Assembly: GCA_016788585.1 (NCBI GenBank)
Contig: JAEURP010000006.1
Location: 62,001-126,000 of the forward strand
DNA from: Chthonomonas sp.
Lineage (GTDB): Bacteria > Armatimonadota > Fimbriimonadia > Fimbriimonadales > Fimbriimonadaceae
Length of the DNA stretch: 64,000 bases
Reading direction: 5' to 3'
A program made the position numbers and the translations under genes. This document shows positions 1 through 64,000 of the stretch, piece by piece (the first letter of the stretch is position 1; every line of letters begins with the position of its first letter). Below the pieces are notes generated by a model that did no database searches, had not been told where the DNA came from, and saw only the letters and a list, made by a program, of their open reading frames with translations.

Positions 1-1
1 T

Positions 2-292
2 GTCGGCGGCGGCGCACAGGCCGAACGGGTAAAGAGCTGTGTCGAGTTGGTCATGATGGACCCCAAAGTAAAAGGAATCCTCATCAATATCTTCGGCGGC
101 ATCACTCGCTGCGACGAAGTTGCGAAGGGGATCCTACAGGCAATTGAAGAGCTTAAGATCACGATTCCAGTGGTCGCACGCATCGAGGGCACGGCAGCAG
201 AGGCCGGGCGAGCAATTCTTGCGGGGAGCCAAATCGTGCCAGCCCAGTCTATGCAGGAAGCGGCCCAAAAAATCGTTGCCACTACTCGGTAG
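2..292 (+). CDS. sucC: Succinate-CoA ligase beta subunit, C-terminal part
   Basis: The window opens inside this gene, so only the last 96 codons are present, ending at the TAG at 290-292. Succinyl-CoA synthetase beta makes ATP or GTP from succinyl-CoA in the TCA cycle in the cytoplasm. The fragment has the C-terminal CoA-ligase domain signature: a GGGAQAERV turn, the NIFGGITRCDEVAKG segment and the VVARIEGTAAEAGRAIL segment that precedes the nucleotide-binding helix. These match the family in order and spacing. The usual partner sucD is not downstream here. Instead the gene runs tail to tail into a minus-strand gene with an 11-bp overlap. Malate-CoA ligase subunits share this fold, but the FGGITRC form favours SucC. 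Confidence 0.9.
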   Translation, partial: VGGGAQAERVKSCVELVMMDPKVKGILINIFGGITRCDEVAKGILQAIEELKITIPVVARIEGTAAEAGRAILAGSQIVPAQSMQEAAQKIVATTR

Positions 293-1727
293 TCGCAGCG
301 TAACTAATCGCATCGGGGGTCTGGCGGCCCCTTAAGATGTGGTAGCGGGACTTGAGCTCCTGAGTTACCTCTGACGAGTTAGGCATCGCAAGGGCGCCGA
401 TGGTAGCGATAACGCAGTTCATCCAAAAGTGGGTGAACCCATTGTTAAACATCATGTTGTTTAAGACAAGGCCGACGGCAAGCGCTCCGAGGAACGCCAT
501 CTGCCGACGCTCAAAGGACAGCTTCCGATTTCTGAGGAGTTGGATGCTGGAGAGCATTCCAATCACAATGATCGGCAAGTAGAGGGCGAGCGCCGGTAAT
601 CCCCCCCACGAAAGAAGCAAAAGGAAGCCGTTATCGATCATCGTGCCCTGCGTGTAGCGATCGGGAATAACCCGTGAGAGTGTCCAGACCAGGCGATCAT
701 CCGGACCAATTCCCGTCCAAGGACGTTCCTCGATAATGTCATAGGCTTGCCGCCAGCCAATCTCTTGCCGATACTGTAGGGTCGTATCAGTGGCTAAGTT
801 TGTTTGGGTGGCATAGCCCAGTCGCTCTCCTGCCACTATCACCAGACCAACCATAAGCACCACAAACGCGGTCAGATACGCCTTTCCAAATTTCGGATCG
901 CGCTTGATAAGCATATAGAGAAAGGTTAGGGTGCAGACGCCGAGCGAAACGTACATCACACGAGACTGTGCAATTAACGCACTAAACAGGAAAAATGATG
1001 CCAGCACAAACTCCCAAGGCACGAGCGAACGTCTTAGGAGCCTCGAGCCGATAATTCCCCAACCGAGAATTCCCTGAAACGCGAGCCATTCTGGCCAACT
1101 CGCCAATCCGGTGGCCCTAACCGAACCGTATCCGTAGGCATTGGGGTCCGCTGTCAACTCGATGATTCTGGCATTGTAGATGTTCTGCAGGATTAAGGCA
1201 GGCGGGACCTTGATGAACTGCAAAACACCGATACCGCAAGACACGCCGAAGAGGACCAGCAGTGCATTCAAGAACCACTTTCGATACTCATGCCAGACGT
1301 GTCCAATCAGCGCCGCATTAATGAAACACATCACCGCCGCAATCAGGAAGTAATTTGAGGTTTCAAAGTCATTAGTTCTCGCAAGTTGAGAACTGGCCAA
1401 ATAGGAGCAAACCGTCAGCCACACTTGGAGGAGAAGTAAGAACCGAATTGGCCAAATCAGCTTGATTGGAATTCCAAGGCGCCACCATGTGATGATCGCA
1501 CATAGGATCGAGCTTAACATCAAGTACCGCAAGCTCGACGCCACGACATTGCTTGGAGGCAACATCATGAACAACAATGGAAACCCAATGTTGATGAAGT
1601 TCCAGTAAAGAAGCACTCGCGTGGAACGGAGGAGGGAAACTAACCTTCCCTCCTCCATTCGCCGACGCAATTGCTCAGGTGTCTGAGCGGCCCGATCTAT
1701 CTTCGCTCGAAGCGGAGCCTGTTCCAT
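282..1727 (-). CDS. O-antigen ligase/polymerase-family membrane protein (Wzy-like)
   Basis: This 481-aa polytopic membrane protein has about ten hydrophobic segments and one long periplasmic loop near residues 300-370. That layout is typical of the O-antigen ligase/Wzy polymerase superfamily. The loop holds a GIGPDDRLVW motif after the stretch with REIGWRQAYDIIEERPWTG. This matches the conserved region where these proteins read R-x-x-x-W-x-x-A-x-x-x-x-x-x-P-x-x-G-x-G. It probably joins or polymerises lipid-linked polysaccharide repeats at the outer face of the inner membrane. It lies 5 bp downstream of the Wzc-like gene on the same strand, so the two should be co-transcribed as part of an exopolysaccharide locus. 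I cannot tell ligase from polymerase by sequence alone. Confidence 0.78.
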   Translation of the reverse strand: MEQAPLRAKIDRAAQTPEQLRRRMEEGRLVSLLRSTRVLLYWNFINIGFPLLFMMLPPSNVVASSLRYLMLSSILCAIITWWRLGIPIKLIWPIRFLLLLQVWLTVCSYLASSQLARTNDFETSNYFLIAAVMCFINAALIGHVWHEYRKWFLNALLVLFGVSCGIGVLQFIKVPPALILQNIYNARIIELTADPNAYGYGSVRATGLASWPEWLAFQGILGWGIIGSRLLRRSLVPWEFVLASFFLFSALIAQSRVMYVSLGVCTLTFLYMLIKRDPKFGKAYLTAFVVLMVGLVIVAGERLGYATQTNLATDTTLQYRQEIGWRQAYDIIEERPWTGIGPDDRLVWTLSRVIPDRYTQGTMIDNGFLLLLSWGGLPALALYLPIIVIGMLSSIQLLRNRKLSFERRQMAFLGALAVGLVLNNMMFNNGFTHFWMNCVIATIGALAMPNSSEVTQELKSRYHILRGRQTPDAISYAATTE

Positions 1728-1732
1728 GCTAA

Positions 1733-3817
1733 TTAGGTGGCTTTTGCGTAACCTTGTGCGTTGGCAAATGGCTCGTCGTTGGCTGATGCATCCGTAAGGA
1801 CTAGGCTCACTTCCTTAGCACCGGCTCTTGTCAAGAGTTCATAGCCATTTGGAATCTGAGCATAGTTCGTTGAGTTGGCAGAAACCACCATGTAGACCTC
1901 GTCAACGTCGCCGGCCATTCTCGCCGCATCTGCAAACATATCGCAAGGCGGGAGATCGAAGACGATGATATCGGCACCTGTGCGAAGCTGGCCGAGTACT
2001 GCGCTCACTTCTTCTTCTGACCGCTCTGTCAAAGACTTCAGGGCATTGGTGCCCGTCGGAAGGAAGGCCAAGTTGGCGTGCGGAGTGGCCATGATCGTCT
2101 CCGTTCCATCGCCGGGTAGCGAGCGCTTGTCGAACAAATCACTCAAACCAAAGCGACCCTCAGCTTCAAATGCCTTCGTCGCCAAAGCGCGAACCGGATC
2201 GGCGTCGACGAGAATGACTTTCTTACCTCCAGCGGCCAAAGCCATGGCGAACTGCAGTGCCGCGCTGGTTCGACCAGCAACGGAGCCAACACCCGTGAAC
2301 ATCACAACGCGAGGCAAGGCATGCTCCTTCGCCAAGAAGGTGAAGGCCATGTGGCGGAAGCTCTCGCTTGGCCGACCGCCCTCACCCGAGTAGAACCGAA
2401 GGCCTTTTTGCTTGCCGCGGCCCATTGCAGGGATGGTTGCAACAACTGGAAGACCGGTGAGCTCGGACAATTGCTGTGAGGTATGAACCCGCAGGCGCAT
2501 GGCCTCGACACCAAAGCTGTAGATCAAGCCTACGCAGAGCCCGGCGATCGTTCCGATAAATAGGTACTTCGAGACGTCTGGTGCAACCGGTTGCTCAAAT
2601 GCACGAGCAGGGTTAATTACCGTCGCGACACGGGCATAGTTCGTTTCGCGGCTTCGAAGCTCATCCAATTGCGCCTTGACTCGGCGATAGTTGCTATCGG
2701 CCAATGTCAAATCACGAGTGAGTTGGCGAATCTGCGCTTCGGTCGTTGGCAGAGTTCGCAACCGCTCGTTAACTTCGTTCTGAAAACCTTCTGCACCAGA
2801 AACCTGACGTCGGAATCCGTCCGCGCGTGCCTTCGCCGTAATGTAAGACTGCTGCAGCGTTTGATAGGCTGGATTGATCGAACTGCTAGAAGCAACTGTG
2901 GTCAGATCCTCGCCCTTGGCCTTTTCAAGTTCCGCCATCAGAGCCCGTGTATTTCGAGCGGCCTCGACGACACGTGGATGATCTTCGAAATATCGAGTTC
3001 GTAACCGCTCTAATTCCTGTCTTGCCAGCGTAAGCTGAGATTCAACGCTTGCGACTTTCGATGACTGCTGTTTGGTCGAACTGCCATCGATGTTCTCTGG
3101 CATTGAATTTAACTGTTGTTCGAGGCTCGCAACTTCAGCATCAGCCGCTTCGGAGAGCGCCCGATACTCTTGCAGCTTCTCAAAGGCCTTCGCCTCCAAG
3201 CCAGTCGCTGATGCGTTGCTGGTTGTAATGTCGACGATCGCCTGCTCAGCCGCGTACTGCTTGTACTTCTCTTCAGCTTCAGATAGAGCCTTTTTCGATG
3301 CCGTCTCCTGGGCGGAAAGGTATCGAATTGCGTTCTGAAGACCGTTTTGCGCATTGGTCTTTCGGAAGTCGTTATAGACCTCGGTAACCTGGGCGCAAAT
3401 TTCTTGGGCGAGGTCACGGTCATTTGCATGAACGCGAATCGTGGCGACACTTCCCTCCAGGGTTGCAGTAGCCCGAGTTTCTGGGGTCAGCACGTCGTAC
3501 ATCAGGTACAAGCGCACAAAGTCATTCATCAATTCAGGTTGGTTCTTGGCCTGAGCGACATTTCGAAGGGCTTGATAGAAAATCGAGTTCGAGCGAACCA
3601 CTTGAAGTTCAGTTTGTGGATCGTCTGCCTGACCAACATTCAGAATTCGCTGAACGTCGGGGGTGAGAGTCGCCTGCGCGTTACTAACGGCGGCGCCACC
3701 CAGAAGTAGTTCGGCCGTGGCCTCATAGATCTTTGGAGTGAACCAGGCGAGAACCCCGCCAGCTAGAAGCCCGAGGACCGCAAAGATCAATCCTCGCTTG
3801 AAGTGAAACTTGAACAT
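1733..3817 (-). CDS. Polysaccharide chain-length determinant fused to a degenerate BY-kinase domain (Wzc-like)
   Basis: This 694-aa protein has the Wzc/GNVR layout: a transmembrane helix near residues 9-26, a Wzz-type periplasmic domain, a long coiled-coil stretch (about 160-430), a second helix after a proline-rich stem (about 440-465) and a cytoplasmic P-loop ATPase-like domain. Such proteins set exopolysaccharide chain length and couple it to export. The kinase domain looks impaired. The Walker A region reads TGVGSVAGRTSAA, with Arg where the catalytic Lys should be. Walker A' (VILVDADP) and Walker B (IIVFDLPP) remain. There is no C-terminal tyrosine cluster, and the only tyrosine near the end is in GYAKAT. 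I therefore call it a scaffold or regulator rather than an active tyrosine autokinase. An AGGA sits 6 nt before the ATG. Confidence 0.85.
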   Translation of the reverse strand: MFKFHFKRGLIFAVLGLLAGGVLAWFTPKIYEATAELLLGGAAVSNAQATLTPDVQRILNVGQADDPQTELQVVRSNSIFYQALRNVAQAKNQPELMNDFVRLYLMYDVLTPETRATATLEGSVATIRVHANDRDLAQEICAQVTEVYNDFRKTNAQNGLQNAIRYLSAQETASKKALSEAEEKYKQYAAEQAIVDITTSNASATGLEAKAFEKLQEYRALSEAADAEVASLEQQLNSMPENIDGSSTKQQSSKVASVESQLTLARQELERLRTRYFEDHPRVVEAARNTRALMAELEKAKGEDLTTVASSSSINPAYQTLQQSYITAKARADGFRRQVSGAEGFQNEVNERLRTLPTTEAQIRQLTRDLTLADSNYRRVKAQLDELRSRETNYARVATVINPARAFEQPVAPDVSKYLFIGTIAGLCVGLIYSFGVEAMRLRVHTSQQLSELTGLPVVATIPAMGRGKQKGLRFYSGEGGRPSESFRHMAFTFLAKEHALPRVVMFTGVGSVAGRTSAALQFAMALAAGGKKVILVDADPVRALATKAFEAEGRFGLSDLFDKRSLPGDGTETIMATPHANLAFLPTGTNALKSLTERSEEEVSAVLGQLRTGADIIVFDLPPCDMFADAARMAGDVDEVYMVVSANSTNYAQIPNGYELLTRAGAKEVSLVLTDASANDEPFANAQGYAKAT

Positions 3818-3965
3818 AGATTTCCTATCGACGTAATGCCTGCCAGAAGCAACAAGCGGCGGGGCAAAGATGCTCCCGAAAACTCGCTAATGATACTGGA
3901 TTCATATTAGAGACGGAGTTTCCCCACTAACTTTCTCGGACAAGTTGCTCCAATTCAGAAGGGGT

Positions 3966-4712
3966 TTAGACCTTACGGTCCGTGATTAATGTGAAAATCC
4001 CACCCCAGTAGTCGACCAAAATTCGACGCCACAACCGCCTTGGCTCGTTGCAAAGGCGAAAGAGCCACTCCAATCCAACCGATTGCATCCAAATAGGCGC
4101 CCGCTTCACCATGCCTCCGAGCATCTCGAAAGTGCCTCCGTTGGGGATGATGACGGCATTGGGCATTCGCTTTTGAAGCTCCATGGCAAAAATGTCCTGT
4201 TTGGGGATACCAAGGGCGATGAATAGTAACCGACGACCTGCGAACTGTTCGGCAAGGTCGTCGAAGACTTGGTCGCTAGGCGTCAGGATCGCAGCATTAA
4301 CCAGAACGCGCAACCCAACGGGAGCATCGAGCTTTTCTAAGGCGAGGGTTGGATTTTTGCCGCCGATGATCCCAATGAGGTTGGGATCGACCCTTCGCAA
4401 CAGGTCGGCCGTAAGATCGACTCCGGTAACGCGAGTGATCTTTCGCAGCTTTCGACGATTGATTGCCCACACGATAGGCATCCCATCGGGCACGATCATA
4501 TCGGCCGACCGCATCCACTCTGCGTACTCTGGGTTCCTCTTCGATCGGGCAAGCCCCTCGACATTTAGAGTGACCATTCTTGTTCCAATCCCCTGCTCGA
4601 CACGACGAGTGATCTCGTCCGTAACCTCATTGGGCAACAGCATCGAAATGGGCAACCCGCAGATGTCCGTCGTGGGGCTGTCGACACGATTCATAGAAAC
4701 TGCACTAACCAT
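3966..4712 (-). CDS. WecG/TagA/CpsF-family glycosyltransferase
   Basis: This family moves a sugar, often N-acetylmannosamine or an acidic sugar, from a nucleotide donor to an undecaprenyl-linked acceptor during exopolysaccharide or teichoic acid assembly. Visible signatures are the N-terminal ICGLPISML segment, SADMIVPDGMPIVWAI, RVTGVDLTADLL, and the C-terminal RAPIWMQSVGLEWLFRLCNEPRRLWRR block that ends nearly all members (both ends of that block are conserved). The protein is 248 aa, a normal size. I chose the ATG at 4712. A TTG at 4739 and an ATG at 4694 are alternatives, and a TAGAAT hexamer about 40 nt upstream of 4712 could be its -10. It stands 148 bp upstream of the Wzc-like gene on the same strand and probably serves the same polysaccharide. 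Confidence 0.85.
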   Translation of the reverse strand: MVSAVSMNRVDSPTTDICGLPISMLLPNEVTDEITRRVEQGIGTRMVTLNVEGLARSKRNPEYAEWMRSADMIVPDGMPIVWAINRRKLRKITRVTGVDLTADLLRRVDPNLIGIIGGKNPTLALEKLDAPVGLRVLVNAAILTPSDQVFDDLAEQFAGRRLLFIALGIPKQDIFAMELQKRMPNAVIIPNGGTFEMLGGMVKRAPIWMQSVGLEWLFRLCNEPRRLWRRILVDYWGGIFTLITDRKV

Positions 4713-4806
4713 AGCCTCAAACCTCGCGAGATGAAGCAACGGAGTAATTCCATTCTACGCCTCTCTCACGGTGAGGTTCCGGCAAATCCCATGCCAAAGC
4801 CTGCCC

Positions 4807-6636
4807 TTACTCGACCGTCACCGACTTGGCAAGGTTCCTCGGCTGGTCGATTTCGCAACCGTTGAGGCGAGCTAAGTGATAGGCCAGCAATTGCATCGGG
4901 ATGATGCTCAGCAAGGCATTCAGGAACTCAAAGTTAGATCGAGGCAGCCGAACCGTAAACTCCGCGACCTTGGGAATCAGTTCGTCTTCGTCGGTCGTGA
5001 TTGCCAGGACTTGCCCTCCACGAGCCTGCATTTCTTTGATGTTGCTCGCCAGCTTCTCGCGCATGGTGGACTCTGTGGCCCCCATCACGGCGAAGACGCC
5101 CTTCTCTACCAGTGCCAATGGACCATGCTTCATCTCGCCAGCTGGTGATTCTTGGGTAGCGACGTAGGCGATTTCCTTAAGCTTCAAGGCGCCTTCCAGG
5201 GATACCAGAGCGTCTGCACCTCGACCCAAGAAGAACGCTAGCTTTGCGTCCCGCATCTTCTCTGCCGCGCGAATAACCTCGCCCTCGGCCAGCATCGCCT
5301 TTTCGGCCAGTTCGGGTAGGTCGAGAAGGTCTCGCGTAATCTCTTCAATCCGAACTCCTGGCATCTCTTTCTCCTGGGCAACGTGAAGCATCAAGAGAAC
5401 GAGTGCGATCACTTGGGCCGTAAACGCCTTGGTGCTGGCTACGCTGATTTCGGGACCAGCCTGAGTGATGATCGTTCGATCGCACTCGCGAGCAATGCTG
5501 CTACCGATGACATTCACAATTCCAAGCGTTCGAATTCGACGCTCTTGGCAAAGCTTCAGAGCGGCAAGGGTGTCAGCGGTTTCGCCCGATTGACTGATGA
5601 ATAGCGCCAGTGAGTTGGGTGAGAGTACTGGATCCCCGTACCGGAACTCACTGGCGTGAAATACATCGGTAGGCAGCCGCAGTAACTTCTCAAACAAGTA
5701 CTTGCCCATAAGGCCAGCGTGGTAACTCGTTCCGCAAGCTACGATAACAATCCGGTCGGTACTGTTCCAAACGGATTGACCAAAAACATGATCAAGCCTG
5801 GCTCGACCCTTCTCGTCGACTCGACCGGCCAAGCACTGCCGAATGACGTCCGGTTGTTCGTGAATCTCCTTCAGCATGAAGTGTTCATAGCCTCCCTTCT
5901 CAGCCGCTTCGACGTCCCAGTCGACATGCATCGGCGCTACGTCCATTTGCCGACCATCCAAATCCAGCACCCGAACACCGTCGGGCACGAGCACCGCAAT
6001 CCGATCGTCTTCGAGCACGATGACGTCTCGGGTGTAAGGTAGAAGCGCTGGAATATCGCTCGCCAACATGGTCTCTCCTTGCCCCAAACCAATGACTAGG
6101 GGTGACGCATTGCGAGCGCAGACGATCTTCTCGGGCTCACGCTTGCTCACCACGACGAGAGCATAGGCGCCGCGGAGGCGCTTTACTGCTCGTCGTACGG
6201 CCTCTTCCAGAGGCACGCCGTCGGTGTATTCGCTTCCAATGACGTGGGCGGCGACCTCGGTGTCGGTGTCGCTCTTGAAATCACTTCCATGGCCGGCAAG
6301 CTCCGACTTCAAGTCGAGATAATTCTCGATAATTCCGTTGTGGATAATCGAAATCTGCTCAAACTGATCGTAGTGGGGATGAGCGTTTTCGTCGGTTGGG
6401 GCGCCGTGGGTTGCCCATCTGGAGTGAGCGATCGCTAAATGAACGTCGGGCGTACCGCCAGACATCAGGTTGGTTAGCTCAGAAAGTTTGCCCGCGCGCT
6501 TCAGTACATTGATGTCGCCATTTTCAAGGTAAGCGACTCCCGCACTGTCATAACCTCGATACTCAAGTCGCTTGAGTTGGTCAAAAACCACATCGACGGC
6601 CTTCCTCGGCCCCACATACCCGGCAATTCCACACAT
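4807..6636 (-). CDS. glmS: Glutamine-fructose-6-phosphate aminotransferase (isomerising)
   Basis: GlmS makes glucosamine-6-phosphate from fructose-6-phosphate and glutamine, the first step to UDP-GlcNAc for peptidoglycan, LPS and exopolysaccharide. The 609-aa protein starts MCGIAGYVGPR. Met removal exposes the catalytic Cys1 of the class II glutaminase domain, which is why I place the start at 6636 and not at the in-frame ATG five codons upstream. The two C-terminal SIS domains follow, with SQSGETADT near residue 355 and the ESPAGEMKHGPLALV region. The C-terminus NLAKSVTVE is the usual GlmS end. No glmS ribozyme or other long leader is visible in the 76 bp before the divergent gene. Confidence 0.97.
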   Translation of the reverse strand: MCGIAGYVGPRKAVDVVFDQLKRLEYRGYDSAGVAYLENGDINVLKRAGKLSELTNLMSGGTPDVHLAIAHSRWATHGAPTDENAHPHYDQFEQISIIHNGIIENYLDLKSELAGHGSDFKSDTDTEVAAHVIGSEYTDGVPLEEAVRRAVKRLRGAYALVVVSKREPEKIVCARNASPLVIGLGQGETMLASDIPALLPYTRDVIVLEDDRIAVLVPDGVRVLDLDGRQMDVAPMHVDWDVEAAEKGGYEHFMLKEIHEQPDVIRQCLAGRVDEKGRARLDHVFGQSVWNSTDRIVIVACGTSYHAGLMGKYLFEKLLRLPTDVFHASEFRYGDPVLSPNSLALFISQSGETADTLAALKLCQERRIRTLGIVNVIGSSIARECDRTIITQAGPEISVASTKAFTAQVIALVLLMLHVAQEKEMPGVRIEEITRDLLDLPELAEKAMLAEGEVIRAAEKMRDAKLAFFLGRGADALVSLEGALKLKEIAYVATQESPAGEMKHGPLALVEKGVFAVMGATESTMREKLASNIKEMQARGGQVLAITTDEDELIPKVAEFTVRLPRSNFEFLNALLSIIPMQLLAYHLARLNGCEIDQPRNLAKSVTVE

Positions 6637-6700
6637 GATCGTATTAACCATTAGTGTATTGGAACTGCTCCCTGCCGCGCTACGTTGTTGTGAAACGTCC

Positions 6701-6706
6701 TAGGCT
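6701..6706 (+). promoter_or_regulatory. Predicted leaderless -10 (TAGGCT) for the DprE2/DprE1-like pair
   Basis: TAGGCT ends 6 nt before the ATG at 6713, in the 76-bp gap to the divergent glmS. Confidence 0.4.
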
Positions 6707-6712
6707 TAGCTC

Positions 6713-7420
6713 ATGAATCCCACTCGCGCCATCGTGATTGGCGGCACCTCTGGAATTGGACTCGAAATCGTCCGCCAACTGACCGATCGAGGCGCAAAAG
6801 TGGCCGTCGTTGGCAGAGACTTTAGCGAATTGGGCGAGTTCAACGTCATCCAAAAGCTACACGATGTCAAAGACACGGATGCCATTCCACAGGTATTTCT
6901 TGACCTGACCGACCAGCTGGGCGGTCTCGACCTTTTCGTATATTCTGCCGGCGTTATGCCCCTAATGCAGCCTAGCGAATTTGACACTCCTAAAGATCTT
7001 GAGATCATTTCTGTAAATGTTTCTGGCGCCGTCGCTTGGATGAACCAAGCCGCTTCGCGGTTTTACGGAGCGCAGCACGGGTGCCTAATCGCCATCGGCA
7101 GCGTTGCCGGAGACCGCGGGCGCGCCGGGCAACCGGTCTACAATGCCTCCAAGGCCTTCGTCCATACCTATACTGAGTCTCTTCGAAATCGACTGGCCCG
7201 TCGAGGCGTGAGCGTCATAACTGTCAAGCCGGGACCAACGAGGACGCGCATGACCGCCTACCATGATCAAAGCAAGATGATGGATCCTGCGGTGGCGGCG
7301 AGCAAGGTCCTCCGCCTTATTGGAAGACAGGGTGAGTTTTATTTGAATCCGGTACACGCACTGGTCGGGTTCGTTTTCCGCCACATTCCTGGTTGGCTCA
7401 TGAGGCGGATTCGCATTTGA
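6713..7420 (+). CDS. SDR-family reductase, DprE2-like
   Basis: This is a 235-aa classical short-chain dehydrogenase. It has an N-terminal NAD(P)-binding GGTSGIG turn, Ser130 in AIGSVAG, and the catalytic Tyr143-x-x-x-Lys147 in VYNASK. The C-terminal half (VKPGPTRTRM, then a PGWLMRRIR tail) resembles DprE2, the decaprenylphosphoryl-2-keto-erythropentose reductase. The stop codon overlaps the next gene's ATG by one base (TGATG), and that gene is DprE1-like. The pair would form a polyprenylphosphoryl-ribose to -arabinose epimerase on the cytoplasmic membrane. A TAGGCT hexamer 6 nt before the ATG predicts a leaderless transcript. The DprE2 role rests mainly on the neighbour, since SDR sequences alone are poorly specific. 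Confidence 0.8.
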   Translation: MNPTRAIVIGGTSGIGLEIVRQLTDRGAKVAVVGRDFSELGEFNVIQKLHDVKDTDAIPQVFLDLTDQLGGLDLFVYSAGVMPLMQPSEFDTPKDLEIISVNVSGAVAWMNQAASRFYGAQHGCLIAIGSVAGDRGRAGQPVYNASKAFVHTYTESLRNRLARRGVSVITVKPGPTRTRMTAYHDQSKMMDPAVAASKVLRLIGRQGEFYLNPVHALVGFVFRHIPGWLMRRIRI

Positions 7421-8751
7421 TGCCGCAGCAGAGCCAAATCGAGTACTTTCATGGATTCGGGCAATCGACTGGTGCCGATGCTTACGTTTTCGCTCCGGAG
7501 ACTCCAGAGCAGATACTTGAGGTCTTTGAACTTGCTCGGAGTCTAGGAAAAAGCGTTTCGTTTGCGGGGGCAAGGCGAAGCTATGGGTCACCGATGATGA
7601 CTTCGGAGGGGCTGGTGATCTCTCTTCGAAACTTTGATACGATCGGACCAATCGAAGATGACTCCGTTCTTGTTGGCGGCGGTGTCACGCTTAGCCAACT
7701 GTGGCAAGCCGTTGCGCCCCTGGGCTACTGGCCAAATGTTGTCAGCGGTACCTCCAAGATCACCGTTGCGGGTGCAATCGCCATGAATATCCATGGCAAG
7801 AATGCTTTTAAGCTCGGCAACATTGGCGAACACGTTTCTGAAATCTCATTAGTCAGTCCCGCTCAGCAGGGCCGCGATCTGGACGCCATTGGTAGCATGG
7901 GCCTTTTCGGTGCCATCGTAAGCGCGAGACTCGACCTACAGAGGATCGAGTCGGCAAGCGTCTCGGTCACGGCTCGAGCTCCACGCACGTGGGGTGAGCA
8001 CCTTCAACTTTTCGACGAATTTGCATCACAGAGCGACTACATGGTGAGTTGGGTCGACCTCCATCATCGGGCGGGGCGAGGCCTATTTCATGCGGCGGAG
8101 TACTCGAACTCAGGGTCTCCCTTGACTGCTCGACAGTCGAGGGAGTCACCCCTCTTTGGTGTGGTGCCCAGGGATCAGGCTTGGCTCATGCTAAAAGCCT
8201 TGAACAACCCTGCACTCACGAAGGGGTTGAACGCGGCAAAGTACCTTTCCGGGAAGATTCTCGCTGGCAACAAAGCCCATGCGCAAACTCTTGCCGAATT
8301 CAACTTCCTGCTTGATGCCTTGCCCGGTTGGGAGCGCGCCTATGCCAATGGGTTAGTACAGTTTCAAGCCTTTGTCCCTTCAGAACGGGCCGAATCGGTG
8401 TTTGTTGAACTACAGGATCTGCAGTTTAGGCATAGGATCGTAAGTTCCTTGGGTGTACTCAAAAAGCACCGAGCGAGCCCCCAAGTCCTTCCCTACGCGG
8501 TTTATGGCTATTCCCTCGCCCTCGACTTTGGCAAAACCCGTGGTTTAGAGCTCTTATGCCAGGAAATGGCCGAAGCCGTGATAGCGGGAGGAGGGCGATT
8601 CTATTTAGCCAAGGACTCGACGCTTACCGCCGATCAGTACCAGCGCTCCCTGCCCGATGGAGCCTTTGCAGAGTTTCGGCAGTTAAAGCAGAAGTACGAT
8701 CCCGAGAACATCCTGCAGAGCATTCAGTCCCGGCATCTGGGGCTCACCTAG
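7420..8751 (+). CDS. FAD-binding oxidase, DprE1-like (polyprenylphosphoryl ribose 2'-oxidase)
   Basis: This 443-aa flavoprotein of the PCMH/VAO type matches DprE1 in several places: RRSYGSP near the N-terminus, the FAD-contacting NIHGKN with His125, and GGGRFYLAKDS with the active-site Lys398. In mycobacteria DprE1 oxidises decaprenylphosphoryl-ribose and DprE2 then reduces it to the arabinose donor. The cysteine attacked by benzothiazinones in M. tuberculosis (Cys387, context ICVDF) aligns with Ala367 (LALDF), and the substrate-side Tyr314 position reads Phe. I chose the ATG at 7420, which overlaps the previous stop; an in-frame ATG lies nine codons upstream. Other sugar-lactone oxidases share the fold, but the gene pair and the AKDS motif favour this call. 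Confidence 0.78.
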   Translation: MPQQSQIEYFHGFGQSTGADAYVFAPETPEQILEVFELARSLGKSVSFAGARRSYGSPMMTSEGLVISLRNFDTIGPIEDDSVLVGGGVTLSQLWQAVAPLGYWPNVVSGTSKITVAGAIAMNIHGKNAFKLGNIGEHVSEISLVSPAQQGRDLDAIGSMGLFGAIVSARLDLQRIESASVSVTARAPRTWGEHLQLFDEFASQSDYMVSWVDLHHRAGRGLFHAAEYSNSGSPLTARQSRESPLFGVVPRDQAWLMLKALNNPALTKGLNAAKYLSGKILAGNKAHAQTLAEFNFLLDALPGWERAYANGLVQFQAFVPSERAESVFVELQDLQFRHRIVSSLGVLKKHRASPQVLPYAVYGYSLALDFGKTRGLELLCQEMAEAVIAGGGRFYLAKDSTLTADQYQRSLPDGAFAEFRQLKQKYDPENILQSIQSRHLGLT

Positions 8752-8769
8752 GTATTCTCGAGGAGCCCA

Positions 8770-9777
8770 ATGCCCATTACGCCCCAGCAAGCTGCGGAGT
8801 TTGAAGCGGTGCTCGCCCGAACTCGAAAAGCCGTTGTTACCACCCATATGAATCCGGATGGCGACGCCTTCGGCTCGGCTCTGGCGATGAGTTTCTTCCT
8901 CGACCGGCGAGGCATCGATCACGAAGTAGTTCATCACGATGGACACACTCCATTCACCTTGAAATTCCTGCCCGGGGTTGAACGCATTCATCAAACATGG
9001 AGGGACAGCGAGGAGCCCGACGTGGCAATCGTGCTCGATCTAAATAACCTCGACCGCATTGGCATGCCGCAAAGTGAATTCATCGCTACGGTGCCAACTA
9101 TGGTGCTAATTGATCACCACGTTCCCCACCAGAGCCCAGGCGATTTACGCCTTGTCGATACCAGTTCGCCCGCCACGTGCCTCATTCTCTTTGAACTCTT
9201 TAAGCACATCGGTGCGAAGATCACCCCCGAAATGGCCACCTGCCTGCTGACGGGAATCGTTACCGATACGGGCAGCTTCCGGTACGGAAACACAACTACG
9301 GCCGCTGTGGAGGCCGCTGCCGAGCTTTCGGAACTCGGAGCCGATATCGTGAAGATTTCGCAAGAATCTTATATGAAAAAAGAGCTTGCCAGCACCCTCT
9401 TACTGGGTACGGGCTTGCACAAGATGCACTTGGAAGAAAATGGGCAACTCGCTTGGACGGTTTTGGATTCGCCGGACTTTGAGGGCGCCGGAGCCAGTGA
9501 GGAGCATGCCGAGGGATTGACCAACGAATTGCTCTCGATCAACACCGTCCAAATTGCCGCAGTCATTCGCCAGCCTCCCGGTCGCAAATTGCGAGCCTCG
9601 ATTCGCTCGCGTGAGCAGTACGATGTCTCAGCGGTCGCTAGACTCTTCAACGGAGGCGGTCATAAGAACGCCGCAGGCTGCACTTTCACCAGTAGCATCC
9701 AGGAAGCAGAACGCGATCTCATCGTAGAACTAAAGAAATGCTTGGCATCCTCAACATCGACAAGCCGCAAGGCATAA
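8770..9777 (+). CDS. nrnA: DHH-family phosphoesterase, NrnA-like nanoRNase/pAp phosphatase
   Basis: The 335-aa protein carries the DHH metal sites in order: HMNPDGDAFGSA near residue 25, DLNNLDRIG, the IDHHVPHQ motif near residue 115, and a C-terminal DHHA1 domain with FNGGGHKNAAGC. Proteins of this kind degrade 2-5 nt RNAs and dephosphorylate 3'-phosphoadenosine 5'-phosphate in the cytoplasm. A GAGGAG sequence lies about 6 nt before the ATG. Its 3' end overlaps truB by 40 bp. NrnA next to TruB is a common arrangement in many phyla, usually behind rbfA, which is not here. Confidence 0.92.
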   Translation: MPITPQQAAEFEAVLARTRKAVVTTHMNPDGDAFGSALAMSFFLDRRGIDHEVVHHDGHTPFTLKFLPGVERIHQTWRDSEEPDVAIVLDLNNLDRIGMPQSEFIATVPTMVLIDHHVPHQSPGDLRLVDTSSPATCLILFELFKHIGAKITPEMATCLLTGIVTDTGSFRYGNTTTAAVEAAAELSELGADIVKISQESYMKKELASTLLLGTGLHKMHLEENGQLAWTVLDSPDFEGAGASEEHAEGLTNELLSINTVQIAAVIRQPPGRKLRASIRSREQYDVSAVARLFNGGGHKNAAGCTFTSSIQEAERDLIVELKKCLASSTSTSRKA

Positions 9778-10613
9778 CGTCGCACGACGTGGTCAATCGA
9801 GTCCGGCGATCGCTGGGGACTCGTCGGGTTGGGCATGCAGGAACTTTGGATCCACTAGCCACCGGAGCATTAGTCGTCGCCGTTGGACCCGCAACGCGCT
9901 TCCTGCAGTACCTGCCCCTCGAACCCAAAGTCTACGAGTTTACGGTGCAGTTTGGGGTCGAAACGAACTCCCAAGATTCAGAAGGCGAGGTAGTTGCCGA
10001 GAAACCGGTTCCAAGTGACCTACAAACTCAAATCCTCGACCGGATGCCGCATTTCGCCGGGGAAGTCCTACAGATCCCGCCGATGTTTAGCGCCGTCAAA
10101 AGGGAGGGTAAACCGCTGTATCAATTGGCACGCCAAGGAGTCGAGGTCGAGCGTGAGTCGCGCACCGTGTATATCGAGGAATTCACCTTGGTCAAGGTCG
10201 AGGGAGCAACCGGTAAGTTTCGTTGCGCATGTTCTGGCGGCACTTATGTTCGGACACTTGCGCATGATCTCGGCCAGATGATTGGCTGCGGTGGGCATGT
10301 CACCGAGTTGCGACGAACAGCAGTCGGCCGATTTCGGGTTGAAGATGCGATCGCACTCGAAGACGTATCCTTGGACCACCTCATGCCGCTTGCCGAGGCC
10401 TTGTCTCCAATGCCGATGATCCCGCTGAGCGGCGAATTAGCCGGAGATGTCTGGAATGGGAAACGGGTTGGCGTTCGTCCAGTTCCAGAAGAGAAGTATG
10501 TTGCACTGCAAGACCCAAAGGGTCGCGTGATCAGCGTTGCCGAAGTCGTGGTCGGTGGGTTCTTGCAACCCACGTGCGTCATCCCCCAAGAGGCTCTTAA
10601 TGGTGAGCTTTGA
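9738..10613 (+). CDS. truB: tRNA pseudouridine(55) synthase
   Basis: TruB converts U55 in the tRNA T-loop to pseudouridine and helps tRNA folding. The 291-aa protein begins with the family signature GILNIDKPQGITSHDVV and has the catalytic Asp38 in GHAGTLDPLATG. The YEF strand, the KREGKPLYQLAR loop and GGTYVRTLAHDLG follow in the normal order. A C-terminal extension of about 70 residues fits the TruB_C/PUA-like region of type I enzymes. It overlaps nrnA by 40 bp in another frame and the next gene by 14 bp, so the three look translationally coupled. Confidence 0.96.
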   Translation: MLGILNIDKPQGITSHDVVNRVRRSLGTRRVGHAGTLDPLATGALVVAVGPATRFLQYLPLEPKVYEFTVQFGVETNSQDSEGEVVAEKPVPSDLQTQILDRMPHFAGEVLQIPPMFSAVKREGKPLYQLARQGVEVERESRTVYIEEFTLVKVEGATGKFRCACSGGTYVRTLAHDLGQMIGCGGHVTELRRTAVGRFRVEDAIALEDVSLDHLMPLAEALSPMPMIPLSGELAGDVWNGKRVGVRPVPEEKYVALQDPKGRVISVAEVVVGGFLQPTCVIPQEALNGEL

Positions 10614-11064
10614 TCCCAAGACCTCGCGCAGAAAACTAGGCGGTCAATTGGCCTGGTTCCTGTTGTGGGCGTTTGTGACGGCCTGCGGCATCTGGCTCGC
10701 TCCAAACCCACAAGGTCATGGAACACACCAGCAGTTGGGATTGCCCCCATGCCCCAGCGTGTTCTTGTTTGGCAGGCTCTGCCCTGGATGCGGCCTCACC
10801 ACGAGCTTTACCGCAGTAATCCACGGCGATTTGAAGGCCGCATGGAGTGCGAATCCGTTTGGGGTTTTGGGTTACCCGATTTTTACCCTGTCGGCGTGGG
10901 CTTGCCTGTACGGATTCGTAAAAGAGAGGCGATTCAACACCGATTCAAAGACAGCTCAATGGCTGATGGGCTCATTCGCAGCAGCCTTTATTGCTTTTGG
11001 AATTTACCGAGTGGTCTCGATGCCGGTGCCGAGTGGCCTAGATAGCATCACGCAAACTCGGTAA
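10600..11064 (+). CDS. DUF2752 family membrane protein
   Basis: This 154-aa protein has three hydrophobic segments and the DUF2752 signature: a CPSVFLFGRLCPGCGLTTS block, then a short helix HGDLKAAWSANPFG. The paired cysteines and the invariant GLTTS turn define the family, whose function is unknown and which is seen mainly in Bacteroidota, Planctomycetota and related phyla. I chose the ATG at 10600 because an AAGAGG lies 7 nt upstream; a longer frame upstream lies over truB. It overlaps the end of truB by 14 bp and meets the convergent PLP-enzyme gene tail to tail with a 17-bp overlap. Confidence 0.82.
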   Translation: MVSFDPKTSRRKLGGQLAWFLLWAFVTACGIWLAPNPQGHGTHQQLGLPPCPSVFLFGRLCPGCGLTTSFTAVIHGDLKAAWSANPFGVLGYPIFTLSAWACLYGFVKERRFNTDSKTAQWLMGSFAAAFIAFGIYRVVSMPVPSGLDSITQTR

Positions 11065-11986
11065 AAATCGATGGCATTCCACCGGTGTGCCAGAAGAGCG
11101 CCTTGGAACCTAACACCCCTTCAGCGGCAAGATTCATGAAGCCATCAAATGCCTTGGCCGTATAAACCGGATCAAGATAGATCCCCTCTGATTCCAGCAA
11201 TTTTTGCTGTGCCCGACGTCCGCCTTCACTCGGCACGCCGTAGCCTGGCCCGACAAACCGAAGGTCAAGGTCAAACTTGGTGAGCGCTAGACCGCCGGTC
11301 CTTTCACCGTACGCTTGGCTGAGAACGGCGAAGTCTTCGACAAGAGTTGGCTCCGGATCGGCCGATATACCGATCACGCGAGTCGCAGTGCCGTGAAAAG
11401 CGGTTGCTAGCCCCACGTGAGTGCTCCCGCTACTGCTCGCCACAACAATAGTGTCAAACGTTTCGTTGAGTTCCTTGCTGGCTTGCACAAATGCATGAAC
11501 ACCCTGTGGCGAACTTCCACCAACCGGAACAACTTCTGCGAAAACTCCTTCGTTGTTTAGGTCGCGGCTAATTTGCTCCATAGATTCATACATGTCTTCC
11601 CAGTCACCATCGGCTTCCTTGTAGAGTTTTGCGCCAGCCTGAATCGACAACACCTCATTGCCTCGGTAGGTACTGTGACCCTTGGGACGGCCAGCCGCTG
11701 AATCAAATGGAAGATCCATCACTGCTGCATGAACTTCAATCCCTACCATTCGTCCAACGACGGCCAATTGGCGGATGAAATTTGAGTCTGATGCTCCGCA
11801 CGTCACGACCGCGCGAACGCCGCGGCTAAGCCAGTCTGCGACAAGGAACTCGAGCTTTCGGCCCTTGTTCCCGCCCATGGCGAATCCCGTTAAGTCATCG
11901 CGCTTTATCCATGCCTCGATCCCTAAGTTGACCCGATCAAGCCGGTGAAGTGGAGTTGGCAAGCAACACAGGTTATATCGGTTCAT
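11048..11986 (-). CDS. PLP-dependent D-cysteine desulfhydrase / ACC deaminase family enzyme
   Basis: The 312-aa protein is a fold-type II PLP enzyme. Lys41 in GGNKGRKLEFL is the expected Schiff-base lysine, and CGASDSNFIRQLA, VPVGGSSPQGVHAF and SSSGSTHVGLA are phosphate-binding and substrate loops of this family. Members remove sulfide and ammonia from D-cysteine or open the ring of 1-aminocyclopropane-1-carboxylate. The sequence does not decide between these. A TACGCT hexamer stands exactly 6 nt before the ATG. The divergent YdeI gene starts 33 bp away with its own near-start -10. Confidence 0.85.
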   Translation of the reverse strand: MNRYNLCCLPTPLHRLDRVNLGIEAWIKRDDLTGFAMGGNKGRKLEFLVADWLSRGVRAVVTCGASDSNFIRQLAVVGRMVGIEVHAAVMDLPFDSAAGRPKGHSTYRGNEVLSIQAGAKLYKEADGDWEDMYESMEQISRDLNNEGVFAEVVPVGGSSPQGVHAFVQASKELNETFDTIVVASSSGSTHVGLATAFHGTATRVIGISADPEPTLVEDFAVLSQAYGERTGGLALTKFDLDLRFVGPGYGVPSEGGRRAQQKLLESEGIYLDPVYTAKAFDGFMNLAAEGVLGSKALFWHTGGMPSIFTEFA

Positions 11987-11992
11987 GGATGT

Positions 11993-11998
11993 AGCGTA
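11993..11998 (-). promoter_or_regulatory. Predicted leaderless -10 (TACGCT) for the PLP enzyme
   Basis: TACGCT on the minus strand ends 6 nt before the ATG at 11986, so transcription should start at or next to the start codon. Confidence 0.5.
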
Positions 11999-12006
11999 CC
12001 GGAAGG

Positions 12007-12012
12007 CATAAT
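12007..12012 (+). promoter_or_regulatory. Predicted leaderless -10 (CATAAT) for the YdeI gene
   Basis: CATAAT ends 6 nt before the ATG at 12019. It lies only 8 nt from the -10 of the divergent PLP gene, so each promoter's -35 region would fall on the other gene's start codon. Confidence 0.5.
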
Positions 12013-12018
12013 GAGACC

Positions 12019-12558
12019 ATGATTCGGTTCCACGCGAAGGTCTTGCGTCCGGCTTCCCAGGAGGAGTGGACCTTTATCAGGCTAACGGATGAAGCAAGCA
12101 AAGAATTGCCGTCAAGAGGCATGGTTTCGGTCGAGGGCACGATCGGTAACGCTCCATTTCAAGCGACCCTAGAGCCAGATGGCCAAGGCGGACACTGGCT
12201 AAAAATCAAACCTGATCTCCTCCAGGCCGCCGGCGCGAATCCTGGCGACATGGTGGCGCTTGCCATCATGCCAATGAGTCAGGAGCCAGAACCCGAGGTC
12301 CCCGACGACTTTGCGACCGCGCTTGCGTCGGCTCCCGACAAAGCTCGCATGACATGGGCTGACATTACACCAGCCGCACGCCGCGATTGGATTTTCTGGA
12401 TCACGTCGGGCAAGAAGGCCGAAACGCGGGCGAACCGCATCTTAGTGGCGTGCGATAAGCTCGCGAAAGGCAATCGGCGGGCATGCTGCTTCGACCGTTC
12501 TGGCATGTACAGTAAGAGCCTCTCCTGCCCGGTTGCCCAAGATGATCAACCATCATAA
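12019..12558 (+). CDS. YdeI/OmpD-associated family protein with DUF1905 domain
   Basis: The first 95 residues form a DUF1905 barrel (FHAKVLRP, then VSVEGTIGNAPFQATLEPDG). The C-terminal half is a YdeI-type helical domain (FATALASAPDKARMTWADI, then a W-ITSGKKAETRANRI block). YdeI proteins are linked to antimicrobial-peptide or bacteriocin tolerance in some Gram-negatives, but the activity is unknown. The final 20 residues, rich in Cys and Ser, are not typical and may be lineage-specific. It stands alone, divergent from the PLP enzyme, with a CATAAT hexamer just before the start. Confidence 0.82.
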   Translation: MIRFHAKVLRPASQEEWTFIRLTDEASKELPSRGMVSVEGTIGNAPFQATLEPDGQGGHWLKIKPDLLQAAGANPGDMVALAIMPMSQEPEPEVPDDFATALASAPDKARMTWADITPAARRDWIFWITSGKKAETRANRILVACDKLAKGNRRACCFDRSGMYSKSLSCPVAQDDQPS

Positions 12559-12559
12559 T
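12554..12559 (+). promoter_or_regulatory. Predicted near-leaderless -10 (CATAAT)
   Basis: CATAAT overlaps the YdeI stop codon and ends 7 nt before the ATG at 12567, so the next gene could have its own start site. Confidence 0.4.
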
Positions 12560-12566
12560 GAGCTAA

Positions 12567-13064
12567 ATGAAAAAGGGCTGGAAATGGACGATCGGTATTG
12601 GGTTGGTTTTGCTGGGCACCATTGGCTATCTCGTTGGTCCCGAAGCCCTTTCTGCGTACCGCTCGGGCTTCTTTGACAAAGAGAAGAAGAAGTTGTACGC
12701 GGGTGACACCGTTGATAACCTGCGACGGCTACATACGGCGATGATGCTGTACCACGATAGCGAGGGCCAGTTCCCTTACGCCGCCGGTTGGATGGACGCC
12801 ATCGAAAACCGCCTTCAAACCAATGATCTTGTGAAAGACGAAGGCAAGAAAAAGCTTCACCGCCCCGAATTTGCCAATAGTCAGGTTCAGTACGGCTACG
12901 CCATGAATGATGCGGCGGAGGCGAAATACAAAGACGACCTCCCCAAGGAAACAGAGCTCATTTTTGAAAGCAAATCGACGGAGCGCAATGCCCATGGGGA
13001 TGCAAAATCTGGGAAAACTGGTACTGCGATCACGATCGAAGGAAAACTGATCCCGGCAAAATAA
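12567..13064 (+). CDS. Single-pass exported protein, DUF1559/pseudopilin-like
   Basis: A 165-aa protein with a basic N-terminus and one transmembrane helix (residues 6-25). The soluble part begins with DNLRRLHTAMMLYHDSEGQFPYA, which resembles the start of the globular domain of type II pseudopilins and DUF1559 proteins (helix then YxxxxGxFP). Near the end, LIFESKSTERNAHGD recalls their C-terminal H-x-x-G region. It lacks the G|F-x-x-x-E prepilin cleavage site, so it is probably a membrane-anchored relative rather than a processed pilin. It starts 8 bp after the YdeI gene. Function unknown. Confidence 0.65.
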   Translation: MKKGWKWTIGIGLVLLGTIGYLVGPEALSAYRSGFFDKEKKKLYAGDTVDNLRRLHTAMMLYHDSEGQFPYAAGWMDAIENRLQTNDLVKDEGKKKLHRPEFANSQVQYGYAMNDAAEAKYKDDLPKETELIFESKSTERNAHGDAKSGKTGTAITIEGKLIPAK

Positions 13065-13081
13065 CGTCAGTACGGCAGAAG

Positions 13082-14827
13082 ATGAAATTTGGTCTACTTT
13101 TGGTTGGAGCCTTGGTGGCATCGTCCGGGCTAATGTGGCGGTCCTCACAAAGGCAACAACTGCCCAACGAGACACCTAATGTGGTCGAGGCGAGCCAGGC
13201 CGGAATTGGTCAACTTGTGCCGATTTCGTCTATCAACCTGCTTGATGGCTCAACAATGGAACTGTCCGATGGCATCACGGTAATCGCGATGACCAGTGCG
13301 ACCTGCCCGATCAGCCAAAAGTTGACCGAGACAACGAAGCGGTTGGCGAAGACCTACGAAGGCAAAGTACGGTTCGTTTGCGTCAATCCGATGTCCTCAG
13401 AATCCGCAAAGGAAGTTCAGTCTCATGCGAAGCACCTTGGCTTGCCATATGCTCACGATTCAAGGATTGCTGGCACATTGGGGGCAAAGACCACGACCGA
13501 AGTCTTCGTTCTCGATCGCAACCGAACTCTAATCTACCGAGGAGCCATCGACGATCAGTACAGCATCGGGGCAGCAAAGCCTGTGGCAACTAGCAACTTC
13601 CTCGATGACGCTATCACCGCAGCTCTAGTAGGTCGCGAGATCCCGATAAAGGCAACCGAGGCGCCGGGCTGCCTGCTGTCGCTGAAAACGGAGGTTCAAG
13701 AACTCAAGCCGACGTATCACAACCGCATTAGCCGGATCATCCAAGACAACTGCTTACGTTGTCACAACAACGATGGAGTCGCGCCGATCAAGCTTGAAAC
13801 TTATGCTCAGGTTGGGGATCGTGCGCGAATGATCGCCGCTATTACAAAAAGTAGGCGAATGCCACCTTGGTCAGCGGCGCCCGAGTCGGGGCCAAGCAAG
13901 TGGGCTAACGATGCCTCACTTTCGCCAGATGACCTGAAGGCGATCGCCGACTGGGCGGCGGCCGGAGCGCCGGAGGGCAATCCAAAAGATGCCCCAACTC
14001 CGCGCAAGTGGCCCAAGGAGTGGGGAATTGGAAAACCCGACCTCGTCATCCAATTGCCAGAAGCCATACCAGTGAAGGCGGATGGCGTGATGGACTATGT
14101 GTACGTCCGCTATGACCCGAAGCTCACCGAAGACAAGTGGATCACGGCATCACAAATCCTGCCAACCGACCGTAGTGTTGTTCACCATGTTTTGGTCTTT
14201 CCAATTCCTCCAGGACAGGAATTTGCCAGCGACAATCGAGGCCTAGCTGGTTTCTTCGCGGGTTACGTGCCGGGTAATGACACCCAGATTTTTCCTGAAG
14301 GCTACGCGAAGAAAGTGCCTGCCGGTACCCGATTTGAGTTCCAAATTCACTACACGCCAAACGGAAAGGCGACGAAAGATCAGCTCCGAATGGGGCTCAA
14401 GTTTGCAGCAAAGGAGCCCAAACGCGAGATCCGCACTGCAGCCGTAACCACTCTCATGCTCAGCATTCCACCTCATGCATCGAACCACAAGGTCGTGGGA
14501 CGTCTGCCCGTGATGCGCGATGCCGATCTTTATTCTTTCTTGCCCCACATGCACGTGCGCGGTAAGGCATACCGTTACGAAGTTGAGTACCCAGACGGAA
14601 AGACAGAACTCCTCCTCGACATTCCAAAATACGACTTCAACTGGCAGCTTGAGTACAAGCTCAAGAATCCCAAGTTCATTCCCCGGGGCTCCCGCATCAT
14701 TGGAACCGCATGGTACGACAATAGCGACGATAACCCGGCCAACCCGGACCCATCGCGCCGAGTCACTTGGGGAGAGCAAACCAGCGACGAAATGATGCTG
14801 GGGTACATGATGTTCTCTCCACGCTAG
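13082..14827 (+). CDS. Redoxin, c-type cytochrome and copper monooxygenase-like fusion protein
   Basis: A 581-aa exported protein. An N-terminal hydrophobic anchor (3-20) is followed by a thioredoxin-fold domain (about 45-195) with SATCPISQKLTE, which keeps one cysteine of the peroxiredoxin/TlpA type. Next is a single c-haem site, Cys224-Leu-Arg-Cys227-His228, in a segment with SRRMPPWSAAP that would supply the axial Met. The C-terminal half (about 320-580) resembles ascorbate-dependent type II copper monooxygenases, with VVHHVLVF near residue 366 and FLPHMHVRGK near 489 as His clusters. Such triple fusions are common in Planctomycetota and Acidobacteriota, with unknown substrates. It lies 17 bp after the pseudopilin-like gene. 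Confidence 0.8.
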   Translation: MKFGLLLVGALVASSGLMWRSSQRQQLPNETPNVVEASQAGIGQLVPISSINLLDGSTMELSDGITVIAMTSATCPISQKLTETTKRLAKTYEGKVRFVCVNPMSSESAKEVQSHAKHLGLPYAHDSRIAGTLGAKTTTEVFVLDRNRTLIYRGAIDDQYSIGAAKPVATSNFLDDAITAALVGREIPIKATEAPGCLLSLKTEVQELKPTYHNRISRIIQDNCLRCHNNDGVAPIKLETYAQVGDRARMIAAITKSRRMPPWSAAPESGPSKWANDASLSPDDLKAIADWAAAGAPEGNPKDAPTPRKWPKEWGIGKPDLVIQLPEAIPVKADGVMDYVYVRYDPKLTEDKWITASQILPTDRSVVHHVLVFPIPPGQEFASDNRGLAGFFAGYVPGNDTQIFPEGYAKKVPAGTRFEFQIHYTPNGKATKDQLRMGLKFAAKEPKREIRTAAVTTLMLSIPPHASNHKVVGRLPVMRDADLYSFLPHMHVRGKAYRYEVEYPDGKTELLLDIPKYDFNWQLEYKLKNPKFIPRGSRIIGTAWYDNSDDNPANPDPSRRVTWGEQTSDEMMLGYMMFSPR

Positions 14828-14844
14828 CTTCGCCAAGGGTCGCG

Positions 14845-14850
14845 TACACT
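14845..14850 (+). promoter_or_regulatory. Predicted near-leaderless -10 (TACACT) for GH15
   Basis: TACACT ends 8 nt before the ATG at 14859, in the 31-bp gap after the preceding gene. Confidence 0.4.
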
Positions 14851-14858
14851 AGGGCGAC

Positions 14859-16691
14859 ATGCCTCGACCACTTGTATTCGGAAATGGATTGTTCTTGATC
14901 CAACTGGACGCAAGGCACCGGATCCGAGACCTTTTCTTTCCTCACGTTGGGCAGTACAACCATTTAGCTGGTCATTCGATCCGAATGGGAGTCTGGCGAG
15001 ACGGCCAGTTCTCTTGGTGCGACTCGGATGAGTGGGAGATTGAGCAAGCCTACGAGAAGGGAACGATGGTCGGGCGGTCCCGCCTCCGTTGTGAAGGTAT
15101 GGCAATTGAGCTAGAGCTCGTCGAGCAGATGGCTCCGCGAGAGAGGATATTTCGACGTCAGATTACGCTTTTCAATCGAGGGCCAGCGGCAGAAATTCGA
15201 ATCTTCTTTTCGCACGATCTGCGCCTGAACGAATCGGATATTGGCGATACGGCGCTTTACCATCCGCAAAGCGGATCGATCGTTCACTACAAGAATAACA
15301 CCGCGATCGCGTTTAGGGGGAAATGGGGAGATAAAGGAATTTTTCAGTACCGTGCCTCCACAAGGGGCCAAGACCTTTGGGATGATGCTATCGACGGTGA
15401 ACTGAACATGAACCCAATCGAACAGGGTTCGGTGGGCTCCGTCATGAGCCTTCGATCGAATATAGGGGCGGGCCAGTCGAGCCTTGCCGAGTATTGGATT
15501 ACGGCACACCCATCGGTCGACGCTCTTCTTGCCCACCATTTTCCTTTTGAGATTGAGCCCGCGCGGGCCCGCGAGCCGCTTCAGAACGATAGCTATGACG
15601 AGATGCTACAGCGGTCTCTCGACGTGATCGCAAGCCAATGTGACCGCCATGGTGCCATTTTGGCTGCCAACGATAGCGACATTCTCGAAACCGCACGCGC
15701 AACGTACAGCTACCTTTGGATGCGCGATGGAGCCTTGGTTTCGTCGGTTCTCGACAAGACGCATTACTTAGACATCTCAACCAATTTCTTTGAGTTCTCA
15801 GCCAAGGTCACTAGTCGACCGCCGATGTTCCGGCACAAGTACAGCCCAGATGGATCTCTTGGCGCAAGTTGGCATCCCTACATTTTCAACGGCGAGCCGA
15901 TTACTCCTTTTCAGGAAGATTCGACCGCGCTTACGATTTGGGCCATGGCGAGCTATGCGGCAAGAGGGGTGAATCGAAATGCCATTGAGCTTTGGTATCG
16001 TTGGGTGCGTCAGTCATGCGACTTCATGGCGACCTATGTGGATGATTCTGGACTTCCCGAACCAAGTTGGGATCTCTGGGAAGAGAGGCGCGGTGTTCAC
16101 GCGTACACGGCCGCGACGGTGATTGCCGGTCTACGGGCGGGTGCAAGCCTAGCCAAGCAGCTTGGTAAAGAGGCGGACGGCATTCCTTGGCTCGCGGCCG
16201 CCGACCGAATGTCGCTTGCCATCAAGGAGCGCATGTGGAATGCGGAGCGCGGATGTTTCACTCGTATGATCGGCGATACCACCGCTGACTCAGCTACGCT
16301 GGCTTTTGGTTTGTTTGGTATCTTTCCTCCCGACGATCCGATGGTCGTACAGAATGCAAGCACCATCGAGGAGGTTCTTACCGTTCGAGGCGGGCTAGCG
16401 CGATACGAGGACGACTACTACTTCCGCCAACGCGGTGGCTATGCTGGTAATCCATGGGTAATCACGACCATGTGGCTCGCTCAAACCCGAATCCTTCAAG
16501 GCAATCTGGAGGCCGCTGAACGCGCGTTGCAATGGGTGCGCGAGCATCAGGCTCCAACGGGAATCTTGGCCGAGCAGTATCACCCGGACACCGGTGCGCC
16601 TTTGAGCGTAAGCCCGTTGACGTGGTCTCATGCTGAAGTCGTGCGAACCATACAGATGCTGAGGCATGCGCGAAGTACACTAGGGATATGA
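14859..16691 (+). CDS. Glycoside hydrolase family 15 protein (glucoamylase-like)
   Basis: The 610-aa protein has the bacterial GH15 layout: an N-terminal beta-sandwich (about 1-240) then an (alpha/alpha)6 barrel. Barrel signatures are TYSYLWMRDGALV near residue 285, EPSWDLWEERRGVHAYT near 405 with the proposed acid Glu, and GNPWVITTMWLAQ near 530; the second catalytic Glu would lie in the later ILAEQYHPDTGAP segment. Family members hydrolyse alpha-glucosides such as starch, dextrins or trehalose. No signal peptide is seen, so it is probably cytoplasmic and acts on glycogen, maltodextrin or trehalose. The next gene overlaps it by 4 bp (ATGA). Confidence 0.9.
   Translation: MPRPLVFGNGLFLIQLDARHRIRDLFFPHVGQYNHLAGHSIRMGVWRDGQFSWCDSDEWEIEQAYEKGTMVGRSRLRCEGMAIELELVEQMAPRERIFRRQITLFNRGPAAEIRIFFSHDLRLNESDIGDTALYHPQSGSIVHYKNNTAIAFRGKWGDKGIFQYRASTRGQDLWDDAIDGELNMNPIEQGSVGSVMSLRSNIGAGQSSLAEYWITAHPSVDALLAHHFPFEIEPARAREPLQNDSYDEMLQRSLDVIASQCDRHGAILAANDSDILETARATYSYLWMRDGALVSSVLDKTHYLDISTNFFEFSAKVTSRPPMFRHKYSPDGSLGASWHPYIFNGEPITPFQEDSTALTIWAMASYAARGVNRNAIELWYRWVRQSCDFMATYVDDSGLPEPSWDLWEERRGVHAYTAATVIAGLRAGASLAKQLGKEADGIPWLAAADRMSLAIKERMWNAERGCFTRMIGDTTADSATLAFGLFGIFPPDDPMVVQNASTIEEVLTVRGGLARYEDDYYFRQRGGYAGNPWVITTMWLAQTRILQGNLEAAERALQWVREHQAPTGILAEQYHPDTGAPLSVSPLTWSHAEVVRTIQMLRHARSTLGI
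16676..16681 (+). promoter_or_regulatory. Predicted -10 (TACACT) inside the end of GH15
   Basis: TACACT ends exactly 6 nt before the ATG at 16688. The following gene may have its own leaderless promoter in addition to ATGA coupling. Confidence 0.35.
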
Positions 16692-17071
16692 GCGTCACCA
16701 AGGCAGAGTATCGGGATCTCCAGCGACGCTATGTTGGTCCGGATTGGCCTGCTGACCACGGCGAAACCATCGAGGTCGAGGCAGTTGCCCAACTCATGGG
16801 TGTGCCGACTGATGAGGTTGTGCAGGACCTTGACCAACTTCGGTTGCAAGCCGCTTCTGTTCCCGATACGCTTGCCGCTCACGCGGGCTACACGGGCGAA
16901 CCCCCGATGAGTGGGAGAAAAGCCATCGTGGCCATGGCGATAATGGTCGCCTTTTGCATGGTCCTCTTTGTGCTGTTGATGGCCTCGATTCAGTACTTTG
17001 TTCCGAAAGACAGGAATTTCAACGCACCGCCCGAGCAGAAGTCCGGCGAAGTGCTGATTCAACCTAAGTGA
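16688..17071 (+). CDS. Hypothetical protein with one C-terminal membrane helix
   Basis: I do not recognise this 127-aa protein. Residues 1-75 are soluble and acidic and include a short helical segment (EAVAQLMGVPTDEVVQDLDQL), like a small helix-turn-helix or UBA-type bundle. Residues 79-103 form one strong transmembrane helix, followed by a 24-residue charged tail. It overlaps the GH15 gene by ATGA and meets the GNAT gene tail to tail with an 8-bp overlap. Confidence 0.7.
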   Translation: MSVTKAEYRDLQRRYVGPDWPADHGETIEVEAVAQLMGVPTDEVVQDLDQLRLQAASVPDTLAAHAGYTGEPPMSGRKAIVAMAIMVAFCMVLFVLLMASIQYFVPKDRNFNAPPEQKSGEVLIQPK

Positions 17072-17999
17072 GGTCCAATACCAGCGACCGGTAGCGGCGC
17101 GTCACGGCAAAGCCATGCTTTCCATAGTAGTCCACTAGTGTCGTCCAATCGATAATGGTCTGTCGGGCGCCGCGACTTTGCAGAACGAGGAGAGCAGAAG
17201 CCAGCAACGCATCGCCCAGTCCCCTCCCTCTGAGGTCCTTGGCGATGCCGATCGGACCCAGCGATCCCCAGCTTGCACCCAGCGATTGACCCCAAACTGC
17301 ACCCCCAATCGGCAACGCTGTACCGTCCTGCTGGACGAGAGCAAAACCCGCGCAATCGGTCCCCCGAAAGAGGCCAATGACCGTGCTTGGAGAATCCAGA
17401 TTCCATTTCTCCAACGTATCGTGCTTCCACCGCCCGGGGAACTCGCCCTCAAAAAAGGCAGACAGAGACATGAGATCGCTGGCTTCACAAGGGCGAACAA
17501 CGAACTCATCGCCAGCAAGTGCTTCGAGGGACCCTGCTGGCGCTTCGTAGGTGGAGATATCTCGCTCCAAGTCCACTTGATTGTTGATGAACTGAAACCC
17601 CAACTCCACGAGAATTTGACCCAATTCCGTCCAGTCCTCAGGAGCCCCAGGAAAGAAATGGCGGCTATCCTGTCCAAACAACAGCTTTTGAACCCCTTGT
17701 GCCTTCAGGCTTTCAACAACGGGGACCATGAGCTCGCGTACGGCATCAAAGTGCTGAAAGCAAAGAATGCTGAGATGGGCTTGTGTTGGCTCTTGAAATG
17801 GCGCGGCTTTCTTGATCGCCGCGGCAGCGACAAGAGATCGATTAAAGACGAGCCACTTCGACGCTGACATATCGAGCAAGGCCGACTGACGCAAATGCGA
17901 TTCAAACAGCGCTTTGGTTAAGCGAAACTTATTTGGAGACGTTCGCTCGTGGAGATCGAACAAAACATCGTAGTCCAGAAACTCCCAGTTGCCCAGCAC
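17064..17999 (-). CDS. GNAT-family N-acetyltransferase with two GNAT-like halves
   Basis: A 311-aa protein whose C-terminal half (about 170-311) has the acetyl-CoA-binding motif A: GPIGIAKDLRGRGLGDALL, then a YYGKHGFAVTRRYRS tail with the usual Tyr. The N-terminal half is a diverged second GNAT-like unit (HLSILCFQHFDAV, then LGFQFINNQVDLER), an arrangement also seen in mycothiol synthase-type proteins. The substrate is unknown. The start is a GTG at 17999 that shares one base with the TAG of the upstream gene, so the two are coupled. Confidence 0.8.
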   Translation of the reverse strand: MLGNWEFLDYDVLFDLHERTSPNKFRLTKALFESHLRQSALLDMSASKWLVFNRSLVAAAAIKKAAPFQEPTQAHLSILCFQHFDAVRELMVPVVESLKAQGVQKLLFGQDSRHFFPGAPEDWTELGQILVELGFQFINNQVDLERDISTYEAPAGSLEALAGDEFVVRPCEASDLMSLSAFFEGEFPGRWKHDTLEKWNLDSPSTVIGLFRGTDCAGFALVQQDGTALPIGGAVWGQSLGASWGSLGPIGIAKDLRGRGLGDALLASALLVLQSRGARQTIIDWTTLVDYYGKHGFAVTRRYRSLVLDLT

Positions 18000-18523
18000 T
18001 AGGCAGCCAATCGCCGGAGTTGTTCGGCATAGCGATTGAGAGCCTCGCGAGTTCGCATGATGCGACCGATCATGGTGCCGTCGTCGCTTCGGAGTTGCTC
18101 TTGCAGAGTGGGAGCCGCATAGAGTGCTTCAAAAGCATCGGTGGACTTCCCGTAGAGATCCAGCGGAGCCCGCGTATCAGCAACTTCGATATCCAAGAAA
18201 GCCACTACTAGCTGGCTGAGCGAAGAGTAATTACCTTGCATCCAAGCCCGTATAGCCTGATACCTCTCTTCGAGATGGGCCGTCGGTCCATACTGGGCCG
18301 AATCGCAGAGCAAATCGACGAGATCCTCATACTTCGTATAGAACTCAGCTAATTGTTCCTGCCGCTCACGGACCGAAATCTCACCTACGCGAATCCGTTG
18401 GTCTGCCAAGGTCTTGCGCTTGTCCAACGCAACATTTGCCACTCGCTTTGGAATAGACCGGAACCAAGCCCAAGTACTTTGAGCCGGAATGAGATCGCCT
18501 TGCTGTTGCGTGAGGTGGTTCAT
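17999..18523 (-). CDS. Hypothetical protein, all-helical
   Basis: A 174-aa soluble protein I do not recognise. It is rich in Arg, Gln and Glu and predicted almost entirely helical, with a basic N-terminal third (STWAWFRSIPKRVANVALDK) and a charged central coiled-coil-prone region. No catalytic motif or signal peptide is visible. It sits between a DUF1844 protein (4-bp ATGA overlap) and the GNAT protein (1-bp overlap), so all three are one operon. It may act with DUF1844, but that is only inferred from position. Confidence 0.65.
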   Translation of the reverse strand: MNHLTQQQGDLIPAQSTWAWFRSIPKRVANVALDKRKTLADQRIRVGEISVRERQEQLAEFYTKYEDLVDLLCDSAQYGPTAHLEERYQAIRAWMQGNYSSLSQLVVAFLDIEVADTRAPLDLYGKSTDAFEALYAAPTLQEQLRSDDGTMIGRIMRTREALNRYAEQLRRLAA

Positions 18524-18804
18524 TTGCTTTGCTCTACGTAGTTCACTTTAAGATCGCGAATCAGATTGCGCATCTGTCGCTTATCTTCTTCGTCTAATTC
18601 GCTCTCGAGGGTCTTGGCGACAGACTCTGCGACATCGATCGCCACTCGGGCCTGAGCCAAATCTCGCTCAACCTTACCTGTCATGGGATCGGCTTGCAAT
18701 CCCATTTTTTGCCAAGCAATGGCCGCCAGTTGGTCGGTCATCACGGCAAGAAAGCCATGGACGTTTAGGGGCTGGGGAGTCGTCTCCGCCTGCGAATCAG
18801 ACAT
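18520..18804 (-). CDS. DUF1844 family protein
   Basis: A 94-aa protein matching DUF1844: FLAVMTDQLAAIAWQKMG near residue 14, then DLAQARVAIDVAESVAKTLE, then a C-terminal NLIRDLKVNYVE. The family is widespread in Acidobacteriota, Planctomycetota and relatives, often near tRNA-processing or division genes, and has no known function. It heads a three-gene minus-strand operon. A TATAAA hexamer 7 nt before the ATG suggests a leaderless start. Confidence 0.8.
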   Translation of the reverse strand: MSDSQAETTPQPLNVHGFLAVMTDQLAAIAWQKMGLQADPMTGKVERDLAQARVAIDVAESVAKTLESELDEEDKRQMRNLIRDLKVNYVEQSK

Positions 18805-18811
18805 GAACAGT

Positions 18812-18817
18812 TTTATA
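18812..18817 (-). promoter_or_regulatory. Predicted near-leaderless -10 (TATAAA) for the DUF1844 operon
   Basis: TATAAA on the minus strand ends 7 nt before the ATG at 18804. Confidence 0.45.
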
Positions 18818-18897
18818 GACGCTTTAGAAATCGAGTTGGTGGCAATGAAAAGAGCCGCCAGCAGTGCACTTGCTGGCGACTCGCATTGACGAGCTTC

Positions 18898-19575
18898 TTA
18901 TGCCTTCTTTCGGCGTCGAAGCATTGCGGCTACACCCAATCCAAGGGCAGCCATTGTCGTCGGTTCGGGAACGACAAGATAGGTGCTGACTGGTTCCAAG
19001 ACCGTTTGTTGGTCGGGAGCCGAGATTTGGCCGGTTGACTGATTGAGCGGATCCCAAGCGCTGTCATTTCCGCCACCACCGGTTGTTGTCGCATCGAAGA
19101 AGAATAAGTCTCCGACGCTCATTCCAAGGCTGGCGAGCGAAAAGGTATACGAGACGCTCGGGCCAGAAATAAGCATACTGCTCGGACCAGTCGGCCCTCC
19201 CCAACTCATCCCATCGTACTTCCAAGCCTGCCCATTTCCGCCGCCGTCAACCCAACCACCAATGAAGGCGCTTGCGCCGCCATTAAGGCTGTAGGGTCGG
19301 TTCCAAGCGTTACCGCCAGTAGTTGGATCTCCTTGAACGCGAATGATCGCGTTTACCTTGATCCAATCTGGTGAAGTGATGGAAGGGCTGTTCGTCGTGA
19401 ACTTGAAGGTGATGTCGGAGGCCGTGTTCGTGATTTCAACACTCGCAAGGTCGACGTTTGGATTGCCATAGCCTGTCATAGGAGCATTGCAATCGCCCAG
19501 AGCGTCGGTGTAAACGACCGCCCATGCCGACGTAGCCATACTGCCCAACAAGGCAAAAGAAAGAATAGATTTCAT
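18898..19575 (-). CDS. PEP-CTERM secreted protein, paralogue of the dockerin-tailed neighbour
   Basis: A 225-aa exported protein with a signal peptide (residues 1-19, ending SAWA) and a PEP-CTERM tail: VPEPTTM, a hydrophobic helix and RRRKKA. PEP-CTERM proteins are recognised by exosortases and released to the surface or matrix. The body matches the first 200 residues of the gene at 19802-20929. Shared blocks are GDCNAPMT-x-YGNPNVDL, SP-x-WIK, IGGW-x-DG, DATTTGG/EATTTGG, AWDP and ISAPDQQT/ITAPDQQI. Function unknown; the fold looks like an extracellular beta-sandwich. The 5' region is about 80 nt from a TATAAAAT to the ATG and carries the shared palindrome. Confidence 0.88.
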   Translation of the reverse strand: MKSILSFALLGSMATSAWAVVYTDALGDCNAPMTGYGNPNVDLASVEITNTASDITFKFTTNSPSITSPDWIKVNAIIRVQGDPTTGGNAWNRPYSLNGGASAFIGGWVDGGGNGQAWKYDGMSWGGPTGPSSMLISGPSVSYTFSLASLGMSVGDLFFFDATTTGGGGNDSAWDPLNQSTGQISAPDQQTVLEPVSTYLVVPEPTTMAALGLGVAAMLRRRKKA

Positions 19576-19683
19576 TACTCTAGAGTCTCCAACTGACTGG
19601 GAGCTGCTGGGGACGTTTTTACCGCCCCCCGAAAGCTTTGGAGTAGCAGCATGCTTCCGCAGTCATATTCATTTTATAGTACT

Positions 19684-19701
19684 TGTGAATACGTATTCGC
19701 A
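19684..19701 (-). promoter_or_regulatory. 18-bp palindromic operator, site 1 (TGTGAATACGTATTCGCA)
   Basis: Eight of nine base pairs are symmetric around ACGT. Its centre is 117 bp upstream of the start at 19575, and a TATAAAAT lies just downstream on the minus strand, so the site overlaps the -35 region. A near-identical site precedes the paralogous gene. The form resembles LacI/GalR or CRP-type sites. Confidence 0.65.
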
Positions 19702-19748
19702 GTAAAAATACTGGGATTGATGATTCTCTTCGATCTTATGACGTAGTG

Positions 19749-19776
19749 AAAAGCCCCCTCGAACTTCGAGGGGGCC
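19749..19776 (-). terminator. Rho-independent terminator of the dockerin-tailed gene
   Basis: On the minus strand GCCCCCTCG and CGAGGGGGC pair around AAGTT and are followed by TTTT. It lies 26 bp after the stop at 19802. Confidence 0.85.
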
Positions 19777-19801
19777 AACTGCTTAGACTGCTAATCAGGA
19801 A

Positions 19802-20929
19802 TTAGCCATCAATGTTGCCGAAGTTGGCAATGACGATATCGATGTCAGCGGCATCAACCTCGCCCGAAGCATCAGCGTCGCTGTTGGGATTCCCAACGCC
19901 GCCTGGCCAGACATCGCCAAAGTTGGCAATCACCTGGTCGATGTCAGCAGCATCGACTTCGCCACTGGTATCCACGTCGCCGTTCTGCATGGCAACAGCG
20001 CCGATGGCTTGGTTCGCGCCAGTAAGGCTAACTGGAACAGTCTTCTGCAAGAACGATGAACCATCGAAAACGATCGATGCCGATACCGCACCGTAATCTG
20101 GAACATCGATGCTAAACCCTGCGTTTGCGGAAGTCGCAAGGATTGAACCAGTAGTAATCGCCGAGGTGCCCAGCATCACAGCATAACGAATCTCTCGCGA
20201 GTTGTTCATTACGACATCGTTGAGCTGCAAGTTGCCGGAGATTGTCTGATTGGGAACATTCAGTAGACAGGCGTAGGCAAGGTTGCCCGAAGTCGTAATC
20301 TGTTGATCAGGAGCGGTGATCTGATTCTGGAACATCGAAATAGGATCCCATGCACCATCATCATCATCGCCACCCGTCGTGGTCGCCTCGAAGTGGATCG
20401 AATCGCCGAGTTGCAAGCCCAGCGTCGACAGCAGGACCTGGTAGGTGGCCGTGTTACCACTCATCGTCGAGATCATTCCTGGCGTACCGAGCCAGGTTGC
20501 ACCTGCTGGAGATCCGAGACCAAAGTCAGTCCCATTCCAAGTTCGGGCTTCAAATCCGCCAAAAGCACCATCACACCAGCCACCAATCCAGCGGTTGGAA
20601 CCGCCTGCGATGTTGAACAAGCGTGGCCAACCTGTGGACGGTCCAGTGTTCACACCGAATCCTTGATCCGGGCCGCGAATTGCCATCACGCACTTAATCC
20701 AGCCTGGAGATTGAATATCTGGGCCAGCAGTTGTGAAAATGAGATTGAGTCGCGGGGCATTTCCATTGGCTGGGTCGAGATCAGTAAAAATCTCTAGGCC
20801 AAGGAGATCCACATTGGGATTGCCGTAGGTCGTCATCGGCGCGTTGCAGTCGCCGCTTACATCGCCAAACTTGACGGCCATCGCCGGAGCGACCGCACAA
20901 ACAAGCGCCATTGCTAAGAGTTGCTTCAT
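19802..20929 (-). CDS. Secreted protein with C-terminal dockerin-type repeat
   Basis: A 375-aa exported protein with a signal peptide (1-18, ending PAMA) and three parts. Residues about 20-210 are homologous to the PEP-CTERM neighbour. About 215-310 is a beta-rich domain ending DGSSFLQKTVPVSLTG. The tail has two EF-hand-like dockerin loops, DVDTSGEVDAAD and DADASGEVDAAD, each followed by a helix (IDQVIANFG, IDIVIANFG). Dockerins bind calcium and dock onto cohesins in cellulosomes, but in many phyla they occur without known cohesins. None is in this window. The same palindromic operator precedes it as precedes its paralogue. Confidence 0.88.
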   Translation of the reverse strand: MKQLLAMALVCAVAPAMAVKFGDVSGDCNAPMTTYGNPNVDLLGLEIFTDLDPANGNAPRLNLIFTTAGPDIQSPGWIKCVMAIRGPDQGFGVNTGPSTGWPRLFNIAGGSNRWIGGWCDGAFGGFEARTWNGTDFGLGSPAGATWLGTPGMISTMSGNTATYQVLLSTLGLQLGDSIHFEATTTGGDDDDGAWDPISMFQNQITAPDQQITTSGNLAYACLLNVPNQTISGNLQLNDVVMNNSREIRYAVMLGTSAITTGSILATSANAGFSIDVPDYGAVSASIVFDGSSFLQKTVPVSLTGANQAIGAVAMQNGDVDTSGEVDAADIDQVIANFGDVWPGGVGNPNSDADASGEVDAADIDIVIANFGNIDG

Positions 20930-21038
20930 TGTATTTGTTGCCTCAAAACTTCGTCGTTGAACCCATCAAGCATCATGCCAATCGCCCATCCGTTGGCACA
21001 CACGACGCAAGAAGCGTACGACGACATAATACTTCAAG

Positions 21039-21056
21039 TGTGAATACGTATACACA
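21039..21056 (-). promoter_or_regulatory. 18-bp palindromic operator, site 2 (TGTGAATACGTATACACA)
   Basis: Eight of nine base pairs are symmetric. Its centre is 118 bp upstream of the start at 20929, and a TATTAT hexamer follows on the minus strand. It matches site 1 at 15 of 18 positions, with the first 13 bases identical. Confidence 0.65.
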
Positions 21057-21101
21057 ACTTTTTTTTGCCCATTTTGAGCCCGAGGGGCTTTTCTAGCAGA
21101 A

Positions 21102-24100
21102 TTACCGGGGATCGAGGGTTGCTAGCTCTTCTTCGACTTCTTGAATGGTTGACTCCAGCAAGTTCAACATGCTCTCGCAAGCCGCGACGGGGCCGCCTGT
21201 ATAGGGCCAAATGAGCTGACCACGAGTAAAGTAGCAATCGCGATTCTGTCGACTCATGAGATTCCAGACTCTTGGGTTGATATCAGCACTCTGTTTGAGG
21301 GTTACGGCAATCCTTCCGCCATTACCGTCGACCTTTTCGATCTTCAATTGATGAGCCCGCAAACGCAGCCGCATGATCCAGAAGGCGCGCTTTACTTCGT
21401 CGGGTGCGCGACCATAGCGATCCTGAATCTCGCCCTCGATCTTGCCGAGTTCCTCCTTTGTTCGGCTACTCATCATGATTTTATAAAAATATAATCTCTG
21501 GCCCTGATCTTCTATATAAGATTCAGGAATCAGTGCTTTAGTGGGCAGATCGAGCGCGGGCAGCGGCTCGATACCTTCAAGGGGATCGCGGTAAGCAGTG
21601 CCGGCTCCCGCTCCATCGGCGTGAGCCTTGAGGAACTTGATTTCTTCGCCAATGAGCTGGGTGAAGAGGTCATAACCCACTGATGCCATCGTGCCGTGCT
21701 GCTTTGCCCCCAAGAGATCACCGGCACCACGAATCTGCAAATCTCGAAAGGCTAGGTTGTAGCCACTGCCAAGTGTGCTGAATTCCTGCAAGGCTTGTAG
21801 ACGATTAAGCGCACCCTCAGTGAGTTCTTTACCGCCTGAGTGAAGCAGGTAGGCGTAGGCCTGGCGGTCGGATCGCCCAACCCTCCCACGAAGCTGATAG
21901 AGCTGGGCCAAACCCATTTTGTCGGCATCTTCGACAATCAGCGTGTTCGCATTGGGTATGTCGAGGCCGCTTTCCACGATCGTTGTGGACAGGAGGACAT
22001 CGGCCTCGCCCTTGATAAACCCGATCATGACCGGCTCCAACTCTTGCTCGCTCATTTGCCCGTGGCCAACTACGATTCGGGCATTCGGAACAATTTTCTT
22101 GAGTTGTTCGTGAACGTGATGGATGCCCCTCACCCGATTGAAAACGTAATAGACTTGCCCACCTCGCGCCATCTCGCGCAGGATTGCCTCCTTCACCACT
22201 TCGCGGCTGAATGGACGAACAAAAGTGCGAATCGGCAGGCGGCCCGGCGGCGGGTCAGTGATCAGCGACATTTGGCGCAGGTCCATGAGGGCCATGCTGA
22301 GCGTGCGAGGAATTGGCGTGGCCGACAGCACCATCACGTCGACGGACACGCGCAGCTTCTTGAGCACCTCCTTTTGCTTGACACCGAACTTCTGCTCTTC
22401 GTCAATGATGACCATTCCAAGGTCTTTGAATTTGATGTCTTGGCTCAAGAGCGCATGGGTGCCGATCACCAAATTACATTCGCCAGACTCGATGGCTTCT
22501 AGGGTTTGCTTTCGCTCGGCTCCAGTTCGAAACCGGTTCAACAAATCTAGTTGGAGCGGGAATGCCCCCAGTCTTTCTCGAAAGTTTCGAAAATGTTGCT
22601 CGCTCAGAATGGTTGTAGGGCAAAGAACAGCGACTTGCTTCCCTGCTTGGGCCACCTTGAATGCCGCACGAATCGCAACCTCGGTCTTTCCAAAGCCGAC
22701 ATCGCCACAAACCAGGCGATCCATCGGGAAGTCATTATTCAGATCCCTCTTCACTTCCTGGATCGCGGCTAGCTGGCTCGCCGTCTCCACGTAGGGAAAT
22801 GTCGCTTCCATCTCCCCCTGCCAAGGGGAGTCCGGGCCGAAAGGGGGGCGCTCGACAGTTTTCCGCTCTGCGTAGAGTTTCGTCAAGTCTCGGGCGAATT
22901 CCCGCGCCTCCTCGCGAGCTTTTTTGACTGTACGCTGCCATTCACCACCCGTCAACCGGTTGAGCTTTGGCGCGGCATCACTTGGATTCAGATATTTCTG
23001 AATCCGGTCAAGTTGGTCGGCCGGAACATAGAGTTTGTCGGGCACCGCGTACTGGATGAACAAGTACTCTTTTTCAACACCCGCAACGGTACGCTTTGTG
23101 AGCCCCTGGAAAACCCCGATACCGAAGTTGATATGAACCACATAGTCGCCCTCCTTGAGGTCGAGAACGGTGGTGATTGGCAGACCTTCGTTGAACTTGC
23201 GCTGAGGAAGCTTTAGCCGGCCCACTCCAAACAACTCCTGATCGGTAATCAGGACTTGCTTGCTCGGCGTATGGACAAAGCCACCGGCCATATTCCCGGC
23301 CAAGATATGGAGTCCTGGCTGTCCGATTGTCTCGGCTTGGGCATCCGAAGCAAAGAAATCAACCTGCTCTAGCATCGCCCTTGCTCGGGTCGGCTGGTCG
23401 GTCGCAACAAGGATTCGAAACGCTTGCTCTTGCCAACTCTTAATGCCTTGGACCAATTGGGCCGCCTGCCCGCGGTATGGCTCCATCGAAAGGGCTTCGA
23501 TTTCAAAGCTCTCTTTGGATTTGAGCCAATCCGGCAATTCAGCGAGATTCGTCATCGCTAGCCAAGGCTCACGTGTCGCCATCCTTTCTGGCGGGAGCAT
23601 GAAGTCATGAGCTGAAGACTTTAGTATCTCGCCCCGTTCTGCTCTAGCGATGAGGGCTTGCTGAAGATCGTCCTCGGCCCTTGCAGCGATGGGCTCCAAC
23701 TCAAATGGGTCATCGAGTACGACTAACCCGCCAGCACCGACGAGGTCCAGCGCGCACTCGCTATCGGGATGCAACAACGGACGATAGAGCTCTAGGCGAT
23801 CGAAGTAGGCTCGCGACCGGAGTGCTTTCATATCGCCTTCGACCAGACTCGTCAGCCGCTCGGCCCCGATTTCACCCAGTTGGCTAGCCTCTGCTCTTAG
23901 AGTCGACTCGATAATATCAATGAAGGCAGGTAGATCAGCTTCCGGCGGGTACAGAACTTCACGGCTGGGTGCAAGCTCCAAGTGATCAACTTTGCCGACC
24001 GACCGTTGAGAATTGGGGTCGAAAAGCCGAAGAGACTCGACCTTATCGTCAAAAAACTCCAGGCGAGCAGGCTGCTCGATTCCCATCGCGTAAATGTCGA

Positions 24101-24641
24101 GAATGCCGCCTCTCTGACTGAATTGCCCGGGTACACGAACTGGATCGGCCGGTTCATAGCCAAGGCGAACCAATAGGTCCCTTAGCTCAATTGGATCTAC
24201 GGTCTCACCGACCTTTACGGATCGGAAGGTCCGCTGCAGCAGTTCGAGCGGGAGAGTGCGCTCCAAAGCAGCTTGGGGTGTCGTGATGACAAAACCTACG
24301 CCTTTGTCGATTAGGAATCTCAGTGCACCAATCCGGTCGCTTAGAGCGACTGATTCGGGCATCGCGTCCTCAAACAGCGCCCCGAGTGCACTCGGCAACT
24401 GCCTGATGGAATCTTCAGGGACTCCACAGAGAATTAGCTTCGCTTGCCAAGCGAGGGCGCGCTCATGGGTCGAACAAACAAGAAGTACCTTGCGCGGCGA
24501 TGCCAAGTATTGCGCGGCAAGAAGCGCTGGGCGAGCGTCTGGCGCAACCGAGCGCCACTCCGTTGAAATGGACGGAGGGGTGAGTGCCCCAGAAAGGGGA
24601 TCCGTTTGATCGAGCTGTGCGACCCACTGGGCGAGACGCAT
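21102..24641 (-). CDS. mfd: Transcription-repair coupling factor
   Basis: Mfd removes RNA polymerase stalled at DNA lesions and recruits UvrA. The 1179-aa length is normal. The N-terminal UvrB-like module includes RVPGQFSQRGGILDIYAMG. An RNAP-binding CarD-like domain follows (LKEGDYVVHINFGIGVFQG). The RecG-type helicase core has Walker A GDVGFGKTEVA near residue 647, the DEEQ box near 748 and the SATPIPRTLSMAL motif. The TRCF C-terminal domain closes the protein. It begins 17 bp after the sigma-factor gene, so it is probably co-transcribed with dnaG and the sigma gene, an uncommon place for mfd. Confidence 0.97.
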   Translation of the reverse strand: MRLAQWVAQLDQTDPLSGALTPPSISTEWRSVAPDARPALLAAQYLASPRKVLLVCSTHERALAWQAKLILCGVPEDSIRQLPSALGALFEDAMPESVALSDRIGALRFLIDKGVGFVITTPQAALERTLPLELLQRTFRSVKVGETVDPIELRDLLVRLGYEPADPVRVPGQFSQRGGILDIYAMGIEQPARLEFFDDKVESLRLFDPNSQRSVGKVDHLELAPSREVLYPPEADLPAFIDIIESTLRAEASQLGEIGAERLTSLVEGDMKALRSRAYFDRLELYRPLLHPDSECALDLVGAGGLVVLDDPFELEPIAARAEDDLQQALIARAERGEILKSSAHDFMLPPERMATREPWLAMTNLAELPDWLKSKESFEIEALSMEPYRGQAAQLVQGIKSWQEQAFRILVATDQPTRARAMLEQVDFFASDAQAETIGQPGLHILAGNMAGGFVHTPSKQVLITDQELFGVGRLKLPQRKFNEGLPITTVLDLKEGDYVVHINFGIGVFQGLTKRTVAGVEKEYLFIQYAVPDKLYVPADQLDRIQKYLNPSDAAPKLNRLTGGEWQRTVKKAREEAREFARDLTKLYAERKTVERPPFGPDSPWQGEMEATFPYVETASQLAAIQEVKRDLNNDFPMDRLVCGDVGFGKTEVAIRAAFKVAQAGKQVAVLCPTTILSEQHFRNFRERLGAFPLQLDLLNRFRTGAERKQTLEAIESGECNLVIGTHALLSQDIKFKDLGMVIIDEEQKFGVKQKEVLKKLRVSVDVMVLSATPIPRTLSMALMDLRQMSLITDPPPGRLPIRTFVRPFSREVVKEAILREMARGGQVYYVFNRVRGIHHVHEQLKKIVPNARIVVGHGQMSEQELEPVMIGFIKGEADVLLSTTIVESGLDIPNANTLIVEDADKMGLAQLYQLRGRVGRSDRQAYAYLLHSGGKELTEGALNRLQALQEFSTLGSGYNLAFRDLQIRGAGDLLGAKQHGTMASVGYDLFTQLIGEEIKFLKAHADGAGAGTAYRDPLEGIEPLPALDLPTKALIPESYIEDQGQRLYFYKIMMSSRTKEELGKIEGEIQDRYGRAPDEVKRAFWIMRLRLRAHQLKIEKVDGNGGRIAVTLKQSADINPRVWNLMSRQNRDCYFTRGQLIWPYTGGPVAACESMLNLLESTIQEVEEELATLDPR

Positions 24642-24658
24642 GTGAGTGCAGATGGTAC

Positions 24659-25540
24659 CTAGTCCATCATGATTTGGCGCAGTTGCTGGCTCATCACTGG
24701 GGACTTAAGTTTTCTGAGCCCCTTTTGTTCAATTTGCCTGATCCGCTCACGAGTTAGCCCAAAATGCTGAGCTACTTCATCGAGTGCGTGTGCGATACCG
24801 TCGGTCAGGCCGTACCGCATCAGGATAATTTCGCGTTCCTTAGGATGAAGAGTTTGCAGTGCTTCTTCGATCCGCTTGCGCATCAAATTGCGAATCGCCC
24901 CTTCGGCATCGTGGTCTGATGCGCGGTCTTCGATGAATTCGTACATCGCGCCATCGAAACCCTCTCCGGCTGGCATATCAAGAGATATTGGATCACTGGT
25001 CACCCTTAATAGGGCCCTGACCCGAGAAACTGAGCAGTCCATTGCAAGAGCCAGTTCGTCAGCCAATGCCTCGCGACCGAGTTCTTGATGGAGCCTTGCA
25101 GCGATTCTCGCCAACTTGGCAATCGCCTCCGAAAGGTGAACGGGCACACGGATCGTCCTCCCCTGATCGAAAATTGCTCGTGAAATGCTCTGGCGAATCC
25201 ACCAGGTGGCATAGGTGCTGAAGCGGAATCCCTTCTCTGGATCGTATCGCTCGACAGCTTTGATTAGGCCGACATTCCCTTCCTGGATCAAATCGCCCAT
25301 CGAAAGGCCGCGGCCCGTAAAGCGCTTGGCAATGCTGACTACTAGCCTGAGATTTGCTTCGACGAGTGACTGTCGCGCCTGCTTGCAACCACCGCTCGCC
25401 AAGCGAGATAGCTCAATCTCTTGATCCTTGGTTAATAGTGGGGTCCGACCTATCCTTCGCAACCAGATTGCGATTCCATCTTCAGGATCGGTTCGCGAGG
25501 AATCAAATCCCGAGGTCCCGTTTACAGAAGCCGATAACAT
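24659..25540 (-). CDS. RNA polymerase sigma-70 family factor, primary type and short
   Basis: A 293-aa sigma factor with region 1.2 ([21 protein letters not shown]), region 2 including [19 protein letters not shown] and the 2.4 helix [13 protein letters not shown], region 3 and a region 4 helix-turn-helix ([17 protein letters not shown]). It lacks region 1.1 and the long non-conserved insert of E. coli RpoD. It follows dnaG directly, the order of the macromolecular synthesis operon, which suggests the housekeeping factor; a group 2 factor cannot be excluded without the rest of the genome. Its -10 reader helix fits the TATAAT-like elements seen across the window. Confidence 0.88.
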
Positions 25541-25628
25541 TGCCGCACTAACAGCAGGTTTCTTCCAATCGAAGGAACACTGTGCCTCATACTATACAAG
25601 CAAAAACTGCGGCCTGCGAGGAAAGGCG

Positions 25629-27344
25629 TCAAGATTTCTTGTTTTTTAGTTCTTCGAGGCTCCGCTGAATGATCTCTAGCTTCGAGGCGTCCTCACCCAA
25701 CCCACCCTTTATTCGTTGTAACTCGCGTTCTGCCTTCTTTTGTTTGAGCCAATTGATTGCGTCCGCAAGTGATTCCTGACTCATGGAAAGGATGGCCTTA
25801 GCCTCGAGCATCGCGAAAACATCTTGCACTTCGGGATCGAGTCCCGGAACCCATTGATTGGCTGCGCCGGATGGTGGGCCATCTGACCATTTCGCCAGCA
25901 AGAGGGAAGCCACTTGCACTCCTTGTCCAGTAAAGAAAAGGTCTTCTTGGAGGGCAAGAAAGGCTGCCCTTCGCAATTCGGGCATGAGCAAAGCCCGTAT
26001 CACCTGGCCTTCACTGGCATGGACCGCCGCCTTAGGAACTTTGGTCGCCGTTTGAACGACCGCACGGGCAGGTGCCTTTCTTCTGCGAAGTACTTCACGC
26101 TTAATGAGCTTTTCAGCGGCAACCCGATCTCGAATGCCTGGATATAGCCCCGCGAGCTCTGTAGAGTACCGCTCGATTTCCAAAAGGCTCTTAGCACTGG
26201 CAAGAATGGAAAACGCTTCGGCCCAAAACTCATCGTGCTCCGGCTTCATTCGTTGCCTCAATTGCTCCATGCGAAACTCGGTTGGGGGTACGGCCGATGC
26301 AACTGCTGCCAGTACCGCATCCGGACCACCTGAACGCAAGAGGGTGTCAGGGTCTTGACCATCAGCCATCAGCGCGATCTTGACTTTCACCCCCTGCGCA
26401 GTGAGCATCTTCTCCGCTCGGTCGGCGGCGGCTTGACCGGCTTTGTCGGCATCATAAAGAATCACCGCTTCCTGCGCCCATCTTTTGATGAGCGCGACGT
26501 GCTCTTCGCTGAGACTGGTGCCGAGCGAAGCCACCGCTTCTTTCACTCCGGCTCTGTGACAGGCGATGACGTCGAGAAACCCCTCGACCAACACGCACCG
26601 TCCAGATTCCGACATAACACTTCGGGCGATGTTCATTCCATAAAGTGTTCGGCGCTTTGAGAAGAGAGGCGTATCGCTGCTGTTAATGTACTTTGGAATG
26701 CCGTCGCCGATAATGCGCCCGCCAAACGCTACCAATCGGCCCCGTTCATCAAGAATTGGAATTACGAGTCGGCTTCGAAACCGATCAAAGTACCCGCCGC
26801 TGGAATCCTTCTCCACCAGAAAGAGCTCCTGACATTCTTGAAGCGAGTAGCCAGCTTTCTTCAAATGATTCGCCAGCAAGTCCCCGGATGGTGGACCAAA
26901 TCCCAGCCCCCACTCCTTCCGCACGGAAGAATCAAGTCCGCGCCCATCGCAGTAGCTCTTGGCGAGATCGGAGCGCTCGAATTGGTCGACAAAGAACTCT
27001 TGTGCAAGGTTCATTGCCGCCTGCCTCCTTTGCCTCAAAGCAATTTCCGGATCGGAGGGACGCCGGCTGAGTTCCACACCCGCCTCGGCAGCAAGCACTT
27101 CTAGCGCTTCTCGAAAAGTGAGCCGATCCAACTCCATGACGAAGTTGAAAACGTCGCCCTTTGCCCCACAGGACCAACAGCGGTATGTCCCGGTTGAGGG
27201 ATTTACGCTAAACGAGGGGTTCTTATCGTCATGAAAGGGGCAGAGGCCAGTGAAGCCTCTGCCCGTTTTCTTCAGATTGACACGCCGTTCAATGACGTTG
27301 ACGATGTTGATCCGCGAACGGACTTTTTCAACGTCGTCCGACAC
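25629..27344 (-). CDS. dnaG: DNA primase
   Basis: DnaG makes the RNA primers for DNA replication. The 571-aa protein starts with a CHC2 zinc-binding domain: Cys35, His38, Cys56 and Cys59. The TOPRIM catalytic core has the VEGFLDVIACHRAG glutamate site and the YDADKAGQAAADRA acidic pair. A C-terminal helicase-binding region follows. The start is a GTG at 27344, 6 bp after the stop of the glycine-rich protein gene, so the two are likely one transcript. The 88 bp between dnaG and the sigma gene contain a possible -10 (TATAGT on the minus strand at 25591-25596). Confidence 0.96.
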   Translation of the reverse strand: MSDDVEKVRSRINIVNVIERRVNLKKTGRGFTGLCPFHDDKNPSFSVNPSTGTYRCWSCGAKGDVFNFVMELDRLTFREALEVLAAEAGVELSRRPSDPEIALRQRRQAAMNLAQEFFVDQFERSDLAKSYCDGRGLDSSVRKEWGLGFGPPSGDLLANHLKKAGYSLQECQELFLVEKDSSGGYFDRFRSRLVIPILDERGRLVAFGGRIIGDGIPKYINSSDTPLFSKRRTLYGMNIARSVMSESGRCVLVEGFLDVIACHRAGVKEAVASLGTSLSEEHVALIKRWAQEAVILYDADKAGQAAADRAEKMLTAQGVKVKIALMADGQDPDTLLRSGGPDAVLAAVASAVPPTEFRMEQLRQRMKPEHDEFWAEAFSILASAKSLLEIERYSTELAGLYPGIRDRVAAEKLIKREVLRRRKAPARAVVQTATKVPKAAVHASEGQVIRALLMPELRRAAFLALQEDLFFTGQGVQVASLLLAKWSDGPPSGAANQWVPGLDPEVQDVFAMLEAKAILSMSQESLADAINWLKQKKAERELQRIKGGLGEDASKLEIIQRSLEELKNKKS

Positions 27345-27350
27345 GACCGC

Positions 27351-28148
27351 TTAGGCCTTTCCGGCGGCCACGACCACACCAGTAACGTGGTGAGGCGTAT
27401 TTGGGCGAGTTCGAGAAAGTCGGAAAGCGACACGGTCCTTCACGAGGTAACGGACAACAATATTGTCGCCATTAATCTCATAAGCATCCGGCGCACCGTA
27501 CCTCTTGATCAAGTCGTTAAAGTGCATGTCGAAGGTGATGCCCTTGCGAGTTCGCACCTTGCTGTCTTTCAGTCCAAGCGCTTCGATCTGAACGACTCGG
27601 TTGAACTTATCAAAAACAAATCCATAGTGAGCATTGGCTCGTTTGTACACCCATCGGGTGAAGAGTGTACGATCACCGCCGCCGCCGCTACCGGAGCCAC
27701 TGTTTCCGCCACCACCGGCACTTTCGCCACCGGGGCGACTTAGGCCACCACCCTCTGCACCATCCCCGTCCCCTGGACGACGAAGCTGTCGGAATTCAGT
27801 GCTACCTGTACCAAATGGATCACCAATGATCTTCGGTGCTGATCCTGGGTTACCCGTGGCCGAAAGGTTTGTGTTCTCCTGCGTAGCCTGACCTGCACCG
27901 CCACTCGATCGACCACCGCCGCCGCCGCCACCCGTTCCACCGCCGCCGGAGTTGGCTGCGGCGATCGCCAGGATCTCGTCCGGCGAGCCGTACATGTTCA
28001 CCACGCGAGTTCCCGTGTCGTACAAACGAATACCAACAAGGCCCGTCTCAGCGGAGGTCGTCCGAGCCGTCGGGCGGGAGGACTGCGCATTGATGAGAAC
28101 GCCGCTGATGACCAGGGCACCAACCATCAAAGTTCGAAATCGAAACAT
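27351..28148 (-). CDS. Exported glycine-rich protein with a duplicated small domain
   Basis: A 265-aa protein with a signal peptide (1-21, ending INA). I do not recognise the family. It seems to contain two copies of a roughly 55-residue unit: VGIRLYDTGTRVVNMYGSPDEI then RWVYKRANAHYGFVFDKFNRVVQIEALG, and KGITFDMHFNDLIKRYGAPDAYEI then VVRYLVKDRVAFRLS (fragments given separately). The YG-x-PD turn recurs in both. About 100 residues of low-complexity Gly/Ser-rich sequence split the first copy. The pattern recalls BamE/OmlA-type small domains, but this is weak. It lies 6 bp upstream of dnaG on the same strand. Confidence 0.68.
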   Translation of the reverse strand: MFRFRTLMVGALVISGVLINAQSSRPTARTTSAETGLVGIRLYDTGTRVVNMYGSPDEILAIAAANSGGGGTGGGGGGGRSSGGAGQATQENTNLSATGNPGSAPKIIGDPFGTGSTEFRQLRRPGDGDGAEGGGLSRPGGESAGGGGNSGSGSGGGGDRTLFTRWVYKRANAHYGFVFDKFNRVVQIEALGLKDSKVRTRKGITFDMHFNDLIKRYGAPDAYEINGDNIVVRYLVKDRVAFRLSRTRPNTPHHVTGVVVAAGKA

Positions 28149-28155
28149 CTCATCC

Positions 28156-28161
28156 AGTATG
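28156..28161 (-). promoter_or_regulatory. Predicted near-leaderless -10 (CATACT)
   Basis: CATACT on the minus strand ends 7 nt before the ATG at 28148, at the head of the glycine-rich protein, dnaG, sigma, mfd block. Confidence 0.4.
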
Positions 28162-28241
28162 ACGGAAGAAACCCACGCAACGGTTACAGGGCTTTTGCGG
28201 CATTTTGAACCAAGCCATTCCGGGTATACGTATGAACCATC

Positions 28242-28565
28242 ATGGCAGCTAACTTAACGGTAGAAGCAAGCGACTTTGACACTCGAGTTTTGGGCTCCGA
28301 CAAGCCTGTGCTCGTCGACTTTTGGGCAGAATGGTGTGGCCCCTGCAAGCAAATTGGCCCTTCGATAGAGGCTCTAGCAACAGAGTTTGCAGGAAAAGCC
28401 GATGTCGTTAAGGTCGATGTCGACTCCGCAGGAGACGTGGCGGCTCGGTACGGCATCATGAGCATCCCGGCACTCCTCGTTTTCAAGGACGGTAAGGAAG
28501 TTGATCGTATGGTTGGCGCCCAACCCAAGGACGTCATCGCCAACCTCATCAATCGGCACCTCTGA
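28242..28565 (+). CDS. trxA: Thioredoxin
   Basis: A 107-aa thioredoxin with the WCGPC active site at Cys32 and Cys35, the buried Asp26, the cis-proline loop (SIPALLVF) and the C-terminal GAQPKDVIANLI helix. It has no signal peptide and should act as the cytoplasmic disulfide reductase. It starts a small plus-strand run with the nucleotidase gene 17 bp downstream. A TATACGTAT occurs upstream, but without the flanks of the operator found at 19.7 and 21 kb. Confidence 0.95.
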   Translation: MAANLTVEASDFDTRVLGSDKPVLVDFWAEWCGPCKQIGPSIEALATEFAGKADVVKVDVDSAGDVAARYGIMSIPALLVFKDGKEVDRMVGAQPKDVIANLINRHL

Positions 28566-28582
28566 AATCTGAGGCTACGACC

Positions 28583-29482
28583 ATGGCTTACTCGCTAGAT
28601 GACAAGTTGGTCGTAGCCATTTCATCGCGGGCGCTCTTCGGGTTTGAAGACGCCCATGAGGTCTTCGCAAATGAGGGCGAAGACGCTTATCGAGAACATC
28701 AACTGGGTCGCTTGGACGAGCCGGCTCCGCCTGGCGTAGCCTTTCCGCTCGTTCAGAAGTTGTTGCGACTCAATGACGAAGGAGCAAACCGAGTCGAGGT
28801 AGTTGTCCTGTCAAGGAACGATCCGGTTTCCGGTCTAAGAGTCTTCAAGAGCGCTGAAGCCCATGGGCTAAATATCTCCCGAGGGGCATTCACCCAAGGG
28901 AAATCGCCTTGGCCATACCTGAAGCCATTTCGAGCTGGCCTCTTTCTCAGCGCAGAAGCCGAAGACGTGTGTCAGGCACTCGCCAACGGTATTCCGGCGG
29001 CAAGCATCTTCGAAGGCGCATCGAAGCAGGACGGCAACCCGGATGAGATTCGAATCGCCTTTGATGGGGACGCTGTTCTTTTTGGCGATTCCGCCGAGAG
29101 GGTTTACCAAGAAGCGGGGCTAGAGCGTTTCTATGAACACGAGAAGGAGCACAAGACGGAACCTCTCGAGCCCGGCCCGTTCGCGCCCTTCCTTAGGGCT
29201 TTGCACGAACTGCAAACTGGAAACTTATCGATTGGAATTCGTACCGCTCTCGTAACTGCCCGCAATGCTCCAGCTCACGATCGCGCCATTCGCACCCTAA
29301 TGAACTGGAATGTACGGGTGGACGAAGCATTTTTCTTGGGGGGCGTCGAAAAAGGAGAAATGCTGGCTGCATTCAATCCCGACTTCTTCTTTGATGATCA
29401 GGCCGCTCACATCGAAAGCGCATTACGGAATGACATTGCTGCTGGCCATGTTGTGCACGGCGTACGTAATCAGGGTTCTTGA
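28583..29482 (+). CDS. Cytosolic 5'-nucleotidase family protein (NT5C1-like)
   Basis: The 299-aa protein matches the 5'-nucleotidase family named for animal NT5C1: LVVAISSRALFGFEDAHEV at the N-terminus, VEVVVLSRNDPVSGLRVF near residue 73, ISRGAFTQG and AGLFLSAEAEDVCQAL. The bacterial members are about 300 aa, as here. They dephosphorylate nucleoside monophosphates in the cytoplasm. DGDAVLFGDSAERVYQ near residue 155 fits the HAD-type metal site. It is in line with trxA and followed 20 bp later by a MarR regulator. Confidence 0.87.
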   Translation: MAYSLDDKLVVAISSRALFGFEDAHEVFANEGEDAYREHQLGRLDEPAPPGVAFPLVQKLLRLNDEGANRVEVVVLSRNDPVSGLRVFKSAEAHGLNISRGAFTQGKSPWPYLKPFRAGLFLSAEAEDVCQALANGIPAASIFEGASKQDGNPDEIRIAFDGDAVLFGDSAERVYQEAGLERFYEHEKEHKTEPLEPGPFAPFLRALHELQTGNLSIGIRTALVTARNAPAHDRAIRTLMNWNVRVDEAFFLGGVEKGEMLAAFNPDFFFDDQAAHIESALRNDIAAGHVVHGVRNQGS

Positions 29483-29484
29483 TC

Positions 29485-29499
29485 ATTAGGTAACCTAAT
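29485..29499 (+). promoter_or_regulatory. Operator and -10 for marR (ATTAGG-TAA-CCTAAT)
   Basis: A 6-bp inverted repeat with a 3-bp spacer ends 3 nt before the ATG at 29503. Its TAACCT (29491-29496) sits exactly 6 nt before the ATG like the other leaderless -10 elements, so a protein bound here would block the promoter. MarR proteins typically bind such repeats to repress themselves. Confidence 0.6.
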
Positions 29500-29502
29500 T
29501 GC

Positions 29503-29931
29503 ATGGCAGAGACCGTGCTCATTCCCCGCATTGCCGTCCTCTACGAGTTGCAGTCGTCCTACCTTGAGCCCAAGCTCAAAAAACTGGGAATCAGCCTCAA
29601 TACGTTTCATCTTCTAATGGCAATCCAGAACTCGGGCGAGAAAGTCTCACAGATCGAAATCGCCCGTCGTCTCGGCATCTCTCCAGCGACTCTCTCCGAA
29701 ACGGTGAGCCTCCATATTGGCAAGGGACTTCTCGAGCAAGTCGTCTCCAAGAAGGACCGGCGAGTCAAGTTTCTTCGACTTACGAAGAGTGCGAACTCCA
29801 AGGTCAAAGACATTCGCAAGTTACTTAGCAACCTTGAGAAACTGATGCTGGAGGGAATCAGCGGCAGCAATGTCCGTACTGCGGCAACCATCCTCGATGC
29901 TGCGATAGAAAACATCGAAAAGACGCTCTAA
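29503..29931 (+). CDS. MarR-family transcriptional regulator
   Basis: A 142-aa winged-helix protein with the MarR layout: an N-terminal dimerisation helix, HTH with VSQIEIARRLGISPATLSET, the wing with VVSKKDRRVKFLRLTKSA, and a C-terminal helix. The D-R-R in the wing is the classic DNA-backbone contact. Likely ligands are small phenolic or stress compounds, and the target genes are unknown. Self-regulation is suggested by the palindrome overlapping its -10. It lies 20 bp after the nucleotidase gene, so some read-through is possible. Confidence 0.9.
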   Translation: MAETVLIPRIAVLYELQSSYLEPKLKKLGISLNTFHLLMAIQNSGEKVSQIEIARRLGISPATLSETVSLHIGKGLLEQVVSKKDRRVKFLRLTKSANSKVKDIRKLLSNLEKLMLEGISGSNVRTAATILDAAIENIEKTL

Positions 29932-29971
29932 ACTTAGACCTTTCGCCGTCTTGGAAATTGAGAGGACGGCC

Positions 29972-30346
29972 ATGATCCGAATCGTTGGAATCGAACGTAA
30001 TCAGGACCCGAACCGCGAGTTCATTTTGTTGCAGAATCAGGGCTCATTGCGCCAACTGCTACGAGGTTGCGCAGTCATTCCAGATAGCCGCTGCGACCTT
30101 CCATGTGCTTCTGGCTCCATGCACCTCTTTGCCGACGAGACACAAGTCGTGCCCGGGGCATTTATCATGCTCCATACGGGAGTTGGCGAGCCAAAGTGGA
30201 CAGTTACACGCGACGGATCACGGGTTTATCACGCCTACATGAATCGGTCTTCATGCGTTTGGGAGGAGGTGCACGGCCCACTCCATGTTCTGGGAATTCA
30301 GCACACCTACACCGAGCGAGCTACGCAAGCGCTTACGCTCCGTTAA
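29972..30346 (+). CDS. Small protein with lamin-tail-domain-like pattern
   Basis: A 124-aa protein with no signal peptide. The strand pattern IRIVGIERN, then REFILLQNQG, LRGCAVI, MHLFADE, VPGAFIMLHTG and CVWEE follows the lamin-tail domain, an Ig-like fold that usually reads E-x-I-x-L-x-N-x-G, then L-x-G, PG and VW. The match is by eye and moderate. I chose the ATG at 29972 because AGAGGA lies 6 nt upstream; a TTG at 29951 is in frame. Its 3' end overlaps the convergent pth gene by 14 bp. Confidence 0.6.
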   Translation: MIRIVGIERNQDPNREFILLQNQGSLRQLLRGCAVIPDSRCDLPCASGSMHLFADETQVVPGAFIMLHTGVGEPKWTVTRDGSRVYHAYMNRSSCVWEEVHGPLHVLGIQHTYTERATQALTLR

Positions 30347-30926
30347 AGTCACCCATCGCCCGCTCAACGCCAGCTTCAATGATCCGCTCGATCGCTCGGA
30401 CAGACTTGGTCACCACTTCGGCGACGACTTGTCGCTCATCTGGATGAAACTTGTTTAAGACGTGGTCGACCGTTTCGCCTTCCTTACCAATTCCAATTCG
30501 AATTCGAGGATAGCCCTGCGTACCCAAAGAGTGGATGATCGATTTATGTCCGTTGTGTCCGCCCGACCCCCCTTCACTTCGAACTCGTAGTCGGCCCAAA
30601 GGCAGGTCTAAGTCATCGGCAACAACTACAATTCGTTCGGGCATTAAACCATAACTCTGCACCAAGGCGCTAACGGCCTGACCACTCAAGTTCATGTACG
30701 TCATCGGCCTTGCCAGCACGATAGAGACGCCATTTGCCACACCCTCCCCGTAGACGGCTCGGTGCTTCCGATGGGTCAACTTGATCTTGTGCGCTCCTGC
30801 CAGAGCCTCCACAACGTCAAATCCTATGTTGTGACGCGTGCCTGCGTACTCCGGGCCTGGATTACCCAGGCCGACAATCATCCACTCGGGTGGAAGTGTT
30901 GGTGCCTTGGGCTTGCGTCGGAACAC
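30333..30926 (-). CDS. pth: Peptidyl-tRNA hydrolase
   Basis: Pth recycles tRNA from peptidyl-tRNA that has dropped off the ribosome. The 197-aa protein has MIVGLGNPGPEYAGTRHN with catalytic His32, the VVADDLDLPLGRLRVR strand with its Asp, and GGSGGHNGHKSIIHSLG. The N-terminus has about 15 extra residues before the family start, yet a TATTCT hexamer exactly 6 nt before the GTG at 30926 supports that start over the internal ATG. It stands alone. Confidence 0.95.
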   Translation of the reverse strand: MFRRKPKAPTLPPEWMIVGLGNPGPEYAGTRHNIGFDVVEALAGAHKIKLTHRKHRAVYGEGVANGVSIVLARPMTYMNLSGQAVSALVQSYGLMPERIVVVADDLDLPLGRLRVRSEGGSGGHNGHKSIIHSLGTQGYPRIRIGIGKEGETVDHVLNKFHPDERQVVAEVVTKSVRAIERIIEAGVERAMGDFNGA

Positions 30927-30932
30927 GACATA

Positions 30933-30938
30933 AGAATA
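30933..30938 (-). promoter_or_regulatory. Predicted leaderless -10 (TATTCT) for pth
   Basis: TATTCT on the minus strand ends 6 nt before the GTG at 30926. Confidence 0.55.
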
Positions 30939-31049
30939 CCGCTACCAAACTATGACTAATAATCGTTTGAGTTCCGCAGTGTTTATCCGCTGCTGATTGC
31001 CATAAAGTAGCGTATTCTATTTCTTTGCTTTCGATTATTCGTTAAAATT

Positions 31050-31078
31050 TTGATTTCGCAAGACCCAGAGAGTATCAT
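31050..31078 (+). promoter_or_regulatory. Leaderless sigma-70 promoter: TTGATT, 17 nt, TATCAT
   Basis: A full -35/-10 pair with a 17-nt spacer. The -10 ends 6 nt before the ATG at 31085, which places the transcript start at or next to the A of ATG, and no Shine-Dalgarno sequence is present. Confidence 0.65.
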
Positions 31079-31084
31079 CTAGCT

Positions 31085-32257
31085 ATGCGCTTCGCCACTA
31101 AAGCCATTCGAATTGGGCAGAACCCAGAAAGTGAGCACCGCTCCGTCACCTATCCTCTGTACCAAACCTCGACCTTTGCCTGGGATCAAATCGACGAGGA
31201 GCCCAAGGTCGCCTACAGCCGGGTTAATAATCCCAACCGCTTGGTCCTTGAGGAAGTTCTGGCAAGCATGGAAAACGGCACGCATTGTACGTGCTTCAGC
31301 AGTGGCATGGCGGCCGTGGTCGCCGCGCTTAGCCTGTTGGAAGCAGGCGATCACGTCCTTGTTGCAAGCGATATCTATGGCGGAACGCATCGCTACATCG
31401 CCGACATTTTGCCTAGGCAGGGCATCAGCTATGCCGTGTTCGATGCCTGTTCTCCTGAATCGATCGGCGCGACCGTCACGCCAAAAACAAAGATGGTCGT
31501 GTTCGAGAGCCCAACGAACCCCCTACTTCGTGTTTGCGATATTCGAGCGGTCGTCGCAGAGGCCCAGAAGCACGGTCTTATCACGGTTTTCGACAATACC
31601 TTTGCGTCCCCGGCTCTTCAGCGGCCACTCGACCTCGGTTGCGACATAGTAATCCACAGCACCACCAAGTACATCACAGGACACAGCGACGTCATCGGCG
31701 GCGCACTGATCACGGCGAATCCTGCTTATGGCGAAGCGGCCGCTGAGTGGGTCAAAAACACGGGTGCAAGCCCAAGTCCCTTCGATGCCTGGCTCTGTCT
31801 GCGCGGCCTCAAGACTTTGGCGCTTCGCATGGAGCGCCATTCTCAAAATGCCATGCGAATCGCCGAATGGCTGACCCAGCAAGAGGATGTCAAGGCGGTT
31901 TACTATCCAGGATTGGCTGATAACCCATTCCACCAGGTGGCAAAGTCGCAAATGGACGGATTCAGCGGGATGTTGTCATTCGAGTTTGGCACCGTTGAAA
32001 TGGCCAAAACCGCCGCGATGAACACAAAGATCTTCCTGCTTGCCGAGTCCCTCGGAGGTGTCGAATCACTGATTGGCTACCCTACCTTGATGTCGCACGG
32101 TTGCATGACCGAAGAAGAGCGAGTCGAGCGCGGCGTTCATCCAAACTTGCTTCGACTCAGTGTGGGAATTGAGGACGCGGACGACCTAATTGAAGATCTA
32201 GGCAATGCATTTGCGGTCGCACGACAATCTGCCCGTGTCGCCGCGGTAAAAGTTTAG
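31085..32257 (+). CDS. Cystathionine gamma-synthase/lyase family PLP enzyme
   Basis: The 390-aa protein is a Cys/Met-metabolism PLP enzyme. Lys195 in HSTTKYITGHSD binds PLP. YSRVNNPNRLVLEE, FSSGMAAVVAALS and the C-terminal ESLGGVESLIGYPTLMSH block are standard for cystathionine gamma-synthase and gamma- or beta-lyases. The synthase makes cystathionine from O-acyl-homoserine and cysteine; the lyases run the reverse direction. Sequence alone does not decide, so I give no symbol. It is likely leaderless and followed 12 bp later by a small lipoprotein gene. Confidence 0.9.
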   Translation: MRFATKAIRIGQNPESEHRSVTYPLYQTSTFAWDQIDEEPKVAYSRVNNPNRLVLEEVLASMENGTHCTCFSSGMAAVVAALSLLEAGDHVLVASDIYGGTHRYIADILPRQGISYAVFDACSPESIGATVTPKTKMVVFESPTNPLLRVCDIRAVVAEAQKHGLITVFDNTFASPALQRPLDLGCDIVIHSTTKYITGHSDVIGGALITANPAYGEAAAEWVKNTGASPSPFDAWLCLRGLKTLALRMERHSQNAMRIAEWLTQQEDVKAVYYPGLADNPFHQVAKSQMDGFSGMLSFEFGTVEMAKTAAMNTKIFLLAESLGGVESLIGYPTLMSHGCMTEEERVERGVHPNLLRLSVGIEDADDLIEDLGNAFAVARQSARVAAVKV

Positions 32258-32263
32258 TAGAAT
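32258..32263 (+). promoter_or_regulatory. Predicted leaderless -10 (TAGAAT)
   Basis: TAGAAT ends 6 nt before the GTG at 32270, in the 12-bp gap after the cystathionine enzyme gene. Confidence 0.45.
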
Positions 32264-32269
32264 GCCGTT

Positions 32270-32641
32270 GTGCTAAAGAACTTGCGCTTCGCGCTTCTAC
32301 TATTGGTTATCGCGGGATGTTCCGGGGGCGAGACCGTCATGGGCGTCGCCGTTTATCCCGGCGCCACAAAGTCTGACAACGCTGGCTTGGCCGCCGAAAT
32401 GGGTGGCAAGGGGCTCGAAGTGGCGACATTCAAAACGAAGGACGCCCACGCAAAGGTTGCCGAATTCTATAAGTCGAAGTTCACAAAAGAGAAGCCGATG
32501 GAACTAAGCTTCGGCGGTGACTCAGTCAGTGTCTTTCGTGCCGAAGATGCCAACACCAAGACAGTGGTGGTGGTGCAACGCAAGAAGGCAGACTCCGAAA
32601 CCACGATTGAGATTGCCAGCGGCAAGCAAGACGAGAAGTAA
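32270..32641 (+). CDS. Hypothetical lipoprotein
   Basis: A 123-aa protein with a lipoprotein signal (hydrophobic core then LVIAGC, lipid on Cys17). The mature part begins with VAVYPGATKSDNAGL, followed by a helix-strand section with AHAKVAEFYKSKF and two beta strands ending TTIEIASGK. This small alpha/beta pattern, with a YPGA start and a K-x-x-x-F-Y-K helix, is seen in several unnamed lipoproteins of similar size. The start is GTG, supported by the TAGAAT 6 nt upstream. Convergent with the GHL10 gene (3-bp gap). Confidence 0.7.
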   Translation: MLKNLRFALLLLVIAGCSGGETVMGVAVYPGATKSDNAGLAAEMGGKGLEVATFKTKDAHAKVAEFYKSKFTKEKPMELSFGGDSVSVFRAEDANTKTVVVVQRKKADSETTIEIASGKQDEK

Positions 32642-32644
32642 GTC

Positions 32645-34396
32645 TTAGAAACCGGCCCCCGGGGCACCGGGGTAGATGAAGATCGGGGGGTCTTTAACAC
32701 CTTGCGCGCGCCGCGTTGCTTTCAATCGCTTCACCTCTTCGAGGTTGGAACGCTTTGCATATGGCGGCACGGCTGGCTTTGCAAAGGCTTTTGCGAAGTC
32801 GGCCTCAAAACGCTCGATCCTATGGCTGTTGTCGAAGACCATGACGCCTTGGCTCGAGGCCGCCGCGGCCTGAATAGCATTCTGCAGAGCCACTGGATCG
32901 GAGCCTAGCGCTTCAATCGAGACACCGGCGATTGTCCAGGCGTCGTCGTTGATCACCCGATTTGCCATGATCGAGGCGGCTTCGACCGTACGACCTTCTG
33001 GTCGCCCGGAAATCATGGCATCGAAGATCGTGGCGACTGGATAGTAGCAGCCGGCGATAAACAAATCGAGATAGTCGGCAAACCCCTGAACGCGGAAGGC
33101 CCGGGTGAGGAACGGGAAGCCTGCCGTCATTTCGGGCGAACCGTAATTCGCGCCGTAATTGTCGTACTCGCCGTACCAAGAACCGGCATAGATGCCAAAT
33201 GCGATCTCTCGCTTGTCGCGGATGCGCAGTTCGTTGACTTCGGCCCAGGTTTCATAAACCCACTGCTTCATCTCCCGAGCGCGGAAAGTCCACCAGGCAT
33301 CCCAATAGCGACCGGGTCGGACGCCGCGTCCCATGTCCCAGTTGTAGGTCGTCTCGAAGACATCCTTCGGCCAGTTCAGCTTGGCGCCGACCAAGCGTTC
33401 GAACTTCGCCCGGGTCAGGTCGCTAAAATCGCCGTCCATGCCAGTGAAGCGCAGCCGGTCGTCGTAGAGAATGCCATCAACCGCGTACTTGCCAAGAATC
33501 TCTTTTACGAACCCGATCGCTCGCTTGCGAACCCGAGGGTCGTGCGGGTTCATCATGAGCGGCACTTGGTTCTGCTCTTCGCTTGATTTCAAAAACCTTG
33601 GCTCAGCGACCATCGAAGCCAGACCCTTGGAAGGGATGATCGTCTTGATCGCCGGTGACACGACCAAAACTCGCTCCCCGGGCTTCAGCGCTTCGCCGTG
33701 GTAGGAAGCGACAGACTTGTCAGCCTGGATCAACAGTGCCGGGTGACCCGATGGGGGCTTAGTGTCATAGAGTCCGGCATCGCCGCCGACCAGCGAATTC
33801 TTCTGCGGTGCGAGCCTGATGCTCCAAGTTCCAATGCGCAATCTCGGTACGGGTCGATACTGCACACTCTGCATCTCAGGCATGTCGTAGCCTGGCCCGC
33901 CCTTGCCGTTGGCGAACTCCTTGCCGGGTTGATTCTTGGCAATCTGGTGACCCTCGCTGAGTGCATTCAAGCACACAAAGAACTTGAGCCCGCGCTTGTG
34001 GCACTCGCGCAGCATGATCGCGACCGGGTCGTAGCCTGCGGGCATGCTGTGGGTGCGCCACTGAGTCAGTTGCTCAGTGAATGCACTCGGATAGATCGTG
34101 TAGCCGATGATTGGTTTAACGTCGAATACGACCGTGTTGAAGCCTATTCTATGGGCGCGGTCCACGAGGGCGATCACCTTGTCCTCAGTGTTGTAGTTGC
34201 CGAGGTTGGCCGTAGTATCTACCCAGAGCATTCGGGCTTGCCAGCCCTTGCTTCTCGCCATTTGCTGGGCGACGCCGATGCCGCCTGCAATCTTGTCTAA
34301 CTTGACGGCAGGCAGATTTGGAAAAGGCGCCGAGAACTCGAATCTATTCTCGACGCCCACCGGCGGTAGCCCAATCCCTAGCAGTGCGCCCAGCAT
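32645..34396 (-). CDS. GHL10-type glycoside hydrolase-like protein
   Basis: The 583-aa protein follows the glycosyl hydrolase-like 10 pattern, a TIM barrel related to alpha-amylases. LWVDTTANLGNYNTEDKVIAL and NTVVFDVKPIIGYTIYPS come first. The region ECHKRGLKFFVCLNAL follows. Then comes the central KYAVDGILYDDRLRF with the DD pair expected at the active site, and later EIAFGIYAGSWYGEYDNYG. The substrate is unknown, and family members are thought to act on surface glycans or cell wall. The N-terminus is short and hydrophobic and may be a weak signal peptide. A TAACCT 7 nt before the ATG suggests its own start site behind the STN-domain gene. Confidence 0.82.
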   Translation of the reverse strand: MLGALLGIGLPPVGVENRFEFSAPFPNLPAVKLDKIAGGIGVAQQMARSKGWQARMLWVDTTANLGNYNTEDKVIALVDRAHRIGFNTVVFDVKPIIGYTIYPSAFTEQLTQWRTHSMPAGYDPVAIMLRECHKRGLKFFVCLNALSEGHQIAKNQPGKEFANGKGGPGYDMPEMQSVQYRPVPRLRIGTWSIRLAPQKNSLVGGDAGLYDTKPPSGHPALLIQADKSVASYHGEALKPGERVLVVSPAIKTIIPSKGLASMVAEPRFLKSSEEQNQVPLMMNPHDPRVRKRAIGFVKEILGKYAVDGILYDDRLRFTGMDGDFSDLTRAKFERLVGAKLNWPKDVFETTYNWDMGRGVRPGRYWDAWWTFRAREMKQWVYETWAEVNELRIRDKREIAFGIYAGSWYGEYDNYGANYGSPEMTAGFPFLTRAFRVQGFADYLDLFIAGCYYPVATIFDAMISGRPEGRTVEAASIMANRVINDDAWTIAGVSIEALGSDPVALQNAIQAAAASSQGVMVFDNSHRIERFEADFAKAFAKPAVPPYAKRSNLEEVKRLKATRRAQGVKDPPIFIYPGAPGAGF

Positions 34397-34403
34397 ACAG
34401 CCG

Positions 34404-34409
34404 AGGTTA
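34404..34409 (-). promoter_or_regulatory. Predicted near-leaderless -10 (TAACCT) for the GHL10 gene
   Basis: TAACCT on the minus strand ends 7 nt before the ATG at 34396, in the 15-bp gap after the STN-domain gene. Confidence 0.4.
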
Positions 34410-34411
34410 CT

Positions 34412-36679
34412 CTAGGGTCGAGGCGGGCCGCCGCCAGGCCCCCGCCCCTCTCGCATTCGTATCGGGCCCTCTTGTTGCCCAAACTCCTGCGCCATTCTCG
34501 AAATCTGGTTTCGGAACGGCACCGGCAACTGATCCCAAGCTACGAATTTGCCATTTGGGTCCTTACGCGGATCTTGTAGCTGGCGAGAAAGGGTGTAGTT
34601 GGGTGCATAGGTGAACGTTAGCGAGTAGCTCATCTGATTCATGAGCTGATACTGCGCTTCCTTCGATTCACTTGAGCCGGAATCAAAGGCGCCAGATCGT
34701 TCAGCTGCCAGCTGGAAGAGCGACTTGATCGAAGGCCCCTCTCCGGGCTCCTTGACCACTACAGCTTCTTCTGTTCGCCCCGGCATCGTGATCGCGCCCG
34801 CTGAGGGCAGTCCCGATGCCAGCAGGTTGGTCCGCTCGCTTGCCGGATCCATGCCGCCAAACATGCTAAAGCCACCTCCGCCAACGGAGATTGTCATTTC
34901 TTGCATCATTCTCGGCTGGTTGGGGCGAGCCAAGCGGGGGCCATCCATGCTCCAAAAAGTCATCTGATGAGCCGCTTCTCGTTGCTTTGGCGAGAGACTG
35001 CCTATCGAAAGACTGCCCCCGTTCCTCAGCGTGCTTCGCTGATTGCTGCTTAGTCGACCAAAAAACCGAAGGCCATCGCGACCGCCGCCGAACATCTGCA
35101 TCGCCCCTTGCATCGAGTTACCGCCACCGATGATGGCCGGATACCCGGATTCGAAGGTTAAGAAGCCAAATCCTGTCATCGCTGGGGCCGTCGCAAAGTA
35201 GTTCGCCAAATCGTCCAAACTCACGACCGGATCGCGATTGATGACAGCCAAAAGTCGAGCCAGCGCCTCTCGGTCGACGGCCTCGCGTGCAGCAACTGGC
35301 GACATCGGCAAAATGGTGACCCAACCATTTTCATCGGTGATCTCCATGTCGCCATTGCGCAATGCATCCAAAACCATGTTGGTCTTAGGTTCGCCATTTC
35401 CAAGTGGCATGATCAGGGTTTGGAAAACGGCATCTGGCAAGACTGCCAACACGTCCCGCTTGTGCCCAGTACTAATGCTCTTGAGGCTGTCAGCCACAAA
35501 GAACGACATGGGATCGTATACATCGGGCCGCATGATCTTCGCTCGTAGCCCGTCACTCAACTTGACCGGAGTGGGGGCGGCTCCAGCGGGTGCACCGGCA
35601 ACCGCGATTCGCGATACTGCGACGGCCTCGCCACCTCCCGAGGCAAACATGAAATTGCCTCCATTTCGACCAAGACTTTGTTGTAAGAGGGAGAGTAGTT
35701 CTTTGCTCTCCGGCCGCAATGTCACCGGTTTGCTTTCGACCGCCGGCTCCTGCGCTGTAGCGGGAGCCATCGCCCGTAGCATGGCGCGAGCGGCGCCAAG
35801 ACTGAAATTACTGGTGGTCAGCGCCTGCCCCTGGGCATTGATCGCGACGAATGTCATGCTGATGCCGTCGCCATTTCCAAACCGAGTCGCAATCAAGAGT
35901 GCACGGGTCGCGGGTCCGGTCGGTGCTGTGCCTTGGTTGCCACCACCAGTAATCATGGTGCCCATTTGCCCCAATCTAGAGCCTGCAACCTGGGTAAACA
36001 CGGCTTGATCCGCCGCCATCCTCTGCGCGAGCTGAACCGTGCCGCCTGGTAACGCCAGTTGCATTTGGGTGGGATTCGTGGCGAATACCTGTCGGCCACC
36101 GGCGGGAATCGAGGCCAAAGCATTCATATCCATTTTCGCAACCAATGAGATGATCGCGCGGGCGCCGGGCAACTGGTTTGCAAGTTCCATCACCTTGCGC
36201 CAACTATTAGGATCGCGCCCACTCTGAGCCGCCTCGGTCGCCGTTTGGAATTCGTTGGTGAGGCGATTCGCTTCGTCGTTATCGAAGGCGGCGAGCTTGG
36301 CATGTGCCTCGACCTGCTTGGCAAGCTCTGCGCGTAAACGGTCGGCGCGAGCCGCAATCTCCTTATTCTTCTGTTGTTGCGCAAGGATGCCAGTTCTCGT
36401 GAGGTACCACGTGTCGCCTTCTTTCTTCCATTCGGCACCCATTGCAGCGGCGAGACGGGCCTTCACCTCCTCGACGGGCTTACCGTTGACCGATAGGAAG
36501 AGGATTTCCTTTTCGACAGTGGCGCTCGCCTTAAGGTCTTCACCGCTTTGCTTGGCGAGTTCCTTCACAAGGTTTTCCGCTGTCACGCCCATGAAGTCGC
36601 CGGTAATGTTGGCAAATGAAGTAACACTGGCCGCCAATGCCGCCAGAACCGATAACGATCTCACTAATCGCATACCCAT
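34412..36679 (-). CDS. Secreted STN-domain protein of unknown function
   Basis: A 755-aa exported protein: signal peptide (1-21, ending TSFA), then an STN-like domain about 25-90 (VTAENLVKELAKQSGEDL and VEEVKARLAAAMGAEW). A charged coiled-coil section follows (about 95-160), then a long body rich in Gly, Met and Pro, and a tail of Gly/Pro/Arg (EGPIRMREGRGPGGGPPRP). STN domains are the N-terminal periplasmic modules of secretins and TonB receptors, but no secretin or barrel domain is visible. I place the start at the ATG at 36679; the frame stays open further upstream but over the divergent fumC. Similar long STN proteins occur in Planctomycetota-type genomes. Confidence 0.72.
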   Translation of the reverse strand: MGMRLVRSLSVLAALAASVTSFANITGDFMGVTAENLVKELAKQSGEDLKASATVEKEILFLSVNGKPVEEVKARLAAAMGAEWKKEGDTWYLTRTGILAQQQKNKEIAARADRLRAELAKQVEAHAKLAAFDNDEANRLTNEFQTATEAAQSGRDPNSWRKVMELANQLPGARAIISLVAKMDMNALASIPAGGRQVFATNPTQMQLALPGGTVQLAQRMAADQAVFTQVAGSRLGQMGTMITGGGNQGTAPTGPATRALLIATRFGNGDGISMTFVAINAQGQALTTSNFSLGAARAMLRAMAPATAQEPAVESKPVTLRPESKELLSLLQQSLGRNGGNFMFASGGGEAVAVSRIAVAGAPAGAAPTPVKLSDGLRAKIMRPDVYDPMSFFVADSLKSISTGHKRDVLAVLPDAVFQTLIMPLGNGEPKTNMVLDALRNGDMEITDENGWVTILPMSPVAAREAVDREALARLLAVINRDPVVSLDDLANYFATAPAMTGFGFLTFESGYPAIIGGGNSMQGAMQMFGGGRDGLRFFGRLSSNQRSTLRNGGSLSIGSLSPKQREAAHQMTFWSMDGPRLARPNQPRMMQEMTISVGGGGFSMFGGMDPASERTNLLASGLPSAGAITMPGRTEEAVVVKEPGEGPSIKSLFQLAAERSGAFDSGSSESKEAQYQLMNQMSYSLTFTYAPNYTLSRQLQDPRKDPNGKFVAWDQLPVPFRNQISRMAQEFGQQEGPIRMREGRGPGGGPPRP

Positions 36680-36727
36680 AGCTACAAGTGTGGACGGTTT
36701 AAGAGTTCCAAGTAAACTTCCAAGCGA

Positions 36728-38119
36728 ATGAGAACCGAAACTGATTCCATGGGCGAGATTCGGGTGCCCGCCGATAAGTATTGGGGCGCGCAGACGCAGC
36801 GGAGCATCGAAAACTTCCCAATCGGGCGCGATCGGTTCATATGGGGTCGAACGATTATTCGGTCTCTCGGCATTCTTAAGAAGGCGTGTGCCCTGGCAAA
36901 CAAAGAACTCGGCCAGATTCCGCCCGATGTTGCGGATTTGATTGTTCGCGCCGCGGATGAAGTTATTGAAGGCAAGCTGGACGACCATTTCCCCCTCGTG
37001 GTTTGGCAGACGGGCAGCGGCACGCAGAGCAACATGAACGCGAACGAGGTCATCAGCAACCGCGCGATCGAGTTGGCGGGTGGGGTGATGGGCAGCAAGA
37101 CGCCGGTTCACCCCAATGATCACGTGAATCGAGGCCAGAGCAGTAACGACACGTTCCCGACGGCGATGTATATCGCGGCGGTTTTGGATATCAAAGAGAA
37201 GTTAAGCCCCGCAGCCAGGCTCCTCAAAGACACTTTGAGTGCAAAGGCGAAGGAATTTGACTCAATTGTTAAGGTAGGCCGCACGCACTTGCAGGATGCC
37301 ACGCCAATAACGCTTGGGCAAGAAGTCGACGCATGGAGGATGCAAATAGCATGCGCCATGGATGCTGTTCACAGAGGTTGGAGGGAATTGTTCGCAGTCG
37401 CAATTGGCGGAACCGCGGTGGGGACCGGACTGAACACGCATCCGAAGTTTGCCGAATTGGCCGCACACCACATGGCAGAGCTCACTGGCCAACAAATCAA
37501 GCCGCACATCAACAAGTTTCTGGCCCTTTCGTCGCATGATGGCCTTGCCGAGACAAGCGCTGGCTTACGAATTCTTGCCGGAGCCCTCATGAAGATGGCC
37601 AACGACGTTCGCTGGCTCGCCAGCGGCCCGCGCAATGGCATTGGCGAGATCACGATTCCCGAGAATGAGCCCGGAAGCAGCATCATGCCGGGCAAAGTCA
37701 ACCCGACCCAGTGCGAGGCCCTCACGATGGTTTGCGTGCAGGTTTATGGCAATGATGCCGCGGTTGCGTTTGCGGCGAGTCAGGGGAATTTCCAGCTCAA
37801 TGTCTACAAGCCGGTGATGATCCACAACGTTTTGGAGTCCATTGCGCTCCTATCCGACGCGATGATCAGCTTCAACGACCAGTGCGCGGTTGGCATAGAG
37901 CCGAATCTTGAGAAGATCAAAGAAAACCTGGATAAGAATCTCATGCTCGTCACCGCGCTCAACCGCCACATCGGCTACGACAAGGCGGCCAGCATCGCGA
38001 AGAAGGCGCACAAGGAGGGCACGACTCTTAAGCAGGCCGCCCTCGCCCTCGGTTATCTCACCGAGGAGGAGTTTGACGAATGGGTCATCCCGATGGACAT
38101 GACAAAACCAAGCGTTTAG
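36728..38119 (+). CDS. fumC: Class II fumarate hydratase
   Basis: FumC interconverts fumarate and malate in the TCA cycle. The 463-aa protein opens [20 protein letters not shown] and has [28 protein letters not shown] and the superfamily signature Gly316[10 protein letters not shown], with Ser318 as catalytic base. Length and all three conserved regions are as in E. coli FumC. Only 48 bp separate it from the divergent STN gene. A TAAACT lies 9 nt before the ATG, so its leader would be very short. Confidence 0.97.
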
Positions 38120-38143
38120 AACAAAGTTTTGGCAAAACTGCCT

Positions 38144-38149
38144 TATACT
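38144..38149 (+). promoter_or_regulatory. Predicted leaderless -10 (TATACT)
   Basis: TATACT ends 6 nt before the ATG at 38156. Confidence 0.55.
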
Positions 38150-38155
38150 AAACGT

Positions 38156-39088
38156 ATGAGGACTCTTGCCTTTCTGTCCGTCGCCCTTACCGCTGGCGCA
38201 AATGCCAGCTTCGACCTCATCCTCGTCGCCGACAACACTGGCTCCTTCACCGGCCCCGTCACCAGCAAGGTGCACCGCTATGATGGCGACAGTGGCGTCT
38301 ATCTCGGTTACTTTGATGCCGGCCTCAATCCTATCCAAGACCTTGCCGTCAATGGCGCCACAAACGAGGCCTTCGTCGCCACCATGAATGGCGTGAATGT
38401 CTACAACATCGGCACCGGAGCCCTCAAGAGGCAGATCGGTACGGGCAACACCGGTGCCCTCAAAATGCACAATGGCGAGCTTTACCGGACTACCGGCACC
38501 CAACTGTTTCGAGTCAACCAAACCACCGGAGCCAACACTCTCGTCAAGACTTGGACAAGCGCAATCAGCGACTTCGCATTCTCCGGCAATGGCAGCTACA
38601 TGCTGTACAACAGTCCATCCAAGCTTCTTGAAGGGTTCAACTCAAGCGGTGTTCTTGGAACTTCGTTTACCGCTACTGCCCTCTCCGCCTCCACAGGTCG
38701 CGTCTCATTCGATGGCGGTAACCCAAATTACTTCTATCTCATGGGCGATGCCCCCGCCCCAACAGCCGGCATCTACTACGGCACCGTGACGGCCGCCGGC
38801 ACCTATGCCCTTAACAACGCTAATTGGTCGAACACCTTCTTCCAAAGCTTTCTCGACATCGCCCCGTCGCACACCGGATTTTGGATGTATGGCAACACCG
38901 GCGGCACCAACGAGCGCTTCCTTGTTCGCATGAACTCCGGCATCGGAGCCGGGGGCGATCACTTCTTCAAGACACCGCAGGTCACGAACGCCGGGCAAAT
39001 CGCCGTCGTTCTTGCGCCTGAGCCGGGCACGTTTATCGCCGTCGGCGTAGGCGTCGCGGCTTTGCTCAAGCGAAGAAAGCGCCGCTAA
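38156..39088 (+). CDS. PEP-CTERM protein, LAPEPGTF type
   Basis: A 310-aa exported protein with a signal peptide (1-18, ending ANA) and the tail LAPEPGTFIAVGVGVAALL plus KRRKRR. The body is beta-rich and repetitive, with short units such as VHRYDGDSGVYLGYFD and QIGTGNTGALKMHNGELYR. This looks like a beta-propeller of NHL/SMP-30 type. It is a paralogue of the gene at 40065-41054, with which it shares the exact tail type and a similar N-terminal pattern (FDLILVAD / FELALVLQ). The ATG at 38156 fits both the signal peptide and the -10 spacing. A strong terminator follows. Confidence 0.85.
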   Translation: MRTLAFLSVALTAGANASFDLILVADNTGSFTGPVTSKVHRYDGDSGVYLGYFDAGLNPIQDLAVNGATNEAFVATMNGVNVYNIGTGALKRQIGTGNTGALKMHNGELYRTTGTQLFRVNQTTGANTLVKTWTSAISDFAFSGNGSYMLYNSPSKLLEGFNSSGVLGTSFTATALSASTGRVSFDGGNPNYFYLMGDAPAPTAGIYYGTVTAAGTYALNNANWSNTFFQSFLDIAPSHTGFWMYGNTGGTNERFLVRMNSGIGAGGDHFFKTPQVTNAGQIAVVLAPEPGTFIAVGVGVAALLKRRKRR

Positions 39089-39095
39089 TATAAAG

Positions 39096-39126
39096 AAGGC
39101 TGGCGCCTTCGCGCCAGCCTTTTTTT
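39096..39126 (+). terminator. Strong rho-independent terminator, probably bidirectional
   Basis: GGCTGGCGC and GCGCCAGCC pair around CTTC and are followed by seven T. The minus strand after the same stem is moderately T-rich and could also end the convergent gene at 39144. Confidence 0.9.
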
Positions 39127-39143
39127 GTCTCTCCGCTCCCTTC

Positions 39144-39785
39144 TTAGGCCGCGAGCTCCACGAAGCCGTCGCCTTCGCCAAAGTAAATCGTCGCTTCGGC
39201 GCTGGGTGGGCTGGTGAGCCCGGCCCGCTGGGCGCGAACTCGGTAGGTGCGCTGTTGGCCCGGCGTCGCAAACTCATCGATGAAGGTCCTCTTCGTGGTG
39301 TTTCCGCACCAGCCAAAGGCCCCCGCGCCAACCGCCACTTCGATCACATAGGTGGTACCACCGACATTGCCGTTGCTGCCCCACTTTAGGTTGCAGGTGC
39401 CATTTGCATAAGGCGAAGCGCTCAGGTCGGTCGGCGTCGTCACTGGGCCAGCTGCCGGCGTGCTCGGCTCGATGCCGAACTTCGCCAAAATCTCCGGAGT
39501 CGCCAGCGGATTCGTCTTCACGCGCTGCGCCCAAATGCGAATCGTCTCGGTCGCGGCGGCCAAGGCCTCGTTCTTCACTCCCACCTGATTTCGATAGGCC
39601 AGCCTCGCATTCTCGGTCGCGAACAACGCTTCGTCGAAATTGTTGGCCGCCGTCACAATCGCCAGCAGGTCGGCGCCATCGTAGCCCATATTGAGCAACT
39701 CAGCATCCGCCCCGGTCATGAACAGCTGAAACTTGGCATTTGCCCCTGCATCGGAGGCAGGTATCACGAATTTGTACTCAGTCAT
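39144..39785 (-). CDS. Fibronectin type III-like domain protein
   Basis: A 213-aa protein without a signal peptide. Residues 1-105 are helical (ANNFDEALFATENARLAYRN, ETIRIWAQRVKTNP). After a TP-rich linker, residues about 120-205 fit a fibronectin type III domain, with NLKWGSNGNVGGTTYVIEV, RTFIDEF and RTYRVRAQRAGLTSPPS. Similar helical-plus-FN3 proteins are found in Planctomycetota and Verrucomicrobiota with no known role. GAGG lies 4 nt before the ATG. The 21-bp tandem repeat lies directly upstream. Confidence 0.75.
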   Translation of the reverse strand: MTEYKFVIPASDAGANAKFQLFMTGADAELLNMGYDGADLLAIVTAANNFDEALFATENARLAYRNQVGVKNEALAAATETIRIWAQRVKTNPLATPEILAKFGIEPSTPAAGPVTTPTDLSASPYANGTCNLKWGSNGNVGGTTYVIEVAVGAGAFGWCGNTTKRTFIDEFATPGQQRTYRVRAQRAGLTSPPSAEATIYFGEGDGFVELAA

Positions 39786-39811
39786 TTTTCCTCGTTGGCC
39801 TCATCGGCTAA

Positions 39812-39895
39812 GAGTTTCATTCCATGGATTTGGAGTTTTATGTCATGGATTTGGAGTTTTATGCCATGGAATTCGAGTTTTATGCCATGGATTTC
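39812..39895. repeat. Four tandem copies of a 21-bp unit
   Basis: Units at 39812-39832, 39833-39853, 39854-39874 and 39875-39895 follow the consensus GAGTTTTATGYCATGGATTT plus one base. Copies 2 to 4 differ by one to three bases. The array lies in the 279-bp gap between the FN3 protein and the next PEP-CTERM gene, the longest gap in the window. The period is seven codons, but no supported gene covers it. The rest of the gap is T-rich and repetitive (39901-40000) with no recognised element except the promoter near 40029. Confidence 0.9.
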
Positions 39896-40028
39896 GAGAG
39901 TTACCAGGGTGTTTTCCAATTTGGCGCGGTGGAATACTAGTTTTGCGCGGGGATTTTAGAATTTGGCGGGATGAATGATTGATTTCTGACCTCCCTCTGG
40001 TCAAAAAACGCCAACCCAAATTTATTAT

Positions 40029-40057
40029 TTGGGAGTTGCGCCAGGTTCATCTATACT
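40029..40057 (+). promoter_or_regulatory. Near-leaderless promoter: TTGGGA, 17 nt, TATACT
   Basis: The -10 ends 7 nt before the ATG at 40065, so the leader should be zero to one base. Confidence 0.6.
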
Positions 40058-40064
40058 AGAGGCA

Positions 40065-41054
40065 ATGAAGCAGTTTGCCCTTTTTTGTGCCGTTAGCGCG
40101 TCGGCCAGTTCTTTTGCGTCGTTCGAGCTGGCCCTCGTATTGCAGACCTATACACCATCGAACGGACCGAATAGCCTGCACGTTACGCGTTGGGACCCGG
40201 CGAACCGCGTGAGCTTGGGTCAGTTCACGGTTTTCGATAATTCGACTACGGCCAACCTGGCCTTTAATACGTCGGCCCCCGGCACAGTGGACCTCATTCA
40301 ATCTCAGTTCAACACCTTGGTAGCGCGCCGCTATAACTACTCGACGGGGCTATTTGTTTCTGAATACAGCACGGGTGTGGCCATGAATTCACTTTCTAGC
40401 GGTCGATACGTGAGCAGCAACCTTTTGGTGGCGGGGAACTTTGGCGGGACGCACCAGGCCCGGCTTTATAGCCAAGGCGGTGGTTTGGTTCGGGCTTACA
40501 CGACGCCCGGCGGCACTACGCTTGCGGTGGACGCGATCACCGTGAGCAGCGGCGTGACCTTTGTTCTGACGCGGCAGGCGGGTACGGTTTCGGGTAACAA
40601 ATACACCTTGACGAGTCACGCCGCCGGCTCGGGGGCGATTGTTCAGAGCGTGGTGGTCGCCGACAACACGAGTGAGACCCTGCACTCCCTGGTCGCCACG
40701 GGCAACGCCATCGCGGTTGGCTCGGCCTACTTTGCTGATCGGCGCATCGTTCCTTACACTGGTACGACGATGTCGAGCGCGTTTGCCGTTGGCGGATATG
40801 TGACCGAGACCGCGACTTTGACGCAGGGGCATGGCGACTACATTTGGGGCATTGGCATCGACTCCGTCAACACGCGCATGTATTTCACTACGGCGCGCAT
40901 TGCCAATTTCTCGGGCAACTATTGGTCCACGAGCAGCACAAACTACGGCACGATTATTGACTCGGCCATGGTTCTAGCGCCCGAGCCGGGGACTTTCTTG
41001 GCGATTGGCGTCGGCGTGGCGGCGCTATTGAAGAGAAGAAGGAAGAGCCGCTAA
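40065..41054 (+). CDS. PEP-CTERM protein, LAPEPGTF type, second paralogue
   Basis: A 329-aa exported protein with a signal peptide (1-18, ending SFA) and the tail LAPEPGTFLAIGVGVAALL plus KRRRKSR. The body has many short Ser/Thr/Gly-rich beta strands and resembles its paralogue at 38156. The tails of the two are almost identical and differ from the VPEP-type tails of the other two PEP-CTERM proteins in this window. Function unknown. Confidence 0.85.
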   Translation: MKQFALFCAVSASASSFASFELALVLQTYTPSNGPNSLHVTRWDPANRVSLGQFTVFDNSTTANLAFNTSAPGTVDLIQSQFNTLVARRYNYSTGLFVSEYSTGVAMNSLSSGRYVSSNLLVAGNFGGTHQARLYSQGGGLVRAYTTPGGTTLAVDAITVSSGVTFVLTRQAGTVSGNKYTLTSHAAGSGAIVQSVVVADNTSETLHSLVATGNAIAVGSAYFADRRIVPYTGTTMSSAFAVGGYVTETATLTQGHGDYIWGIGIDSVNTRMYFTTARIANFSGNYWSTSSTNYGTIIDSAMVLAPEPGTFLAIGVGVAALLKRRRKSR

Positions 41055-41056
41055 GA

Positions 41057-41089
41057 ATAAAAATTCCCCCCTGCGAGCAGGGGGGAATT
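41057..41089 (-). terminator. Terminator for the DUF1579 gene
   Basis: On the minus strand AATTCCCCCCTGC and GCAGGGGGGAATT form a perfect 13-bp stem, followed by TTTATTC. It lies between two convergent genes. Confidence 0.8.
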
Positions 41090-41110
41090 CGCGAATCGCA
41101 GTTGGGGGTT

Positions 41111-41632
41111 TTAGCTCTTGGTGAGCGTGCCCGACATGACCGGGGCGTACTTATCGCCCATCTTGAACTCGAGCAAGAAGTGGACGTTCTTGGCGTCTTT
41201 GATGGTCATGGTCGCGCGGGTGGTAGTCTTCTCGCCCATGCCGCCATCCCAGGGCTCGCTGTCCCACACGGACTTGTTGCCATCGACGACGCCCCACTCG
41301 ATGCGCGGGGTGGGCGCCCAATTGGTGAACGACCAGGACTTGTACTTCTTCTTTTCGGGGTCCCAACCGAAGTACATCGTCTCGGTCATCTTCATGCCCT
41401 CCATCTCCATGACATTGGCGCTCTTCATGAACTGACCGTCCCACGAGTTCTCCATTTTCATCATGAATTCCATCTTGGGCTGATCGGGCATCTCCCAGGT
41501 CATCTTGCCGGACCACTTTCCGATCATTCCCTTAAAGACATCCATCTCCTTGGGGGGCGTCATGGCGGGCATGTCTTGCGCGATAGCCCACAAGGGGAGA
41601 AGAAATAACGACGAGATCATCAGCTTTCGCAT
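41111..41632 (-). CDS. DUF1579 family exported protein
   Basis: A 173-aa protein with a signal peptide (1-18, ending AIA). DUF1579 signatures are FKGMIGKWSGKMTW, then MTETMYFGWDPEKKKYKSW and a C-terminal lipocalin-like strand set. Family members are about 150-180 aa and of unknown function. It is unusually rich in Met, with four to five Met in MKMENSWDGQFMKSANVMEM. A TATAAT hexamer exactly 6 nt before the ATG is the clearest leaderless -10 in the window. Confidence 0.82.
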   Translation of the reverse strand: MRKLMISSLFLLPLWAIAQDMPAMTPPKEMDVFKGMIGKWSGKMTWEMPDQPKMEFMMKMENSWDGQFMKSANVMEMEGMKMTETMYFGWDPEKKKYKSWSFTNWAPTPRIEWGVVDGNKSVWDSEPWDGGMGEKTTTRATMTIKDAKNVHFLLEFKMGDKYAPVMSGTLTKS

Positions 41633-41638
41633 GTCTGC

Positions 41639-41644
41639 ATTATA
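41639..41644 (-). promoter_or_regulatory. Leaderless -10 (perfect TATAAT)
   Basis: TATAAT on the minus strand ends 6 nt before the ATG at 41632. Confidence 0.65.
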
Positions 41645-41742
41645 ACCAGGGCTCGCGTTTGAAACTGCAATGTCAAATACCGTTTAATTACCAGGTAGTT
41701 TGCTGCACACTTTTGCAAAAGGCGTGATAGAATGAGCCTTGT

Positions 41743-41775
41743 AAACCTAACGGGGAGCAATCCCAGTACAGGTTT
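41743..41775 (+). promoter_or_regulatory. Structured 5' leader of a PEP-CTERM gene
   Basis: AAACCT pairs with AGGTTT, and inside it GGGA pairs with TCCC around a GCAA tetraloop. The hairpin lies 18 nt before the ATG at 41793, with GGAG between. A TAGAAT at 41728 could be the -10. Role unknown; a translational control element is possible. Confidence 0.45.
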
Positions 41776-41792
41776 GTTGTTTGAGGAGTGAA

Positions 41793-42566
41793 ATGAAAAA
41801 TATTTCTTTGTTGGCCCTTTCCTTGGGCGTCTTGAGCGTGGCGAACGCAGCCACCTTTACCCTGACCGATGGTAACTCGGTAGTCAATGGTGACGACGCT
41901 ATTGGTCTCTACGATTGGTTCACCGATGGTACTGACCACCTTTACAATCAGGACTACTTCTGGCGCGTCGGCAACACGGCTGAGCAGCGACAGGGTGCGA
42001 TTGGCCCTGGTGTGATCACGCAGTTCGCTCCAAACATCGCAAACGTAAAGTTTACGGCGGCGGGCCTGTTCAGCATCGACATTACTTACACTCTGATCGG
42101 CGGCGCCAATGGTAGCGGCACATCCGACATCGGCGAAGTCGTGCGAATTCGCAATCTTACGAATCAGGCGTTGGACTTCCACCTGTTCGAGTACGATGAT
42201 TTCGATATTCTCGGCACGGCAGGCGGCGACACCGCGTTCTTCGATGGCAATATCGTGACGCAGTTCGAAATGCCGGTCGTCAGCATGGTCGGAACCGTTC
42301 CTACAGCTAACCGATGGCAGATTGGCCCATTCCCTGGCCTCCTCAACGACCTAAACGATGGCGTTGCCACAAACCTGACCAACGGTGTCACTCCTAGCGG
42401 CCCCGGCGACATGACCTTTGCATTCCAATGGGATCGAACCATTGCTGCTAACGGCAACTTCATCATGTCGAAGAATAAGCGCATCGAGACCGTACCAGAG
42501 CCAGCCACCATGGCAGCTCTTGGGCTTGGCCTCGCGGCGTTGGCTCGCCGACGAAGGAGCAAGTAA
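41793..42566 (+). CDS. PEP-CTERM protein, VPEP type
   Basis: A 257-aa exported protein: signal peptide (1-18, ending NAA), a beta-rich body (about 20-230) with LTDGNSVVNGDDAIGLYDW and FHLFEYDDFDILGT, and the tail VPEPATMAALGLGLAAL plus ARRRRSK. I do not recognise the body fold; the spacing of aromatic residues suggests a beta-sandwich. Unlike most genes here it has a real leader with GAGGAG 7 nt before the ATG. I chose the ATG at 41793 over the TTG at 41781 because of this sequence and the signal peptide. Confidence 0.85.
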   Translation: MKNISLLALSLGVLSVANAATFTLTDGNSVVNGDDAIGLYDWFTDGTDHLYNQDYFWRVGNTAEQRQGAIGPGVITQFAPNIANVKFTAAGLFSIDITYTLIGGANGSGTSDIGEVVRIRNLTNQALDFHLFEYDDFDILGTAGGDTAFFDGNIVTQFEMPVVSMVGTVPTANRWQIGPFPGLLNDLNDGVATNLTNGVTPSGPGDMTFAFQWDRTIAANGNFIMSKNKRIETVPEPATMAALGLGLAALARRRRSK

Positions 42567-42591
42567 AAGCTCCGTCTCTTCTACAACTTTT

Positions 42592-42622
42592 CGCCCATCC
42601 AGTCTCTGGATGGGCGCTTTTT
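42592..42622 (+). terminator. Rho-independent terminator of the VPEP-type gene
   Basis: CGCCCATCCAG and CTGGATGGGCG pair around TCT and are followed by CTTTTT. It touches the end of the convergent phosphoesterase gene. Confidence 0.9.
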
Positions 42623-43373
42623 AGTTGGTGAACAGGGGGTGAAGTTGCCCTGTGAGTTGCTTGGTTCGTGGATCGAAGTCGTAGACGCCAACAAACCGGG
42701 CATGCGATCCGCCCTGGCAAATCCATGTTTCGTGATGCCTTAGCGGCTGTTCGAGCACGCTGTGCGAATGCCCACCTAAGATGATATCGAACTCGGGCAC
42801 TGCCTCGGCAAGCATTTTGTCTTTGCTAAGCCCGATATGGGTGAGTCCGATTACAACGTCGACACTGGGTCGCAATGCGCCAGCCTCCCTTCGTGCCGCC
42901 AGGATCGGATCCTCCCACAGATAGGCGCTGGCCGCCCGGGCGGTCATCTTAGCGGTCACCATCGGCACACTGACGCCAATCAAGCCGATCCGCCAGCCAC
43001 CTCGCTCGAAGACCAGCGAGCCGGGAAGAGGATGGCTGCCGTCACTCTTGGCGGTCAAGTTGGCACACAGTAGCGGGTGCTGGTGCCCCTTTAGCTTGGC
43101 TTCAAATGCAGAAGAGAGTAAGTGAGTTTCGCGGTTACCAATCGTTCCAGCATCAATCGGAATTTTTGAGAGTAGGCTCCAAACCTTCTCTTCTCGAGTT
43201 GGAATGGCAAGGTTCCCGGCGCTTATCCCGTCGCCCGTTTCGAGGGCCAAGCAAACTTCCGTGCGATGGGCGACGATTAGTGGGATGTGCTCGGGCCGTA
43301 GCTTCCCGTGCAAATCATTAAGATGGATGAGCCGAAGGCTAGCCGACGCGATTGGCAAAATAGTCCAGCGCAA
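42621..43373 (-). CDS. Metallophosphoesterase, 5'-nucleotidase (UshA-like) family
   Basis: The 250-aa protein contains a calcineurin-like core: HLNDLHG with the first metal site, LALETGDGIS, GLTHIG and the last metal site GGHSHSVLEQ. The motif that should read GNH-E/D reads GNRETH, so the usual His is Arg. Only the catalytic domain is present; the C-terminal substrate domain of UshA is missing. No export signal is clear. The start is a TTG at 43373 inside the end of secG, and a TTG at 43358 is also possible. I rate the family as sure and the activity as uncertain. Confidence 0.78.
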   Translation of the reverse strand: MRWTILPIASASLRLIHLNDLHGKLRPEHIPLIVAHRTEVCLALETGDGISAGNLAIPTREEKVWSLLSKIPIDAGTIGNRETHLLSSAFEAKLKGHQHPLLCANLTAKSDGSHPLPGSLVFERGGWRIGLIGVSVPMVTAKMTARAASAYLWEDPILAARREAGALRPSVDVVIGLTHIGLSKDKMLAEAVPEFDIILGGHSHSVLEQPLRHHETWICQGGSHARFVGVYDFDPRTKQLTGQLHPLFTN

Positions 43374-43581
43374 TCATCGCGACCAAGAATCCGCCAGCCA
43401 AATACATGTTAAGTTTGGCAATCTGGTCATCTACCGTCGCACGCCCCTTAAATGTCGTGCGAACCGCTCCACCGCCCGACATCGCATCACCCTTGCTCGT
43501 CACCAAAATGAGCACGATGAAGACGGCAGCGATGAGGATGGCTAACCCAAGCAGGAAGTTATAGATCTGTTGGTTCGACAC
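43339..43581 (-). CDS. secG: Preprotein translocase subunit SecG
   Basis: An 80-aa protein with the SecG layout: a first transmembrane helix (residues 6-27), a loop with KGDAMSGGGAVRTTFKGR, and a second helix (60-77). SecG helps SecYE in protein export. The start is GTG with a TATAAT 9 nt upstream, which gives a leader of only a few bases. Its 3' end overlaps the phosphoesterase gene by 35 bp. Confidence 0.9.
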   Translation of the reverse strand: MSNQQIYNFLLGLAILIAAVFIVLILVTSKGDAMSGGGAVRTTFKGRATVDDQIAKLNMYLAGGFLVAMIALDYFANRVG

Positions 43582-43591
43582 GGCACCAAAA

Positions 43592-44710
43592 TTATACTCC
43601 GACGAACCACCTTAGATTCAAGACTCGGGCCAGCTCACTGACGACGTACGCTAGGCTAAGGTATCCCAATAGAATAAAAGGTAAGCCAGAGGAAACGAAT
43701 CGCTGCCAAGGATTCGGTGCTACAACTGGGTTGTTTTCATACTTTGCAAGCAAGTCTTTGCCCGCGAAGATTCCTGCCTCAAGCTGCTTTCGACTAGGAG
43801 GCCGGGTGGTAAACCAATACTGAATGAAGGCGCCCAGCGGACGCCAAAAAAACAGAGTTGCCAATATTGCCACGAGCACCTGCAATTGCGGATCGCCAAA
43901 CCAATTTCCAAACGCGATCCCAAAAAAGAGGCTCATTCCAGCCGCGAGGTTTGTACCGCACCGCGGGTGAACCCGTGGCATCCTCTTGACAATTTCTGGA
44001 TGGAGTTCTTCCCCCCTCTCGATGGCGTGAACGACCATGTGCTCAGCGGCGTGGTATCCAGCCAGCGGTGTCAGCCGGATCGCTCCCAAAAAGAGCAGCA
44101 CAGAAAGGAAGCCAGATACCGATTCGGCGACAGAAATCGATGCACTCGCTCGGATCATGCCGATTCCAACCCAGTTCGACGTATTGAGTGCGACCAAATG
44201 GACCAGAGCCAAAAACAAACCAGTCAACGCAAGCGCCCAAAACCCTACTCCGCCTTGCTGGGCACCATTCGTCAGGTAGACCCCCATCGGTGTTGCCATT
44301 CCGCCAACCAGGGGCGGACGAATGCCCCGTGGGATGTGGGGAAATAGTCTCGATGGCGTAAGCATGCCGACGAGATTCATCTGTTGGTCGACCACGACCA
44401 CACACGGGGCTCGTTGGTCTTCGAAGACCCTGAGCGCCTCCGCCCCAGAGGCCCCGGCGAACAACATGGGCAACTTCGTTAAGGGCAAAGAACTCACGCT
44501 AGCGGTTTGTTCGAATCCAGCACTCAGTGCCTGGGTGAGATCGCGCTCATCTAGGGCACCGATAATTCGGCTTCCGTCACTCACGGGCAGTGCCGGCAGA
44601 CCAAGATCTCGCATTCGCTCCGCCGCAAGTTGTAGCGAGCTCTCTACACCGATCGGCACGACGGGCTGACACAAGTTTCCAATAGGTCGCCCCAATAGGG
44701 GATTCATCAC
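43592..44710 (-). CDS. CBS-pair plus DUF1385 membrane protein
   Basis: The 372-aa protein joins two N-terminal CBS domains (about 1-125, ending with LVGMLTPSRLFPHIPRG) to a DUF1385 membrane domain with several helices. The DUF1385 signature is clear: YHAAEHMVVHAIERGEEL then VHPRCGTNLA. CBS pairs bind adenosyl nucleotides, so the membrane domain may be regulated by energy charge; this is inference. It overlaps the MoxR gene by 4 bp (ATGA), so the two are translated together. Confidence 0.85.
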   Translation of the reverse strand: MMNPLLGRPIGNLCQPVVPIGVESSLQLAAERMRDLGLPALPVSDGSRIIGALDERDLTQALSAGFEQTASVSSLPLTKLPMLFAGASGAEALRVFEDQRAPCVVVVDQQMNLVGMLTPSRLFPHIPRGIRPPLVGGMATPMGVYLTNGAQQGGVGFWALALTGLFLALVHLVALNTSNWVGIGMIRASASISVAESVSGFLSVLLFLGAIRLTPLAGYHAAEHMVVHAIERGEELHPEIVKRMPRVHPRCGTNLAAGMSLFFGIAFGNWFGDPQLQVLVAILATLFFWRPLGAFIQYWFTTRPPSRKQLEAGIFAGKDLLAKYENNPVVAPNPWQRFVSSGLPFILLGYLSLAYVVSELARVLNLRWFVGV

Positions 44711-45657
44711 CGCGGAATCTCCCGAGCGTTAATGAGATCGGTGAGAACTTCATCGATGGTGATACCTTGTGTATCGACGTCGGCTCGGATCATGACACGA
44801 TGGCGGAGGACGGGAAGGGCAAACTCCTTAACGTCGTCCGGAATCATGAAATCTCTTCCCTTCAGAGCAGCCGTGGCCTTTCCACAAGCCAGAAGAGCCA
44901 AACCAGCTCGAGGTGACGCCCCGATATGAATCTCGTGGTGATCCCGGGTAGCAGTCACAATTCCCAAAACGTAGTCCAATATCTTGGGCTCGACCTGAAC
45001 TCGGTCGGCTTCGGCGCGCATCGCTTGGAGTTGTTCGGCATTTGCCACAGCTTGGATTCCTGCCGCACTCAGATTTTGAGATCGAAAACCCAAATGAAAT
45101 CTCTGAAGTACTTCCCTTTCCGCTTCCTGCGACGGATACGGGACCAGGACCTTCATCAAGAACCGGTCCTGCTGAGCCTCGGGCAGGGGATAAGTGCCCT
45201 CGAATTCGATTGGGTTCTGCGTTGCAAAAACGAGAAATGGGTCGGGCAAGACGTGGCGCTCACCATCGATAGAGCTTTGCCTTTCCTCCATCGCCTCAAG
45301 GAGGGCGGCTTGAGTTTTGGGTGGCGTCCGATTGATTTCATCAGCAAGAAGGATATTGGTGAAGATCGGTCCCTTTCGCAGCTTAAACTCAACCGTCTTA
45401 GGATCAAAAACGTTAGTTCCGATCACGTCGCTCGGCATGAGGTCGGGTGTGAATTGGATTCTCGTGTACTCTAGATTGAGTGCTTGCGCGATGCTCCGCA
45501 CCAAGAGAGTTTTAGCCACTCCCGGAACGCCCTCAAGAAGAACATGGCCATTTGCAAGGATGGCAACCAGAACTTGATTAATGAGTGTCGTTTGACCAAC
45601 TATGGCTTTGCCAACTTCGGTGCGTAATCGCTCTGCGGTCTCAACGACGTTCGTCAT
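44707..45657 (-). CDS. MoxR-family AAA+ ATPase
   Basis: A 316-aa MoxR ATPase with Walker A GVPGVAKTLLVR near residue 45, Walker B/pore region LLADEINRTPPKTQAALLEAMEE, sensor 1 FATQNPIEFEGTYPLPEAQ and a C-terminal lid domain. MoxR proteins act as chaperones that load cofactors or assemble complexes, usually beside DUF58 and von Willebrand factor A genes. Here none is adjacent; the partner by overlap is the CBS-DUF1385 protein. A TAGTGT 15 nt before the ATG is the best -10. The 137 bp upstream contain nothing else I recognise. Confidence 0.92.
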   Translation of the reverse strand: MTNVVETAERLRTEVGKAIVGQTTLINQVLVAILANGHVLLEGVPGVAKTLLVRSIAQALNLEYTRIQFTPDLMPSDVIGTNVFDPKTVEFKLRKGPIFTNILLADEINRTPPKTQAALLEAMEERQSSIDGERHVLPDPFLVFATQNPIEFEGTYPLPEAQQDRFLMKVLVPYPSQEAEREVLQRFHLGFRSQNLSAAGIQAVANAEQLQAMRAEADRVQVEPKILDYVLGIVTATRDHHEIHIGASPRAGLALLACGKATAALKGRDFMIPDDVKEFALPVLRHRVMIRADVDTQGITIDEVLTDLINAREIPR

Positions 45658-45794
45658 GTTCTGAACGAGCGTACACTATCGGGCTGCCATTTGACCCAAT
45701 GGAACGCCCTAAGGCCCTTGACCGTTCATACTTTGGTGTAGCGCGATCAACAAGGAGTTGGAAACGGACGTCGGAGCAAGGAAAGCTCCACGCG

Positions 45795-46577
45795 CTACCC
45801 TTCACCGAGCTCACTAGTAAATTTGGGGCCAAAGAATCGCCCGGCATTTTCATTGAGTTGCCTGATCATCTGGTCCTTCTCCAAACCCCGTATTTCAGCA
45901 AGCTTTGAGGCAATGAACGGCAAAAACTTGGGGTGATTTCGTTGCCCGCGATGCGGTTCGGGCGGTAACCAGGGGGCGTCCGTCTCGATGACGAGCCGGT
46001 CTAAGGGAACCCAAGCAAGGACTTCGCGTAGTTCGTCGTTCTTGCGATAGGTTACCGGTCCATCTACGCCGAAATAGCAGCCGATCTCATTGGCCCTTTG
46101 TGCCTGCTCCATACTGCCAGCCCAGCAGTGCATCAGATAAGGCTGGCGGGGGCGACCTTCCAAGACGGGCAGTAGCTCGTCATAGGCATCGCGGCAGTGA
46201 AAGACCAACGGGGCGCCCAACTCGCCCGCGAGATCGAGCTGAGCCTGCAGAGCGTAGTGTTGCTCTTTCGGGGTGGCCCGATCGCGGTAAAAATCAAGGC
46301 CTATCTCTCCGATCGCGATTACCTTGGGGTTAGCCCATAGCAGACGGTATAGATCGAGAGAATCCTGTGAAAAAGTTGAGGCTGCATTAGGGTGATGGCC
46401 GACAACAGCCCAAACCGAATCAAACTGCTCTGCTAGTGCCACGGCCCTGCGGGACCATTCTTCGTCAATTCCAATGACGACTAGCCTGTTTACCCCCGCT
46501 TCAGTTGCGTCGATAACGGCCTTGGCGGGGTCTGGAAATGCCTCAAAGTCATTTAGGTGGCAATGTGTGTCGATCAT
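45795..46577 (-). CDS. TatD-family metal-dependent hydrolase
   Basis: A 260-aa TIM-barrel hydrolase starting MIDTHCHLNDFEAF, with the metal ligands H-x-H, the catalytic IGEIGLDFYRD segment, VFHCRDAY and LVIETDAPWLPPEPHRG. These are all TatD signatures. TatD enzymes are 3'-5' DNA exonucleases used in repair and DNA breakdown. It overlaps the acyltransferase gene by 4 bp and ends the minus-strand run from yebC. Confidence 0.92.
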   Translation of the reverse strand: MIDTHCHLNDFEAFPDPAKAVIDATEAGVNRLVVIGIDEEWSRRAVALAEQFDSVWAVVGHHPNAASTFSQDSLDLYRLLWANPKVIAIGEIGLDFYRDRATPKEQHYALQAQLDLAGELGAPLVFHCRDAYDELLPVLEGRPRQPYLMHCWAGSMEQAQRANEIGCYFGVDGPVTYRKNDELREVLAWVPLDRLVIETDAPWLPPEPHRGQRNHPKFLPFIASKLAEIRGLEKDQMIRQLNENAGRFFGPKFTSELGEG

Positions 46578-47200
46578 TTGCCCAGCTCATCGGCCCTTCG
46601 TTGCACTTCATTCATGGACTGTTTAAGTTGAACTCTCGCCACTTCCATGTCCTCGACAATGATCGGTTCGCCAAAAACCACCACGCATCTAGAAAATGGC
46701 ATCGGGACTAAGAACCGGTCCCAACTCTTAACAAATGACTTACGCTGCGCTGACGAAGACATTGGGACTATGGGAACTCCACTCTTTTTCGCCATTGCCA
46801 GAACGCCGTCTTGCACTTCTTCCGCAGGACCGCGCGGACCATCTGGCGTTAGGGCTAAGGAAGTTCCAGCCTTCAGGGCCGAGATCGACTCGATAAGGGC
46901 TCTGATACCCTGCCTGCCTGTACTTCCTCGAATGGTTGCCAACCCCAGCCGATCAAAGAGGCGGCTAAGCAGGTCCCCGTCTCTGCTGGGACTCACCAAA
47001 GCCGAAACACCCTTCCCTCTCAGAAAGAAAGCGCACACAAATAGGCGGCCATGCCATGAGGCAAAGATCTTCGCCTCACTGGGACTCATATGCGGTTCAT
47101 ACCCCTCTGATCGAATGCGGAGTGTGCGCCCCAAGCCGTAGATGAGCCATTCGAACAAGGGGGTCAGAGCTGTAAGGGTAAGTCTCCGCCAATTTGCCAT
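46574..47200 (-). CDS. DUF374 lysophospholipid acyltransferase-like protein
   Basis: A 208-aa membrane-associated acyltransferase of the DUF374 type: IFASWHGRLF replaces the usual H-x-x-x-x-D, then LVSPSRDGDLLSRLF, TIRGSTGRQG and ALTPDGPRGPAEEVQDG. Homologues attach a fatty acyl chain in lipid A or phospholipid assembly. I chose the ATG at 47200, which overlaps the rhomboid stop by one base (TGATG); the frame is open 25 codons further, but into the rhomboid gene. Confidence 0.87.
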   Translation of the reverse strand: MANWRRLTLTALTPLFEWLIYGLGRTLRIRSEGYEPHMSPSEAKIFASWHGRLFVCAFFLRGKGVSALVSPSRDGDLLSRLFDRLGLATIRGSTGRQGIRALIESISALKAGTSLALTPDGPRGPAEEVQDGVLAMAKKSGVPIVPMSSSAQRKSFVKSWDRFLVPMPFSRCVVVFGEPIIVEDMEVARVQLKQSMNEVQRRADELGK

Positions 47201-48177
47201 CAGACCAAACCTCGTGAGCGGGCAATGTCCATCGTGGGGTGGAGGGCAAACTCTTTGGCGAGGATTTCCTTCCACCCTCCGTCGGGCTCGATCAGAATGA
47301 GCTCTAGGATTGCATTGGGCCGTTCTGGACTTGCCTCCGCCGCAACACTCTTTAGCAATGCGATTTTCGCTGCCGCATCGGACGACGACGCCAACTTCAT
47401 TCGGTCCAGGGCTGGAATTGAGTTCAATGCTCCCAAGACGGCAAGTCGCTCTACTGGCAAGGGAGTCTGCTTGAGTCGATACTGAATCTCTCTTGTCCGA
47501 TCGCCTATCACTTGAGCGGCATCGGCCGCTTTCGCGATTGCAAGGGGGTCCTCTGGTGCTTGGTCAAGAATGGCCTGGGCAGCAACTAGAGCCGCATCGG
47601 GGGCACTGGCCTCCGCCGACATGAGTCGCTCATGACTCGCATCAAGCTCGGCCGACTCGGTTGCTCTGAAAACTAATGACATCGCAAGACCGAAAACCAG
47701 CCCTCCCAGATGAGCGGCGAATCCGGTGGCACCGGCGTTATCGCCAAGTCGAAAGAACATTCCAACTATTTGAAGGGCCGCCCAAACAACGATGACCGCA
47801 AGGACGGGCACCTGAACCCTGTTGGACAATGGAACGCTCTTTCTGGCGTACCGGATCGCCGAGAATCCGATGCAAGACGCCACGCAGGCACTCGCTCCCA
47901 CCAATATCCCGGAGTTGCTAGCGGAGTTGAAAAACGCCCAATGAAACAAAGTGCCAAAAAGCCCTCCCATGAGATAGACCACTAAGTACCGCCACCAGCC
48001 CAAGGCAATCTCTACGGCCGCCCCAGCAACGACAACAAATAACATGTTGCCCAGCAAATGAAAGACATTCCAGTGCAAGAACTGCGAGGCAAAAGCTGAC
48101 TCAATTGCTGGCGATGAAGCCCGAAATCCAAGGGACTCGACAAGAGAACCGCCGCTCATGGTCACCTGGACCGCCAA
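47200..48177 (-). CDS. Rhomboid-family intramembrane protease
   Basis: The protein has the rhomboid core: FLHWNVFHLLGNMLF, ILVGASACVASCIGF with the catalytic Ser (GxSA in place of GxSG) and GFAAHLGGLVFG with the catalytic His. After the membrane domain, a 150-residue helical soluble tail (about 175-325) is rich in Ala. The first standard start codon is a TTG at 48177. However, hydrophobic codons upstream in the same frame (TPWLTLALLIVNLVL, 48219 to 48175) look like the missing first helix. No ATG, GTG or TTG lies between them and the yebC stop. The true start may be a rare codon near 48210. Confidence 0.82.
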   Translation of the reverse strand: MAVQVTMSGGSLVESLGFRASSPAIESAFASQFLHWNVFHLLGNMLFVVVAGAAVEIALGWWRYLVVYLMGGLFGTLFHWAFFNSASNSGILVGASACVASCIGFSAIRYARKSVPLSNRVQVPVLAVIVVWAALQIVGMFFRLGDNAGATGFAAHLGGLVFGLAMSLVFRATESAELDASHERLMSAEASAPDAALVAAQAILDQAPEDPLAIAKAADAAQVIGDRTREIQYRLKQTPLPVERLAVLGALNSIPALDRMKLASSSDAAAKIALLKSVAAEASPERPNAILELILIEPDGGWKEILAKEFALHPTMDIARSRGLV

Positions 48178-48231
48178 AACGAGATTGACAATCAGGAGAG
48201 CAAGCGTCAGCCAGGGAGTTCGGACGCCCGT

Positions 48232-48975
48232 TTAGTCCTCCCCATAGAACTCGTCAGCGATCTCGACATTTACAAAGGTCTCTTTCACGTCGTCGAGCTC
48301 CTCGAGTGCATCCATGAGCGTGATGAGCTTTCGAGTCTCATCAGGAGACGGGGTCGCGAAATTTGTCGGAATTCGGGCCAAATTGACCTCCGCCGCCTTA
48401 ATCCCTTCCTTCTCCAGTCGGTCATTGGTCGAGTGCAGGTTCTCGATTTTGGTTTCTATAACAAAGTGGTCATCTTCGGTAGACACGTCTTCCGCCCCAG
48501 CATCAATTGCGCTCAGCGTCACCGTGTCTTCGTCGAGCCCATCAGAAGGAACCAGTATCTGACCGACATACTTGAATTGCCATGCTACCGACCCATTCTC
48601 GCCAAGAGAACCTCCATGCTTGCTAAACGCATGGCGCAGCTCTGCCACTGTACGATTCCGATTTTCGGTGTAAACCTCGACCATCAGAGCCGAGCCTCCT
48701 GGCCCATACCCTTCGTAGACGAGTTCCTCGAACTGCTCCCCTTCGATTTCGCCAGTTCCCCGCTTGATGGCCCGGTCGATGTTCTCTTTTGGAAGGGACT
48801 CTTCCTTGGCGCGCTCAATAGCCACTCGGAGCCGAGCGTTGGTGGCTGGGTCCCCGCCACCCGCCTTGGCCGCGATGATGATTTCGCGCCCTAGCTTCGT
48901 GAAGAGCTTTCCTCGAATCGCATCCTGCTTACCCTTTCGGATGCGAATATTCTTCCATTTGGAGTGGCCTGCCAT
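48232..48975 (-). CDS. YebC/PmpR-family protein
   Basis: A 247-aa protein starting MAGHSKWKNIRIRKGKQDA, the YebC signature. NARLRVAIERAKEESLPKENID and YEGYGPGGSALMVEVYTEN follow in the standard three-domain order. YebC proteins bind DNA or act on ribosomes stalled at proline-rich stretches. It heads the minus-strand run yebC, rhomboid, DUF374, tatD. Its TAA is directly followed by the first codons of the rhomboid frame. A TAGAAC 7 nt before the ATG may be its -10. Confidence 0.95.
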   Translation of the reverse strand: MAGHSKWKNIRIRKGKQDAIRGKLFTKLGREIIIAAKAGGGDPATNARLRVAIERAKEESLPKENIDRAIKRGTGEIEGEQFEELVYEGYGPGGSALMVEVYTENRNRTVAELRHAFSKHGGSLGENGSVAWQFKYVGQILVPSDGLDEDTVTLSAIDAGAEDVSTEDDHFVIETKIENLHSTNDRLEKEGIKAAEVNLARIPTNFATPSPDETRKLITLMDALEELDDVKETFVNVEIADEFYGED

Positions 48976-49080
48976 ATCCTGCGTTCTATTTTGGCAGGTT
49001 TGTTAGCTTGGGTTCGAATCGGGCGGCAACTCCCTTGAATCAGCAACTGGGTGCCCTGTCAAGGTATCACCAAAGTCTCT

Positions 49081-49827
49081 GTGCTCGAAGTCACCAACCT
49101 CGTTAAGACTTACAAGGCCCTTCGGGCAGTGGATTCGCTCAGCTTCACGATCAATCCGGGCGAGATTGTTGGGCTAATCGGTCCTAATGGGGCTGGCAAA
49201 ACCACCAGTCTGCGCTGCTGTGCGGGCATTTTGAGACCAACTAGTGGCCAAATCAAGATTAATGGCTTCGACATTCTCACCGATCAGGCAAAGGCAAAGA
49301 GCGGCTTGGCATACGTCCCCGAGGTTCCAAGCCTATACGAGCTTCTCACCGTCGACGAGCATCTCAAGTTCGTTGCCATGTGTTACGGCACTTTGGACGT
49401 TTACGAAGAACGCAAGGACGAGTTACTCGAGCGCTACAACTTGACGGAAAAGCGTGGCGAACTCATTGCGACGCTCAGCAAAGGTATGCGCCAGAAATTC
49501 AGTGTTGCATGTGCTCTCGTGCATCGCGCCAATGTCTTGCTATTCGATGAACCGCTGATCGGTATTGACCCCGCCGGTGTGGCCGAGATTAAGCAAGAGT
49601 TTCACAATGCCAAAAAGAATGGGGCAAGCATCGTCATCTCGACCCACTTGCTCGACACTGCCGAAAGACTCTGCGATCGCATCCTTATCGTTTCCCGCGG
49701 CAGGTTGCTTTTTGAAGGCACACTTGAAGCTCTTCGTAGACGTAGCCAGAATCAGAATGCAACGTTAGAGGAATTGTTCTTGCAAATTACGGAAGGAGAC
49801 CAAGGTGCACCCCCTCCTCTGGCTTAG
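49081..49827 (+). CDS. ABC transporter ATP-binding protein
   Basis: A 248-aa ABC ATPase with Walker A GPNGAGKTT (about 34-42), Q-loop, signature TLSKGMRQK (about 131-138), Walker B VLLFDEP (about 152-158) and the H-loop in VISTHLLDT. It resembles ABC-2 exporter ATPases such as the bacitracin/Nat-type group. I chose the GTG at 49081; an in-frame GTG ten codons earlier is the alternative. Its end overlaps the permease gene by 23 bp. Confidence 0.92.
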   Translation: MLEVTNLVKTYKALRAVDSLSFTINPGEIVGLIGPNGAGKTTSLRCCAGILRPTSGQIKINGFDILTDQAKAKSGLAYVPEVPSLYELLTVDEHLKFVAMCYGTLDVYEERKDELLERYNLTEKRGELIATLSKGMRQKFSVACALVHRANVLLFDEPLIGIDPAGVAEIKQEFHNAKKNGASIVISTHLLDTAERLCDRILIVSRGRLLFEGTLEALRRRSQNQNATLEELFLQITEGDQGAPPPLA

Positions 49828-51481
49828 CTGGCGACAGACTGTCAATGGACTGAAGCGCGCCTTAACCTCCCCTCGGCGCCTCATCGGTGTGCTCTTCATC
49901 GTGGGCTATTACCTCATGATCTTTCGGCCATTTCGAGCCGCTGGCTCGGCCGGAAGGGGCTTTACCACTCCGTTTCTCAATGTGCCGCCTATTCAAGTCT
50001 TAGACGGGGTCTTTTTCGCCATATTCGGCGCCATGAGCTTGCTCTACCTATTGACTTTGACCGGCTATCGAGGAGGTCATCACCCGGCTGATATTGATGT
50101 TTTGTTTAGCACTCCCATATCGCCCAAGCATGTATTGGCGTTTCGGATGATCCGGGATTCGATGATGGGTCTTTTGTTGCCGCTGGTTATGGTCTTGTTC
50201 ACTTGGCGCTCGACCACAGGCGCATGGGCTCAGCTCTCTCGCGACATCGACCCCCTAGCGGCATCTAACTCCCTACGCCTTGTCACTGTTAGTTATTGTC
50301 TCATGGGAATGGGATGGGTTGCTCTTGGCTATGCCGTCTCCCTTTTCTGCAATCGGCCCGGGCTGCATTACGATCGCATGCGGCGAATGATTGGCTGGAC
50401 TCTTTCGGCGCTCATCATTGGCACTGGATACGCCTTTTATTCTCTGCTCGTCCGCGACCTTGAAGGTAAGGGGATAATCGCCACACTCAATAACCCATGG
50501 CTGCGGGCCGTGCTCTTCCTTCCGGATGCGGCAGTTCGCCTGACATTGGGACCGATCACTGGAAACACCTGGGCGGCCCTCGGGGGACTTCTGACGCTCC
50601 TTGGCTTCATCGCCGTCTGCGTCGCCCTGGCAATGAGCCAAGCTGGCTGGCTATTTGAGATCGCCGCGCAGAGAGTGAGCCAGACCGTTCAGACCGCACG
50701 CTTCGCCCGCTCGGGAGATACCTACGCAATGACGGCTCAGCGGGCCAGATCGGGCAAAACGCGGGTGCGACAATGGGGATTCCTGAATCGGCTCGTCGTC
50801 ACTGGTCCGCTCGCGCTAGTTTGGAAGGACTCCGTCAATTGTCTTCGTGGTTTCAGCTTTGTGCTGTTCCTGATTCCCGCAGTGGGAATCACCCTCAACG
50901 CCCTCATTGCTAATGCCCCTGCCGAAGACAATGGCCCAGGCAAAGGTGTCATTGCCGTGATGATCATCTCGCTCATGTCCTTTACAAACACAAGCATGGC
51001 GGCAAGTTCGGGATTTGTCGATATGCTGAACCGAGTTGACATGCTAAAGCCGCTTCCCTACTCTCCAGGTAAAACCATGTTCTTTGAGGTGCTTGGAAAG
51101 GCGTTGCCTGGCATCCTGACCTCGATCATCATTGCCTTAGGATCGCTATTTTTCATGTCCAAGGAGTGGGATCACTTAATGAGTGGCGCATTACTCGGAG
51201 TAGGTGTCGCGACGGTAATCTCGGTTTGCATCGGCCTCGCAACCGTGTTGTTTCCCGACATCGAAGACCCCTCACAGAGGGGACTCCGCGGGTTAGTTCA
51301 GCTCTTGGTGTTTGTGATCTTCGCCGTTCCCCCCATTGGGATCTACCTGAGTCTCCTCTTTGCGGCTAAGTGGCCACCCGTTGCGGCGGCAGCCCCTTCC
51401 TTCGGAGTTGGGATCGGATTGGCCATTGTTGGGGCCAACATAGCGGGGCATTTGTTCGCCAGCTTTAACCCAAACGAGTAG
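49805..51481 (+). CDS. ABC-2-type exporter permease
   Basis: A 558-aa polytopic protein with about ten to twelve membrane segments. It has the feature of putative exporter permeases with a long N-terminal half (HPADIDVLFSTPISPKHVLAF) and a central cytoplasmic stretch (about 290-330) with basic residues. It is coupled to the ATPase: AAGGAG lies 7 nt before the GTG at 49805. The substrate is unknown. The SecD-head-like and lipoprotein genes that follow could belong to the same unit, but that is not shown. Confidence 0.85.
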   Translation: MHPLLWLSWRQTVNGLKRALTSPRRLIGVLFIVGYYLMIFRPFRAAGSAGRGFTTPFLNVPPIQVLDGVFFAIFGAMSLLYLLTLTGYRGGHHPADIDVLFSTPISPKHVLAFRMIRDSMMGLLLPLVMVLFTWRSTTGAWAQLSRDIDPLAASNSLRLVTVSYCLMGMGWVALGYAVSLFCNRPGLHYDRMRRMIGWTLSALIIGTGYAFYSLLVRDLEGKGIIATLNNPWLRAVLFLPDAAVRLTLGPITGNTWAALGGLLTLLGFIAVCVALAMSQAGWLFEIAAQRVSQTVQTARFARSGDTYAMTAQRARSGKTRVRQWGFLNRLVVTGPLALVWKDSVNCLRGFSFVLFLIPAVGITLNALIANAPAEDNGPGKGVIAVMIISLMSFTNTSMAASSGFVDMLNRVDMLKPLPYSPGKTMFFEVLGKALPGILTSIIIALGSLFFMSKEWDHLMSGALLGVGVATVISVCIGLATVLFPDIEDPSQRGLRGLVQLLVFVIFAVPPIGIYLSLLFAAKWPPVAAAAPSFGVGIGLAIVGANIAGHLFASFNPNE

Positions 51482-51491
51482 AATGCTCCAT

Positions 51492-51519
51492 GGAACCGGG
51501 GCGCACTTCCCGGTGTTCC
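51492..51519 (+). other. Hairpin between exporter and SecD-head-like gene
   Basis: GGAAC and CGGG pair with CCCG and GTTCC with a 2-nt bulge around an 8-nt loop. Only TTT follows, so it is at best a weak terminator, or a leader hairpin just before the next start. TAGAAT at 51479 could be a -10. Confidence 0.4.
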
Positions 51520-51529
51520 TTTGCAAGAG

Positions 51530-52642
51530 ATGCGCTTCAGTCGGGGATCAAGAAATTTTGTTCTTGGCTTCGTAGCTTTGGTTGCCGCCGGCTATGGGGC
51601 TTGGCAGGGCTATGCCTTTCTCCAACTTCAGAACTTCGTCTTGCGAGAGCTCCCCGTGACGGAGGTCAACCTCGTCGCCCTTGACCCCAAAGCTGGCTAC
51701 CGGATCATTGTCGCGAACCAGATTGCCCAAGTCGTAGAGCAAAGGGGGGAGCAGGACGAGACCGGCTTTTCGGACGAAGAATTGAGCGGAGGGGCTAGCG
51801 CCGAGGGAGCGAGCCGCTTGCCGGTGAAGGATCTGCTCCAGGCGCTCCAGGGCGACGACAATGCGCTTTCTCAGTTCGTCATGTCGTTGAACAAAATCAG
51901 CGAGAATGACCTTCCCCCTAATCCCGTAAAGTGGAGGCAAGAGGATCTCGAATTGGCTTTCAATGGAGATTCCGCATTGCGCGCTCAACTCGAGAAGGAC
52001 CTGAACGCGAAGCTCGATGGCACGCCCCTGGATGAGGTGCGGCCGAGTTCGCTGGAGTCGGGAATCGTTGTCGACTTCCCCGTCGAAGTAACGATTAAGG
52101 AGAACGTCCATCACGCGCGGGTACTCGTCGAATACCGCACTGCTTTCGCCCGAGAAGTGATGAGGCGACTGGAGGACCGGTCCACGATTACCGAAGATAC
52201 GATTCGGGGAACCTATTTGGACGAAGCTCAAAAGATCTTGAACGGAACCAAACCCAAAGAGAATATCGTTGAGTCCATCCGTGCAAAGTTCTCAGATGCC
52301 CGCAAAGCTGAGCTTAGGCGCGCTCCCCAGCGAGTACTGGGCGCCGTAACCGTGATTCTCAATAATGAACAAATGAAGTCAGCCGCAATCGAACCTTATG
52401 AGGCATCCAATGGACAGAGGTTTCATAACCTACGAGTCGACCTGAACGACGAAGGAATGAAGCGGCTTTGGAAGTACAGCCGCGAAAACCGTGGGTTTCA
52501 AGTATTACTTACCGTTGACGGCATTCCAGTTGCCGCACCTCGCTTCCGATCCGAACTGATTAGCCATCAAGTCACCATTAACCAGCTTGCCGATGCAAGA
52601 CTGGCCCAAGACACCGCCGACGTAATCAATCACAATAGGTAA
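51530..52642 (+). CDS. Single-pass protein with a SecD P1-head-like domain
   Basis: A 370-aa protein with one N-terminal membrane helix (about 10-28). The middle is helical and acidic. The last 100 residues (VTVILNNEQ, then LRVDLNDEGMKRLWKYSREN, VLLTVDGIPVAAPRF and DARLAQDTADVIN) resemble the head of the first periplasmic domain of SecDF, which reads F-x-x-x-G, then DG-x-x-x-x-AP. The six membrane helices of SecD are absent. It may be a stand-alone periplasmic chaperone, but this is inference. The start may be the TTG at 51521. It is followed 5 bp later by the first lipoprotein. Confidence 0.68.
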   Translation: MRFSRGSRNFVLGFVALVAAGYGAWQGYAFLQLQNFVLRELPVTEVNLVALDPKAGYRIIVANQIAQVVEQRGEQDETGFSDEELSGGASAEGASRLPVKDLLQALQGDDNALSQFVMSLNKISENDLPPNPVKWRQEDLELAFNGDSALRAQLEKDLNAKLDGTPLDEVRPSSLESGIVVDFPVEVTIKENVHHARVLVEYRTAFAREVMRRLEDRSTITEDTIRGTYLDEAQKILNGTKPKENIVESIRAKFSDARKAELRRAPQRVLGAVTVILNNEQMKSAAIEPYEASNGQRFHNLRVDLNDEGMKRLWKYSRENRGFQVLLTVDGIPVAAPRFRSELISHQVTINQLADARLAQDTADVINHNR

Positions 52643-52647
52643 ACAAC

Positions 52648-53406
52648 GTGAAACTCATCAACTCCGCCATCTTTGTCAGCCTGCTCTTCCTCGCTGGCTG
52701 CAACCAAAATCAAGCTACAGGCTACGTGCCTGAAGAGATCAAGATCGTTAATGCCGCGGATGCTGCGGCCGCAAAGGACGAATCCTTCTTTCCCATGGTT
52801 CGGGGTAACCAATGGGTCTATGCCATCAGCACAAGTGTTACCGTCGGAGGAACACCCTCACGAGCTCAAGAGCAGGATATGACCTTCCGCTGTACCAACG
52901 TGTACACGCAAGGCGATAAGACTTACGCCACGATGGAGGCCGTTGCCCGAGGTCAGGTAAATGAACGACAACAGTGGATTCTAGAGAAGGGTAAGGGCTT
53001 CTATCAAGCATCAGTCGGCGATCCACCTAAGATCTTTACGCCTCCACAGCCGGCCATGAGCTTCCCCGTCAAGACCGGCAACAACTACACTTGGGAAGGG
53101 GTGGGGTACGTTCCGGAGGGACTCTCGAAGAAGGCCAAGATGGAGTCCAAGACACTGGCAAGGCAAGAAGTCGACACTGACGCAGGACGAATGATTACCG
53201 TCCCCATTTTAACCGTGATTAGTTGGGATTCTGGAAGAGCCGCACAAACGACATGGTGGGCACCAGGCGTGGGCATCGCCAGGCACCGCCAAGAGGTGGT
53301 TGCCGTTCGGACGGTCCAGCGAAATGGAAAAGCCGTTCAAGAACAGGCGATCGCGGTCTCGACAATGCGCTTAAAGAGCACCACCCTCAAGAAGGCCGAG
53401 AAGTAG
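52648..53406 (+). CDS. Tandem lipoprotein 1
   Basis: A 252-aa lipoprotein (signal with LFLAGC, lipid at Cys18). The mature part starts with FFPMVRGNQWVYAI, and has SFPVKTGNNYTWEGVG in the middle and TTWWAPGVGIARHRQ near the end. The pattern of a strand with W-Y, then P-x-x-x-G-x-x-W, then a W-x-x-x-G-x-G strand recurs in the next two proteins. It recalls DUF3108/TapB-like beta-barrels of unknown function. The start is GTG with AGGT 8 nt upstream. Confidence 0.72.
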   Translation: MKLINSAIFVSLLFLAGCNQNQATGYVPEEIKIVNAADAAAAKDESFFPMVRGNQWVYAISTSVTVGGTPSRAQEQDMTFRCTNVYTQGDKTYATMEAVARGQVNERQQWILEKGKGFYQASVGDPPKIFTPPQPAMSFPVKTGNNYTWEGVGYVPEGLSKKAKMESKTLARQEVDTDAGRMITVPILTVISWDSGRAAQTTWWAPGVGIARHRQEVVAVRTVQRNGKAVQEQAIAVSTMRLKSTTLKKAEK

Positions 53407-54110
53407 TGCGCGGACTCTTGCCAATTCTCGTGCTCGCAACGGCCGTAGGCTGTGCGCCACCGCCTGCCTCAGCACCAGAGAAGCCTCTGACTACCAATCA
53501 ACCCGCTACCGACGCGCCAAAGCCTGCTCCTACGGAAGTTGCCGCAGCATTACAGCACGACGGATACATCTATGGCGGATTTAGCAAGCCTGGAACCCAA
53601 AACTTCGTTGTTAAGATCTCGGGGCAAGAAGATGGTGAAGGGTCCCAAACGACGGTGTTGAAATCCAGCGAGAGCGGATTAGTCACGTACGAGCGGTCTC
53701 GAGACGGGGTTCTGGCACCCGTCGGTTCCGACGTTGTGAAACTGGACTCAAAGGGAGTGACGGTCGTTAGCGTTTCGGTTGGAAAGCTGAAGGCGCCTTC
53801 ACTAGAATTGCCAGCCAATCTCGCCGCAGGCCAAACTTGGACGGCCACTTCTTCCATTGACACGGGCTCCGCTACGATCAAGAACGCGGGCACTTACCGG
53901 GTAGTTGGAGACGCCCCGATCAAAGTTGCCGCGGGTTCGTTTACAGCTCGAAAAGTACTGTTCTCGGGCACAATCGAAACCTCTCAGGGACGCGGGAAGC
54001 TTTCAGGCACGTATTGGTTTGTCAAGGACCTTGGGGCTGTTAAGACTGAGATGATTACCACTCTCGATGGGCAGAAGCCTCAGACATTCATCCTAGAACT
54101 CAAAAAATGA
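53406..54110 (+). CDS. Tandem lipoprotein 2
   Basis: A 234-aa lipoprotein (signal with ATAVGC), then a Pro/Ala-rich linker of about 30 residues. Shared features are LPANLAAGQTWTAT, an IKVAAGSFTARKV strand and GTYWFVKDLGAVKTEM at the end, which match its neighbours by position. I chose the GTG at 53406, sharing one base with the previous TAG (TAGTG). The frame is open upstream over lipoprotein 1, where it would give a non-signal sequence. Function unknown. Confidence 0.72.
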   Translation: MRGLLPILVLATAVGCAPPPASAPEKPLTTNQPATDAPKPAPTEVAAALQHDGYIYGGFSKPGTQNFVVKISGQEDGEGSQTTVLKSSESGLVTYERSRDGVLAPVGSDVVKLDSKGVTVVSVSVGKLKAPSLELPANLAAGQTWTATSSIDTGSATIKNAGTYRVVGDAPIKVAAGSFTARKVLFSGTIETSQGRGKLSGTYWFVKDLGAVKTEMITTLDGQKPQTFILELKK

Positions 54111-54736
54111 CATGCTCGCCGACAGGGAATCTGCTGATGATTAGTATGCCGGCTCTCGCATTGTTCGGTTGCATGCAGACATCCGAGAAGGCTCCGCTTG
54201 CCGAATTTCGGGCAGACAAACTGCCCTACGATAAAGCACTACTAGTCGTGGCGGGCAGCCAACTTGAAGTGGGGATGAAGGAGGAACGAAAGCCGGGTGA
54301 AGTCGTTTTCAATCTGGTTTCGCGGCATGGGGTCACCTTTGAGCACGAAGCTTATAAGTTTGATTCAGACCGATTTACCTTATGGCGCGCTGGTGGCGAG
54401 TTGTACAACCCAGTTATTCCGCTACTCGAAAACCCTGTTTCGTCTGGGGCTAAGTGGTCTTGGAAAGGAACGATGATTCTGGCGGCCGACGGAACACCTT
54501 CCACTGGCCCTGGCTCATCGACCCCCGCCACGGCCGACATCGTGGTCTCAAACGACAAGCTCAATCTTCGCGCCGGTCCGGTCGATTCAAAGAGGGTCGA
54601 CGTGGTCCTGAAAGTGATAAGCGGAGGGCCTAACCCAGCCGAAAGAAAGCTAAGCTTTTGGTTTGTGAGAGGACAAGGCATGATCAAGCGAGAGTTTGCA
54701 GCTTCGTCAACACGCGTTCCCGACGAGGGACAGTAG
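54107..54736 (+). CDS. Tandem lipoprotein 3
   Basis: A 209-aa protein with an N-terminal hydrophobic segment and ALALFGC, a likely lipobox at Cys22. ENPVSSGAKWSWKGTM, KRVDVVLKVISGG and LSFWFVRGQGMIKREF match the corresponding blocks of lipoproteins 1 and 2. It overlaps lipoprotein 2 by 4 bp (ATGA) and its TAG overlaps the rodA GTG by one base. The three tandem genes therefore appear translationally linked to rodA. Confidence 0.7.
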   Translation: MTCSPTGNLLMISMPALALFGCMQTSEKAPLAEFRADKLPYDKALLVVAGSQLEVGMKEERKPGEVVFNLVSRHGVTFEHEAYKFDSDRFTLWRAGGELYNPVIPLLENPVSSGAKWSWKGTMILAADGTPSTGPGSSTPATADIVVSNDKLNLRAGPVDSKRVDVVLKVISGGPNPAERKLSFWFVRGQGMIKREFAASSTRVPDEGQ

Positions 54737-55893
54737 TGGCGGCCACGGAGAGGCGTGGCGGCCTCCTTCGGGCCAGCGGGTTCGATCCCCTCTTCGTCGG
54801 AGCAACGATCACATTGCTACTCGTAGGCCTGGTCTCCATCTACTCGGTGAACCAAGCTGTGCCTGCAATTGGAGCCTTCAAGAAACAACTCTTGCTCCTT
54901 GCAATCGGCGCTATCCCGTTCAGTATCTTCCTGCTCACCCCCGCAACAATTTGGAACCGGCTTGTGAACTGGCTCTATGCGCTTAACCTCGTGATGCTAA
55001 CCGGAGTAATCCTAAAAGGTTCGACGGCGGGCGGTGCCCAGCGCTGGCTCGATTTAGGACCCATTCAGTTTCAGCCCAGTGAGATGAGCAAGATCATCAC
55101 GGTCATTACGCTATCCGTGTTCTTCAACCGCCGCCGGGAGAGCCTCGGTGAATTTAGCACCTTCTTTCTGTCCTTTTTGCACGTGTTACCCACGTTACTG
55201 CTGGTGTTTCTCCAGCCCCACCTTGGTGCCACCATTACAATCTTTGTTTCGTGGCTCGCAATCAGTCTAGTCGCAACCGTTCCTTGGAAGCACATTGTCT
55301 TGCTCCTCACTACATTGGTTCTGGGCGCGTCGATTGTGGGCACGACCATGCTTCAGCCTTACCAGCTTGAACGAGTGAGGACATTGTTCTCGAGCCAGAA
55401 GGATAACCAAAAGGAGCACTATCAGCAAGACCAAGCCATGATTGCCATCGGTGTTGGCGGCACTTTAGGGCAGGGGTATCTGAGGGGAGAACAAAAGGAG
55501 CGCCGTGCCGTGCCCGAGCAACATAACGACTTCATCTTTACCGTAATCGGCGAGGAAGGGGGATTCTTTGGCTCTGCTCTAGTGCTACTTGCTTTCGCTC
55601 TTTTCTTTGGCCGGGGCTGGTTCCTATCGCTTCAAATGGGTGACCTCTTTGGTCGCATGGCCTGTATTGGCGTCCTTTCGGTCCTTGCCTTTCATTGGGT
55701 CGTCAATATGGCGATGAACTTGGGCATCGGACCGGTCGTTGGCCTGTGGCTCCCATTTGTTTCTTACGGCGGGACTGCGCTGTGGCTTTGCCTGTCCTGC
55801 GTTGGGCTCATCATCAACCTCAATGCAAGGGCCCAAGAGGGTGTCTTCTCCGGCGGTGCCGCACCACAAAATTGGCTCGACAGGTCCGACTAG
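54736..55893 (+). CDS. rodA: SEDS-family peptidoglycan glycosyltransferase, RodA type
   Basis: A 385-aa protein with about ten membrane helices. SEDS signatures are GGAQRWLDLGPIQFQPSEMSK near residue 95 (given as one block, 20 residues from GAQ) and the catalytic-site segment QHNDFIFTVIGEEGGFFG near 260, with its Asp. The C-terminal VSYGGTALW is also typical. RodA polymerises glycan during elongation together with a PBP2, which is not in the window. FtsW is the alternative, but it normally lies in the mur cluster. I chose the GTG at 54736 because it overlaps the lipoprotein stop. Confidence 0.88.
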   Translation: MAATERRGGLLRASGFDPLFVGATITLLLVGLVSIYSVNQAVPAIGAFKKQLLLLAIGAIPFSIFLLTPATIWNRLVNWLYALNLVMLTGVILKGSTAGGAQRWLDLGPIQFQPSEMSKIITVITLSVFFNRRRESLGEFSTFFLSFLHVLPTLLLVFLQPHLGATITIFVSWLAISLVATVPWKHIVLLLTTLVLGASIVGTTMLQPYQLERVRTLFSSQKDNQKEHYQQDQAMIAIGVGGTLGQGYLRGEQKERRAVPEQHNDFIFTVIGEEGGFFGSALVLLAFALFFGRGWFLSLQMGDLFGRMACIGVLSVLAFHWVVNMAMNLGIGPVVGLWLPFVSYGGTALWLCLSCVGLIINLNARAQEGVFSGGAAPQNWLDRSD

Positions 55894-55895
55894 CC

Positions 55896-55934
55896 AAAAA
55901 AAAAGGGCCGTCGGGGATCTCTCCCCAACGGCCT
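55896..55934 (-). terminator. Terminator of the third dockerin-tailed gene
   Basis: On the minus strand GGCCGTTGGGGA pairs with TCCCCGACGGCC (one mismatch) around a short loop and is followed by nine T. Its A-tract on the plus strand may help it also stop rodA transcripts. Confidence 0.85.
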
Positions 55935-55964
55935 AACTCACTTTTCTGTTAAGGGCGCTGACCC

Positions 55965-57614
55965 TTAAATATCGTCTACGCCGCCGAAGTTGGCGATGAC
56001 GATATCGATGTCAGCCGCGTCGACTTCACCAGAGGCATCGGCATCCGATGGGATGTCGCTCGTCGAGGAGAAGTCAGCAATCACTTGGTCGATGTCAGCG
56101 GCATCTACTTCACCCGTGTTGTTCACGTCGCCGTTCTGCATCGTGGCCGTACCAATCGCTTGGTTAGAACCAGTCAGGTTCACAGCAACGATTCGCTTCA
56201 GGAACGAAGAACCATCCAGGATCAGCTGAGCTGAACCAGTCGCGGCACCAGCATCGATGGTAAACGCCGTGCTTGGAGAGTTGGCGTTAATCGTGCCGCT
56301 CGCGATCGTCGTTACACCCTGCTTCAGCTGATAGCTGATCGCTCGAGTGTAGCCGAACGAAGCAACCGTGTCACCAAGGGCCAACGTACCAGTAACGTTT
56401 TGACTCGGTGCCAGCCTATAGATGGTGAACGGAACGTCGATATTGACCGAACCATCGAGGACGTTGGTAAAGGTCATCGCAACTGCGTCATATTGTCGAG
56501 CATTGCCAGCAAAGGTGGTGTTTGGCGTCGGGAATCCCGGATCCATGATAGGAGGCGTGAAGGAAACACCCGTTAACGAGTATTCAACGTAGTACGAACC
56601 CGGAGCCAAGTGGACATTCGGGAACGATGCACGAACATTCATGACCGGACGATTGGTGAGCAAGATAGAGGCCGCATTTTGAACACGGAATACGCCTGAC
56701 CAACCCGTAGAGGACATTACTGTGCTCGAAGCCACTACATTGGCACCAAGCCCTGCCGGGTCAGCATCCCAAATCTTGACAATGACACCAGTTGCCGTTG
56801 ACGTTGTGGATGAACCCGTGAGATAGCCATAACCGCTAATCTGCGCAACATCCCAACCTGGACCAGCCGGAACCGTAAAGTCGTCGATCAGCGACAAAGA
56901 AGCTGCAGAGCTTACGCCGGTGCCAAAAAGAGTACCTGTGGTCGCGATGACGCTAGCATTGGCACCGCCAGCGCCCTGACCGATCGCGTTAGCCGGGTTG
57001 CCATTATCGTAGAGCACCGCGTGACCAGCGATTGGGTTTGGCCAAGCTGGCGGAGGAGGAGGTGCAACGTAGGCGTTCATCTTAAACACGACGTTGGCGC
57101 CAGTCGCATCCGGTCCTGCAACGTCGTCATCGTAGCAATCGTATGCTTCCAAGCTCCATGTGGAACCAATTGGGATTGCAGATTGCACGGGCAAGGTAGC
57201 GGCACTGTTCCAAGTATAAGGGCCGCTGGCGCCAAGGGACCGGATTGAGTTTGCTGGAACACTCACTGTGGTGAATGTGGCACCAGTAGCTAGGCGAAAG
57301 TGGGTGATCAGCGTAGGAAAAGCAGAGTTCACAAGCTTGAAGCCAGGTTCCTCAGCATAAGTGCCCGCAAATACTGACGTAAGATCGGCACTGATCACGG
57401 TGACGTCAGCACCTAGTGAATAGGCGGCTGTTTCGGCGCCGCTCGTGTGCAAGGAGTTCGTTCCTCCGCTGGCGGCACCAGTGTTGGTCAAGTTGCCCGG
57501 ATTGGAAGAGAAGGTCGCCGAGCCGACATTGATTGTGATTTGCCCGTATGCCGATGATGCGACGACCATTAGGGCCACAACACCCACAGCGGGGGAGAGA
57601 TTTCTTTTAATCAT
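55965..57614 (-). CDS. Large secreted protein with C-terminal dockerin repeat
   Basis: A 549-aa exported protein: signal peptide (1-24, ending SSAYG), a beta-rich body (about 25-420) with an AAPPPPPAWPNP-like linker region near residue 195, and a C-terminal 150 residues homologous to the dockerin-tailed protein at 19802. The shared part is DGSSFLKRIVAVNLTGSNQAIG-like, then MQNGDVNNTGEVDAADID and SDADASGEVDAADIDIVI (two EF-hand loops). I chose the ATG at 57614 for its signal peptide; a TTG at 57638 is in frame. A TATAAAAT lies about 45 nt upstream. No palindromic operator is visible here. Confidence 0.85.
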   Translation of the reverse strand: MIKRNLSPAVGVVALMVVASSAYGQITINVGSATFSSNPGNLTNTGAASGGTNSLHTSGAETAAYSLGADVTVISADLTSVFAGTYAEEPGFKLVNSAFPTLITHFRLATGATFTTVSVPANSIRSLGASGPYTWNSAATLPVQSAIPIGSTWSLEAYDCYDDDVAGPDATGANVVFKMNAYVAPPPPPAWPNPIAGHAVLYDNGNPANAIGQGAGGANASVIATTGTLFGTGVSSAASLSLIDDFTVPAGPGWDVAQISGYGYLTGSSTTSTATGVIVKIWDADPAGLGANVVASSTVMSSTGWSGVFRVQNAASILLTNRPVMNVRASFPNVHLAPGSYYVEYSLTGVSFTPPIMDPGFPTPNTTFAGNARQYDAVAMTFTNVLDGSVNIDVPFTIYRLAPSQNVTGTLALGDTVASFGYTRAISYQLKQGVTTIASGTINANSPSTAFTIDAGAATGSAQLILDGSSFLKRIVAVNLTGSNQAIGTATMQNGDVNNTGEVDAADIDQVIADFSSTSDIPSDADASGEVDAADIDIVIANFGGVDDI

Positions 57615-57721
57615 GATTGGATATCCATCAAGGCGCAATGGCCTCTCGCTAACATTTTATAGGAATAACTCAGAGCCTGATCAGGAAAAATTGCTTTTTT
57701 GCACTTTGAGGCAAAACACGG

Positions 57722-57750
57722 CAAAAGAGCGGGGTGCCCGCACCCCGCTC
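57722..57750 (-). terminator. Terminator of citrate synthase gene
   Basis: On the minus strand GAGCGGGGTG and CACCCCGCTC form a 10-bp stem with loop CGGG, followed by TTTTGC. It lies 24 bp after the gltA stop. Confidence 0.85.
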
Positions 57751-57773
57751 AATAACATAAAGAGACTCTGCCC

Positions 57774-58916
57774 TTAGCGCTCCGATATCGGAACCCAGAT
57801 CGCGCTGGTCGGTCCTTCGTAGATGCAGTTCGGGCGAATAAGGCGGTTGTTTCGAAGCTGCTCCAGCATGTGCGTGGACCAGCCGCTGACGCGGGCAATC
57901 ACGAAGATAGGCGTGTATAGATCAATCGGTATGCCTAAGACATAGTAAGCGTAAGCCGCCGGGAAATCCACGTTTGGATAAATGTTCTTCTCGGTTTCCA
58001 TCACATTTTCCAAAATGTCAGCGATCTCGCTCCAAGTCGTTTGCCCCTTCTCGGCCGAAAGCTCCTTGGCAACCTTGGTCATGTAGATCGCGCGTGGGTC
58101 TCGCTTCTTGTATTCGCGGTGCCCAAAGCCCATGATTTTCTTCTTGTTGGTCAATGCGTCTCGAATCCAAGCTTCAGCCTTATCGGGCGAACCTATCTCT
58201 TGGAGCATTCGCATGGCTTCTTCGTTCGCGCCACCATGGAGCGGACCGCGAAGGGTGCCGATGCCGCTGGCGATACCAGAGTACAGATCGCTCAAGGTTG
58301 CCACCGTTACTCGGCACGCGAATGTCGAAGCGTTGAAACCATGCTCGGCATAGAGCGTGAGTGAGCTATCGAGAACGTGGGCCGTCTGTGTGTTTGGCTC
58401 CTCGCCCGACATCAAGTAGAGGAAGTTCTGGGCAATCGTATGCTCCGGCTTTGGCTTCAGTGGTTCGAGCCCTTGTCGAATTCGGTGGCCATTACCGACG
58501 ATCGTGCTGGCCTTGGCGAGGATCCGAATTGCCTTTGCGACATTGGCCGCGTCATCAGTGGCAGGCTTCGCATAGTCGGGATCGAACGGCGCGTAGGCGA
58601 CAAATCCTGCCTTGGTCATGTCCATCGGGTGGACCGTGTTCGGCAATTGCTTCATCGCCGTGTAAACTTGCTCTGGAACTTCGCGCTCATCGGCGAGGAT
58701 CTTCTTCAAGGCGTCAAGTTCCGCCTGGTTAGGCAAGTGACCGTAAATCAGTAGGTGGGCGGTTTCTTCGAAGCTTCCCTTGCTTGCCAAATCGTGGACG
58801 TCATAGCCACGGTAAATCAGGCTACTGGTCTCGCTGACGATCTCACTTATCGTCGAAATTCCGCCAATAACGCCCTCAAGGCCGGGGCTGTAATTCGGGT
58901 AGGTCGTTGCACTCAT
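57774..58916 (-). CDS. gltA: Citrate synthase
   Basis: Citrate synthase condenses acetyl-CoA and oxaloacetate. The 380-aa length fits the type I/II short form. Signatures are GYDVHDLASKGSFEETAHLL near the N-terminus, GPLHGGANEEAMRML with the catalytic His, and MGFGHREYKKRDPRA with the second His. I chose the ATG at 58916, where the protein starts MSATTYPNYSPGLEG; the frame is open 18 codons further toward ftsK. A TACACT 13 nt before the ATG would give a leader of about 6 nt. A methylcitrate synthase role cannot be excluded. Confidence 0.95.
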   Translation of the reverse strand: MSATTYPNYSPGLEGVIGGISTISEIVSETSSLIYRGYDVHDLASKGSFEETAHLLIYGHLPNQAELDALKKILADEREVPEQVYTAMKQLPNTVHPMDMTKAGFVAYAPFDPDYAKPATDDAANVAKAIRILAKASTIVGNGHRIRQGLEPLKPKPEHTIAQNFLYLMSGEEPNTQTAHVLDSSLTLYAEHGFNASTFACRVTVATLSDLYSGIASGIGTLRGPLHGGANEEAMRMLQEIGSPDKAEAWIRDALTNKKKIMGFGHREYKKRDPRAIYMTKVAKELSAEKGQTTWSEIADILENVMETEKNIYPNVDFPAAYAYYVLGIPIDLYTPIFVIARVSGWSTHMLEQLRNNRLIRPNCIYEGPTSAIWVPISER

Positions 58917-58966
58917 GGTCCAACACCAAAGTGTACCCTTGAGTAGCGTTTCGAAGCGACCGAAAA

Positions 58967-61111
58967 TCAATCCTCGAAGGGATCGATCTCGACCGGTGGG
59001 CCGAGGGATCGTCCGGATAATACAGCCTCGACTTCCATCGGGCTCACCAAGACTTCTCTTGGGCGCGCACCAACCCTTGGCCCAACGATGCCGCGCGACT
59101 CCATCAGGTCGAGTAAACGCGAGGCTCTTTGAAAGCCAATGCTGAACTTACGCTGGATCATGCTCGTACTGGCTTCTTGGCGATCAACCACGAAGTGCAC
59201 GACCTCTTGCCACAATTCGTCGTTCGATTCATCGGCAATATCTCTCTCGCGCTCTTTGACCGCTACCGCGATCGGATCAAGAACGTAATGGGGAGCTTCT
59301 TGCTCGCGCCAGAACTCGCAAACGGCTTCAATCTCTTTCTCACCAACATAGCAGCCTTGCATACGCGTCGGCTTATTGGCGTCAATCGGCATGAAGAGCA
59401 TATCGCCCTTGCCCACCAACCTTTCTGCACCTGCGCCATCGAGAATCGTTCTTGAGTCGATCTGAGATGACACCGCAAATGCCATCCGGCTTGGAATGTT
59501 AGCTTTGATTGTCCCCGTAATGACGTCGACGCTAGGTCTCTGCGTGGCGATCACGAGGTGAATACCCACGGCGCGAGCCAATTGGGCCAACCGCACAATA
59601 CTGGTCTCAACTTCCGCCGCGGCTTGGATCATCAGGTCTGCGAGCTCGTCGATGATGACCACGATGTAAGGCATCTTGTCTTGGAAACTCGCTTGGGCAT
59701 TGTAACCATCGATGTTCCGAACACCGACATCGCTTAGTCGGTCGTAGCGCACATCCATCTCGCGCCAAACGGCTCTCAGCACGCCCGGGGCTTCAGAAAT
59801 GTCCTTTACGACCGGGCACATAAGGTGTGGAATTCCGTCAAAGAGGGTGAGCTCGACTCGCTTTGGATCAATCATCACCATCCTCACGTCCTTGGGCGTG
59901 TTTCGAAGAAGTAATGAAGTGATAATGCTCGCGAGGCCGATCGACTTACCGCTGTTGGTGGCACCGCCAATCAGCAGGTGAGGCATTTTTGTAAGGTCGG
60001 TGTAACGGTTATTGCCGCTCACGTCCTGACCAAGTGCCACGATCAGGCGACTTGGGTTTTCAATGAACTCCTTCGTTTCGCACACTTCGCGCATCGCCAC
60101 CATCGTGGGTTGATTATTGGGCACCTCCACGCCGACGGCTGACTTACCCGGGATCGGAGCTTCCACCCTAACGTGCGCCGCTGCTAGGTTCATCGCGATG
60201 TTGTCGCCAAGGTTGGTGATTCGCCGAACATTCACGCCCGGTCCAAGTTGGATTTCGTAGCGGGTGATCGTGGGGCCAGTGGCCACTTCAGTAACATTCG
60301 CTTCGATACCGAATTCTTCAAGCGTCCGCTCAAGGGTTTCGATGTTGGCTTGCATTTCCTGCGCGCTTCTGCGATGCTTGGTCGGAGGCGCGTTCAGAAG
60401 CGTGAGGGGCGGAAGTTTGTATCCTTCCTTGTCTTTAGGTGTCGGCTGAATCGTGAACGGGTTTTCAGCCTGATGGATAATCGTGGGTTTCTTGAACGCG
60501 GGTCGCGGCTTCTCTTCCACTTCAGCTTCAGGCTCGGGCATTCGCACGGCGGCCCGGGTCGCTTCTGGCATCGACACTCGTTGCGGCACCTTCTTCTTGC
60601 GCGAACTTGCCAAACTCGCCATGATCATGTGGAGGGGCGCATTGACGCACAGGATAACACCCACCATTCCAAGCGCGCCCAAACCGACCGGCTTTGCCTG
60701 GCCCAGCAGGGCCTCAAAGGCCCAACCGATCACCGCGCCGACATAACCACCTGAATGCCGGGCCGCTTCGGGATCGAAGTAATCGCCGCGCAATTGGCTG
60801 GAGGCCATCGACCCGACGAGGGTCAGGAACAGACAAGTCACACCCCAACTGAGGCGACTGATTTCGAATTGGCGGCGCCCCAAAATAATGGCAAACCCCA
60901 GGACGCCGAGAGCTGCGGGCACAGCCCATGCTCCGCGACCAAACAGAGATGAAAACACATTGCCTAGGGCATTCCCCACCAGTCCGGCCGTACCTAGGCC
61001 CAAGCCGATCGCCATGATGATCGCCGCGGCGATCATGACGATCCCAATGACATCGGCCGAGCGATGCGAGGGCTCGGTCTTCTTTACAGTACGTTTGGCG
61101 CTTGTTGCCAT
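58967..61111 (-). CDS. ftsK: DNA translocase FtsK/SpoIIIE
   Basis: A 714-aa translocase that moves chromosome ends through the division septum. Four N-terminal membrane helices (about 20-160) are followed by a short linker. The motor begins with NIETLERTLEEFGIEANV, has Walker A GGATNSGKSIGLA near residue 380, Walker B YIVVIIDELADLM and the QRPSVDVITG motif. The C-terminal gamma winged helix reads TSMIQRKFSIGFQRASRLLD. It ends just before gltA, with a 50-bp gap, and is divergent from the GYF-domain gene. Confidence 0.96.
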   Translation of the reverse strand: MATSAKRTVKKTEPSHRSADVIGIVMIAAAIIMAIGLGLGTAGLVGNALGNVFSSLFGRGAWAVPAALGVLGFAIILGRRQFEISRLSWGVTCLFLTLVGSMASSQLRGDYFDPEAARHSGGYVGAVIGWAFEALLGQAKPVGLGALGMVGVILCVNAPLHMIMASLASSRKKKVPQRVSMPEATRAAVRMPEPEAEVEEKPRPAFKKPTIIHQAENPFTIQPTPKDKEGYKLPPLTLLNAPPTKHRRSAQEMQANIETLERTLEEFGIEANVTEVATGPTITRYEIQLGPGVNVRRITNLGDNIAMNLAAAHVRVEAPIPGKSAVGVEVPNNQPTMVAMREVCETKEFIENPSRLIVALGQDVSGNNRYTDLTKMPHLLIGGATNSGKSIGLASIITSLLLRNTPKDVRMVMIDPKRVELTLFDGIPHLMCPVVKDISEAPGVLRAVWREMDVRYDRLSDVGVRNIDGYNAQASFQDKMPYIVVIIDELADLMIQAAAEVETSIVRLAQLARAVGIHLVIATQRPSVDVITGTIKANIPSRMAFAVSSQIDSRTILDGAGAERLVGKGDMLFMPIDANKPTRMQGCYVGEKEIEAVCEFWREQEAPHYVLDPIAVAVKERERDIADESNDELWQEVVHFVVDRQEASTSMIQRKFSIGFQRASRLLDLMESRGIVGPRVGARPREVLVSPMEVEAVLSGRSLGPPVEIDPFED

Positions 61112-61242
61112 CCTAGCTCTTCTTCAAAGACTTGATTTAGCGTTTCCTCGTTGCAATCCATTGCTTGGGGTGGGCTATTCAGTTTAGTATACACATTGCG
61201 CTCCCGAAACCAAGAGGCGGCTCAGCTAGAATATTTGAGCGC

Positions 61243-61731
61243 ATGAGCTATTTCGTCATCGACCCAACTTCAGGCCAAAAGTACGGGCCAGCTGACACAG
61301 ACACCCTCAATGTCTGGATAAGGGAAGGACGGGTGACGCCGGAGACTCAACTCGAAGATGCAATAAGTGGCTCCACAATTGGGGCTCGCGCGGTCGCAGG
61401 GCTTACGTTTGATAGCGTCGTCGCCGAATCCCCGTCCCACCCTCAGTTCAAGGAGCCCCCAAAGCCTAGCCGCCCTTCCGAAATCCGCACTCCAACCCAA
61501 GTTCCAGGGCAACAAGACGCCACCAACGCATGGATCTATTTCGCGCTCGGATTCGCCGTCTGTAGCGTAATTTTCTTGCCGATGTCGATTATTGCCGCGA
61601 ACAAGGCTGCGATGGTGGGCAACAACACTGCCTACTGGGCAAAGGTGTTGTCCGTCGTTTTGATCGTGCTAAATGTGCTCGCACTCGTGGTCCTGGTCAT
61701 GATTCTTGGGGCCGCAGCGAACTCGGCCTGA
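61243..61731 (+). CDS. GYF_2-domain membrane protein
   Basis: A 162-aa protein. Residues 1-55 match the GYF_2 domain of bacteria: SYFVIDPTSGQKYGPADTDTL then VWIREGRVTPETQLED. A Pro-rich linker (about 68-90) leads to two transmembrane helices (about 95-117 and 130-155). GYF domains bind proline-rich peptides; targets are unknown. I chose the ATG at 61243 with a TAGAAT 10 nt upstream, so the leader would be short. Tail to tail with the next gene, with no gap. Confidence 0.78.
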   Translation: MSYFVIDPTSGQKYGPADTDTLNVWIREGRVTPETQLEDAISGSTIGARAVAGLTFDSVVAESPSHPQFKEPPKPSRPSEIRTPTQVPGQQDATNAWIYFALGFAVCSVIFLPMSIIAANKAAMVGNNTAYWAKVLSVVLIVLNVLALVVLVMILGAAANSA

Positions 61732-62148
61732 TCAATCTCGGCAGATAATGTCAGTGGCCCCCATGAGAAAGGCCTCAACTTCTCCATAGGGATCATCGGT
61801 CATCATGACGGCGCACAAGGCCGTGTGCTTCTCGGCGACGAGATGGCGCGCCCGGTTGATTACATGCAGATTGTCGGAATAAACGACTTCTGCGGGAACC
61901 CGCTCTGCATACAGCAGTAAGTCCTCTGCGGTCTCCGCCACTACCACCTGATAACCCGCCGTGCGAAGCTCTAGCGCCAGATTCGAGCGAAGAACTTTGT
62001 TTCGCACACAAAGGAAGGCGACATGATCGTCCCCAAACCGCTGGCCATCGGTCGTTGGAGGTGCGCTTGGAGGGCGAGTTCGAAAGCCTCCCAACAACGG
62101 TTGGGGAACCATATCAAAGTTAATCGAGCAAGTGACCTGAGCAAACAT
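61732..62148 (-). CDS. Degenerate receiver-domain-like protein
   Basis: A 138-aa protein. After a 40-residue Pro-rich N-terminus, residues about 45-138 follow the response-regulator fold: VAFLCVRNKVLRSNLALEL, AGYQVVVAETAEDLL, VYSDN, and FLMGATDIICRD at the place of the usual G-A-x-x-x-x-x-K-P. The acidic pair after strand 1 and the switch Lys are missing, so it is probably not phosphorylated. The start is uncertain: ATG at 62148 or a TTG at 62211. The 64 bp upstream are AT-rich and contain a TATAGT. Confidence 0.6.
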   Translation of the reverse strand: MFAQVTCSINFDMVPQPLLGGFRTRPPSAPPTTDGQRFGDDHVAFLCVRNKVLRSNLALELRTAGYQVVVAETAEDLLLYAERVPAEVVYSDNLHVINRARHLVAEKHTALCAVMMTDDPYGEVEAFLMGATDIICRD

Positions 62149-62226
62149 GACGACATTGGGATAGCGCAATGCCAGAGACGGGAATACACCCACTATACAA
62201 TATTTTGCCAAAAACTAGAAGTTTTT

Positions 62227-62712
62227 TCAGGATTTTTCATCGGCCCAACTGTGAATCTGATGCGGCGGAATGATCATCACGTTTGGGCGAATCACTCGGA
62301 CGAACTCGTCGAAGCTGACTTCCTTGATCTCACCATTGTCTCGAAACTCATCATACATGCGCTTCAGGGCTTCGGCGATAGAAATTTCATGAATATCGGC
62401 ATCGAGCCATAGTCCGGGCGTTTGTTCTTCACTCCGATAAGCAATGGCCACGACATAAGGGGTCACCTCAATGGTCTCATCGCTCTCGCCAGCGCACCAG
62501 CTGCCCGGCCTAACCTTTAGATCGGCCTTCTCTAACGCATCAAGTGTCTTGGCTAAAGTGGACCGAAACTTCGCCTCGATAATCAATCCACCAGATGAAT
62601 CTCCCGCAGTCACCACTGTATGCCGACCACTAGCAATCGCATAGACCTCTTTAACCTTGAGGCGACCATTCACCTCGGCGGCAAAGTTCTCGGGAGCAAC
62701 ACGCAACACCAT
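62227..62712 (-). CDS. Hypothetical protein
   Basis: I do not recognise this 161-aa protein. It is soluble and mixed alpha/beta. Three strands near 25-55 (VYAIASGRHTVVTAG, GLIIEAKF) and an acidic middle (WCAGESDETIEVTPYVVAIAY) are followed by a helix with EALKRMYDEFRDNGE and a final strand PNVMIIPPHQIHSW. I chose the ATG at 62712 because a TATTCT lies 8 nt before it; an ATG six codons upstream would overlap that -10. It is divergent from acs, 39 bp apart. Confidence 0.65.
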   Translation of the reverse strand: MVLRVAPENFAAEVNGRLKVKEVYAIASGRHTVVTAGDSSGGLIIEAKFRSTLAKTLDALEKADLKVRPGSWCAGESDETIEVTPYVVAIAYRSEEQTPGLWLDADIHEISIAEALKRMYDEFRDNGEIKEVSFDEFVRVIRPNVMIIPPHQIHSWADEKS

Positions 62713-62720
62713 CAGCAGAT

Positions 62721-62726
62721 AGAATA
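62721..62726 (-). promoter_or_regulatory. Predicted near-leaderless -10 (TATTCT)
   Basis: TATTCT on the minus strand ends 8 nt before the ATG at 62712. On the plus strand the same bases form part of TAGAAT/TATCAT, a possible -10 for acs, so one AT-rich box may serve both directions. Confidence 0.4.
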
Positions 62727-62751
62727 TCATGCCACGAAAGCGAGGAAGCCG

Positions 62752-64000
62752 TTGTCAACCGAAAGCCATACCATCGATACCCTGCTCGAAGAATCGCGAA
62801 CCTATCCACCTTCGGATGAATTCACGAGCCAAGCCAATGTCAAGGATGCGACGATCTATGCCCATGCGGCAAAGGACCCGATCGCCTTTTGGGAAGAGCA
62901 AGCGCGTCACCTAAGCTGGTCTCAGCCATGGAGCCAAGCCCTGGACGAGTCGGAAGCTCCCTTCTTCAAGTGGTTCTTGGGCGGCAAGCTGAATGCTTGC
63001 TACAACTGTCTCGACCGGCATGTGGAGGCTGGATTAGGTAGTCGCACCGCCGTTATTTGCGAATATGAACCGGGCGATCATCGAACTTATACCTACGACG
63101 ATGCGCTAGCTGAGGTCTGTCGGATTGCAAATGCACTGAAGGCTCTCGGAGTCCAGAAGGGCGATCGAGTGTGCGTTTACATGCCGATGACCGCCGAACT
63201 TTGCTTTACGATGCTGGCCTGCGCTCGGATCGGTGCCGCTCATAGTGTCGTTTTCGGTGGATTCAGCCCCGATTCCATTGCCGAGCGCGTGAATGATGCC
63301 GGTGCCAAAGTGATCGTCACCGCCGATGGCGGCTGGCGCCGGGGCAAAGTGGTTGAACTGAAGCGAATGGTGGATGAGGCGCTAGCTCTAGGATGCCCAA
63401 CAATCGAAAGAGTCCTCGTACTCGAGCGGCTAGGAAACTCGGCCAAATACAATGGCGGCACTTGGGTCGAGGGCCGCGACGTGTCGTGGACGCAATTGGT
63501 GAACGCACAGAGCGAGGATTGCCCTTGCGAGCCGATGGATAGCGAAGATCTGCTCTTCATCCTTTACACGAGTGGATCGACCGGCAAGCCAAAGGGCATT
63601 ATGCACACCACTGGGGGCTACCTCACTGGTGTAAATGCCACCAGCCGCTGGGTTTTTGATCTCAAGCCAACCGATATTTATTGGTGCACTGCAGATTGCG
63701 GATGGGTAACCGGACACAGCTATATCGTCTACGGTCCAATGTCGAATGCAGCGACTTTGCTCGTTTATGAAGGCTCACCGGACTTCCCTGATAAGGACCG
63801 GTTTTGGCGAATCATTGAGAAGCACCGAGCGACGATTCTATACACCGCACCGACCGCAATTCGCACCTTTATGAAGTGGGGCACCCACTATCCCGAGCAA
63901 TGCGACCTCAGTTCGCTTCGATTGCTCGGATCGGTTGGCGAACCGATTAATCCTGAGGCTTGGGTCTGGTACCACAAATTCATTGGCGGAAGGAATTGCC
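62752..64000 (+). CDS. acs: Acetyl-CoA synthetase, N-terminal part
   Basis: The window ends inside this gene after 416 codons. Acs activates acetate with ATP and CoA. The fragment has the Acs N-terminal domain (FWEEQARHLSWSQPW, FKWFLGGKLNACYNCLDRH), VVFGGFSPDSIAERV, the AMP-binding P-loop YTSGSTGKPKG and TDIYWCTADCGWVTGHSYI. These match true acetyl-CoA synthetases better than other ligases. The start is a TTG at 62752 with GAGG 6 nt upstream; no ATG or GTG fits this frame nearby. A propionyl-CoA synthetase is less likely. Confidence 0.93.
   Translation, partial: MSTESHTIDTLLEESRTYPPSDEFTSQANVKDATIYAHAAKDPIAFWEEQARHLSWSQPWSQALDESEAPFFKWFLGGKLNACYNCLDRHVEAGLGSRTAVICEYEPGDHRTYTYDDALAEVCRIANALKALGVQKGDRVCVYMPMTAELCFTMLACARIGAAHSVVFGGFSPDSIAERVNDAGAKVIVTADGGWRRGKVVELKRMVDEALALGCPTIERVLVLERLGNSAKYNGGTWVEGRDVSWTQLVNAQSEDCPCEPMDSEDLLFILYTSGSTGKPKGIMHTTGGYLTGVNATSRWVFDLKPTDIYWCTADCGWVTGHSYIVYGPMSNAATLLVYEGSPDFPDKDRFWRIIEKHRATILYTAPTAIRTFMKWGTHYPEQCDLSSLRLLGSVGEPINPEAWVWYHKFIGGRNC

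Follow-up and report, generated by a model that had tools for sequence, protein, structure and literature searches.

Paralogous exported proteins with PEP-CTERM and dockerin-like tails in a predicted alpha-glucan regulon of Armatimonadota

Introduction

Exosortase sorting of PEP-CTERM proteins is established, and dockerin-like tails are found in many bacteria without cellulosomes, in which their role is, to our knowledge, an open question. In a Chthonomonas genome (family Fimbriimonadaceae) of the Armatimonadota, a phylum with few cultured members, two adjacent genes, here called A and B, raise the question of why one exported domain ends in a PEP-CTERM signal in one protein and in a beta domain followed by dockerin-like repeats in the other. 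A preliminary description of the locus had proposed that one ancestral domain was given two ways of attachment or release under one operator, and that the two tails may serve related surface roles. We analyzed the locus in the window, a stretch of 64,000 nucleotides (contig JAEURP010000006.1, positions 62,001 to 126,000), and compared it with the rest of its genome and with 85 genomes of the family.

Results

Genes A and B encode one homologous exported domain

The two genes and the elements next to them are as follows.

18898..19575, minus strand: gene A, 225 aa, with a signal peptide, a CBM74/glucodextranase-C-like domain (residues ~20-196) and PEP-CTERM
19802..20929, minus strand: gene B, 375 aa, with a signal peptide, an N domain of the gene A type, a beta domain and dockerin-like repeats
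20306..20875, minus strand: N domain of gene B (residues ~19-208), homologous to that of gene A
~19753..19775, minus strand: terminator-like inverted repeat with T's behind it, 3' of gene B (read from the sequence; absent from the scanner output)
18852..18882, minus strand: terminator-like hairpin after gene A (12-bp stem, then TTTT)

Both open reading frames were recovered exactly at these positions, and the proteins are 38% identical over 250 aa (BLASTP, E = 1e-38), with 46% identity between the mature domains in a MAFFT alignment. The common region spans ~175 residues. The N-terminal domains are thus significantly similar, and the earlier claim of adjacent genes with one shared exported domain holds. 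Since the inverted repeat and its T's lie between gene B and gene A, the two genes look like separate transcription units, as judged from the DNA alone. A sigma-70 scan found no promoter, and nothing resembling gene B was found in plasmid records.

The two proteins end in different tails

18904..18972, minus strand: PEP-CTERM of gene A (residues 202-224)
19988..20305, minus strand: beta domain of gene B (residues ~209-314; modeled; common to other dockerin proteins of the genome)
19805..19981, minus strand: two dockerin-like repeats of gene B (residues 317-375)

The C-terminus of gene A scored above the curated cut-offs of PF07589 (28.6 against 20.7 bits) and TIGR02595 (26.2 against 16 bits). 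The genome has a single exosortase gene (PF09721, E 8e-51; TIGR02602, 124 bits against a cut-off of 105.6), and, by what is established for PEP-CTERM proteins, gene A would be sorted by it. The tail of gene B scored 20.9 bits for PF00404, slightly below the cut-off of 22.9, which was passed by related tails, such as further copies in the same genome (for example contig C18, position 268127; 37.2 bits) and those at loci L155, L164, and L169. These scores bear out the assignment of a PEP-CTERM end to A, and the end of B is a beta domain plus dockerin-like repeats. No NCBIfam model accounted for the dockerin tails. A match of the beta domain to the Sputnik capsid scored below the cut-off and was dropped.

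The operators mark a predicted alpha-glucan regulon

19684..19701, no strand: LacI-type operator upstream of gene A, TGTGAATACGTATTCGCA
21039..21056, no strand: LacI-type operator upstream of gene B, TGTGAATACGTATACACA

These are the two operator matches in the window, against 0.02 expected by chance, and their centers lie 117-118 bp 5' of the start codons of A and B. The proposal of one operator needs to be modified accordingly: both genes carry the same palindrome, but in two copies, one per gene. An even palindrome with CG at its center is the usual form of a site for LacI-family regulators (PMC4052901). In the whole genome, the 18-mer recurs with up to 3 mismatches at one further place, at a MalEF-MalG-like importer.

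Within the family, GTGAATACGTATTCAC was found with up to 2 mismatches in 65 of the 85 genomes, whereas a reversed control pattern was found in 3 of the 85. Among the sites listed, which are a sample taken mostly from draft assemblies with ORF starts judged by eye, the operator repeatedly precedes the LacI regulator's own gene. Besides sugar-binding-protein/permease fusions (sugar-ABC importers) and an MFS transporter, the other genes headed by it among these sites encode alpha-glucan phosphorylase, with DUF3417 and Phosphorylase domains, GH13 together with CBM48, and a GH15-like protein that is secreted. Small PEP-CTERM proteins from several families also follow it, and one of them has a pullulanase X25 domain over the cut-off. 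The genome of A and B encodes a single close relative of the LacI regulator (contig C24; 55% identical; PF00356), with the core GAATACGTATTC upstream and a GH13/CBM48 gene immediately behind; the best NCBIfam relatives of this GH13 enzyme are maltodextrin glucosidase and cyclomaltodextrinase. The regulator itself did not reach the cut-off of any named LacI subfamily in NCBIfam. This gene content indicates that the operator marks a predicted LacI-controlled alpha-glucan (starch) regulon, and, going by the regulated genes, its effector would be maltose or maltodextrin.

Several further observations concern the operator and its surroundings. The exact GAATACGTATTC core occurs within the gene of a secreted GH13 protein, ~230 bp into the coding sequence (L105, position 1501; G000, C19:4234-4245), where it may be a roadblock site or chance, and upstream of a 165-aa ORF (L104, position 1501; G000, C16:281614-281625). 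At L093 (3664-6108), a sugar-binding protein and a MalF-like permease are joined in one 814-aa chain, and operons in other genera of the family likewise begin with such a fusion (L156, L165, L170). Another PEP-CTERM family, which by eye is unlike the other binders, has the same operator in two genera (L151, 2735-3511; L163, 1689-2453). At 14859-16691 in the window, three genes from the A/B pair, lies a GH15-type glucosidase gene with no obvious signal peptide and without an operator of the A/B type; it occupies the same place in two relatives (L098, L099).

The modeled shared domain resembles carbohydrate-binding folds

The N domain had no sequence match in Pfam, NCBIfam, or the PDB; the sole PDB-sequence match of the family profile, Titin, was judged to be chance. 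The gene A domain was modeled from 9 sequences (pLDDT 66.7, pTM 0.73) and gene B separately (pLDDT 64.6), both with middling confidence. Foldseek alone placed antibody chains on top, with none at E < 0.001, and VIA re-ranking raised carbohydrate-binding folds. For the gene A model, the best match was glucodextranase (1ug9) in its C-terminal part (Z 12.3, 164 residues). Next came CBM74 from Sas6 of R. bromii, a starch-binding module (Z 10.6), then a Bacteroides protein that putatively binds carbohydrate (Z 9.7) and CBM9 (Z 9.4); unrelated antibody chains reached Z 7.4 at most. The gene B model matched 1ug9 at Z 12.5 and the Sas6 CBM74 at Z 12.2-12.3. The fold alone is no proof of starch binding, because it is common also to enzyme subunits that are not starch binders (2ivf_C and 7b04_C). 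Taken together, the modeled fold and the regulon suggest that A and B most likely bind starch or maltodextrin.

The dockerin-like tail of B is derived

The domain is present in 13 of the 85 family genomes. Outside the genus, 10 homologues occur in 10 genomes of five genera, one per genome, and all 10 end in PEP-CTERM, whereas the tandem A/B pair is found in only three genomes, all of the same genus as the window. Another genome of this genus (G039, 99% complete) is without both genes. Each of the 16 family homologues, from six genera, has the operator with 0-3 mismatches in the 300 bp upstream of it; in a control of 200 shuffles per upstream region, an equal match arose only once, for one gene. 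In the tree, A and B form sister clades with moderate support (82/73), and the branch of B is long. Contigs were scanned with a 3-row alignment, which worked, a 16-row alignment being too diverse. A homologue from beyond the family, on a Phycisphaera contig, ends in VPAPG...RRRR and is without the operator.

Because all 10 homologues in other genera are PEP-CTERM-tailed, the beta plus dockerin tail of B is the derived one: a PEP-CTERM gene of the regulon was duplicated in the genus, and one copy switched its tail. This survey of relatives for either tail, as suggested with the preliminary description, and the tandem pair uphold the proposal of one ancestral domain with two tails. On a Chthonomonas contig (L102, 4252-5944), a PEP-CTERM homologue lies opposite a divergent dockerin-tailed gene, with the operator in the intergenic region between them.

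Tail exchange recurs in other families

In the genome of A and B, 27 PEP-CTERM and 71 dockerin ORFs were collected by regular expression, a collection that is possibly incomplete, and were compared after removal of the tails and the beta domain. Three mixed PEP-CTERM/dockerin pairs with a common N part were collected, against 42 dockerin-dockerin pairs. They include A/B itself (E 6e-31). The second pair consists of neighbors on contig C2 of this genome (G000; L005, L030), with a dockerin gene at 59217-60659 and a PEP-CTERM gene, which is the upstream one, at 60795-61751 (44%, E 8e-67). The third pair is on contig C15 (37%, E 8e-25). No operator of the A/B type was found at the C2 and C15 pairs.

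In genus g6, three genomes have a second family of the LacI regulon with a PEP-CTERM end; its orthologues in one genome of the A/B genus and two of genus g29 end in beta plus dockerin. Over ~300 residues, the two forms share 36-44% identity (E 2e-32 to 6e-66), up to the point where the tails start. This family, DOMON-like in appearance (L067), was considered as a relative of the A/B domain, to which profile comparison detected no relation. The sequence comparisons thus show tail exchange in at least four protein families, two of them within one regulon. Since the exchange recurs in further pairs and in the second regulon family, related roles of the two tails become plausible, as the preliminary description had supposed, although no Pfam cohesin partner was found in the 85 genomes.

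The beta domain and dockerin repeats form one module

The window holds further proteins with either tail.

55965-57638, minus strand: further beta plus dockerin protein
38768-39082, 40950-41045, and 42486-42557, plus strand: three further PEP-CTERM ORFs

The dockerin repeat occurs in ~80 copies in this genome. In 15 other dockerin ORFs, the stretch that precedes the repeat is matched by the beta domain of B (E 1.5e-21 to 6.8e-6), so that beta plus dockerin is one module of ~165 residues. Its model matched C. thermocellum X-module-dockerin chains only loosely (Z 7.0-7.2, rmsd 6-7 A), a level that chance could reach. Five genera of the family have 13 to 67 dockerin-repeat matches, and the repeats are rare in the others. 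The Pfam cohesin profile PF00963, which gave a match in a control genome and could miss a diverged cohesin, had no match at E 0.01 in any of the 85 genomes, and a cellulosome reading was set aside on this ground.

Discussion

We consider it probable, with fair confidence, that A and B are paralogues that bind glycans at the cell surface, belong to an alpha-glucan regulon, and carry two kinds of tail. A LacI-family repressor, encoded beside a GH13 maltodextrin-degrading enzyme, would bind sites of the GTGAATACGTATTCAC type ahead of its own gene, A, B, and the MalEFG-like importer, and an alpha-glucan breakdown product would release it from them. A and B are both exported, and their glucodextranase-C/CBM74-like domain would keep starch or maltodextrins close to the cell, where secreted amylases would cut the held glucans and the importer would take the products in. 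A retains the ancestral PEP-CTERM, through which the exosortase would process the protein and sort it to the envelope. B, a tandem duplicate within the genus, had its PEP-CTERM swapped for the common beta plus dockerin module of the genus. From the tail exchanges we infer that this module most likely holds B at the surface or in the matrix, through a calcium-stabilized contact whose partner is no recognizable cohesin.

A broader and more tentative extension is that beta plus dockerin in these Armatimonadota is a surface-retention or sorting tail equivalent in function to PEP-CTERM, with a non-cohesin partner, and that five genera shifted much of their exported protein set to it, one tail at a time; we regard this as possible but doubtful.

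Division of labor between the two proteins is somewhat unlikely as an alternative. A would be bound to the cell via PEP-CTERM and B released as a diffusible or matrix starch binder, with beta plus dockerin merely stabilizing the C-terminus or self-associating. Such a role would agree with the lack of cohesin matches in the 85 genomes and with the long branch of B, and the retention of A and B as neighbors in three genomes of the genus suggests that they are non-redundant. The between-genus exchange in the second regulon family, in which no second copy was seen under the operator, fits replacement better than a division of tasks. It is unlikely that the tail of B is a true dockerin, docking to a cohesin too diverged for Pfam in an amylosome-like starch-degrading complex: the ~80 copies and the resemblance to X-module-dockerin chains speak for it, but that resemblance is of a grade attainable by chance, and PF00963, effective in the control genome, failed throughout the family.

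Shuffling without functional meaning appears quite improbable. Both tails are very common, as the 27 and 71 collected ORFs illustrate, and could have been fused by chance after duplication, in which case the domain need not be a starch binder; the mixed pairs are far fewer than the dockerin-dockerin pairs, and two of the three are without an operator of the A/B type. Against this, the operator has been retained upstream of the domain across six genera, and the exchange is seen in two unrelated families of one regulon.

The tail exchange suggests that the job of the dockerin-like tail is similar to that of a known surface-sorting signal. The natural exchanges, in which one domain under one operator type carries either tail, provide matched pairs for asking whether the dockerin-like module anchors to the surface. 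The analysis also predicts that Armatimonadota have a Sus-like surface system for binding starch whose components are PEP-CTERM proteins. Among the few papers listed by a literature search on PEP-CTERM, exosortase and starch, none dealt with such a system, and a search on dockerin with PEP-CTERM returned nothing, a weak negative given the partial journal coverage.

Among known systems, type I dockerins and X-module-dockerins of cellulosomes and amylosomes resemble B in having two calcium-loop-like C-terminal repeats behind a beta module, with a loose fold match. They differ in that the 85 family genomes have no Pfam cohesin, and in that the many carriers here are mostly non-enzymes by Pfam where tested. 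The CBM74 of Sas6, the C-terminal part of glucodextranase, and CBM9 share with the A/B domain the modeled fold (Z 9.4-12.5) and the tie to alpha-glucan use, whereas sequence identity is just 7-18% and the A/B domain has no enzyme on its chain. As in Sus-type starch use and the LacI-family MalR regulons, surface binders, amylases, a maltodextrin importer, and phosphorylase would stand under one LacI-type site, an even palindrome with a central CG (PMC4052901). In contrast to those systems, the binders here are tailed by PEP-CTERM or beta plus dockerin rather than lipoprotein anchors, and the regulator scores too low for any named NCBIfam LacI subfamily. Finally, gene A shares with known PEP-CTERM/exosortase sorting the VPEP motif, the hydrophobic stretch, and the basic end, in a genome with one exosortase, whereas the PEP-CTERM proteins described here belong to a predicted LacI-controlled alpha-glucan regulon and have dockerin-tailed homologues.
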